A stretch of DNA of 38,818 bases from Longimicrobium sp. (GTDB lineage: Bacteria > Gemmatimonadota > Gemmatimonadetes > Longimicrobiales > Longimicrobiaceae): NCBI GenBank assembly GCA_036389795.1, contig DASVWD010000032.1:1-38818 (forward strand), written 5' to 3'. The notes below the pieces were generated by a model that had not been told where the DNA came from, did not search any database, and was given only the letters and a program-made list of their open reading frames with translations. The position numbers and the translations under genes were made by a program. This document shows positions 1 through 38,818 of this stretch, in pieces (position 1 is the first letter of the stretch; each line of letters begins with the position of its first letter).

Positions 1-1056
1 CGTCGCACCCGTCTCGGCGAAGACGCCCACGCCCTGGTACTCGCCGATCCGGTTCACTTCCGTCACCCCCAGCACCCGCGGCAGGCCGTACTTCGCGTAC
101 TGGCGGCCGTTGAACGTGATCGGCTCGTTGTTGATGAACCAGGTCGCGTTCGCCGCGTAGGCACCCGTCACCGGGAAGCGGTCCCGGAACGGCTGGCCCG
201 CCACCGTGGTGTCGCCCGTCGCCGGGTTGTACTGCACCTCGACCTCGGTGAGCGCGTTGTTGTCGATCACGCACACCCGGATATTCTGGATATCCGGCGG
301 AGGCGGCGGCGGCGGCGGCGGGGGCGGCGGCGGCGGCAGGATGTCGCCGAACATGAACTTCAGCCCCAGCACCGCTTCCGGCGTGAACGCGAACTTGTCG
401 TCACCCGGGCCCTGCTCGGCCACGTGCGCGGGCGAGTCGTACCCGTGCACCGCGGCCTCCAGGAACACGCCGATGCTGGGCCCGAACGAGAACACGTCGA
501 CGCCCAGCCCCGCCACGCCCTGCCCGACCGTCGCCAGCTTCGGATGGTCCGAGAGGCACACGCCGCTGGCGATCCAGATCGGAACGAACTGGCACCCCGG
601 GTACGGCGACTCGCCGGCGATGTTGGTGGTGAGCCCGCCGCCGCCCGCGAACACGTACAGCGAGCCCAGCATGCCGCCGCCCGACCAGAAGAGCGGGCGC
701 CACACCAGGTCCAGGTCATAGAACCAGTTGTTCTGGACCCAGTCCTCGTTGGTCCCGTCCGGGAAGAAGTCTTCGGCCTCGGGGAGCTGCGACGGCATGT
801 ACTTGCCGTGCAGCCGGATCCCGAAGCTGGGGCTCAGCCAGTAGGTGGCGAACGCCCCGAAGACCGGCGCGACGCCGACCGGCCAGTCCTCGTCGTCGGC
901 CGTGGTGAACCAGCTGGAGGTCCAGGCCCCGCCCGCAAAGATGCCGAGGTCGAACAGGCTCGCGCGGCGCCCCGTCATGTCGTCCTGCGCCGCTGCACCC
1001 CCCGCCGTCCCCGCCACCATCAGCGCCGCCAGGGCGGATGTGAGCAATCGTTTCAT
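1..1056 (-). CDS. Outer-membrane beta-barrel protein with polyproline linker (3' end outside window)
   Basis: The frame is open from an ATG at 1056 to the window edge, giving 352 residues without a stop, so the C-terminus is missing. Residues 1-24 form a signal peptide (MKRLL, hydrophobic core, AAAQ cleavage site). Residues 30-240 alternate aromatic and glycine-rich segments (for example WLSPSFGIRLHGKYM, GSLYVFAGGGG) as in small outer-membrane barrels. Residues 241-254 are 14 consecutive prolines, encoded at 295-336, followed by a separate, probably periplasmic, domain of unknown type. A good ribosome site (GGAGAGGA) lies 6 bases before the ATG. The family is not recognised beyond outer membrane beta-barrel. 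The barrel call is inferred from composition and the signal peptide. An OmpA-like peptidoglycan-binding tail is possible but unseen. Confidence 0.75.
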   Translation of the reverse strand, partial: MKRLLTSALAALMVAGTAGGAAAQDDMTGRRASLFDLGIFAGGAWTSSWFTTADDEDWPVGVAPVFGAFATYWLSPSFGIRLHGKYMPSQLPEAEDFFPDGTNEDWVQNNWFYDLDLVWRPLFWSGGGMLGSLYVFAGGGGLTTNIAGESPYPGCQFVPIWIASGVCLSDHPKLATVGQGVAGLGVDVFSFGPSIGVFLEAAVHGYDSPAHVAEQGPGDDKFAFTPEAVLGLKFMFGDILPPPPPPPPPPPPPPDIQNIRVCVIDNNALTEVEVQYNPATGDTTVAGQPFRDRFPVTGAYAANATWFINNEPITFNGRQYAKYGLPRVLGVTEVNRIGEYQGVGVFAETGAT

Positions 1057-1242
1057 CGAGTCCTCTCCGAACCAGGTGATTTGGTCCGCCCGGCTCCCCC
1101 GGACGTCCCGCCAGCACACGACCCAACCCAACCGTTCCACCTAGCTTCCGGGAGCGCCGGGTCGAGCGTCCCCCGTCTCGACATCATGCCGTGGCGGTGC
1201 ACCTCCTTCCGGTTCGGCACCCGCGAGGACGGGCGCGCGCGT

Positions 1243-1707
1243 TCACAACGCTGCCAGAACGGCTCCGAGTATGCCGCCGTAGACCGTGCTTCCCGCGACC
1301 AGCGCCACCGGCGTGGCCCGGCCCCAGCCGAGCCCCAGGTGCCCGGGCGGGGGGAGGCGCCCCATCCGCACGCAGCGGCTGGCCTTCGCCAGCCAGGGGA
1401 GCGCGGCGGCCGCCAGGAGCCCCGCCAGGGCCCCCGCCGCCGCCCCGGTCGCCCACCCCGCACCGCCCAGCACCCGCATGGCCCCGGCGCCGGCGGCGGC
1501 GGCCACCGTGGCGCCGAGTGCCAGGAAGATAGCGAATCCGACCGTCTCCGCCATGGGGAGCCGCGGGTCGTCGAAGAAGAGGCAGCCGAGCTGGCTGGTG
1601 GGGCTGAAGCGCGTCCAGTCCATGGCCCGGAAGAGCCAGAACACGCACGCCGCGAGAACGCTGGCGATGAACCCCGCCCAGACGATGCCGCTCCAGGATC
1701 CTCCCAT
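1243..1707 (-). CDS. Small hypothetical integral membrane protein, four predicted helices
   Basis: This is a 154-residue protein. I chose the ATG at 1707 because GAAAGGGG sits just upstream and because residues before it in the longer frame are arginine-rich and implausible. Four hydrophobic stretches are visible at about residues 6-24 (IVWAGFIASVLAACVFWLF), 52-70, 78-100 and 133-152. The loop after helix 1 carries a polar segment with SQLGC and FFDDPRLP. The layout resembles small DUF6789-like membrane proteins, but that is recollection and not a firm match. No enzymatic motif is seen. It stands alone between the outer-membrane barrel gene downstream and an unrelated hypothetical gene upstream, with about 190-200 bases of non-coding DNA on either side, so it is probably monocistronic. 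Confidence 0.65.
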   Translation of the reverse strand: MGGSWSGIVWAGFIASVLAACVFWLFRAMDWTRFSPTSQLGCLFFDDPRLPMAETVGFAIFLALGATVAAAAGAGAMRVLGGAGWATGAAAGALAGLLAAAALPWLAKASRCVRMGRLPPPGHLGLGWGRATPVALVAGSTVYGGILGAVLAAL

Positions 1708-1910
1708 GCCCCTTTCCCGTGCCCGGCCGGGCCCCCGCCCGCGCCGCGCGCCCCCGGCTCGTCTACGCCGTCCAGATGGCAGACCCGTTAGGAATATGCA
1801 CTTTCGGTGCCGAGCGCCAGTATTTTCTTGCGCCGGACCCCCGACGAGCACGCCCGCGCGGGGTCACACCGGGACCGCGGGGGCGGCGCCCGGCGTGGGC
1901 CCGGGCCGGC

Positions 1911-2585
1911 TCAGGCCGCGGTCTCGGCCGGGGCCGGTGCGGCGGCGACGGGCTGCTCGGCGCCCAGCGGCGGCAGCTCGGCGTCGGCCACGTTGCGCAG
2001 CGTGCGGTTGTAGATGACGTCGGAAACCCCCTCGGGGACCGCCATGATCTCCAGGTAGAGGTCGACCGCCTCGTGGAGCGGGACCTCGGCCGAGAGGGCG
2101 CGGGCGAACTCGAGCGCGTTCTGCACGTGCTGCTCGAAGAGCGCGTCCTCGGCGCGGGCGGCGGCCAGGTTGATGCGGTGGCGGAGGTCTTCCTGCACGC
2201 GGCCGCGGATGCGCCGGCGCACGCGCGAGAACACCGCCTCGAAGCGGCTGGTGGCTTCGCCGGGGGGGCCGCGGCGGGCGTCCTCGCGGTCGGCGGCGTC
2301 GTCTTCCAGCAGCGCGACGGTGTCGGCGTCGGCGGGGGTGACGGCGCCGCGCCGGCCCAGCTCGGCGAAGGCGCGGCTGCCCACGTTGCGGGCCTGCTCG
2401 GGGTTCAGCCGCAGGATGCGGGCGTAGATGTCGAGGGCGGCGTCGAAGGGCAGCTCGTCGCTGACCAGGTCCACCAGGGCGAGCACGTGGCGGAGGTGGA
2501 CGGCGAGCAGCTTCTCCTGGGCGACGGCGGTCGCGAGGTCGATCTGCCGCTGCATCGCGCGCGACGTGTTGCGCATGAGGCCCAC
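1911..2585 (-). CDS. Hypothetical helical protein with an internal duplication
   Basis: The protein has 224 residues from a GTG start at 2585, chosen because GGGAG lies 9 bases before it; an ATG at 2576 is the alternative, and the frame stays open to 2705. No family is recognised. Two similar segments are visible: one near residues 33-80 (ALVDLVSDELPFDAALDIY... followed by NVGSRAFAEL) and one near 150-205 (FARALSAEVPLHEAVDLYL... followed by VIYNRTLRNV). Both have a short acidic helix, a P-F/L-x-x-A-x-D-x-Y core and a second helix, so the protein looks like two copies of one helical module joined by a basic, arginine-rich linker (RRRIRGRVQEDL). The C-terminus is Pro/Ala-rich. There is no signal peptide, so it is probably cytoplasmic. 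Confidence 0.6.
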   Translation of the reverse strand: MGLMRNTSRAMQRQIDLATAVAQEKLLAVHLRHVLALVDLVSDELPFDAALDIYARILRLNPEQARNVGSRAFAELGRRGAVTPADADTVALLEDDAADREDARRGPPGEATSRFEAVFSRVRRRIRGRVQEDLRHRINLAAARAEDALFEQHVQNALEFARALSAEVPLHEAVDLYLEIMAVPEGVSDVIYNRTLRNVADAELPPLGAEQPVAAAPAPAETAA

Positions 2586-2711
2586 GGTTGCGTTCTCCCG
2601 AAGCGTACGGTTGGTTGCGCGCCTTCCGGTGCCGGTGCGGCGGGAGGGCGCACGTCCCCCGCCGCGCGGTGCGCGGAGCAAGTTCCATTCCGGGGGCGGG
2701 GTCATTTCGGG

Positions 2712-2783
2712 GGTGCGAAGTGCGGAGTGCGAGGTGCGGAGTGCGAAAGAAAGTGCGTGAGTGCGTGAGTGCGTGAGTGCGAA
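2712..2783. repeat. Tandem AAGTGCG / TGAGTGCG array downstream of secG
   Basis: On the plus strand a run of imperfect 7-mers (GAAGTGCG, GGAGTGCG, GAGGTGCG) passes into perfect 8-mers (TGAGTGCG, four copies). The array lies beyond the secG terminator and before the next gene, in a stretch with no coding potential of its own. The same units recur at many other gene ends in the window. Confidence 0.9.
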
Positions 2784-2807
2784 CGTCGCGGGACGGGGAA
2801 TGCGAAA

Positions 2808-2842
2808 GCGGGCCGGCTCCCTCGGGGGGAGCCGGCCCGCTT
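2808..2842 (-). terminator. Intrinsic terminator of secG
   Basis: Fourteen-base perfect inverted repeat (AGCGGGCCGGCTCC paired with GGAGCCGGCCCGCT) with a 7-base loop. It begins 24 bases after the secG stop codon, and on the minus strand the stem is followed by a short T run (CTTTCG). It should end the gap-pgk-tpiA-secG transcript. Confidence 0.75.
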
Positions 2843-2865
2843 CGCGCGGACGCCGGGGCTCGCGC

Positions 2866-3327
2866 CTACTGCTTGGGCGCGGGGGCGGGGGCCGCCGGGG
2901 GCGCGGGCTGGCCGGCCTGCGCGCCGGCGGGGTCGTTGCCGCCCTGCGTGGCCGCGGGCGCGGGAGCGGGGGCCAGCGGCGTGTTCGCGGGGGCCTGGGC
3001 GCCGGTGGCCGGGCGCGTGCCCGCCGGGGCGCCCGTGGGAGCCGGCGCGGCGGGGGCGTTCTGGAGGTCCTGCCGCAGGATCGACTCGCGGCGCGCGGGG
3101 CGCGACGACAGGATCGAGAGCACGAAGGCCAGGGCGATGAAGATGCCGCCGGACCACCAGGTGGCCTTGGTCAGGATGGTGGTGGCCTGCCGGCTGCCGA
3201 ACAGGGTGTCGGTGCCGGCGCCGCCGCCCATGGCCGCTAGGCCGCCGCCCTTCCCCGACTGCAGCAGCACCACGGGGATCAGCACCACCGCGCAAAGGAC
3301 CAGCAGGATCAGCAGAAGCGTGAACAC
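2866..3327 (-). CDS. secG: Preprotein translocase subunit SecG
   Basis: SecG is the small accessory subunit of the SecYEG channel in the inner membrane and assists SecA-driven export. The 153-residue product starts at a GTG (3327) directly ahead of the first membrane helix (VFTLLLILLVLCAVVLIPVVLLQ). The family signature LLQSGKGGGLA and a GG(G/A)GTDTLFGSRQATTILTKATWW segment follow, then a second helix at about residues 54-70. From about residue 85 the chain is a Pro/Ala/Gly-rich tail of roughly 65 residues. Such a tail is much longer than in E. coli SecG but is common in high-GC bacteria. It is the last gene of the glycolytic operon, an arrangement (tpiA-secG) conserved in many bacteria. A terminator follows immediately. 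Confidence 0.93.
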   Translation of the reverse strand: MFTLLLILLVLCAVVLIPVVLLQSGKGGGLAAMGGGAGTDTLFGSRQATTILTKATWWSGGIFIALAFVLSILSSRPARRESILRQDLQNAPAAPAPTGAPAGTRPATGAQAPANTPLAPAPAPAATQGGNDPAGAQAGQPAPPAAPAPAPKQ

Positions 3328-3415
3328 GGAAGCGTCCGGGATCGGGTGCGGGGTTGGTTTCGTAAAGCTCTGGAATTTAGCAGGATGCGCGGATTCGTCA
3401 ACCGGCGGAGGGGAA

Positions 3416-3500
3416 AAGTGCGTGAGTGCGGAAGTGCGTGAGTGCGTGAGTGCGTCGAGAACCAGCGCACTTCGCACTTCGCACCTCGCACTTCGCACTT
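3416..3500. repeat. Convergent TGAGTGCG and CGCACTT arrays between tpiA and secG
   Basis: Positions 3416-3455 hold AAGTGCGTGAGTGCG-type units in plus orientation. Positions 3466-3500 hold the inverse, CGCACTT/CGCACCT units, ending right at the tpiA stop codon (3501). The two halves are complementary and could fold into a long hairpin in the tpiA-secG transcript. The rest of the gap, to the secG start at 3327, shows nothing recognisable. Confidence 0.9.
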
Positions 3501-4265
3501 TCACACCGACGCGCAGATCGCCGCGAACCCCCGCGGGTCCAGGCTGGCGCCGCCGACCAGGACGCCGTCGACGCCGGGCCGGGAGAGGAGCTCGCGGGCG
3601 TTGTCGGGCTTCACGCTGCCGCCGTACAGGATCGGCAGCGCACCGGCGACGTCGTTCCCGTAGCGGTCCACCAGCCGCTCGCGCACGAAGCGGTGCATGG
3701 CGGCCGCGTCGTCGGGCGTGGCGTTGACGCCGGTGCCGATGGCCCACACGGGCTCGTACGCGATCACCAGCGAGCGCGCCTCGTCGCGGCCCACGTCGTC
3801 CAGCACGGGGCGGAGCTGCTCGGCAACCACTTCTTCGGCGCGGCCGGCGCGGCGCTCCTCGATCTTCTCGCCCACGCAGAGCACGGGAACCAGGCCCGCG
3901 CCCAGCACGGCGCGCACTTTCTTCACCGTGTCCTGCGTGGTCTCCCCGAACACCCAGCGGCGCTCGCTGTGGCCCACCAGCACCAGCTCGGCGCCCGCGT
4001 CGGCGGCCATCCCGGCGGAGGTCTCGCCGGTGAAGGCGCCGCTCGCCTCCCAGTACACGTTCTGCACGCCCAGGCGCACGTCGGGGCGGCCCTGCACGGC
4101 CTCGCGCGCGGCGGCCAGCGAGACGGCGGGGGGAAAGAAGACCACGCTCCCCGTCTCGCGCGGCGGGTGCACGGCCAGGAAGTCGGCGAAGAAGCGGGCC
4201 GTCTCGCCCGGCCCGTGGTTCATCTTCCAGTTGCCGGCCAGCACCGGCGGCTGCGGAGCGCTCAC
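3501..4265 (-). CDS. tpiA: Triosephosphate isomerase
   Basis: TpiA interconverts dihydroxyacetone phosphate and glyceraldehyde 3-phosphate in cytoplasmic glycolysis and gluconeogenesis. The 254-residue length is normal for the family. Catalytic residues are all present: N12 and K14 in GNWKMN, H99 in VGHSERR and E171 in AYEPVWAIGTG. The phosphate-gripper loop and YGGSV motif follow. The start is a GTG at 4265, four bases after the stop of the small AAA-like gene, so translation is probably coupled to it. The TGA stop is immediately followed by an array of AAGTGCG heptamers. It belongs to the operon gap-pgk-(AAA relic)-tpiA-secG. Confidence 0.97.
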   Translation of the reverse strand: MSAPQPPVLAGNWKMNHGPGETARFFADFLAVHPPRETGSVVFFPPAVSLAAAREAVQGRPDVRLGVQNVYWEASGAFTGETSAGMAADAGAELVLVGHSERRWVFGETTQDTVKKVRAVLGAGLVPVLCVGEKIEERRAGRAEEVVAEQLRPVLDDVGRDEARSLVIAYEPVWAIGTGVNATPDDAAAMHRFVRERLVDRYGNDVAGALPILYGGSVKPDNARELLSRPGVDGVLVGGASLDPRGFAAICASV

Positions 4266-4269
4266 GGGC

Positions 4270-4644
4270 TCACCCGTTCCGGGGAGATGGGAAGTCGAGG
4301 ACGAAGCGGAGGCGGCCGAGGAACGCCGCGTCGAGCGCGTCCCCGGTGTCGGCGGTGAGGATCACCAGCCCCGGACCGGCTTCCGCACGGTCGACGAGGC
4401 GGTCCAGGTCGGCGGCGCTCACCGCGTCCGCGCCCTCGAGGACGGCGACCGCGTGCCGCTCGTTCGCGGCGATGTCGCGCGCCGCCAGCGACTCGGCGTC
4501 CAGGCGGCGCACCTCCGCGCCCAGCTCGCGCGCGATCTCCTCGGCAGCCCGCGCCGCGCCGCCGCCGGTGAAGAGCGCGACGACGCCGCGCCCCGTGCGG
4601 ACCTCGGCCGCGAGCTCGCGGAGCGCCTGGTCGCCGGTGCTCAC
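4270..4644 (-). CDS. Miniature AAA+-like protein with degenerate ATPase motifs
   Basis: This 124-residue protein sits between pgk and tpiA. Its GTG start (4644) overlaps the pgk TGA in a GTGA junction, and its stop lies 4 bases before tpiA. By eye it follows an AAA+ domain in compressed form. VVALFTGGGAARAAEEIARE (residues 21-40) corresponds to the Walker A region (family: LFxGPxGTGKTxAAExIAxEL), but GTGKT is missing. LGAEVRRLDAESL matches the following strand. AVAVLEGADAV (65-75) matches Walker B (family: hhhhFDEADAL), with the catalytic acidic pair lost. LVILTADTGDALDAAFLGRLRFVLDFPSP (93-121) matches the sensor 1 and arginine-finger region (LTTNLxxALDxAFLRRLRFxVxFPxP). It therefore probably cannot hydrolyse ATP. 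Its role is unknown. It could be a regulatory pseudo-ATPase or a decaying fragment, although the intact frame and tight coupling argue for function. Confidence 0.7.
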   Translation of the reverse strand: MSTGDQALRELAAEVRTGRGVVALFTGGGAARAAEEIARELGAEVRRLDAESLAARDIAANERHAVAVLEGADAVSAADLDRLVDRAEAGPGLVILTADTGDALDAAFLGRLRFVLDFPSPRNG

Positions 4645-5858
4645 GAGCCGGTCCGGTCGCTGAGCGCGGCCACGCCGGGGAGCGTCTTCCCCTCGAGGAA
4701 CTCCAGCGAGGCCCCGCCGCCGGTGGAGACGTGCGACATGCGGTCCTCCAGCCCCATCTCCGCGACCGCGGCGGCCGAGTCGCCGCCGCCGACGATGGTG
4801 GTGGCGCCGCGGCCGGTCGCCTCCGCCACCGCCTGCGCCACGCCGCGCGTCCCTTCGGCGAACTCGGGCTGCTCGAAGACGCCCATCGGCCCGTTCCACA
4901 CCACCGTCCTGGCATCGGAGAGAATGCGGCGGAACTCCTCCACCGTCCGCGGGCCCACGTCCGCCGCCAGCCGGTCGGCGGGAATCTGCTCGCGGGGGAC
5001 GACCTGCTTCGGCGCGCCCGCTTCCAGCCTGTCGGTCACTACGCAGTCGGCGGGGAGCACCAGCCGGTCGCCGGAGGACTGGAGGAGCTCGCGGGCCATG
5101 TCGACGCGGTCGTCCTCGACCAGCGAGGTGCCGGTCTCCAGCCCCATCGCCCTGAAGAAGGTGTTCGCCATGGCGCCGCCGATCAGCAGGCGGTCCACCT
5201 TGGGGAGCAGGCTGCGGATGACGTCGATCTTCCCGGAGATCTTGGCGCCGCCCAGGATGGCGACGAAGGGCCGCTCGGGGTCGCCCAGGGCGCGGCCCAG
5301 GTACTCCAGCTCCTTCGCCATCAGGAACCCGGCGGCGGCGGGCTTCCCCTCGCCCTTCACCACCTCGGCGACGCCGGCGGTGGAGGAGTGCGCCCGGTGC
5401 GCGGCGCCGAACGCGTCGTCGACGTAGACGTCGCCCAGCTCGGCCATCTGCCGCGCCAGCTCCGGGTCGTTCTTCTCCTCGCCCGGGTGGAAGCGCGTGT
5501 TCTCCAGCAGGAGCACCTCGCCGTCGCCGAGCTGGCGCGCGGCGTCGACGGCCTGGGAACCGACGGTGTGCTCGGAGAAGCGCACCGGCCGGCCCAGCAC
5601 TTCGGCCAGGCGCTCGGCCGCGGGCCTGAGCGACATCGCCGGGTCGGGCTTCCCCTTCGGCCGGCCGAAGTGCGAGAGGAGCACGATGCGCGCGCCGGCG
5701 TCGGCCAGGTGCCTGAGGGTCGGCAGCGTGGCGGTGATGCGGCTGTCGTCGGTGATGCGGCCTTCGTCGTCGAGCGGGACGTTGTAGTCCACGCGCACCA
5801 GCACGCGCTTGCCGGCGAGCGCCTCGCGCGGGAGGTCGTTCAGGGTGAGCTTGTCCAT
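4641..5858 (-). CDS. pgk: Phosphoglycerate kinase
   Basis: Pgk transfers the acyl phosphate of 1,3-bisphosphoglycerate to ADP in cytoplasmic glycolysis. The 405-residue length is typical. The N-terminal domain shows the substrate-binding signature KRVLVRVDYNVPLD and LLSHFGRPKG, and LLLENTRFHPGEEKND and DDAFGAAHRAHSS follow. The C-terminal nucleotide domain has FVAILGGAKISGKIDVI, WNGPMGVFE and the GGGDSAAAV loop, ending in THVSTGGGASLEFLEGK-type sequence. The ATG at 5858 gives a normal N-terminus; the upstream open frame is repeat DNA. No strong ribosome site is seen. A 394-base repeat-filled gap separates it from gap upstream, and its stop overlaps the start of the AAA-like gene. Confidence 0.97.
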   Translation of the reverse strand: MDKLTLNDLPREALAGKRVLVRVDYNVPLDDEGRITDDSRITATLPTLRHLADAGARIVLLSHFGRPKGKPDPAMSLRPAAERLAEVLGRPVRFSEHTVGSQAVDAARQLGDGEVLLLENTRFHPGEEKNDPELARQMAELGDVYVDDAFGAAHRAHSSTAGVAEVVKGEGKPAAAGFLMAKELEYLGRALGDPERPFVAILGGAKISGKIDVIRSLLPKVDRLLIGGAMANTFFRAMGLETGTSLVEDDRVDMARELLQSSGDRLVLPADCVVTDRLEAGAPKQVVPREQIPADRLAADVGPRTVEEFRRILSDARTVVWNGPMGVFEQPEFAEGTRGVAQAVAEATGRGATTIVGGGDSAAAVAEMGLEDRMSHVSTGGGASLEFLEGKTLPGVAALSDRTGS

Positions 5859-5927
5859 CTCGGGCGTTCTCGGCGGGTAGCAAAGGCGGCTGATGCCGAT
5901 TGAGAATCTGATCCGGTAATCGGACTC

Positions 5928-6048
5928 GTAGGGGCGAGGCATGCCTCGCCCGCTGCCTGTCGCAACACCAGAGCTCGTCGCAACGGGCCGGGGCATGTCG
6001 CCGCGTGATGGCCTTCGGCCATCCGGGCGAGGCATGCCTCGCCCCTAC
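5928..6048. repeat. REPIN-like unit: two inverted GGGCGAGGCATGCCTCGCCC palindromes
   Basis: The unit starts with GTAGGGGCGAGGCATGCCTC and ends with the exact reverse complement of that sequence. Each end holds the perfect 20-base palindrome GGGCGAGGCATGCCTCGCCC (5932-5951 and 6025-6044). Between them lies about 70 bases with an internal hairpin (GATGGCCTTCGGCCATC). Single copies of the palindrome occur near 8243 (imperfect) and at 30834-30853. Confidence 0.85.
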
Positions 6049-6089
6049 AGGAACTTCGATCGCGAATACCGAAGCGAATCGTCAATCAG

Positions 6090-6165
6090 CACAAGCCGCG
6101 GCAACAACCTCGCCCGACCGCCTGCGCGTACGCAGGGACGCGCCGGGCGAGGCTTCAACAGCGAA
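6090..6165 (+). repeat. Two-hairpin dispersed element, copy 1
   Basis: The linker GCGGCAACAACC (6098-6109) is followed by a long stem, CCTCGCCCG at 6108-6116 paired with CGGGCGAGG at 6144-6152, which encloses a second perfect stem CCTGCG/CGCAGG (6121-6136). It is the same architecture as the copies near 8147 and 26870. Confidence 0.65.
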
Positions 6166-6216
6166 ACTGCAACGGCAACTTCAACTGCGCGGAGAGGTGC
6201 GTCGCGAGCTGGTTTT

Positions 6217-6250
6217 CACGCACTCACGCACTTCCGCACTCACGCACTTC
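6217..6250 (-). repeat. TGAGTGCG array directly after the gap stop codon
   Basis: Read on the minus strand, the gap TAG is followed at once by GGGGAAGTGCGTGAGTGCG, then a second GAAGTGCGTGAGTGCGTGA unit. Confidence 0.9.
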
Positions 6251-6252
6251 CC

Positions 6253-8108
<1,856 letters not shown>

Positions 8109-8146
8109 GGGAAGGGGCGAAAGGGGCTGTGGGCCTGGGGTGCACG

Positions 8147-8206
8147 GGCGACTGAAGTCGCAGCAACAACCGCAGGAAGCCTCACAAACCCCGTGAGGCT
8201 TCAACC
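8147..8206 (+). repeat. Two-hairpin dispersed element, copy 2
   Basis: Stem 1 is GCGACTGAAGTCGC (8148-8161). The linker is AGCAACAACCGCAG. Stem 2 is GAAGCCTCAC (8176-8185) paired with GTGAGGCTTC (8193-8202). It lies just upstream of the comF-like gene. A single palindrome of the GGGGCGAGGCATGCCTCG type follows at 8243-8260. Confidence 0.8.
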
Positions 8207-8312
8207 GCAACTACAACAGCAATCCGACGAGGGAATCTCGCAGGGGCGAGGCATGCCTCGACCGGAGGCGCCTCCGCGCGAATTCATGCTCATCGCGCCG
8301 GAGTCCTGCCTC

Positions 8313-8362
8313 GCAGCCCGCGCAGGCGGGCTTCCCGTTGTTCCAGCCGCGGGTTCACCCGC
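8313..8362 (-). repeat. Two-hairpin dispersed element, copy 3, overlapping the aroE stop
   Basis: Read on the minus strand it runs: stem GGGTGAACCC, linker GCGGCTGGAACAACGGGA, stem AGCCCG/CGGGCT. The aroE TGA stop (8355-8357) lies inside the first stem-loop, so the element begins within the end of the gene. Confidence 0.7.
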
Positions 8363-9239
8363 ATTCATCGACCCGCATACCTCGACCTCCAGCGCTCTCC
8401 CGCAGCGCCTGGCGCATCACCTCGACCGGGGGGTCCACGGCCCACCAGCGGCGGAAGGCGGCGGCGCCCTGGCTGACCAGCACCTCGGTGCCGTCGGCAG
8501 CGCGGATGCCCGCCGCGCGCATCGCCCGCACCCACGGGGTCTCGCCGCCGCGCGCGTAGACGAGGTCCAGGGCGGCGCGGAAAACGGCGCCTCCGGTGGG
8601 GGGGAGCGGGTCGTCCGGGCGCAGCCCGAGCGAGGTGGCGTTCATCGCCAGGTCGAAGGCGTGGCCCGACAGGTCGTCGTCCGGTTCCGCGACGTCGATG
8701 CGGAAGCCGAAGGTGTCCCAGCGCTCCTTCAATTCCTCGGCGCGCGCGCGGCTCCGGTTGAGGAGCGTGACGTGCTCCACCCCGCCGGCCTGCAGCGCGT
8801 AGAGCGCCGCGCGGGCCGCGCCCCCGGCGCCCACCAGCAGCACGCGGTCGGCCAGCATGGAGCCCCACTCGGTCTCGCCCACCAGCGCGCGGACGGCCTT
8901 CGCCACGCCCTCCACGTCGGTGTTGTCGCCCCACACCTCGCCGCCCTCCAGCCAGAAGCAGTTGCACGCGCCGGTCAGCTCCACGGCGGGCGTGTGGCGC
9001 TCCACGGCGCGCGCGGCCGCCTCCTTGTGCGGCACGGTGACGTTGCCGCCGCCGCCCGCGCGCGCCAGGGCGCGGATGAGCCCGGCGACGTCGTCCGCCG
9101 AACACCGCAGGGCCACGTAGACGCCGTCGAGGCGGAGGGCGCGGAGGGCGGCGTTCTGGAAGACGGGGGAGAGGGAGTGCGAGACCGGGTCGCCGAGCAG
9201 CGCGAAGAGCCGGGTGGCGGCGGTGACGGGCGGCGTCAC
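8355..9239 (-). CDS. aroE: Shikimate dehydrogenase
   Basis: AroE reduces 3-dehydroshikimate to shikimate with NADPH in aromatic amino acid synthesis. The product has 294 residues. The substrate domain contains GDPVSHSLSPVFQNAA, the catalytic lysine in NVTVPHKE, the asparagine in ACNCFW and the aspartate in GDNTDVEG. The cofactor domain has GAGGAARAALYAL and the NRS(R)xRAEEL stretch of NADP-specific enzymes. The start is the GTG at 9239, overlapping the phosphatase TGA as GTGA, so translation is probably coupled. The C-terminal end reads into a dispersed repeat hairpin, so the last few residues may have been altered by its insertion. Confidence 0.96.
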   Translation of the reverse strand: MTPPVTAATRLFALLGDPVSHSLSPVFQNAALRALRLDGVYVALRCSADDVAGLIRALARAGGGGNVTVPHKEAAARAVERHTPAVELTGACNCFWLEGGEVWGDNTDVEGVAKAVRALVGETEWGSMLADRVLLVGAGGAARAALYALQAGGVEHVTLLNRSRARAEELKERWDTFGFRIDVAEPDDDLSGHAFDLAMNATSLGLRPDDPLPPTGGAVFRAALDLVYARGGETPWVRAMRAAGIRAADGTEVLVSQGAAAFRRWWAVDPPVEVMRQALRESAGGRGMRVDECG

Positions 9240-9745
9240 GGCGCCAGGATCGGGGCCAGGCGGTCGAGCGCGGCGGAGATCAGCCCGCAGAGCTCCTGGT
9301 AGGTCTCTTCGTAGACCGCCTCGCTCCCGCCGAAGGGGTCGGCCACGGGGTAGCCGAAGCCGTCGCCGCCGGCCACGAAGTCGCCCAGGGTGGCGGCCCG
9401 GTCCAGCCCGCCCACGCGCTCCACGCCGTCCAGGTGCGAGGGGCCCATCCCCAGGATCAGGTCGGCCCAGCCGGCCAGCTCGGGGGTGAGCGGCTGCGAG
9501 CGGTGGGCGGAGAGGTCGATCCCGTGGCGCCCGGCGACCGCCACGGCCTCGCGGCTGGCCTGGTCGCCGCCGCGCGCGGCCAGGCCGGCCGAGGCCACGC
9601 GCACGTTCTTCCACCCGCGGCGCTCCAACTCGGCGCGCGCGATCCCCTCCGCCAGCGGGGAGCGGCAGGTGTTCCCCGTGCAGACGAAGAGGATGTTGAA
9701 GGTGGTGGTGCGCGGGGACGCGGTCCCGGCGGCCTGCTCGCTCAT
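9236..9745 (-). CDS. Low-molecular-weight phosphotyrosine protein phosphatase
   Basis: This cytoplasmic phosphatase family removes phosphate from tyrosine residues; bacterial members often act on tyrosine kinases of capsule systems, while others are related to arsenate reductases. The product has 169 residues from an ATG at 9745 preceded by AAGGGA; upstream ATGs at 9784 and 9847 are possible. The P-loop is V-C22-TGNTC-R28-SP, and the general acid aspartate lies in VADPFGG near the C-terminus. LILGMGPSHL and the helix around EETYQELCGLI are typical. The DPFG sequence instead of DPY is common in bacterial members. It overlaps aroE by 4 bases. No kinase partner is in the window. Confidence 0.93.
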   Translation of the reverse strand: MSEQAAGTASPRTTTFNILFVCTGNTCRSPLAEGIARAELERRGWKNVRVASAGLAARGGDQASREAVAVAGRHGIDLSAHRSQPLTPELAGWADLILGMGPSHLDGVERVGGLDRAATLGDFVAGGDGFGYPVADPFGGSEAVYEETYQELCGLISAALDRLAPILAP

Positions 9746-9896
9746 CTCCGGTCCCTTCGCTCCCGCGGCTTCGTCGCTGGTCATGGCCGCGCGGGGTGGT
9801 ACCCATTCGCCGAGCTTCGTGCGGGATTCAGGTCCGGAATGTCTCACACGGAGTCAGCGGAGTCAACGGAGGGGCCAAAGTTTCCGCCGACTCGGG

Positions 9897-12800
9897 TCAT
9901 TCCGGATTGAGCCGCTCTCTCAACTGCCGGATCGGGACGACCTGATCCGGAGGCAATGCGAGGTCTTTCTTGAATTGCATGGGAACCTCGGCATTTGTGA
10001 CAAGGAGCGGGACGGCTTCGGTCGCCGTGCGCGGGATGCCGAGCTTCTTGCGGACTGCGGCGAGATGCTGACGAACCCACTCAACCCGACGCAGGTGCCG
10101 CCCAAGGCGGTCTAAGCTCTCGCCCCGAAACTCATTCAGTCTTTCCACGATCTCGCCGATTGCGCGAGCCGGCTGCAGCCGTTTGCACTCAATCAGCAAA
10201 ATGCGCTCGTCCGCGGGGTCCCACGCGACCACGTCCACGTCACCGAAATCCTTAGGTGCGCCGAGGCTCCGCATCTCCACCTCTCTACTAGTCTGCCATC
10301 CAAGCCGCCGCAACTCCAACTCGACTTCCATCGTGAACGCATGCCCCAGCATATCGGCGACTCTGCCCCGATACTCACGCATCTCAGTAGAAACGAAGAA
10401 TTCTGTGGGCAGCGACGCCGACCGGATGTTCTCTAAGAGATAGGAAAGACTGGCTGCGACTTGGTGCATGCCGTAAAGAACGGGAGCGTCCGGTCCGGAC
10501 CCGAACGTGACCACCGGCCGCGCAATCAAAGAGAGCCTGCGGCGGAAGCGCCACGGTGTCCAGTCACGTGCCTGGAACCCAGGAGGCTCCACGTCCCAGC
10601 GTTCGCGCGGCTCCAGCGCAAATACACCGAAAAAGGCGTGGCACTCCGCTTCTGTAAAGCCGCGCCGCTCCTGCAGCCGCGCCGCGATTGCGCCACGCGT
10701 GGAGGCCGGCACAAGCTGGTCTGCCTCCTTCGCCAAATCCAACAGTTCGGCGACTGCATCAATCAGCCTTGACGGTGTAAACCCATACTCACAGCGGAAC
10801 GCGTCAGCGAAATCGGAGGTCTCGTACCGCACATTGTGCTCGCTGGCCTCCCGGTGACGATGCGGACGAAAGAACCTGTCGTAGTCTGCGACAGCCTCAC
10901 GGAATCCCGTAGCGAACGACTGCTGAACGTACGGGCTCGCCACTTCCGCGAGGAACTCATGATCACGCTCAACCGTGCCGTTCGGCTGGATCTTCAGCCA
11001 CGGCTCGGCGGCCCCACCGCGGATCGCGTCCGAGTCGGCGGCAAGTTCAAAAAGCAGCGCCACAGCAGCTACAAGGCGATCGTAATCGGCGAGCGACGCC
11101 GGACGCCCACCCTCGCGGGGGCAGGTGGGCACCCCCATCTCAATCAGGACGCGAGTTGCCAGGCTTGCCAGCGACCGGTCCGATTCACGCCTCCCTGCGA
11201 TTTCCACCACGTCTTCCGGACCGTGGTATAGTGCCATCATCGCGCGCGCCGTCCGACGCCATTGTGTCCTGTCGCGGGAGATCGCCTCCAAATTCTCCAG
11301 AGCCATTCGTACGAGACTGGTGCCTTCGAGCGCCCGCAACTCGGTTCGGATCTCTTGCCACAGCGCGTCAACCAACGCATTGAGCGTGTCCGTGCACGTC
11401 TTTTTCTCTTTGAGCAGAACAGGCCCTTCTCCATCGGCGCGGTCGATGGCACGCCACCCTAGCCCGGTCATGTGCGCCGCCCAATCCTCGGGCTGAATCA
11501 GCCGTGGCCGCAGTTGTTCCCCCCATTGGATGTGGTCAAGGAGCGTCGGTGCTTGAAACAAGTGAACCGCCCGCGCATCGGCGTTCGGCATGACCACCGT
11601 TGTAAGTTCCCGCGCGTTGGCGTCCTTCCTTCCCCATCCCAACCCATCAAGCAGCGTAAGCAAGCCTGCAATCGTACTCTCCAAAAGGACGCGTTCAGCA
11701 TCGTTGGTCGGCCGATTCAAGAGAACGAGGAACCCGAACGGCAACCTGATCTCAACAACGGTCTTCTCCGGGGTGACCGTTATTGTCGGGAACTCTGGTT
11801 CCCCCTGACCCGCGGTGGTATCTAAGTCCCTCCATTCCGAGAGGTTCTGCAGCGAGAGCCGGACGTGTAGAGGCGGGGCGCCGGCGGGAGGGACAGCCGC
11901 TTCCAGCAGTGGCATCGCACGGTTGAGCCAAGCCAGCAGCCCATCCCAAAGGTCATACACAAGGCGCATCGCGTTCGGAACGTCGTCAGGCCGAGTCGCC
12001 CACACCCAGATGACGAGCGCTTGACCCTCTACGACACCGGCAAGTTCGCCGGTACCCGCCAACTCGGTGGATGCGTAAACGGGTTGCATGTTGAGACCTG
12101 CGAAGAAAGCGTCGCGATGCAGGCGCACAACGGTTACATGGCTCCGGCTGTCAAGAGGAGCAGCGTGCTCGTCGGTCCTCCTGCGCTCTGAAGCGCGGAA
12201 TCCGTGCACGAAGTTGGTGCCAGGATGCAGCAGTGCGTGGTCTGCCGGATAAGGAAACTCTCTCGGAATGAGGTGAAATCCTTGATGCGCCCAGAAGGCA
12301 TACATGTTCAGAGTGCCACTCAGCTCGGTGATGGAAACGCCGTCCTCAAATGCGTCCTTGATCTGCTCATAGAGTTTGTAAAGCCTCAGGAAAGACGCAC
12401 CCTCCGACCACGCGAAGGTCTCTAGATTGGGTAGGCTGATCACAACGATGTGCCAGCTGTCCGGGAGATCGGGCAACTCAAGCATCATCCCGCGCCCGAG
12501 CCCTCCTCGGACGATAACAGTGAGCCCGCCGACGGCCTGCTGGCGAAGGTACTCGGCCGTCGCAACCAGGTGCTCTTCGAATTGTTTCTGACTCTCCTCC
12601 GTCAGTTGCGCGGTCGAGTTCAGCCCGTGCGTCCGAACCGCGTCCGGATCATCATGCAGCAGGACGACGTGCGCGGCCTTGTCCACATCGATCGCGCAGA
12701 TCACAGCTTCCGCTGGGACACCCGCACCGACAGCTGGAGGCTCCGCCGGCAGTCCGCCCACGAAACGATCCGTGGGCTCAGCCAAGTGCTTCAGCAGCCG

Positions 12801-13661
12801 GTGAACCGTGTCACGTTGCTTTACTCGCAGGTATGCGCAGAACTCAGTTGTCTGCCCCTCCCCCGCAAGCCACTCCAGAACGAAGCGGCGGATGGCTGCG
12901 CTCGCGGCCGTAGGGCAGGCGAACAATACCGCGTCGCCAAAATTGATGAGTGGATGCCGCTCCAAGGTGGTATGCCCCAGGACCTCGTGTCCTAGGTGAA
13001 CACGCGCCTGCTGGGGGAAAAAGAAGGGGGCGAGCGCTTCGGGATTGATCCCGATTGCGGAGAGTTCCGGAAAGGTGAAAGTAACCCGCGCAACCAGTTC
13101 GGGCAGCTTGGGCAACGACCGTAGGAAGCGATCGGTTGGTATCGCGCGATCGGAAGTTACCCAGCGCGCGAGACCAGCCCTCTCGACCAAAGCATCACTG
13201 AGTGCCAGTAAGGCAGTGACGCTGTGCCGCAATTCGCGGTGAGGCCGCGCCCAGCGCGTACGCGAGATGCAATCGAGCAGGTTTTGTAGGTAATAGTCGT
13301 TCACCTCCCAAATCCCTTCCAGAAGCCGGTAGTTTCCGCCCGGCCCGATCACATTTGATACGAACACGTCCTCGGGTGGATCTTCGTCACGTCGTACCGG
13401 GTGCTTCGCGAGCACCACCTCGAGCCACTTTGCGAGGTCCTTCGATCCAGGGCGGACGGTGCCCCGGCAATGCAGGCATGCGAGGTGGAGCAGGATCTCT
13501 ATCCGGAGCGTTTCTGGATGGTACTCGGGGACAGTGAGCAGACCCGCGGCACAACTTATCGTGGAGCGCGGGTCAAAGCGCGCAAGTGTTTTCGCGAGCC
13601 CCTCATACGAAGGATCACCGATGAAGAGAGAGTGTCCCGCGATGGGAAACAACTGATCCAT
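9897..13661 (-). CDS. Giant protein with C-terminal PD-(D/E)XK nuclease motif, unknown family
   Basis: This 1254-residue protein (ATG at 13661, AGGAG closely upstream) is not recognised as a whole. The only clear motif is near the C-terminus: G-D1141-V-D1143-VVAW, 14 residues, then LLIE1158-C-K1160-RL, the D...ExK pattern of restriction-like nucleases, preceded by a glutamate-bearing helix (MEVELELRRLGW). After it come helices with ARAIGEIVERLNEF and a basic stretch. The first 1130 residues show no P-loop, helicase or transmembrane segments; one CxxC (CLHC) is near residue 65. Its bases are visibly less GC-rich than both neighbours and codons ending in A or T are common, so it looks transferred. 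It is flanked by ispD and the phosphatase, genes of ordinary composition. An antiviral or DNA-processing role is inference. Confidence 0.8.
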   Translation of the reverse strand: MDQLFPIAGHSLFIGDPSYEGLAKTLARFDPRSTISCAAGLLTVPEYHPETLRIEILLHLACLHCRGTVRPGSKDLAKWLEVVLAKHPVRRDEDPPEDVFVSNVIGPGGNYRLLEGIWEVNDYYLQNLLDCISRTRWARPHRELRHSVTALLALSDALVERAGLARWVTSDRAIPTDRFLRSLPKLPELVARVTFTFPELSAIGINPEALAPFFFPQQARVHLGHEVLGHTTLERHPLINFGDAVLFACPTAASAAIRRFVLEWLAGEGQTTEFCAYLRVKQRDTVHRLLKHLAEPTDRFVGGLPAEPPAVGAGVPAEAVICAIDVDKAAHVVLLHDDPDAVRTHGLNSTAQLTEESQKQFEEHLVATAEYLRQQAVGGLTVIVRGGLGRGMMLELPDLPDSWHIVVISLPNLETFAWSEGASFLRLYKLYEQIKDAFEDGVSITELSGTLNMYAFWAHQGFHLIPREFPYPADHALLHPGTNFVHGFRASERRRTDEHAAPLDSRSHVTVVRLHRDAFFAGLNMQPVYASTELAGTGELAGVVEGQALVIWVWATRPDDVPNAMRLVYDLWDGLLAWLNRAMPLLEAAVPPAGAPPLHVRLSLQNLSEWRDLDTTAGQGEPEFPTITVTPEKTVVEIRLPFGFLVLLNRPTNDAERVLLESTIAGLLTLLDGLGWGRKDANARELTTVVMPNADARAVHLFQAPTLLDHIQWGEQLRPRLIQPEDWAAHMTGLGWRAIDRADGEGPVLLKEKKTCTDTLNALVDALWQEIRTELRALEGTSLVRMALENLEAISRDRTQWRRTARAMMALYHGPEDVVEIAGRRESDRSLASLATRVLIEMGVPTCPREGGRPASLADYDRLVAAVALLFELAADSDAIRGGAAEPWLKIQPNGTVERDHEFLAEVASPYVQQSFATGFREAVADYDRFFRPHRHREASEHNVRYETSDFADAFRCEYGFTPSRLIDAVAELLDLAKEADQLVPASTRGAIAARLQERRGFTEAECHAFFGVFALEPRERWDVEPPGFQARDWTPWRFRRRLSLIARPVVTFGSGPDAPVLYGMHQVAASLSYLLENIRSASLPTEFFVSTEMREYRGRVADMLGHAFTMEVELELRRLGWQTSREVEMRSLGAPKDFGDVDVVAWDPADERILLIECKRLQPARAIGEIVERLNEFRGESLDRLGRHLRRVEWVRQHLAAVRKKLGIPRTATEAVPLLVTNAEVPMQFKKDLALPPDQVVPIRQLRERLNPE

Positions 13662-13746
13662 CTGCTCCTGCGAGGACGTTTGAGGATTGGTGATAACTCA
13701 AATGCTGGGGGAAGTTATGAAGGACGGAGCTGGCCGGGGCTCCGCG

Positions 13747-14457
13747 TCATTCGCTCTCCCCCGCCTCCGGGGCGAGGGCGAGCGCCTCGGCGACGGCCAG
13801 GTCGGCGCGGCGCGTCACCTTCAGGTTCCGGTACGAGCCCATCACCACGCGCACCGGGCCCGCGTAGCGCTCGTACAGCGCGGCGTCGTCCGTGGCCGCG
13901 ACGCCCTCCGCGCGGGCGAGCTCGTACGCGCGCACGATGCCGGCGCGGGGGAAGCCCTGCGGCGTCTGCGCCTGCCAGAGGCGCCCGCGCTCGGGGGTGC
14001 CGGTGATCGTCCCCGCGTCGTCCACTTCCTTGATGGTGTCGGTGACGGGGACGGCGGCGACGGCGCCCGCGTCCCGGCAGGCGTCCAGCACGCGGTCGAT
14101 CACCCCCTGCGACACGAACGGCCGCGCGCCGTCGTGGATCAGCACGAGGTCGACGTCGTCCGGCAGCGCGGAGAGCCCGTTCCAGACGGAGTCGCCGCGC
14201 TCGGCGCCGCCGGGCACGAGGGTGATCGGCAGGTGCGAGAGCCACCCGGGCGGGTCGTCCGCGTCGTCGGGGGGGATGACGACGACCGTGTGCCGGATGC
14301 GGGGGTGGTCGAGGAAGGGGCGGACGGCGCGCAGGAGGATCAGCTCGCCCGCGAGCGCCAGGTACTGCTTGCGCACGGGCCCGCCCACGCGCCGCCCGCT
14401 CCCGCCGGCGACCACGACGGCCGCGGCGCGCGGCTCAGCCGAAGACGCGCTGGACAA
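13747..14457 (-). CDS. ispD: 2-C-methyl-D-erythritol 4-phosphate cytidylyltransferase
   Basis: IspD couples methylerythritol phosphate to CTP in the non-mevalonate isoprenoid pathway. The 236-residue product shows the nucleotide-binding signature AVVVAGGSGRRVGG with K29 in VRKQYL, then LPDDVDLVLIHDGARPFVS, VPVTDTIKEVD, LWQAQTPQGF and the C-terminal TDDAALYE. The start appears to be a TTG at 14457, inside the last codons of radA, giving a 23-base overlap; no ATG or GTG gives a full first strand. It is co-directional with radA and dnaB. IspF, often adjacent, is not in the window. Downstream, 85 bases lead to the giant nuclease-like gene. Confidence 0.95.
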   Translation of the reverse strand: MSSASSAEPRAAAVVVAGGSGRRVGGPVRKQYLALAGELILLRAVRPFLDHPRIRHTVVVIPPDDADDPPGWLSHLPITLVPGGAERGDSVWNGLSALPDDVDLVLIHDGARPFVSQGVIDRVLDACRDAGAVAAVPVTDTIKEVDDAGTITGTPERGRLWQAQTPQGFPRAGIVRAYELARAEGVAATDDAALYERYAGPVRVVMGSYRNLKVTRRADLAVAEALALAPEAGESE

Positions 14458-15799
14458 GGGCGCGGACGTCCTCCGCCTCCACCACGCGGATGCCGGCGGG
14501 GAGCTGCCCCGGGCGGGCGCGGGGAGACAGGTACGCGGTGGTGAAGCCCATGCGGGCGGCCTCGGCCAGGCGGCGCTCCACCTGGCCCACGGGGCGCACC
14601 TCGCCGCCCAGCCCCAGCTCGCCTACGAAGACGGCCTCGGGCGGCACGGCGCGGTCGTAGACGCTGGAGGCGAGCGCGGCGGCCACGGCCAGGTCGCCCG
14701 CCGTCTCGACGAGTCTCAGTCCGCCGACGACGTTGAGGAAGACGTCGAGCTGGCCGAAGGGGATGCCGGCGCGCTTCTCCAGCACGGCCAGCAGCAGCGC
14801 CAGGCGCTTGGGGTCGAGGCCGGTGCTCACCCGCTGCGCGGCGCCGTAGGAGGCCTTCGCCGCCAGCGCCTGCACCTCGACCAGGAGGGGGCGGGTGCCT
14901 TCCAGCGTGGCGACCACGGCGGAGCCGGAGGCGCGCGCCAGCCGGTCGCCCAGGAAGAGCGCGGAGGGGTTGCCGACGGGGACGAGCCCCTCGGCGGTCA
15001 TGCGGAAGACGCCGATCTCGTCCACCCCGCCGAAGCGGTTCTTGGTGGCGCGCAGCACGCGGTGGTCCATCCCTCCCGCGCTCTCGAAGTAGAGCACGGT
15101 GTCGACGATGTGCTCCAGCGTCTTGGGCCCGGCGATCCCGCCGCCCTTGGTGACGTGGCCCACCAGGAAGACGGCGGTGCCGGTCTGCTTGGCGAAGCGC
15201 TGCAGCCGCGCGGCGCACTCGCGCACCTGCCCCACGTTGCCGGGCGCCCCCTCCAGCGTCTCGCTGTAGACGGTCTGGATCGAGTCGATCAGCAGCACGT
15301 CGGGCCCGAGCTCGGCCGCGCGCAGGAGGATGCTCTCCAGCTCGGTCTCGGCCAGGAGGGTGACCTCGGCCGCGGAGTGCTCCAGCCGCTCGGCGCGCAG
15401 CTTCACCTGGTGGGCCGACTCCTCGCCCGAGACGTAGAGGGTGCGCCGCCCCGCCGCCTCCAGCCGCCCGGCCACCTGCAGGAGGATGGTGGACTTGCCG
15501 ATCCCCGGCTCGCCGCCGACCAGGACGACGGAGCCGGGGACGATCCCCCCGCCCAGCACGAAGTCCAGCTCGCCGAGCCCCGTGGTCCAGCGCGCCCGCT
15601 CGGTGCCCTCCACGTCGCGCAGGCGCACGGGGGCCGCCTCGGAGGGCGCGCGCTCGGCGCCGTCCGCCCGGGCGCGGCGGGGGGCCGCGGGCTCCTCGAC
15701 CAGCGTGTTCCACTCGCGGCAGGCGGGGCACTGCCCCTGCCAGCGCGGCGTCTCGTTGCCGCACTCGCGGCAGAAGAACGCCGTGCGCGTCTTCGCCAT
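14435..15799 (-). CDS. radA: DNA repair protein RadA
   Basis: RadA (Sms) is a RecA-like branched-DNA helicase acting in recombination and repair. The 454-residue product has the N-terminal zinc finger C10-x2-C13...C24-PA-C27, Walker A GGEPGIGKST (95-104), Walker B DVLLIDSIQ (167-174), the RadA-specific KNRFG motif (253-257) and a C-terminal Lon-like domain (GTRPLLVEVQAL, GLDPKRLALLLAVLEKR, FLNVVGGLRL, GELGLGGEVRPV). The ATG is at 15799, 41 bases after the dnaB stop. The last codons overlap the ispD start. The length and all domains are as usual. Confidence 0.97.
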   Translation of the reverse strand: MAKTRTAFFCRECGNETPRWQGQCPACREWNTLVEEPAAPRRARADGAERAPSEAAPVRLRDVEGTERARWTTGLGELDFVLGGGIVPGSVVLVGGEPGIGKSTILLQVAGRLEAAGRRTLYVSGEESAHQVKLRAERLEHSAAEVTLLAETELESILLRAAELGPDVLLIDSIQTVYSETLEGAPGNVGQVRECAARLQRFAKQTGTAVFLVGHVTKGGGIAGPKTLEHIVDTVLYFESAGGMDHRVLRATKNRFGGVDEIGVFRMTAEGLVPVGNPSALFLGDRLARASGSAVVATLEGTRPLLVEVQALAAKASYGAAQRVSTGLDPKRLALLLAVLEKRAGIPFGQLDVFLNVVGGLRLVETAGDLAVAAALASSVYDRAVPPEAVFVGELGLGGEVRPVGQVERRLAEAARMGFTTAYLSPRARPGQLPAGIRVVEAEDVRALVQRVFG

Positions 15800-15840
15800 T
15801 CAGCGCGCCTCCCGCGCGGCAGCCGGGTGCCGGGCGACGA

Positions 15841-18717
15841 TCATCCGCCGAACTCGTCCGAGCGCCCGGAGGCGCTCTCGAAGAGGGTGAACTCCTTGCG
15901 GAAGAAGAGCGGCACCATGCCGGTGGCCCCGTTGCGCTGCTTGCCGACGATCAGCTCGGCGCGCCCCTCGATGCTGTTCCCCTCCTTGTCCACCGGCCCG
16001 AAGTAGTACTCGGGGCGGTAGAGGAACATGATGACGTCCGCGTCCTGCTCGATCGCGCCCGACTCGCGCAGGTCCGACATCATCGGGCGCTTGTCGGGGC
16101 GGCTCTCGACGGCGCGGGAGAGCTGCGAGAGGGCGACCACGGGGATGTCCAGCTCCTTGGCGAGCGCCTTGAGGCCGCGGGAGATCTCGGAGACCTCCTG
16201 CTGGCGGTTCTCGATCTTGGAGTTGCTGCTCACCATGAGCTGCAGGTAGTCGACGATCACGAGCGACAGGTCGGGCCGGTCGGCCTTGAGGCGGCGGGCC
16301 TTGGCGCGCATCTCCAGCACCGAGATGCCGGGCGTGTCGTCGATGTAGATCGGCGCGGTGTTCAGGTGCCCCGCCGCGATGGCGAGCCGCGCGTACTCGT
16401 CGTCGAGCAGCTTGCCGCGGCGCAGCCGGCTGGCGTCCACCCGCGCCTCGGCGCAGAGCACACGCTGCACCAGCGCCTCCTTGCTCATCTCCAGCGAGAA
16501 GAAGGCGACCGGCTTCTGCGCGCTGATGGCGGCGTGCTGAGCGATGTTGAGGGTGAACGCCGTGTTGTGCACGCACACGTCGTTGGCGACGAAGTTGTGC
16601 GTTTCCGGGATCGTGAGGTCGTATACCTGCTTGCGGCCGACGGGCTCGATGGAGACGACCTCGTCCCAGTAGACCTCGCTCTCGGCCAGCTCCAGCAGCC
16701 TGCGGCTGTCCAGCGCGACGGCGAGCGCGCGCAGCCGGTCCCGCGTGATCGCGCGGCGGCCGACGTGGAGGTTCGTCCACCCGGCGATGCCCGCCCGCCG
16801 CGCGAGCGAGGCCCACGACTCCTCCCCCTTCTCCTGCTCGATCGTCTCCCAGACCTGGCGGGGGACGAGGTCGCGGTTGGTCTGGTAGCGCTTCGACTCC
16901 ACCGCGGAGACGACGCGCTCGACGGCTTCCTCCTTTCCGAAGATGCCGATCTCGCGCGCGAAGGTGCGGAGCGAGCGAGCGTCGGTGACGTCGAGCTGCC
17001 AGGCGGGCCGGCGTCCGTCGCGGTACTTCACCATCCGGCGGCGCAGGCTGGCGATCACGCCGAAGCGCAGCAGCAGGTGCTGGATCTGCCGGGCGAGCCG
17101 CTCGCTCACCGTGGCGTAACCCACCTGCGCCTGGCCGCTGGCGAGCACCGTCGCCCAGCCGTCGGTCGCGAAGAGACGGTTGAGGAAGAGCGCGAGCTGC
17201 GGGCGCGGAAGGGGGAACACCCGGGCAGGGACGGACTTCTCCGCCGCGCCGTGTCCCCACAGCCCCAGCTCGGTGAGCCAGGCCGTCAGCGGATTGGCGT
17301 CCGACGGCAGTCGCTGCGGCGCGAGCTCGTCCACCGTGACGCCGAGCGCGATGGCGAGCCGGGGGAGGTGTTCCCGCTTCGGAGACGACGTGCCGCTGGT
17401 CCAGGTGGAAACCGCCGCGGCGCTCACGCCCACTTCGGCGGCCAGCCGCTTCCCCGCCCCGCGCTCCGCCTTCATCCGCGCCTGCAGGCGGCCGCGGATC
17501 GGGGAATCGCCGGTCGGCAGGAAGTTGCGCCGCACCGACAGGCTCGGCGTGCGCGTGCCGCCGGAATCCTCCTCCGTCACCAGCAGTCCGCCGAACTGGA
17601 AGACGGCCTCCGTGAAATCGGCGCGGACGCGCGGGTCTCCGTTGGTGAAGCGCGGCGTCGTGTTTGTCAGCCCGCCGTCGCCGATCAGGTAGGCGAGGAG
17701 CTTGACCTCGCACTCGCGCATCGTCTGCGTGCCGAAGACGTCGAGCACGCGCGGGACGGCGACGTGATCGCCGACCGCCACCTCGGCGAGCGGCTTCCAC
17801 CCGCCGATGGTGAGGAAGGGGTGCGTGAGCGTGGTCTCGACCGTCCGGCCCAGGCGCGTGGTGACGCGGAAGACGGGCTTCTCGCCGTCGTCCACGAAGG
17901 CGCTGGGCTCCGCCGCCTCGAACTTCCAGCGGCCGGTGAGGGTGAGCAGGCGCGCCGAGCGGCGGCGGTACAGCTCCTCGATGGTGGCGAGGGAGCCGTC
18001 GTCCAGCAGGATCTCGGAGTCGAACGCCAGGCACTTCCCCATCGACGGGCGGGCGGCGACGATGATGAGGTCGCTGTTCTGGAAGCCCGCCGTCAGCTCG
18101 TCGAGGTCGGCGAAGCCGGAGGGGACGCCGGTGATGGAGGAGGAGTTGTTCTGCAGCTGCTCGATCTTCTCGAACGTGGGCCAGAGGATCTCCTTGATCC
18201 ACACGAAGCCGCGCCGGTCGCTGGACTGGGCGAGCTGGAAGATGCGCTGCTCGGCCACGTCCATGAGCTGCTCGACCTCGCCCTGCCAGGCGTAGGTCTC
18301 CTGGATGATCCCCGTGGCCGCCTCGATCAGCCGGCGCAGGATCGCCTTCTCGCGGACGATCTTGCAGTGGTACTCGATGTTGGCCGCGGTGGGGACGGCG
18401 TCCAGGAGGTTGGCCAGGAACTGGATGCCGCCCACCGTCTCGAAGTCGCCCGCCTTCTTCAGCTCGTCGCTGACGGTGACCTCGTCGATCACGTCGCCGC
18501 GCTGCCAGATGCGCACGAGCGCGCGGAAGAGCCGCCGGTGCGCCTCGCGGTGGAACATCGAGTCGTCGACCACCTCCACCGCGCGCACCACGGCGTCCTG
18601 GTCGATCAGCATGCCGCCCAGCACCGCCATCTCGGCCTCGGGCGAGTACGGCGGCGAGCGGTCGGCGAACGCGCTCGGGGCGGAGGGCGGCGCGATGGCT
18701 AAGGCGGGGGTCGACAT
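15841..18717 (-). CDS. dnaB: Replicative DNA helicase DnaB with an intein in Walker A
   Basis: DnaB is the hexameric helicase that unwinds the replication fork. The precursor has 958 residues; removing the intein (229-718) leaves a normal 468-residue helicase. Extein N-part: the DnaB N-terminal domain (SPEAEMAVLGGMLID, residues 25-125), linker, and AARPSMGK (K228), the first part of Walker A. Extein C-part: TAFTLNIAQHAA from T719, then VAFFSLEMSKEALVQR, Walker B LSLVIVDYLQLM, SQLSRAVESRPDKRPMMSDLRESGAIEQDAD and LIVGKQRNGATG. The intein separates K and T of the P-loop, so the helicase should be inactive until splicing. The ATG at 18717 has no clear ribosome site. It is followed by radA after 41 bases. 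Confidence 0.97.
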   Translation of the reverse strand: MSTPALAIAPPSAPSAFADRSPPYSPEAEMAVLGGMLIDQDAVVRAVEVVDDSMFHREAHRRLFRALVRIWQRGDVIDEVTVSDELKKAGDFETVGGIQFLANLLDAVPTAANIEYHCKIVREKAILRRLIEAATGIIQETYAWQGEVEQLMDVAEQRIFQLAQSSDRRGFVWIKEILWPTFEKIEQLQNNSSSITGVPSGFADLDELTAGFQNSDLIIVAARPSMGKCLAFDSEILLDDGSLATIEELYRRRSARLLTLTGRWKFEAAEPSAFVDDGEKPVFRVTTRLGRTVETTLTHPFLTIGGWKPLAEVAVGDHVAVPRVLDVFGTQTMRECEVKLLAYLIGDGGLTNTTPRFTNGDPRVRADFTEAVFQFGGLLVTEEDSGGTRTPSLSVRRNFLPTGDSPIRGRLQARMKAERGAGKRLAAEVGVSAAAVSTWTSGTSSPKREHLPRLAIALGVTVDELAPQRLPSDANPLTAWLTELGLWGHGAAEKSVPARVFPLPRPQLALFLNRLFATDGWATVLASGQAQVGYATVSERLARQIQHLLLRFGVIASLRRRMVKYRDGRRPAWQLDVTDARSLRTFAREIGIFGKEEAVERVVSAVESKRYQTNRDLVPRQVWETIEQEKGEESWASLARRAGIAGWTNLHVGRRAITRDRLRALAVALDSRRLLELAESEVYWDEVVSIEPVGRKQVYDLTIPETHNFVANDVCVHNTAFTLNIAQHAAISAQKPVAFFSLEMSKEALVQRVLCAEARVDASRLRRGKLLDDEYARLAIAAGHLNTAPIYIDDTPGISVLEMRAKARRLKADRPDLSLVIVDYLQLMVSSNSKIENRQQEVSEISRGLKALAKELDIPVVALSQLSRAVESRPDKRPMMSDLRESGAIEQDADVIMFLYRPEYYFGPVDKEGNSIEGRAELIVGKQRNGATGMVPLFFRKEFTLFESASGRSDEFGG
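16564..18033 (-). mobile_element. DnaB intein with LAGLIDADG endonuclease and embedded helix-turn-helix
   Basis: The intein is a 490-residue insertion in frame at the DnaB P-loop. It opens with C229 (CLAFDSEILL, block A), has T296-x-x-H299 (block B), and ends with VYDLTIPETHNFVAN (block F) and VCVHN718 (block G), followed by T719 as the C-extein nucleophile. All splicing residues are present, so it should splice. The centre is a LAGLIDADG-type homing endonuclease: LLAYLIGDGGL (340-350) and LFLNRLFATDGWA (510-522) are its two acidic blocks, both intact. Between them, residues about 413-465 read as a Cro/XRE-like helix-turn-helix (KRLAAEVGVSAAAVSTWTSG... LPRLAIALGVTVDEL). A second possible DNA-binding segment is near 615-675. 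The element is likely still able to home. Confidence 0.93.
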
Positions 18718-18752
18718 GGCGAACCGGGTCGTGCTGGAACGGCGAAAACGAA

Positions 18753-18860
18753 AGTCCTTAGTCCTTAGTGTTTTAGTGCCCAGTGCCCAGTCCCTAGTGC
18801 CCAGTGGAGTGTCGCTCCACTAAGGACTAAGGACTAACGCACTAGGGACTAACGCACTTA
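18753..18860. repeat. AGTCCTTAGT tandem array forming an 18-bp inverted repeat
   Basis: The arm AGTCCTTAGTCCTTAGTG (18753-18770) is the exact reverse complement of CACTAAGGACTAAGGACT (18818-18835). Between and beyond the arms are variant units (AGTGCCC, AGTCCCT, AACGCACT), plus an inner hairpin AGTGGAG/CTCCACT around 18803-18821. It occupies the gap between udg and dnaB and could fold on either strand. Confidence 0.85.
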
Positions 18861-18881
18861 TCTCATGGACGGGACGCGAGA

Positions 18882-19772
18882 TCAGGAAGGCGAGTCGAGG
18901 ACGCTGCGAACCCGCTGCAGGTCCTCCCAGACGGCGCGCACCCACCCAGGGTTGCGGAGCAGGGCGGCCGGGTGGTACGTCGGGACGAGCGGGATCCCCC
19001 GGTACTGGTGCAGCCTGCCGCGGAGCCGCCCGATGGAGATGTCGGTGCCCAGGAGCGTCTGCGCGGCGAAGGTGCCGAAGGCCACGATCACCCGCGGCTC
19101 CACCAGGTCCACCTGGCGCAGCAGGTACGGCGAGCAGGCTTCGACTTCGTCGGGGTTCGGGTTGCGGTTCCCCGGCGGGCGGCACTTCAGCACGTTGCAG
19201 ATGTAGACGCGCTCCCGCTCGAACCCGGCGGTCATCAGCAGCAGGTCGAGAAGCCGGCCGGCCTTCCCGACGAAGGGACGGCCCGAGCGGTCTTCTTCCT
19301 GCCCCGGCGCCTCGCCCACCACCATCAGGTCCGCCCGGGGATCCCCCTCGCCGAACACCACCTTCGTACGCGTCTCCGCCAGCCGGCAGCGGGGACAGCC
19401 GAGGGCGACGTCGCGCACCGCGTCCAGCGTCGGCAGCCGGCGCACCTCCTCGGCCGAGACGCCGCGCGAGGGGGCGTCCACGGCAGGGCGCATCGGCGTG
19501 GTCCCCGGCACGTCGGCGCCGGCGCGGACGTGGGTCTCGGGCGGCCGCGCCGGGCGCTCGGCGGCGGGCGCGGCGCGCTCCGGCCGGGGAGGCGGCGCGG
19601 CGGGCTCCGGCCGCGCCGGCCGGGACGGAGCCAGCCGCTCCGGGACCGCCGGCGCGGGGGAGAGGAGGCCGCGCAGCTCCGCCGGGGTGTGGCGGTCGAG
19701 CACGAGCTCGTCGTCACCCAGCTCCCGGCGCTGGCGCAGGTAGCTGCGGAGGAGGTCGCGCGGGTCCGTCAC
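18882..19772 (-). CDS. Type 4 uracil-DNA glycosylase (iron-sulfur)
   Basis: The enzyme removes uracil from DNA at the start of base-excision repair. The product has 296 residues. The first 120 are a variable Pro/Ala/Arg-rich extension; the catalytic domain begins near residue 110. Four cysteines for a [4Fe-4S] cluster are visible: C126 and C129 (CPRC), C197 (CNVLKC) and C213 (EAC). The uracil-binding motif GEAPGQEEDRSGRPFVGKAG (153-172) and the HPAALLRNP motif (267-275) are intact. The start is a GTG at 19772 overlapping the coaBC stop as GTGA. This long N-terminal extension is common in high-GC relatives. The downstream gap to dnaB is filled by a repeat. Confidence 0.95.
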   Translation of the reverse strand: MTDPRDLLRSYLRQRRELGDDELVLDRHTPAELRGLLSPAPAVPERLAPSRPARPEPAAPPPRPERAAPAAERPARPPETHVRAGADVPGTTPMRPAVDAPSRGVSAEEVRRLPTLDAVRDVALGCPRCRLAETRTKVVFGEGDPRADLMVVGEAPGQEEDRSGRPFVGKAGRLLDLLLMTAGFERERVYICNVLKCRPPGNRNPNPDEVEACSPYLLRQVDLVEPRVIVAFGTFAAQTLLGTDISIGRLRGRLHQYRGIPLVPTYHPAALLRNPGWVRAVWEDLQRVRSVLDSPS

Positions 19773-21007
19773 GACGCGCGCTTCGCCGCGAGCAGCGCCT
19801 CGACGCGGTCCAGGATGCAGTCCGCGACCTCGGCCTTGCTCATCAGGGGGAGCGCCTCGTCGGGGCGGCCGGGCTGGAGGAAGACGACGCGGTTCGTCTC
19901 GACTTCGAAGCCGGCCCCAGGCTCGCGCGCGTCGTTCACCACCAGCAGATCGAGCCCTTTCGACTCGAGCTTGCGCCGCCCGTTCTCCACCGGGTCTTCC
20001 GTCTCCAGCGCGAAGCCGACGACGACGGCCTGCGGAGGACGCAGCTCGCGCGTGGCGCGCAGGACGTCCGGCGTCGGTTCCAGCTGGATCTCGGATACGC
20101 CGCCCGACTCCTTCTTGATCTTCTCCCCCGCGGCGCGCGCCGGGCGGAAGTCGGCCACGGCGGCGGCCATCACCAGCGCGTCGGCGCCGGGGAGCACCTC
20201 GGCCACGGCGTCCCGCATCTCCTCCGCCGTCTCCACCCGCCGCACCCCGGCGCCGAGCGGCGGGGCGAGCGGCGACGGGCCGGAGACCAGCACCACGTCC
20301 GCCCCGCGCCGCCACGCCGCGGCGGCCACCTCGTAGCCCATCCGCCCCGAGGAGCGGTTGCCGACGAAGCGCACCGGGTCGATCGGCTCGCGCGTGGGGC
20401 CGGCGGTGACCACCACGCGCCTGCCGGCGAGCGGCGTCTCCCCCTCCAGCGCGCGGCCCGTCCAGGCCAGCACCTCGTCGGGCTCCAGCATCCGCCCCGG
20501 GCCCTCGCCTTCGCCCCAGGCGAGCGGGCCGACGGCGGGGCCGGCCAGGTGGTAGCCGAGCTGCGCCAGCCGCTGGAGGTTCGCCTGCGTGGCCGGGTGG
20601 GCGTACATCCGGTCGTTCATCGCCGGGCAGAGCACCACGGGGGCGCGGGTGGCCAGGAGGACGGCCGCGAGCAGGTCGTCGGCCATCCCGGCCGCGGCGC
20701 GCGCCAGGAAGTTGGCCGTGGCCGGCGCCACGACCACGGCGTCGGCCTCGCGGGCCAGGCGGATGTGCAGGTTCGGATCGCCGGCCGGGTAGAGCGAGGT
20801 GTGCGCCGGCCGGCCGGTGAGCGCCGCGAAGGTGAGGGGGCGGACGAACTCCTGGGCGCCCGCCGTCAGCACCGTCTCGACGGCGGCGCCGGCCAGCGCC
20901 AGGTCGCGGGCGAGCTGCACCGCCTTGTACGCCGCGATCCCGCCCGTGACGCCGAGCAGCACGCGCCGCCCCGCGAAGGGGCGCCGGGGTGCGCGCGGGC
21001 CGCTCAC
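19769..21007 (-). CDS. coaBC: Bifunctional phosphopantothenoylcysteine decarboxylase/synthetase
   Basis: CoaBC carries out two steps of coenzyme A synthesis: joining cysteine to 4'-phosphopantothenate using CTP, and decarboxylating the product with FMN. The product has 412 residues. The N-terminal CoaC flavoprotein domain has RRVLLGVTGGIAAYKA, the catalytic histidine in NLHIRLAREAD, APATANFLAR and PAMNDRMY. The C-terminal CoaB domain begins near residue 195 with VVVTAGPTREPIDPVRFVGNRSSGRMG, then MAAAVADFRP and the lysine-rich KIKKE. The start is a GTG at 21007, four bases after rpoZ. It lies in the order yicC-gmk-rpoZ-coaBC, conserved in many bacteria. Confidence 0.97.
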   Translation of the reverse strand: MSGPRAPRRPFAGRRVLLGVTGGIAAYKAVQLARDLALAGAAVETVLTAGAQEFVRPLTFAALTGRPAHTSLYPAGDPNLHIRLAREADAVVVAPATANFLARAAAGMADDLLAAVLLATRAPVVLCPAMNDRMYAHPATQANLQRLAQLGYHLAGPAVGPLAWGEGEGPGRMLEPDEVLAWTGRALEGETPLAGRRVVVTAGPTREPIDPVRFVGNRSSGRMGYEVAAAAWRRGADVVLVSGPSPLAPPLGAGVRRVETAEEMRDAVAEVLPGADALVMAAAVADFRPARAAGEKIKKESGGVSEIQLEPTPDVLRATRELRPPQAVVVGFALETEDPVENGRRKLESKGLDLLVVNDAREPGAGFEVETNRVVFLQPGRPDEALPLMSKAEVADCILDRVEALLAAKRAS

Positions 21008-21011
21008 GTCT

Positions 21012-21251
21012 TTAGAGCTGGTCGGGGCGGCGGCGCTTGACCAGGCGGAACTCGACCGTGCCCTGCCGCACCTCTTCGAGCGCGGTGGTGGTCAGCTTCT
21101 CCTTCGGCTCCCCGCCGGTGAGGGTGGGGTCTTCCATCAGCTCGCCGCGGCGCAGCTCGTTGAGGTTGCGCGCCATCTTGGCGGCCACCAGGACGCCCAG
21201 GTACTTGCTGCCGGTGTGGCGGGCCGCCTGGCCCGGGGTGACGACTCTCAT
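21012..21251 (-). CDS. rpoZ: RNA polymerase omega subunit
   Basis: Omega is the small subunit that helps assemble beta' into RNA polymerase. The 79-residue product starts at an ATG (21251). KYLGVLVAAKMARNLNEL is the family core, including the AAKRAR-like helix, and TTTALEEVRQGTVEFRL matches the conserved C-terminal segment. The match is moderate but the position between gmk and coaBC is the classical one for rpoZ. The ribosome site is weak (TTGGGAC). A heptamer array of about 55 bases lies directly upstream of the gene. Confidence 0.9.
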   Translation of the reverse strand: MRVVTPGQAARHTGSKYLGVLVAAKMARNLNELRRGELMEDPTLTGGEPKEKLTTTALEEVRQGTVEFRLVKRRRPDQL

Positions 21252-21260
21252 GATAGTCCC

Positions 21261-21315
21261 AAGTGCGAAGTGCGAAGTGCGAAGTGCGAAGTGCGAAGTG
21301 CGAAGTGCGAAGTGC
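21261..21315 (-). repeat. Seven perfect AAGTGCG heptamers between gmk and rpoZ
   Basis: Seven perfect copies and one partial copy of AAGTGCG (plus strand) lie 10 bases upstream of the rpoZ start codon, within the presumed gmk-rpoZ operon. On the mRNA they read as CGCACTT repeats. Confidence 0.95.
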
Positions 21316-21343
21316 ACATGTCGCACGGCGTTCGTCCCAGCCT

Positions 21344-22012
21344 CTACTGCTGCGCCCCGACCGCGTCCTGCTGGTCGAGGTAGGCGTCGATCTCGGCGCA
21401 GATGCGCTCGATCTCGCGCTCCAGCGAGGGGATCCGGCGGATGCCGCCGCCCTCGCCGCGGAGGATCATCTCCAGGTCCTCCACGGCCCGGTCCAGCTCG
21501 TCGTTGACCACCACGTGGTGGAACTCGCCCGCGCGGCGGATCTCCTCCTCGGCGTTCCGCAGCCGGCGGCTGAGCGCCTCGGCGCTCTCGGTGCGGCGCG
21601 CCTTGAGCCGCTCCACCAGCACGGTGCCCGAGGGCGGGAGGATGAAGACCAGCACCGCCTCGGGGACCTTCGCGCGGATCTGCGCCGCGCCCTGCACGTC
21701 GATGTCCAGCAGCAGGTGCTCGCCCCGCTCCCCGGCGGCGCGCACGTTGGCCAGCGGCGTGCCGTAGAACTCGCCGTGCACCTCGGCCCACTCGATCAGC
21801 TCGCCCGCGTTGCGCATGCGCACGAACTCGTCGCGCGGCACGAAGTGGTAGTGCTTCCCGTCCTGCTCGTACGGCCGCGGCTGGCGCGTGGTGGCCGACA
21901 CCGAGAACACCACCTTCGGGTTGCGCTCGCGCAGGCGGTTGGCCAGCGTCGTCTTTCCCGCCCCCGAGGGCGCCGAGAGCACCAGCGGGAACGCGAGGTC
22001 CGGCGCGCTCAC
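21344..22012 (-). CDS. gmk: Guanylate kinase
   Basis: Gmk phosphorylates GMP to GDP in nucleotide synthesis. The 222-residue product starts at a GTG (22012) overlapping the yicC stop as GTGA. Walker A is LVLSAPSGAGKTTLANRL (residues 9-26). The GMP-binding region follows (SVSATTRQPRPYEQDGKHYHFV, EWAEVHGEFYGTP), then LLLDIDVQGAAQIR and VFILPPS. The C-terminal helix carries RRLRNAEEEI and the FHHVVVNDELDRAVEDL segment. The last 40 residues (RGEGGGIRR... AYLDQQ) extend slightly beyond the E. coli protein. The gene is between yicC and rpoZ. Confidence 0.97.
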   Translation of the reverse strand: MSAPDLAFPLVLSAPSGAGKTTLANRLRERNPKVVFSVSATTRQPRPYEQDGKHYHFVPRDEFVRMRNAGELIEWAEVHGEFYGTPLANVRAAGERGEHLLLDIDVQGAAQIRAKVPEAVLVFILPPSGTVLVERLKARRTESAEALSRRLRNAEEEIRRAGEFHHVVVNDELDRAVEDLEMILRGEGGGIRRIPSLEREIERICAEIDAYLDQQDAVGAQQ

Positions 22013-22899
22013 TCGACGTTCTCCACCTGCTCGCGGAGGCGCTCGACCTCCTCCTTGATGGCCACCACGCGGTGGGCGATTGCCGCGTGGTTGGCCTTGG
22101 AGCCGATGGTGTTGGCCTCGCGGTGCATCTCCTGGACGAGGAACCCCAGCCGCTTCCCCACGGGCTCGGCCGCGTCGGCCGCCAGCAGCTCGCGGAACAG
22201 CTCGTTGTGCGAGCGGAAGCGCACCAGCTCCTCGTTGATGTCCCAGCGCTCGGCCAGGTAGGCGATCTCCTGGGCCAGCCGCTCCTGGTCCACCGCCACC
22301 GCGCCGGACAGCTCGGCGACGGCCTCGCGCAGCCGGTCGCGCTCGGCGGCGAGCCGCGCGGGCGCCAGCTCGGCGATCACGGCGAGCGCCTCCTCGATCG
22401 CCGCCACGCGCCCCTCCAGGTCGGCGTGGAGGCGGCGCCCCTCGTCCTCGCGCATGGCGATGCACTGCCGCGCGGCGTCGTCCACCGCGGCGCGCAGGTC
22501 GTCGCCGGCCACCTCCTCGGCCGCCTCGCCGCCCCCCTCGTCGCGGAGGTAGATGTCGGAGAAGCGGGCGAGGGTGCCGACGTCCACCTCGCCGGGGACG
22601 CCGTGGCGCGCGGCGAAGTCGCGCAGCACCGCCAGGTACGCCCCCGCGCGCTCCTCGTCGATCCTGAGCCCCCGCGGCACGCCCGCCGGCGGCTCCAGGC
22701 GCACGGCGCAGTTGACGTGGCCGCGGGCGAAGGCGGCGCGCAGCCACTCGCGCAGCTCGGCCTCCCACCTCGCCAGCGAGGAGGGGATGCGGAGGTTGGC
22801 GTTGAAGTGGCGGTGGTTGACCGTCCGGACTTCCACCAGCAGGGTGCCCGCGGGGGTGGCCCGCTGGGCCTCCCCGTACCCAGTCATGCTCCGGATCAT
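22009..22899 (-). CDS. yicC: YicC family endoribonuclease
   Basis: YicC proteins are cytoplasmic; the E. coli member is reported to be an endoribonuclease acting on small RNAs. The 296-residue length is typical. The N-terminus MIRSMTGYGEA, then VEVRTVNHRHFNANLRIPSSL, is the family signature. The C-terminal domain has EIAYLAERWDINEELVRFRSHNELFRELLA and GKRLGFLVQEMHREANTIGSKANHAAIAHRVV, the strongly conserved end. The ATG at 22899 has a strong GGGAGGGG site. It is the first gene of the yicC-gmk-rpoZ-coaBC-udg run. Confidence 0.97.
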   Translation of the reverse strand: MIRSMTGYGEAQRATPAGTLLVEVRTVNHRHFNANLRIPSSLARWEAELREWLRAAFARGHVNCAVRLEPPAGVPRGLRIDEERAGAYLAVLRDFAARHGVPGEVDVGTLARFSDIYLRDEGGGEAAEEVAGDDLRAAVDDAARQCIAMREDEGRRLHADLEGRVAAIEEALAVIAELAPARLAAERDRLREAVAELSGAVAVDQERLAQEIAYLAERWDINEELVRFRSHNELFRELLAADAAEPVGKRLGFLVQEMHREANTIGSKANHAAIAHRVVAIKEEVERLREQVENVE

Positions 22900-22988
22900 T
22901 CCCCTCCCTCGGAACCGGAAAAGTTACCCCCGCGCCGCCCTCTCCGTCAACTGAACAAAGGTGCCACGGCGCGCACGGCGCCCCCCTC

Positions 22989-23018
22989 AAAAACCACACC
23001 CCCGGCCGCGGCCGGGGG
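22989..23018 (-). terminator. Probable intrinsic terminator after the pepA/TonB-like operon
   Basis: A perfect 20-base palindrome, CCCCCGGCCGCGGCCGGGGG (22999-23018), is followed on the minus strand by GTGTGG and TTTTT (22989-22993). It lies about 310 bases past the stop of the TonB-receptor-like gene and 90 bases before yicC. Confidence 0.5.
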
Positions 23019-23048
23019 CGAAAATCTCCGCGTCCCCCGCCGTGTTCC

Positions 23049-23098
23049 CCCGGTTGGAACCGGGGTCCACGACAGCACGAAGTCTGCCTGCGCGGACT
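23049..23098 (+). repeat. Two-hairpin dispersed element, copy 4 (divergent)
   Basis: Stem 1 is CCCGGTTGGAACCGGG (23049-23064), the linker is GTCCACGACAGCACGA, and stem 2 is AGTC/GACT around TGCCTGCGCG (23081-23098). The architecture matches the other copies although the linker differs. Confidence 0.55.
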
Positions 23099-23307
23099 CC
23101 CATGCGACGTCCAGCGCGTCAAAGCGGCCCAGACGCGAGCCGGTCTGTCGACGCGGTCCGGAGCCTGGTCGCGAGCGGAGCCGGCCACCAGGAACGCGGA
23201 GTAGATCCCTCAGGCGCCGCCGGGCCCCGGTGCGGACGCGGCCTCGGCGCAGCGGCGCCTTCGGGACGACATTCGCTGGCGCGAACGCGGGTCCGGAACC
23301 GGACCTT

Positions 23308-23333
23308 CACGCACTCACGCACTCACGCACTTC
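23308..23333 (-). repeat. TGAGTGCG array fused to the stop codon of the TonB-like gene
   Basis: On the minus strand the gene ends AAC-TGA and the A of the stop is the first base of AAGTGCGTGAGTGCGTGAGTG. Three units are visible. Confidence 0.9.
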
Positions 23334-25326
23334 AGTTCCGGAAGAACCACCGCACCCCGTACAGCGCCCGGCCGCCGGGGAGCTCCGTGCCGGGGAGGTC
23401 GAAGCGGCCGCGCTGGTTGAAGAGGTTGTCGAAGCGCCAGAAGACCCGCACGTCCAGGATGCGGATCTGCACGTAGGCGTTCACGATCCCGTAGCGCGGG
23501 GTCACCACCAGCTCGCCCGTGGCGGGGTCCGGCGCCTCGGACTGGTCGCGCCCCACCAGCTCCAGGCGGATCAGCGGCTCCAGGGCCCCGCCCCGGAAGA
23601 CGCCCGTGTACTCCAGCGCCGCCCGGCCGAGCTGCGTGGGCAGGTAGGGCCGCTCCTCGCCGCTCAGCCAGCGCTGGTACCACCCCTCGAAGCGCAGCTG
23701 CCGCCAGCGGATCGGGAACGAGGCATACCCCTCCACCCCCGTCACCCGCCCGCCCTCGGCCGGCTCCACCCCGCGGTCGGTCACGAAGCCGAAGGGAAGG
23801 AGCGTCTCCACGTCGTGCGAGACGAACGCGGCGCCCAGGCGCACCCGGCTCCCCGCGTACTCGGCGCCGGCGCGGAGCGCGTTCAGCGCCGGGTCGGCAG
23901 TGCGGAAGAAGGCCACCGGGACGGTGTCGAGCGTGGGCACGCCCGGGATCCCCACGATCCCGCCGATGGTCGTCACCACCTCGGTGGTGTCGTCGCGGAA
24001 GCGGATGCCCCGCGTCCCCGCCGCCAGCGAGCCGAAGACCGAGAAGGCGCCGAGCCCCGCGCGCAGCGTGGCCTCGGTCTCCAGCCCCGTGACGCCGCCC
24101 ACGGTGAGCGAGCGCACCTCGCCCGTGGCCGCGAGCCCCGGACCCGGCGCGAAGTCGAGCCGCCCCCACAGCTCCGTGGCGTCGGGCGCCCAGCCGTCCT
24201 CCTCGCCGCGGTGCAGGCGCACGCCGCCGGAGAGGAGCCCGATCTTCGACTCGATGCTGGCGCGCCCCTCCACCTGCAGGTTGTCGACGGGGAAGGTGAC
24301 GGTGTCGTCGCCCGCCGGCTCCAGCTTCGTGCGCCCCGCCAGCGCCTCCAGGTGCAGCCGGCCGATCCGCCCGCGCCCGCGCAGGATCAGGTCGCTGCGG
24401 TCGAAGCTCTCGAAGGCGAGCCGCTGCTGCCCGATGCGCCGCTCGGCGTCGACCTTCGAGGTGCGGTACTCGAGCTGGAGCCCCGCGTCGGGCGAGAAGG
24501 CGTAGCTCAGCCGGCCGATGCCGTGGGTGGAGCCGTACGGCTCGCGGCGCAGGAAGCCGTCGGTCTCCACCAGGTCCAGCGCGATCTCGGCCAGGAAGCG
24601 CCGCCCGATCGGCCGGGTGAACATCCCCCGGAGCGCCCGGCTGTCGTAGTCGCCGTCCATCCCCTCGATCAGCGCGTAGGGGCGCACGTCGGTGAGCCGG
24701 AAGCTGGTGAGGTCGACGCGCACCTCGTGCATCCCCCGGTGCACGCGCACCTCGGCCAGGTTGACGGTGGGGATGCGCTGCAGGTCGGGGGTGGAGCCCG
24801 AGAGCGCGCGCAGCTCGTAGCCGTCCAGGAACACGCGCATCCGGCCGCCGCCGCTGAAGAAGGGCGAGACGTCCAGCGGGCGCCCGAAGCTCCCCGCGCG
24901 GGTGATCCCGAGCCCCGGGATGCGGTCCAGCAGCTCGGCCACCGAGAGCCCGTGGAACTGCCCCAGCTCCTGCCGGCCGAAGACCCAGGTGGCGTCGGCG
25001 AAGCCGTGCGCCGGCGGCAGCGGGTGCGCGGGGAAGGCGGGCGCGGGAAGCGTCGAGTCCGGTGGGACGGTGTCCTGCCCGGCGGCCTGGTCGGGGAGGG
25101 TGTCGCCGCGCACCGCCTCGGGGGGGATGCCGACGCGCGTGGTGTCGCGGGGGGGGCGGGGGACGGTGTCGCGCGGCGGGCGCGGCACCGTGTCGCGGGG
25201 GGCGGGTGCCGGGCGCGGGCGCGGCGGGATGGTGTCCTGCGCCGCCGCCGGGGCGAGCGCGGCCCCCGCGCCGGAGAGGGACAGCGCGAGGGCCGTGAGC
25301 GCGGAGCGGAGGGCGCGGCGGCTCAT
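23332..25326 (-). CDS. TonB-dependent receptor-like outer-membrane protein with plug domain
   Basis: The 664-residue protein starts at an ATG (25326) overlapping the pepA stop as ATGA. Residues 1-30 form a signal peptide (ALTALALSLSGAGAALAPAAAQ). Residues 31-75 are a proline-rich stretch with repeated PRDTVPRPP units. A plug domain follows at about residues 110-205 (GQFHGLSVAELLDRIPGLGITR, MRVFLDGYELRALSG, LQRIPTVNLAEVRVHRG). The remaining 450 residues alternate short amphipathic strands rich in R, E, F and Y, as in an outer-membrane barrel, ending RALYGVRWFFRN. No TonB box is obvious in the proline-rich region, so ligand and energy coupling are unknown. Being shorter than most TonB receptors and cotranscribed with an aminopeptidase, it might handle a peptide or cofactor, but this is speculation. 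Confidence 0.85.
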   Translation of the reverse strand: MSRRALRSALTALALSLSGAGAALAPAAAQDTIPPRPRPAPAPRDTVPRPPRDTVPRPPRDTTRVGIPPEAVRGDTLPDQAAGQDTVPPDSTLPAPAFPAHPLPPAHGFADATWVFGRQELGQFHGLSVAELLDRIPGLGITRAGSFGRPLDVSPFFSGGGRMRVFLDGYELRALSGSTPDLQRIPTVNLAEVRVHRGMHEVRVDLTSFRLTDVRPYALIEGMDGDYDSRALRGMFTRPIGRRFLAEIALDLVETDGFLRREPYGSTHGIGRLSYAFSPDAGLQLEYRTSKVDAERRIGQQRLAFESFDRSDLILRGRGRIGRLHLEALAGRTKLEPAGDDTVTFPVDNLQVEGRASIESKIGLLSGGVRLHRGEEDGWAPDATELWGRLDFAPGPGLAATGEVRSLTVGGVTGLETEATLRAGLGAFSVFGSLAAGTRGIRFRDDTTEVVTTIGGIVGIPGVPTLDTVPVAFFRTADPALNALRAGAEYAGSRVRLGAAFVSHDVETLLPFGFVTDRGVEPAEGGRVTGVEGYASFPIRWRQLRFEGWYQRWLSGEERPYLPTQLGRAALEYTGVFRGGALEPLIRLELVGRDQSEAPDPATGELVVTPRYGIVNAYVQIRILDVRVFWRFDNLFNQRGRFDLPGTELPGGRALYGVRWFFRN

Positions 25327-26813
25327 CCGGCGCGCTGCATCACCCAGTCGACGAACAGGCGGGTGGGGTTCCCGGTGGAGCCCTTCGCCTGGTACGACAG
25401 CTTCCCGTCGCCGTAGGCGGTGCCCGCCACGTCCAGGTGGCACCACGGCACCTCTCCCACGAACTCGCGCAGGAACCAGCCGGCGGTGATGGCCCCCGCG
25501 GGGCGGCCGCCCGAGTTCTTGATGTCGGCGTAGTCGGACTTGATCTGCTCGCGGTACTCGTCGAACATCGGCAGCGGCCAGCAGCGCTCGCCCGTGCGCT
25601 CGCCCGCGCGGCGCACCTCCTCCAGCAGCGCCTCGTCGTTGCCCATGATCCCGGTGGCGTGGTTCCCCAGCGCCACCACGCAGGCGCCGGTGAGGGTGGC
25701 CGCGTCGAGGATCGCCGCCGGCTCGTAGCGCCTGGCGTAGTGGATGGCGTCGGCCAGGATCAGCCGCCCCTCGGCGTCGGTGTTGACCACCTCGATGGTC
25801 TTCCCCGAGCGCGCGCGGAAGATGTCGCCCGGCTTCATGGCGCGCCCGCCCAGCAGGTTCTCGCTGGAGGGGACCACGCCGACGACGTTCGCGGCGATCC
25901 CCAGCTCGCCGATCGCCTTCATGGCGGCCAGGGTCGCCGCGCCGCCGCACATGTCGAACTTCATCTCCTCCATCCCCGCCGCGGGCTTGATGGAGATGCC
26001 GCCCGCGTCGAAGGTGAGCCCCTTGCCGACGAGGACGAGCGGCTTCTGCCCCTCGGGCCCGCGGCGGTGCTCCAGCACGATCAGCCGCGGCTCCTCGTCG
26101 CTGCCGCGCGCCACGGCCAGGAGCGCCCCCATCCCCTCCGCCTCCATCTCGGCGGGGCCCAGGATGGTGACCGCCATCCCGTGCTCGGCGGCGATCTTCT
26201 CGGCCTCGGCAGCGAGCCGCGAGGGGGTGGCGACGTTGCCGGGGAGGTTGCCCAGGTCGCGCGCGAAGTTCTCGGCGCGGGCGACGATCTCGCCCACGCG
26301 GGCACCCTCGCGCGCGGCCGCCTCGTCCGCGCCGTCGGGGAGGAGGATGGCCGCCTCGCCGAGGGCGACGGGCGGCGCGTCTTCGTTCTTCGACTTGAGC
26401 TCGGTGAAGGTGTAGGCGCCGAGCACCGCCCCTTCGGCGAGCGCCCGCGCCGCCTCGCCCGCGGGGAGCGCGGAAGCCGGGAGCGCGACGGCGAGCGAGG
26501 CGGCGCGGAGCTTGGCCGCCTGCTTGGCCGCGGTGCCGCCCGCCCTGCGCAGCCGCTCGGCCGTCACCGCGTCGGCCTTCCCGATCCCGATCAGGAGGAG
26601 GCGCTCGGCGGGGAGCTTCCCCTCGGGGTAGAGGACGAGCGTCTCGCCCTCCTTGCCGCGCAGGTCGCCGCGCTGGCGGAGCGAGGCCACGGCGCCGCCC
26701 AGCGCCTGGTCGAGCGCGGAGAGGGCGGCGTCGGGCTCCCCCTCGAAGACGGGGACGGCCAGGAGCGGCGTCTGCCGGGTGGCGGCGTCCGCGCGGACGA
26801 CGGTCACGTTCAT
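25323..26813 (-). CDS. pepA: Leucyl aminopeptidase (M17 family)
   Basis: PepA is a cytoplasmic, two-metal aminopeptidase that releases N-terminal residues from peptides. The 496-residue length is typical. The N-terminal macro-like domain covers about residues 1-170. The catalytic domain has LVGKGLTFDAGGISIKPAAGMEEMKFDMCGGAA (metal-binding lysine and aspartates), VNTDAEGRLILADAI (the M17 signature with metal aspartate and glutamate) and DAATLTGACVVALG. The C-terminal part has SDYADIKNSGGRPAGAITAGWFLREFV. The start ATG at 26813 lacks a clear ribosome site. The stop overlaps the start of the TonB-like gene. Confidence 0.97.
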   Translation of the reverse strand: MNVTVVRADAATRQTPLLAVPVFEGEPDAALSALDQALGGAVASLRQRGDLRGKEGETLVLYPEGKLPAERLLLIGIGKADAVTAERLRRAGGTAAKQAAKLRAASLAVALPASALPAGEAARALAEGAVLGAYTFTELKSKNEDAPPVALGEAAILLPDGADEAAAREGARVGEIVARAENFARDLGNLPGNVATPSRLAAEAEKIAAEHGMAVTILGPAEMEAEGMGALLAVARGSDEEPRLIVLEHRRGPEGQKPLVLVGKGLTFDAGGISIKPAAGMEEMKFDMCGGAATLAAMKAIGELGIAANVVGVVPSSENLLGGRAMKPGDIFRARSGKTIEVVNTDAEGRLILADAIHYARRYEPAAILDAATLTGACVVALGNHATGIMGNDEALLEEVRRAGERTGERCWPLPMFDEYREQIKSDYADIKNSGGRPAGAITAGWFLREFVGEVPWCHLDVAGTAYGDGKLSYQAKGSTGNPTRLFVDWVMQRAG

Positions 26814-26869
26814 GTTCGGTTCGTTCTGCGTCTGGTCGAAATCGTTCTACTCGGGCGAGTCCGGTCCGG

Positions 26870-26913
26870 GCGATTGAAAGCGCGGCAACAACCGCAGGAA
26901 GCCTCTGCGAGGC
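26870..26913 (+). repeat. Two-hairpin dispersed element, copy 5
   Basis: Stem 1 is GCGATTGAAAGCGC (26870-26883), overlapping the linker GCGGCAACAACCGCAGGAA. Stem 2 is GCCTCTGCGAGGC (26901-26913). The linker is nearly identical to that of the copy at 8147. Confidence 0.8.
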
Positions 26914-26987
26914 TGCGGGGCGCGCCTGTCGCGCGCGCCCCGATTTCCCGGCGCATCTCCCGCGTCAGCATTCCCACCGGATGTCAT

Positions 26988-27124
26988 CCTGAGGGAGCCG
27001 CCTCGGCGTCCTCACCCTCGCGACGAGGACCGGCGGCGACCGAAGGATCTACTCACCAGACACCGTGGCCGGCCTCGCGGCGAAAACCCAGCCTCGCGGC
27101 AAGGTGAGTAGATCCTTCGGTCGC
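26988..27124. repeat. GTCATCCTGAG...GGATCTACTC element with an inverted partial copy
   Basis: TGTCATCCTGAGGGAGCCGC opens the element near 26988 and CGAAGGATCTACTCACC closes it near 27059. A head-to-head copy of the closing end (GGTGAGTAGATCCTTCGGTC) follows at 27103-27122. Related elements occur at 32712 and 38526. Confidence 0.7.
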
Positions 27125-27155
27125 GTCCACCTCCCGTGCCGAGGCCGGGCCCGCG

Positions 27156-27170
27156 CGCACTCACGCACTT
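27156..27170 (-). repeat. Short TGAGTGCG unit after the icd stop
   Basis: On the minus strand the icd TAG is followed by GGAAGTGCGTGAGTGCGCG. It is one and a half units of the family seen at other gene ends. Confidence 0.75.
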
Positions 27171-27172
27171 CC

Positions 27173-28471
27173 CTACATGTTCTCCACGATCTTCCGCCCG
27201 AACTCCGAGGTGGAGACCTTGGTGGCGCCCTCCATCAGCCGCTCGAAGTCGTAGGTGACGGTCTTCTGGCGGATGGCGCCCTCCAGGCCCCTGACGATCA
27301 GGTCGGCCGCCTCGGTCCACCCCAGGTAGCGCAGCATCATCTCGCCCGAGAGGATCACCGAGCCGGGGTTCACCATGTCCTTCCCCGCGTACTTGGGCGC
27401 GGTGCCGTGCGTGGCCTCGAAGATGGCGTGCCCGGTCACGTAGTTGATGTTGGCCCCCGGCGCGATCCCGATCCCGCCCACCTGCGCGGCCAGCGCGTCG
27501 GAGACGTAGTCGCCGTTCAGGTTGAGGGTGGCGATCACGTCGTAGTCCTTCGCCCGCGTCAGGATCTGCTGCAGGAAGGCGTCGGCGATGGCGTCCTTCA
27601 CGATCACCTTCCCCGCCCCTTCGGCCTCCTTCTGCGCCCGGTTGGCCGCGTCCTCGCCGTCCTGGTCCTTGATGCGGTCGTACTGGGCCCAGGTGAAGGT
27701 CTGCCCGCCGAACTCGCGCTCGGCCAGCTCGTACCCCCAGTTCTTGAAGGCGCCCTCGGTGAACTTCATGATGTTCCCCTTGTGCACCAGCGTCACCGAG
27801 CGGCGCCCCTGGCGCACCGCGTACTCGATGGCCGAGCGCACCAGCCGCTCCGTCCCCTCGCGCGAGACCGGCTTGAGGCCGAAGCCCGCGGTGTCGGGGA
27901 AGCGCACCTTCTTGAAGCGGTCGGGGAACGCCTGCTCGAAGAGTTGCCGGAAGCGCTGCGCCTCGTCGGTGCCCGCCTCGAACTCGATCCCCGCGTAGAT
28001 GTCTTCCGTGTTCTCGCGGAAGATCACCATGTCCACGTCGCCGGGCTTCTTCACCGGCGAGGGGACGCCCTCGAACCAGCGCACCGGGCGCACGCAGGCG
28101 TACAGGTCCAGGATCTGGCGCAGCGCCACGTTCAGCGAGCGGATCCCGCCGCCCACGGGGGTGGTGAGCGGCCCCTTGATGCCCACCAGGTAGGTGCGGA
28201 ACGCGTCCAGCGTGGCGTCGGGGAGCCAGCTCCCGGTCTGGTTGAAGCTCTTCTCCCCGGCCAGCACCTCCATCCAGCGGATCCGCTTCCGTCCGCCGTA
28301 CGCCTTCTCCACCGCCGCGTCGAACACGGGCTGCGACGCCGCCCAGATGTCGGGGCCGGTGCCGTCGCCCTCGATGAAGGGGAGCACCGGGTGGTCGGGG
28401 ACGTGGAGCCGCCCGTCCCGGATCTCCACGCGCTCGCCGCCTTCGGGCGGTGTGGGCTGCCAGTCGCTCAT
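27173..28471 (-). CDS. icd: Isocitrate dehydrogenase (NADP type)
   Basis: Icd oxidatively decarboxylates isocitrate to 2-oxoglutarate in the TCA cycle. The 432-residue size is that of the bacterial homodimeric type. Substrate residues appear in [23 protein letters not shown], including the serine that Icd kinase phosphorylates in E. coli, and in [62 protein letters not shown] and [24 protein letters not shown] (metal-binding aspartates) follow. The C-terminal [23 protein letters not shown] is intact. The ATG is at 28471. It is downstream of gltA on the same strand, separated by a hairpin-rich gap, so the two are probably separately terminated. Confidence 0.97.
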
Positions 28472-28634
28472 CGGTCTCGTTCTCGAAAGATACGTGGAAG
28501 GGTCCCTGCCCAGGACATCTGGTGCGTTAGGCCTGCATTAGTGCTGTCTCGAGCTTCGAACTGCAACACACCGCGCCAGCGGATCTCGCGCGAAGTGGCC
28601 ACCCCGCGGCCCCCTCCGGCGCCGCCACCGCGTC

Positions 28635-28663
28635 GCCACCTCCCCCGTGCCGGGGGAGGTGGC
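28635..28663. repeat. CCTCCCCC/GGGGGAGG dispersed hairpin
   Basis: Thirteen-base perfect stem GCCACCTCCCCCG with a 3-base loop. A shorter copy is at 28749-28772. Related CCCCTCTCCC/GGGAGAGGGG stems are at 30931-30957 and 31046-31070. Confidence 0.75.
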
Positions 28664-28805
28664 AGGGCGGCCCGCGCTGCGAGCGGCCGGTTTCAGTGCG
28701 AGGCCGCCCCGGCACCGATCCGTGCCCCGCGCGAATCCTGCCCTGCAGCCTCCCCCGCGCAGCCGGGGGAGGTGGCGAGCCCCGGCGAGCCGGAGGGGGC
28801 AAACG

Positions 28806-28840
28806 CGCGGGGCGCGGCGGGGTGCCCGCCGCGCCCCGCG
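28806..28840 (-). terminator. Strong hairpin after gltA, possible terminator
   Basis: A 16-base perfect stem, CGCGGGGCGCGGCGGG paired with its complement around a 3-base loop, begins 29 bases after the gltA stop. On the minus strand it is followed only by CGTTTGCC, so the T-run is weak. Confidence 0.5.
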
Positions 28841-28869
28841 GGAGGCGTGGGTCTCGCGCCACGAGGGGA

Positions 28870-30003
28870 CTAGCGCTGGTCGAGCGGCTTCACCTGGAGC
28901 CCCCGCGGGCCCACGTAGTCGCTCGTGGGGCGGATCAGCCGGTTGTTGGCGTACTGCTCCAGCAGGTGCGCCGTCCACCCCGGCATCCGCGCCATCGCGA
29001 AGACGCAGGTGAACAGGTCCATCGGGATCCCCAGCGTGGTGTAGACCGACGCCGAGAAGAAGTCCACGTTCGGGTAGATCTTCTTCCCGCGCTTCTCCAT
29101 CTCCTCGGCCATCACCGCGCGGATGCGGTCCGACAGGTCCAGCCACCGGGTCTCGCCCGCCTCGGCCATGATGCGGTCGGCCAGCTCGCGCAGCACGGTG
29201 GCGCGCGGGTCGGTGGCCTTGTAGACGCGGTGGCCGAAGCCCATGATCCGGCGCTTCTCGTCGAGCGCGCTCCGCACCCACTCGGCCGGGTCGGCGCCGC
29301 TCTCGTCGATCTCGCGGAGCATGTCCATCACCTCCACGTTGGCGCCGCCGTGGCTGGGGCCCTTCAGCGTGCCGATCGCCGAGGCGATGCAGGAGTAGAT
29401 GTCGGAGAGCGTCCCCGCCGTCACCCGCGCCGCGAACGTCGAGGCGTTCATCCCGTGCTCGGCGTGCAGCACCAGCGCCGCGTCCATGGTGCGGCAGCGG
29501 GTGTCGTTGGGGACCTCGTCGTTGAGCATGTAGAGGAAGTTGGCCGCCTCGCCGAGGTCCGGGCGGGGGGCCACCGGCTCCTTGCCGTTCCGCGCGCGGT
29601 GGTACGCCGCCACGAGGGTGGGGGTCCTGGCGGTGAGCAGGACCGCCTTGCGGCGCAGCTCCGCCTCGGAGTTGTCGTCGGCGCTGGCGTCGTACATCCC
29701 GAGCGCCGAGACCGCCGTGCGCAGCGCCGCCATCGGGTCGGCGTCCTTCGGGAAGCGGCGGACCATCTCCAGCATCTTGCCCGAGAGGGCCCGCTCGGCG
29801 GCCAGCTGGCCCTTCAGCTCGGTCAGCTGCTCACGATTCGGAAGCTCGCCGTTCCAGAGGAGGTAGCAGACTTCCTCGAAGGTGGTGTTGCGGGCCAGGT
29901 CGTCGATGTCGTAGCCCGCGTAGATCAGCTCCCCCTTCTCCCCGTCGATCCAGCTCAGGCGGGTCTGCCCTACCGAGACGCCCTCCAGCCCCTTCGACGA
30001 CAT
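28870..30003 (-). CDS. gltA: Citrate synthase
   Basis: Citrate synthase condenses oxaloacetate with acetyl-CoA at the entry of the TCA cycle. At 377 residues it is the short, dimeric type seen in many Gram-positive and thermophilic bacteria, lacking the E. coli N-terminal extension. The catalytic triad is visible: H218 in LKGPSHGGAN, H258 in IMGFGHRVYK and D314 in PNVDFFSASVY. Also present are SWIDGEKGELIYAGYDIDDLA at the N-terminus and VLHAEHGMNAST. It could also act on propionyl-CoA (2-methylcitrate synthase), since short forms are hard to separate by motif, but no prp genes are near. The ATG at 30003 has GAGGAAG upstream. It is divergent from the sigma factor gene. Confidence 0.96.
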   Translation of the reverse strand: MSSKGLEGVSVGQTRLSWIDGEKGELIYAGYDIDDLARNTTFEEVCYLLWNGELPNREQLTELKGQLAAERALSGKMLEMVRRFPKDADPMAALRTAVSALGMYDASADDNSEAELRRKAVLLTARTPTLVAAYHRARNGKEPVAPRPDLGEAANFLYMLNDEVPNDTRCRTMDAALVLHAEHGMNASTFAARVTAGTLSDIYSCIASAIGTLKGPSHGGANVEVMDMLREIDESGADPAEWVRSALDEKRRIMGFGHRVYKATDPRATVLRELADRIMAEAGETRWLDLSDRIRAVMAEEMEKRGKKIYPNVDFFSASVYTTLGIPMDLFTCVFAMARMPGWTAHLLEQYANNRLIRPTSDYVGPRGLQVKPLDQR

Positions 30004-30218
30004 ATCGACTTCCTCGGACGCGCGTGCGAGAGTAGATTGTGCGCCTTCCGCCCCGGACCCCGGGGGCGACAGGAGCGCGGAACATAGCGAGCCGCCCCGG
30101 GGCTCGCAAGTCGAATTCCGGCCGTGGGAATCACGCCGCGGCGCACGGTTCTCGCGATGCGGAGGCGCGCCGTCCGTCGCCGGACGCCGGGCCTCTTTTC
30201 ACGCCGCACTGCCCTCTC

Positions 30219-30761
30219 GTGGAAGCACCCTCGGACGCGCAGCTGGTCGGCCGGATCCTGGGCGGAGAGCGCGAGCTCTACGCCCAGCTGGTGGGCCGCT
30301 ACCAGGACGCGCTCTTCCGCCACGCCGCGGCGATGGTGGGCGACTCCGACGCCGCCGCCGACCTGGTGCAGGACTCGTTCGTCAAGGCGTACACCCGCCT
30401 GGACACCTGCCAGGACCCGGAGCGCTTCCCCGCCTGGCTCTTCCGCATCCTGCGCAACCGCTGCAAGGACTGGCTGAAGAACCGGCGCCAGCACACGGTG
30501 TCGCTGGTGGACGAGGCGCACGCCGCCCCCGTGGGCGACGACCCCGGCCTCCAGCTGGAGCGCACGGAGCTGGGCCGCGTGGTGGAGGCGGCGCTCGCGC
30601 GGCTCCCCGAGTCCCAGCGCGAGGCCTTCCTCCTCAAGCACGTGGAGGGGCGCAGCTACGAGGAGATGGCCGAGATGCTCGACACCGGCATCAGCGCGCT
30701 CAAGATGCGGGTGATGCGGGCGCGGGAGACGCTGCAGGAGATGCTGAAGGACGTGGTTTGA
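30219..30761 (+). CDS. ECF-type RNA polymerase sigma factor
   Basis: The protein is a sigma-70 family factor with only regions 2 and 4. The 180-residue form starts at a GTG (30219) just before the conserved part; no ribosome site is clear and the frame is open back to 30039, so the start is uncertain. Region 2 covers about residues 18-90 (YQDALFRHAAAMVGDSDAAADLVQDSFVKAYTRLDTC, then FPAWLFRILRNRCKDWLKNRR). Region 4 covers about 118-172 (LARLPESQREAFLLKHVEGRSYEEMAEMLDTGISALKMRVMRARETL). No anti-sigma gene is adjacent; the DksA/TraR gene downstream is on the other strand. A TGAGTGCG array follows the stop codon. Confidence 0.92.
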   Translation: MEAPSDAQLVGRILGGERELYAQLVGRYQDALFRHAAAMVGDSDAAADLVQDSFVKAYTRLDTCQDPERFPAWLFRILRNRCKDWLKNRRQHTVSLVDEAHAAPVGDDPGLQLERTELGRVVEAALARLPESQREAFLLKHVEGRSYEEMAEMLDTGISALKMRVMRARETLQEMLKDVV

Positions 30762-31109
30762 GGGGAAGTGCGTGAGTGCGTGAGTGCGTGAGTGCGTGAG
30801 TGAAGGACGGCACCTCGCACGATCGCACGGTAGGGGCGAGGCATGCCTCGCCCGGCGGGGGGCAAGGCCGCCGGGGCCCTCTCCCCCGCGCGACCCCGGT
30901 CGTTCGTTCCTCACGACCAGGGGCCGCGCTCCCCTCTCCCAGACTGCGGGAGAGGGGAAACACCTCGGCGCTGCGCGCGACGACACCGCTGCGATGCACC
31001 GGTGCGCCTACGTAGGAGAAAAGGCCCGTCCCCGCGCTGTGTTCTCCCCTCTCCCCTCGTGGGAGAGGGGCCGGGGGAGAGGGGGTCCCGGCGCGACGGG
31101 CGGAAGTCG
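30762..31109. other. Gene-free gap between sigma factor and DksA-like genes
   Basis: These 348 bases lie between two convergent genes. They contain the TGAGTGCG array, the GGGCGAGGCATGCCTCGCCC palindrome (30834-30853) and two CCCCTCTCCC/GGGAGAGGGG hairpins (30931-30957, 31046-31070) in the same orientation about 115 bases apart. No gene is seen. The hairpins could end transcription from both sides, though no T-runs accompany them. Confidence 0.8.
30766..30802 (+). repeat. TGAGTGCG array after the sigma factor stop codon
   Basis: The TGA stop is followed by GGGG and then AAGTGCG plus four TGAGTGCG units on the sense strand, the same placement as after gap, icd and the TonB-like gene. Confidence 0.92.
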
Positions 31110-31541
31110 CTACGAGCGCGGCTCGTTGTCCGTGCGCGCCGCCTCGCGGGGGTCGGCGTCCACGCCGGCGGCCTCGTCGGCGGCGCGGGCGTGCTCGGCG
31201 CAGAGGCGCGTCTCGGGGATCACCTCCAGGCGCTCCACCCCGATGTCGCGGCCGCACACCTCGCACGCGCCGAAGGTCTCGGGCGACTTGTAGAGCCGCG
31301 AGAGCGCCTCGTCGATCTGGTACAGGCGCCGGCCCTCCACGCTGGTGAGGAGGAAGTCCTGCTCCTGGTCCTGCGACTCGGTGCCGACGTCGGCCGGGTG
31401 GAAGCGGTACAGGCTCAGCTCGCCCGCGCGGTCGCGCAGGTCGGCGAGCCGCTCGTCGAAGTGCTCGATGGCGTCCAGCGCCTGCTCGCGCTCGCGCAGC
31501 AGGCGGTGCTCGATCCGGCTCCGCTCGTGTTCTGCCAGCAT
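31110..31541 (-). CDS. DksA/TraR family zinc-finger protein
   Basis: Members of this family bind the secondary channel of RNA polymerase and, in the case of DksA, work with ppGpp. The 143-residue product has a long N-terminal helical region (residues 3-45, likely coiled coil), the segment QDFLLTSVEGRRLYQIDEALSRLYKSPETFGACEVCGRDIGVERLEVIPETRLCAEHA with ligands C93, C96, C114 and H117, so the fourth ligand is histidine instead of the usual cysteine. The acidic DxxDA tip of E. coli DksA is not evident. The acidic tail (DEAAGVDADPREAARTDNEPRS) is variable. The ATG at 31541 has AGGGAG upstream. It is divergent from the YeiH-type gene. Confidence 0.88.
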   Translation of the reverse strand: MLAEHERSRIEHRLLREREQALDAIEHFDERLADLRDRAGELSLYRFHPADVGTESQDQEQDFLLTSVEGRRLYQIDEALSRLYKSPETFGACEVCGRDIGVERLEVIPETRLCAEHARAADEAAGVDADPREAARTDNEPRS

Positions 31542-31633
31542 CCCGTGCTCCCTGTGCTCGATTCCGTAAGCCGCGGCCTGCCCCGATCAAGCTCCGTGCC
31601 GCCCCGCGCCCCACGCCGCCCCCGGACCCCCGC

Positions 31634-32647
31634 GTGAGCGCCCGGCGCGCCTTCCTCCCCGCCCTCGTCCCGGGCGTCCTCCTGGCCGCGGCGATCGCCG
31701 CGGCCGCGTGGCTCCTCCAGCTCGCCGAGGTCCGCCTCTTCCGCCACGCGGTGGTCGAGGCGCTGGTGCTCGCCATCCTGCTCGGGATGGCGGTGCGCAC
31801 CTTCTGGACGCCCCCGCCGCGCTTCGAGCCCGGCATCGGGTTCGCCAGCAAGCAGGTGCTGGAGACGGCGATCGTGCTGCTGGGCGCCTCGGTGGACCTG
31901 CCGCTCCTGCTGCGCGCCGGGGCGCCGCTCGTCGTCGCCATCCTGCTCGTGGTCGCGGCGGGGCTCGGCTGCGGCTACGGGATCGGGCGGCTGCTGGGGC
32001 TCAACCCGAAGCTGTCGACGCTCATCGCCTGCGGCAACGCCATCTGCGGCAACTCGGCCATCGCCGCGGTGGCGCCGGTGATCGGGGCCGAGAAGGAGGA
32101 CGTGGCCTCGTCCATCGCCTTCACCGCCGTGCTGGGGGTGATCGTCGTGCTCACCCTGCCGCTGGCCAAACCCCTGCTCGGCTTCGACGACTACCAGTAC
32201 GGCGCGCTGGCGGGGATGACGGTGTACGCCGTCCCCCAGGTGCTGGCCGCCACCTTCCCCGTCAGCGCCCTCGCGGGCGAGGTGGGGACGCTGGTGAAGC
32301 TGGTGCGCGTGCTCCTGCTCGGCCCCCTGGTCGTCTTCTTCACCCTCCGCCGGCACAGGATCGGCGAGCAGAAGCTGGCGGCCGGGAGCTTCGTCCCCTG
32401 GTTCATCGTGGGGTTCCTGCTGCTGGCCGCCGCCCGCTCGCTGGGGGTGATCCCGGCCGGGGTCGCCGCCCCCGTGCGCGAGGTGGCGCGCTGGATGACC
32501 GTGGCGGCGATGGCCGCGCTGGGGCTGGGGGTGGACGTGCGGGTGCTGGGGAAGGTGGGCGCGCGGGTGATCCTGGCCGTCACCGGCTCGCTCGTCGTCC
32601 TCGTCGCCGCCAGCACGCTGCTGATCCGCCTGCTGGACATCGGCTGA
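31634..32647 (+). CDS. YeiH/UPF0324 family putative sulfate exporter-like membrane protein
   Basis: The 337-residue protein has about ten hydrophobic segments spaced through its length, as in the YeiH family of inner-membrane proteins, some of which are annotated as putative sulfate exporters without strong proof. The family core motif CGNAICGNSAIAAVAPVIGAEKEDVASSIAFTAVLGVI is intact near residues 130-170, together with GASVDLPLLL and GMTVYAVPQVLAA. The C-terminal part (AALGLGVDVRVLGKVG) is typical. The start is a GTG at 31634 with no obvious ribosome site. It is divergent from the DksA/TraR gene 92 bases away and followed by repeat DNA, so it probably has its own promoter. Substrate is unknown. 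Confidence 0.9.
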   Translation: MSARRAFLPALVPGVLLAAAIAAAAWLLQLAEVRLFRHAVVEALVLAILLGMAVRTFWTPPPRFEPGIGFASKQVLETAIVLLGASVDLPLLLRAGAPLVVAILLVVAAGLGCGYGIGRLLGLNPKLSTLIACGNAICGNSAIAAVAPVIGAEKEDVASSIAFTAVLGVIVVLTLPLAKPLLGFDDYQYGALAGMTVYAVPQVLAATFPVSALAGEVGTLVKLVRVLLLGPLVVFFTLRRHRIGEQKLAAGSFVPWFIVGFLLLAAARSLGVIPAGVAAPVREVARWMTVAAMAALGLGVDVRVLGKVGARVILAVTGSLVVLVAASTLLIRLLDIG

Positions 32648-32650
32648 TCT

Positions 32651-32675
32651 CGAAGGCGAAGCGCGAAGTGCGAAA
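32651..32675 (+). repeat. Short GAAGCGCGAAGTGCG array after the YeiH-type gene
   Basis: A few degenerate heptamers (GAAGGCGAAGCGCGAAGTGCG, split by variants) lie immediately after the stop codon of the transporter. Confidence 0.55.
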
Positions 32676-32711
32676 GAGCCTGAAATCGGTCGATCAGCAG
32701 GTACTTGCCGT

Positions 32712-32830
32712 CATTCTGAGGCCCGGCCACACGGAAAGCCGCATCCGCACGGATGGCCGCAGGCCCGAAGAATCTTCTCACCCCGGCAGGTGGGTTGGGC
32801 GCGGCAGCGGCACGGATGCCGGCCCGCCGA
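32712..32830 (+). repeat. GTCATTCTGAG...GAATCTTCTCACC dispersed element
   Basis: The element opens with CGTCATTCTGAGGCCCGG, carries GGCCCGAAGAATCTTCTCACC in its middle and GGCAGGTGGGTTGGGCGCGG towards its end. It aligns by eye along about 115 bases with the minus-strand copy at 38526-38643. Confidence 0.8.
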
Positions 32831-32846
32831 CCGCCCGGCAGCGGCG

Positions 32847-34232
32847 TCAGGCGCCGCCGGGGACGGACGGCGCGGGGAGCCGCCCGGCGTCGGCCGGGAT
32901 GGCGGGCGGCGACGAGCCCGCGGGACGGTTGCGCTCCTCCTGCTCCTGCTCGACGGCCAGGTCCACCTTGGTGAGGTCGGGCCGGAAGAAGAGCGCGATG
33001 GTCCAGTCCAGCGCGATGCGCAGCCGCGTGTCCCAGCGCGGCATCTGGAACAGGTAGTAGGTGCGCCGCATCCACCAGGCGGCGAAGCCGGTCAGCGGGA
33101 TGCCGCGCAGGTCCGCCGCCGCCCGCGTGTGGCCGAACGCCGCCATGGTGCCCAGCGTCCGGAAGACGAAGGGCTTCGTCGCACGCCCCGTGACGGCCGC
33201 GTGGACGTTACTCGCCACCGCGGGCGCCTCGCGGATGGCGTGCTGCGCCAGGGCGGGGTACGGCTTCCCGTCGGGGCCCGGGATGGCGGCGCAGTCGCCC
33301 AGCGCCCACACCGTGGGGTGGCTCACGCTGCGCAGGCCGGCGTCGGTGACGATGCGGCCGCGCCGGTCGCGCTCCACCGGGAGGGCGGCGGCCACGGCGT
33401 TCGTCGCGATTCCCGCCGCCAGCACCACGGTGTCGGCCTCGACCACCCCCTCCTTCCAGCGCACCCCCCACGGCTCGATCGCCTCCACCGGCGTGGAGAC
33501 GTGCAGCTCGGCCCCGCGCCGCCGCAGGATGCGCTCGGCGTAGGCGGCCAGGCGCGGCGTCGACTCGGGGAGGAGCCGCCCGCCGGCCTCGAACAGGTGG
33601 TAGCTCAGCTCGTCGCGGCGGATGCGCGGGTAGTAGCGCAGCACGTCGGCGGCGAAGGCGGTCAGCTCGCCCAGCAGCTCCACCCCCACCAGCCCGCCCC
33701 CGATCACCACGAAGGCGAGGAGCCGCCGCCGCCGGCCCGGGTCGGCCTCCACCTCCGCCAGCTCGAAGCGCTCGACCACGTGGTTGCGCAGCAGGAGCGC
33801 GTCGGCCACGGTCTTGAAGGTGCGGGCGTGCTCCGACCCGGGGATGAGCGACGTGTTGGTGACGGCGCCCAGCGCCACCACCAGGTGGTCGTACGGCAGC
33901 TCGCGCGCGCCGCCCTCGCCGGGGAGCACGCGCACCGAGCGGCGCTCCACGTCCACCCCCTCCACGGTGGCCTCGATGAAGCGCGCCCGCCGCAGGCACG
34001 GCCGGATCGGCTGCGCGCAGTGGCGCAGCTCCAGCACGCCCGAGCACGCTTCGAACAGCAGCGGGCTCAGGAGGAAGAAGTTGTCGCGGCTGACCAGGGT
34101 GATCTCGGCCCCGGGGCGGCTTCCGAAGCGCGCCTCCAGGTGCCGCGCGGCCGTCAGCCCCGCCACGCCGCCGCCGAGCACGACGATGCGGACGGGCGCC
34201 GCAGAGGCGGGGGAGTTCACTGACGGGGGCAT
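32847..34232 (-). CDS. ndh: Type II NADH:quinone oxidoreductase
   Basis: NDH-2 is a single-subunit, non-pumping flavoprotein at the inner membrane surface that passes electrons from NADH to quinone. The 461-residue product starts at an ATG (34232). The FAD fold is VRIVVLGGGVAGLTAARHLEARFG near residue 15, the NADH fold is FVVIGGGLVGVELLGELTA near residue 170, and TVWALGDCAAIPGP holds the second FAD contact. LAQHAIREA, and the C-terminal GFAAWWMRRTYYLFQMPRW with ALDWTIALFFRPDLTKVDL, fit the membrane-binding end of NDH-2. The last 35 residues are Pro/Gly-rich. Heptamer arrays separate it from the histidine kinase gene upstream. Confidence 0.93.
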   Translation of the reverse strand: MPPSVNSPASAAPVRIVVLGGGVAGLTAARHLEARFGSRPGAEITLVSRDNFFLLSPLLFEACSGVLELRHCAQPIRPCLRRARFIEATVEGVDVERRSVRVLPGEGGARELPYDHLVVALGAVTNTSLIPGSEHARTFKTVADALLLRNHVVERFELAEVEADPGRRRRLLAFVVIGGGLVGVELLGELTAFAADVLRYYPRIRRDELSYHLFEAGGRLLPESTPRLAAYAERILRRRGAELHVSTPVEAIEPWGVRWKEGVVEADTVVLAAGIATNAVAAALPVERDRRGRIVTDAGLRSVSHPTVWALGDCAAIPGPDGKPYPALAQHAIREAPAVASNVHAAVTGRATKPFVFRTLGTMAAFGHTRAAADLRGIPLTGFAAWWMRRTYYLFQMPRWDTRLRIALDWTIALFFRPDLTKVDLAVEQEQEERNRPAGSSPPAIPADAGRLPAPSVPGGA

Positions 34233-34307
34233 CGCTCGACCTCGCCGCGCGGGGGTGGGAGCCGACCGGACCACCAACGCTACGGAGCCCCGACCGGCGT
34301 CGCAAGC

Positions 34308-34388
34308 GAGTGCGAGGTGCGAGGTGCGAAGTGCGAAGTGCGAAGTGCGAAGTGCGAGAGAAGCGGAGATGAGCGCGCACTCACGCAC

Positions 34389-34391
<3 letters not shown>
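34308..34391. repeat. Convergent GAAGTGCG and CGCACTCA arrays between ndh and histidine kinase
   Basis: Positions 34308-34358 hold seven AAGTGCG/AGGTGCG units on the plus strand; 34376-34391 hold CGCACTCACGCACTCACG, the inverse of the 8-mer. The kinase stop codon TGA (34389-34391) is itself part of the 8-mer array. Confidence 0.9.
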
Positions 34392-35627
<1,236 letters not shown>

Positions 35628-35631
35628 TCGG

Positions 35632-36690
35632 CTACCTGCCCAGGAGGTCCGCGGCGAGCGCGGTCCCGACGACCCGGGAGCGGATCTTCGCGAAGGCCGT
35701 GTCGCGGCTCGTGGAGCGGTCGTCGCTGAACGGCGCGAAGCCGCAGTCGTCGGTCGTCCCCAGCTGCTCGGGCGGGATGTACCGGGCCGCCTCGACCACG
35801 CGGTCGCGGATCTCTTCGGGCGTCTCGACGCGCGGGTCGATCGGCGAGACGACGCCGACGAAGATGCGCTGGTCCGGCTTCATGTACTGCCGGATGATCT
35901 TCAGCACGCGCACGCGGTCCCGCTCCCCGGCCAGCGCGATGTAGAACCTGCCCACCCTGAGCTCGAACAGGCTCGGCAGCAGCTCGGCGTAGTCGACGTC
36001 GGCGCTGTGGGTCGAGTCGAGGTCGCCCCCGGGACAGGTGTGCACACCGATCAGCCCGCGCTCCGCGGGGGAGAAGCGCGACAGCGCCAGGTTGTTCAGG
36101 TCGATGAAGCTGTTGAGCAGGTTCCCGGAGGGATCGATCTTCATGGCCAGCCGCCCTTCGGTGAAGTCGATCTGGACGGCGTGCGCGCCCTTCTCCAGGC
36201 AGCGGCGGATCTCGCCCTCGTGCTCGCGCAGCAGGTCGTCGATGAACTCGTCGCGCGTGTACCCGGGGATCGGGTCGGCGGGGTACATCAGGCTCAGCGC
36301 GGACGGGGAGATCACGGCCTGCTTCACCGGCCGGTGCGCGTAGCGCTGCGCCGTGTCGAGGTAGCCGTCCGCGTAGCGCCGGTACCGGAAGGGGCCGCGC
36401 GTGAGCCGCGGCATCCGGCGCGTGTGGCCGGCCGCGAAGGGAATCCTGAACCCGTCGGGCGCCGTGTTCGGCAGCCCGTGGACCGAGTACGTCCAGAAGT
36501 TGTGGTACTTCCTCTGCTCGCCGTCGGTGACGACGGGGGAGCCGGTGGCCTCGAACCGCTCGATGGTGTCGCGGATCGCCGCGTCGAAGAGCGGAACCAG
36601 GCCGGGGTCGTCCACGTCCCCGTCCGCGACCGCCTCGATCAACGCCTCGGGTCGCGGGATGCTGCCGATCGGCTCGGTGGGGATGGTCAT
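35632..36690 (-). CDS. Cobalamin-independent methionine synthase (MetE) C-terminal-like methyltransferase
   Basis: The 352-residue product is one TIM-barrel domain like the catalytic half of MetE, which moves a methyl group to homocysteine using zinc. Visible zinc ligands are H217 and C219 (GVHTCPGGD) and C316 (TTDDCGFAPF). The N-terminus reads IGSIPRPEALIEAV, matching the S-x-P-R start of the family, and QIDFTEGRLAMKID gives the substrate acids. The N-terminal folate-binding half of full MetE is missing, so the methyl donor is unknown, as for archaeal core enzymes and for other uroporphyrinogen-decarboxylase-like methyltransferases. The ATG at 36690 has GGGAGTGGAG upstream. It is followed after 4 bases by the histidine kinase. 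Confidence 0.9.
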   Translation of the reverse strand: MTIPTEPIGSIPRPEALIEAVADGDVDDPGLVPLFDAAIRDTIERFEATGSPVVTDGEQRKYHNFWTYSVHGLPNTAPDGFRIPFAAGHTRRMPRLTRGPFRYRRYADGYLDTAQRYAHRPVKQAVISPSALSLMYPADPIPGYTRDEFIDDLLREHEGEIRRCLEKGAHAVQIDFTEGRLAMKIDPSGNLLNSFIDLNNLALSRFSPAERGLIGVHTCPGGDLDSTHSADVDYAELLPSLFELRVGRFYIALAGERDRVRVLKIIRQYMKPDQRIFVGVVSPIDPRVETPEEIRDRVVEAARYIPPEQLGTTDDCGFAPFSDDRSTSRDTAFAKIRSRVVGTALAADLLGR

Positions 36691-36875
36691 GGCTCCACTC
36701 CCGGTGGAGTGCGGGCGGCCGGGCCGGACCGGAGGCCGCCGCGGGAGAACGGACGTGGAGGCGCGGGGACCCGCGGTTGCGAAAAGTTTGGCTTCAAGCA
36801 ATTATCGTACGCGGCGTCGCGCGGTTTTCGGGACCACGCCCCGCGCGCCTGGTGCCGTTCGCGCAATCATGCACT

Positions 36876-36914
36876 GAAAAGCGGCCCGCCCGGAACGCAT
36901 CCGGGCGGGCCGCT
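36876..36914 (-). terminator. Intrinsic terminator of the metallopeptidase gene
   Basis: A 14-base perfect stem, AGCGGCCCGCCCGG paired with CCGGGCGGGCCGCT (36880-36914, 7-base loop), starts 23 bases after the peptidase stop and is followed on the minus strand by TTTT. Confidence 0.85.
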
Positions 36915-36937
36915 CCGTCATCCGCAACCGCGCGCGG

Positions 36938-38380
36938 CTACTCGCGGCGGATCACGGCGATCTTCACCGTGGTGGGCGGCGCCGCGTCGTCGGTGGTGCG
37001 GACGGTGACCCCGGCGAAGGCGCTGGCGGCCACGCCCAGCCGCCGGTACGCCGCCGCGCCGCCGTTGGACAGCGTGAAGCTGCTCGCGACGCCGTTGGCC
37101 AGGTCGGGCGCGGCGAGCCGGTAGCTGCACGAGCAGGCGGCGTCATCGCTGAAGTCGGGGCTGGCGTACAGGCCGCGGAAGTTCCAGCTCGGCTGCGTGT
37201 AGGCGGCGGGCGGGCTCCCCACGGCGTCGTCGATGTACATGGCCGCCGCGAAGTCGCGGAACCAGGGGAGCGGATCGGTGCCCAGCGCCTCCTGCAGGAG
37301 CACGAGCCCGGTCGGGAGGTTCGAGCCGTCGCCGTCCACCAGCGACTGCCAGAACGCCGCCTGCGTGCCGCCCCTGCGGTCCGCCGCGTAGCGCAGGAAC
37401 GCCCAGGCCGCGCCGCGGGTGGCCGAGTCGGCGTCGTCCTGGAACGGCCCGCTGGTGTCCGGCGCCAGCAGCCACTGGTCCAGGCGGGCGAAGTTGTCGT
37501 ACACGTACCGGAAGAACGCGTCCTGCACCGCCGGGACGCCCAGGTCGGCGGCGTCGACGTTCTGGCCCGGCGCCAGCCCCGAGCGCGAGTAGAAGACCAG
37601 CTCCTGGGCGACGTGCGCCAGCCCCTCGTCGAGCCACGGCGGCGCGAGATCGGTCGTGCCCGTGACGTAGAAGCGGCGCGAGGCGTTGATCAGGTGCTCC
37701 ATCTCGTGCGCCAGCGTCTGCTGCACCTCCTCGAACGTCTCGGTGACGCCGCGCGCGTTGCCGTTCACCGTGGCCGAGGGGTCCGCCGCGGGGAGGTAGA
37801 TCATCTCCCCGATGTTGCTGGTGGGGCACTCGGTGGCCGGCCTCAGGTCGCGCCAGAGGAAGTAGCCGGGGACGAACCGGGTGGCGCCGCCGGGAGTCCG
37901 CTCGTTGACCGCGCGCGTGAAGAAGGCGATCACCCGGTTGTTGTTGCCGTCGATGTCCGCCGGCGCGCCGAAGCTGGCCGTGAGCGTGGGCCAGATGAAG
38001 GTGTCGAAGCTGTCGGCGAGGGCCTGGTACTGGGCCGCGCTGAAGCCGCCGGACGGGTTCAGCGTGTCGGCGATCACCACGACGTGAGTACCGACGGCGA
38101 TCACCCGCCCCGTGCGGGTGTCGAACTCGCTGCAGAAGTCGGAGGTCTCGACGTTCAGGTCCATCAGGGCGCCCACCGCGGGCACGCCCGGCGTGATCGC
38201 TCGGCGCGGCCCCCCCGGCGGCTGGATGGCCCCGGCGGCCCGGGCGGCGCGCGCGGAGGAGAAGCGGAGGGCGAGCTCCCGGCGCTCCCGCTGGCGCAGC
38301 CGCGCCTCGAAGCGGTCGTCCAGGCGCGGAGCCGGCGCCGAGCGGAAGAGCGCCCATGCCAGGTGGCCGGCTCCGCGCAC
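36938..38380 (-). CDS. HExxH zinc metallopeptidase, 5' end replaced by repeat DNA
   Basis: The conserved part holds the zinc motif TLAHEMEHLINASRRFY, then WLDEGLAHVAQEL, whose glutamate is the likely third ligand, as in gluzincin peptidases. Earlier it has GRVIAVGTHVVVIADTLNPSGGF and a D-I-D-G-N-N-N segment that may bind calcium. Two cysteines (CSCSY) are near the C-terminus, suggesting an exported protein. However, there is no signal peptide. Upstream of about 38350 the frame runs through GTCATTC-type repeat DNA up to 38656. The GTG at 38380 is the best available start but lies in the repeat; the next ATG, at 38164, would remove about 70 residues. The gene is probably 5'-truncated and may be inactive or retained in the cytoplasm. 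It ends at a strong terminator. Confidence 0.7.
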   Translation of the reverse strand: MRGAGHLAWALFRSAPAPRLDDRFEARLRQRERRELALRFSSARAARAAGAIQPPGGPRRAITPGVPAVGALMDLNVETSDFCSEFDTRTGRVIAVGTHVVVIADTLNPSGGFSAAQYQALADSFDTFIWPTLTASFGAPADIDGNNNRVIAFFTRAVNERTPGGATRFVPGYFLWRDLRPATECPTSNIGEMIYLPAADPSATVNGNARGVTETFEEVQQTLAHEMEHLINASRRFYVTGTTDLAPPWLDEGLAHVAQELVFYSRSGLAPGQNVDAADLGVPAVQDAFFRYVYDNFARLDQWLLAPDTSGPFQDDADSATRGAAWAFLRYAADRRGGTQAAFWQSLVDGDGSNLPTGLVLLQEALGTDPLPWFRDFAAAMYIDDAVGSPPAAYTQPSWNFRGLYASPDFSDDAACSCSYRLAAPDLANGVASSFTLSNGGAAAYRRLGVAASAFAGVTVRTTDDAAPPTTVKIAVIRRE

Positions 38381-38479
38381 GAGTCTGGCCTCGTGGCGGC
38401 CGCGGGTAGATTCCTCGGGAGCCCGGCCGGCGACGGTGCAGACGCGGGTCCGGCGCACCGGGCTCCACTCGGAATGACA
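38353..38479 (-). repeat. GTCATTC...GAATCT element at the peptidase 5' end
   Basis: On the minus strand it reads GTCATTCCGAGTGGAGCCCG, then GGGCTCCCGAGGAATCTACC, and ends with GGAGCCGGCCACC. The last segment is shared with the degenerate copy near 23160-23275, supporting that the element reaches into the peptidase frame. Confidence 0.65.
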
Positions 38480-38679
38480 GACCCGGGAAGTGCGTATCGG
38501 ATGGAGATTCGAGGGTACGGGATGAAGCGGGCGGGCATCGGTGACGCTACCGCGCCCGACCCACCTGGCGAGGTGAGAAGATTCCTCGGCCCTGCCGACA
38601 TTCGTGCAGAGGCCGGTTCGGTGTGATCGGGCCTCGGAATGACAGCGTACAGCCACTGATTGTCCGGACCTGGCGTCGA
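38381..38679. other. Repeat-filled region upstream of the metallopeptidase
   Basis: About 300 bases without an independent gene. It holds two minus-strand GTCATTC elements, one ending inside the start of the peptidase frame (about 38353-38479) and one at 38526-38643. Between them is a short spacer, and next to them lies the 3' exon junction of a group II intron. Confidence 0.8.
38526..38643 (-). repeat. GTCATTC...GAATCTTCTCACC element, second copy
   Basis: On the minus strand it reads TGTCATTCCGAGGCCCGATC, GCCGAGGAATCTTCTCACC, then AGGTGGGTCGGGCGCGG. It is closely similar along its length to 32712-32830. Confidence 0.8.
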
Positions 38680-38818
38680 ATCGGGATAGGGGGGCCGGTC
38701 TCCCGGCACCCCCTCCCCCACCACCGTACGTACGGGTCCGTATACGGCGGTTCGGATGGTTGATGGACTGAGTGTGTTGTGCTCCGTCCTGAGTGAAGAG
38801 GCTGCTCCCCGCCGTCCG
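38680..38818 (-). ncRNA. 3' end of a group II intron (domains V and VI)
   Basis: On the minus strand, positions 38753 to 38720 fold as domain V: ACCGCCGTA pairs with TACGGTGGT, then TACGG pairs with CCGTA, with a 2-base CG bulge and a tiny loop. This matches the conserved domain V hairpin of bacterial group II introns. It is followed by GGGGGAGGGGGTGCCGG-GAGA-CCGGC and CCCCCTATCCC, a domain VI stem with an unpaired A about 8 bases before a 3' end at ...CCCGAT (about 38680). The reverse transcriptase gene would lie beyond the window. The remaining sequence up to 38818 is presumably domain IV. Confidence 0.8.

Follow-up and report, generated by a model that had tools for sequence, protein, structure and literature searches.

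The window, by which we mean the whole 38,818-nucleotide stretch of DNA that was analysed, contains an upx-like open reading frame of 1254 codons (9897-13661, minus strand) with an ATG start and a plausible ribosome-binding sequence just ahead of it (Table 1). The initial annotation of this DNA, made from the sequence alone, had placed a gene for 1254 residues at exactly these positions, with no strand given. It had also described the base composition as lower than that of the neighbouring genes, and the figures bear this out: GC content is 61.2% in the upx-like gene versus 72.8% in the rest of the window, where 3765-bp stretches without overlap with the gene span 70.2-74.7% (SD 1.2%), and GC3 is 0.69 versus 0.96-0.99 in ispD, radA, dnaB, coaBC and aroE. 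The two flanking genes had been named correctly as ispD, which lies upstream of upx and which we assign to TIGR00453, and a phosphatase gene, which lies downstream, is phosphatase-like and carries a CTGNTCRSPLAEG motif. The further remark that no methylase, helicase or toxin partner accompanies the gene also holds, as none adjoins it in the window; dnaB (15841-18717) encodes the housekeeping replicative helicase. The 958-aa product of this dnaB gene (minus strand) is interrupted by an intein, with the N-terminal splicing region TIGR01445 at residues 229-303.

Table 1. Features of the upx-like locus and of the corresponding junction in a sister genome (window coordinates unless a locus is named)
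Feature	Position	Strand	Basis or remark
Low-molecular-weight phosphatase-like gene, housekeeping, right border of insertion site	9236..9745	minus	Sister homologs 62-71% identity
upx-like gene, 1254 aa	9897..13661	minus	ORF; NCBIfam, PADLOC and PDB 9WUF matches
PD-(D/E)XK nuclease core, residues ~1092-1222	9996..10388	minus	AlphaFold model
ECK, residues 1158-1160, with catalytic-type E1158 and K1160	10182..10190	minus	E1158 and K1160 100%, C1159 97% conserved
GDVDVVAW, residues 1140-1147, with catalytic-type D1143	10221..10244	minus	G1140 and D1143 100% conserved
N-terminal body, residues 1-1091	10389..13661	minus	AlphaFold model; only Foldseek relative 9WUF (E < 0.001)
PWRFRRRLS motif, residues 1036-1044	10530..10556	minus	Most conserved block before the nuclease
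AGGAG, Shine-Dalgarno-like (RBS-like), 3 nt 5' of upx ATG	13665..13669	minus	Read from sequence
ispD, housekeeping, left border of insertion site	13747..14436	minus	TIGR00453 E 2e-66; adjoins phosphatase gene in sisters
CoiA-domain protein, 469 aa, ispD-phosphatase junction of sister genome G001	L033:1609-3018		

Profile searches indicated that the encoded protein is related to Upx antiphage proteins along its entire length. The NCBIfam model Upx_antiphage (NF042954.1) aligned residues 22-1236 with profile positions 22-1228 of 1240 (647.6 bits, E 2.7e-194), and the PADLOC Upx model (PDLC02221) gave 563.9 bits (E 1.4e-169). Among solved structures the sole sequence relative was PDB 9WUF (phmmer E 7.9e-116), titled 'Cryo-EM structure of Upx' in the fold library and released on 2026-02-11. 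Profile searches of the PDB returned 9WUF as the sole match to the C part of the protein (E 2.7e-218) and as the sole strong match to the N part (E 9.9e-208). The initial annotation had regarded the protein as an orphan with 1100 residues of no recognised family, a description that must be abandoned given the full-length matches to Upx and the existence of a relative's structure. No Pfam model matched the window protein, which explains the orphan impression. The curated equivalog cut-off of NF042954.1 is 1900 bits, and since the window protein reaches about a third of this score, it is a clear but divergent Upx homolog and not an equivalog in the narrow sense. On the same model, the Salmonella plasmid Upx fragment that served as positive control scored 1483 bits, and Deinococcus, Bosea and Sinorhizobium plasmid relatives, together with one from another genome of the same order, scored 110-482 bits. 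One weak partial match to GapS1 (NF047931; E 0.022, residues 200-267) was dismissed as chance, as none of the N-terminal halves of 58 relatives matched it at E 0.05. A SEC-C type zinc-binding motif (TIGR04102, PRK01617) was matched by the N-terminal half of one of these 58 relatives; this sequence match suggests an occasional added domain in the family. Upx was reportedly named as an uncharacterised PD-(D/E)XK defence protein in the 2020 screen of Gao et al. Our search of the open literature found no mechanistic paper on Upx and no experiments on the window protein or its closest relatives.

AlphaFold models were built from 58-row alignments in two pieces, residues 1-615 (pLDDT 90.8, pTM 0.92) and 616-1254 (pLDDT 92.7, pTM 0.91). 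Foldseek found 9WUF as the only match at E < 0.001 for both the N part (E 1.1e-29, TM 0.70) and the C part (E 2.4e-40, TM 0.84), so that among solved structures no fold relative besides Upx was detected for the N-terminal body; a comparison of the C part with viral folds gave no significant match. We also considered whether the two halves arose by internal duplication, and rejected this (hhalign probability 1%). In the model, the C-terminal region runs through a helix (1092-1119), three strands (1123-1129, 1141-1148 with D1143, and 1153-1160 ending in E1158-C-K1160) and a second helix (1168-1177), and this predicted order of elements is that of the canonical alpha-beta-beta-beta-alpha PD-(D/E)XK core. 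The initial annotation had read a GDVD...IECK nuclease motif at the C-terminal end and had named an ECK outside a nuclease core as grounds for rejecting its reading. D1143, E1158 and K1160 are present and invariant among 78 relatives, and AlphaFold places ECK within the core. Further residues at 100% in this 78-sequence alignment are G1140, H1189, R1192 and F1109, with E1170 at 98%, as well as P1036, W1037, R1041 and S1044 of the PWRFxRRLS block. The window protein thus has full-length collinear similarity to Upx (NF042954.1 and PADLOC Upx), a C-terminal PD-(D/E)XK domain with D, E and K in the nuclease core, and the overall fold of the solved Upx in both halves, placing it in the broad Upx family.

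A scan of our genome collection with a five-sequence alignment recovered 122 upx relatives from many phyla, 80 of which were fetched; the window sequence alone recovered none, so that the alignment was needed. Their length is nearly constant at about 1240 aa, almost every complete one falling within about 1230-1270 aa. The phage collection contained no upx relatives, and no match to the Salmonella plasmid Upx was found in E. coli genomes at the sensitivity of megablast. Within the phylum, upx is carried by only 3 of 395 sampled genomes. The tree joins the window protein to a copy found in a different species of its genus (50% identity, SH-aLRT 100), and this pair lies inside a cluster of 16 rows drawn from Pseudomonadota, Nitrospirota, Zixiibacteriota and Bacillota, while two other Gemmatimonadota sequences (L055 and L059) fall apart from it. 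The upx genes average 4.6 GC points less than their flanks and are lower in 59 of 72 relatives (Wilcoxon p 3e-9). The mixing of phyla in the tree, the occurrence in 3 of 395 genomes and the base composition together point to horizontal transfer. An in-frame TAA at about residue 220 interrupts the closest relative, which is the 50%-identical copy of the same genus (L021:4440-8180, genome G005), and this copy may therefore be inactivated or split.

An empty counterpart of the locus in sister genomes, proposed earlier as a check on transfer, was found in most cases. The junction between ispD and the phosphatase gene is empty, with a spacing of 70-139 bp, in seven of the eight genomes of the genus in which both flanks are readable. 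The opposite outcome, homologs universally conserved at this position with normal composition, had been named as a refutation and was not seen: upx is not conserved there, and the G005 copy lies on a contig other than that of its ispD site. In the eighth sister (G001) the junction holds about 1.75 kb and codes for a 469-aa protein whose N-terminal domain is of the CoiA type (PF25164, E 5e-9) and for which PADLOC gave no match. With upx in the window and a CoiA-like insert in G001, the junction takes different cargo and is apparently a hotspot for insertions in the genus.

Taken together, these results lead us to conclude that the window gene belongs, as a divergent member, to the Upx single-gene antiphage family and was acquired horizontally into the ispD-phosphatase junction (probability roughly 0.85). 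The initial annotation had proposed a stand-alone defence protein with a restriction-like nuclease end, picked up by transfer, and the full-length Upx homology, the empty sister sites and the deviant composition support that proposal. On phage infection, the window protein would act alone as a DNase. The body of ~1,090 residues may sense a feature, nucleic-acid or protein, that is specific to phage, or may keep the nuclease inactive until it is triggered, and the D1143/E1158/K1160 site, with a divalent metal, would then cleave DNA, most probably that of the phage. The substrate, whether DNA or RNA and whether of phage or host origin, is judged from the fold class only. A possible but less favoured alternative is that the protein is an abortive-infection effector, which when triggered would destroy the host's DNA, or nucleic acid in general, and kill the cell instead of selectively restricting phage DNA. 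The single gene with its large, regulatory-looking body would suit such an effector, as would the lack of a type I specificity subunit in the window genome, and with no methylase or antitoxin linked to the gene in the window, self-protection by modification is not evident. However, nothing in the sequence separates phage from host targeting, and in several relatives the operon includes DNA methylases, a better fit to a restriction-like logic. Of the two, we favour selective cutting of phage DNA over a suicidal attack on the host's own.

Some neighbours of the relatives may bear on how such selectivity might arise. No partner gene is consistent across upx loci, none being common to more than eight; the commonest recurrent cluster consists of phage-type integrase-like proteins (eight loci), and Pfam Phage_integrase occurs in 5 of 124 scanned neighbours. 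A published survey of Pseudomonas locates Upx nearly always in a single defence hotspot, within the genomic island PAGI-1 (PMC12629846). Type I restriction-modification (RM) genes lie beside upx in several relatives. The order is hsdM-hsdS-upx-hsdR in a Nitrospira locus (L035:287-9958), with gaps of at most 16 bp around upx, and hsdM, hsdS, upx, a small ORF and hsdR at L041:3817-15841. Elsewhere hsdR follows upx directly (L064) or two genes on (L095), hsdM and an hsdS stand directly ahead of upx (L107:3721-11726), or an Eco57I-type methylase precedes it with a type I methylase farther out (L022/L059). At L036, hsdM, hsdR, a YgjP-like gene and a Fic gene are found ahead of upx. In three Vibrionaceae relatives, a protein of 181-194 aa is encoded directly downstream of upx (L080:11706-12251, L083:11677-12222 and L104:11694-12278); it looks membrane-bound, the one of the three that was searched had no Pfam match, and it is a possible lineage-specific partner of Upx.

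One reading of these operons, which we put forward as a doubtful idea, is that Upx, besides serving as a lone defence gene, is a modular nuclease that has repeatedly inserted between the hsdS and hsdR genes of type I RM operons and draws on the same methylation-based recognition of self, with the window lineage independent of RM; if so, that lineage would tell phage from self by another route. A still less probable reading takes Upx as a nuclease accessory of type I RM that recognises self through HsdS/HsdM, the window copy being a stray without its former partners. The RM genes beside upx in L035, L041, L095, L107, L064 and L022/L059 favour it, but most upx relatives have no adjoining RM gene, and co-location within defence islands would by itself yield part of the pattern. 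Moreover, a Methylase_S domain is absent from the whole of the window's genome, whereas the same search was positive in 9 of 14 control genomes, and no hsdM, hsdS or hsdR was present among the ten window proteins scanned. The lack of Methylase_S makes a type I partner unlikely for the window copy, and the window Upx probably works without a type I specificity subunit. That the gene is a decayed or inactive remnant, without any function today, is very improbable: its closest relative carries a stop codon and upx is rare in the phylum, but the window copy has an intact reading frame of the length usual in the family, retains all invariant catalytic residues, is preceded by a plausible ribosome-binding site and has a fold predicted with high confidence.

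Compared with known systems, the window protein is closest to Upx itself (NF042954.1, PDLC02221, 9WUF), which it resembles in collinearity over the full length, in length, in the C-terminal PD-(D/E)XK core with its invariant residues, in being a single gene of accessory distribution, and in predicted fold (TM 0.84 for the C part, 0.70 for the N part). It differs in sequence, at about 25-27% identity to 9WUF, and its branch shares about 30% or less with the tested Upx type; it stands with one other sequence of the same genus on a deep, separate branch, and the window copy does not lie in a recognisable defence island within the window. The likeness to type I RM systems lies in the co-location of HsdR, HsdM and HsdS genes with upx in several relatives, and HsdR also carries a PD-(D/E)XK nuclease. 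In contrast to those systems, Upx lacks a helicase motor, a methylase and a specificity domain, and none of these adjoins the window copy. Overall, the window gene reveals no new kind of system, since it belongs to a known and structurally solved antiphage family; what is new is the divergent branch. It extends a family with a little-explained mechanism to a deep lineage in what are probably the Gemmatimonadota and allows the ispD-phosphatase junction to be recognised as a variable site in the genus, while the link to type I RM operons seen in some relatives offers a testable idea on how Upx may discriminate self from phage.
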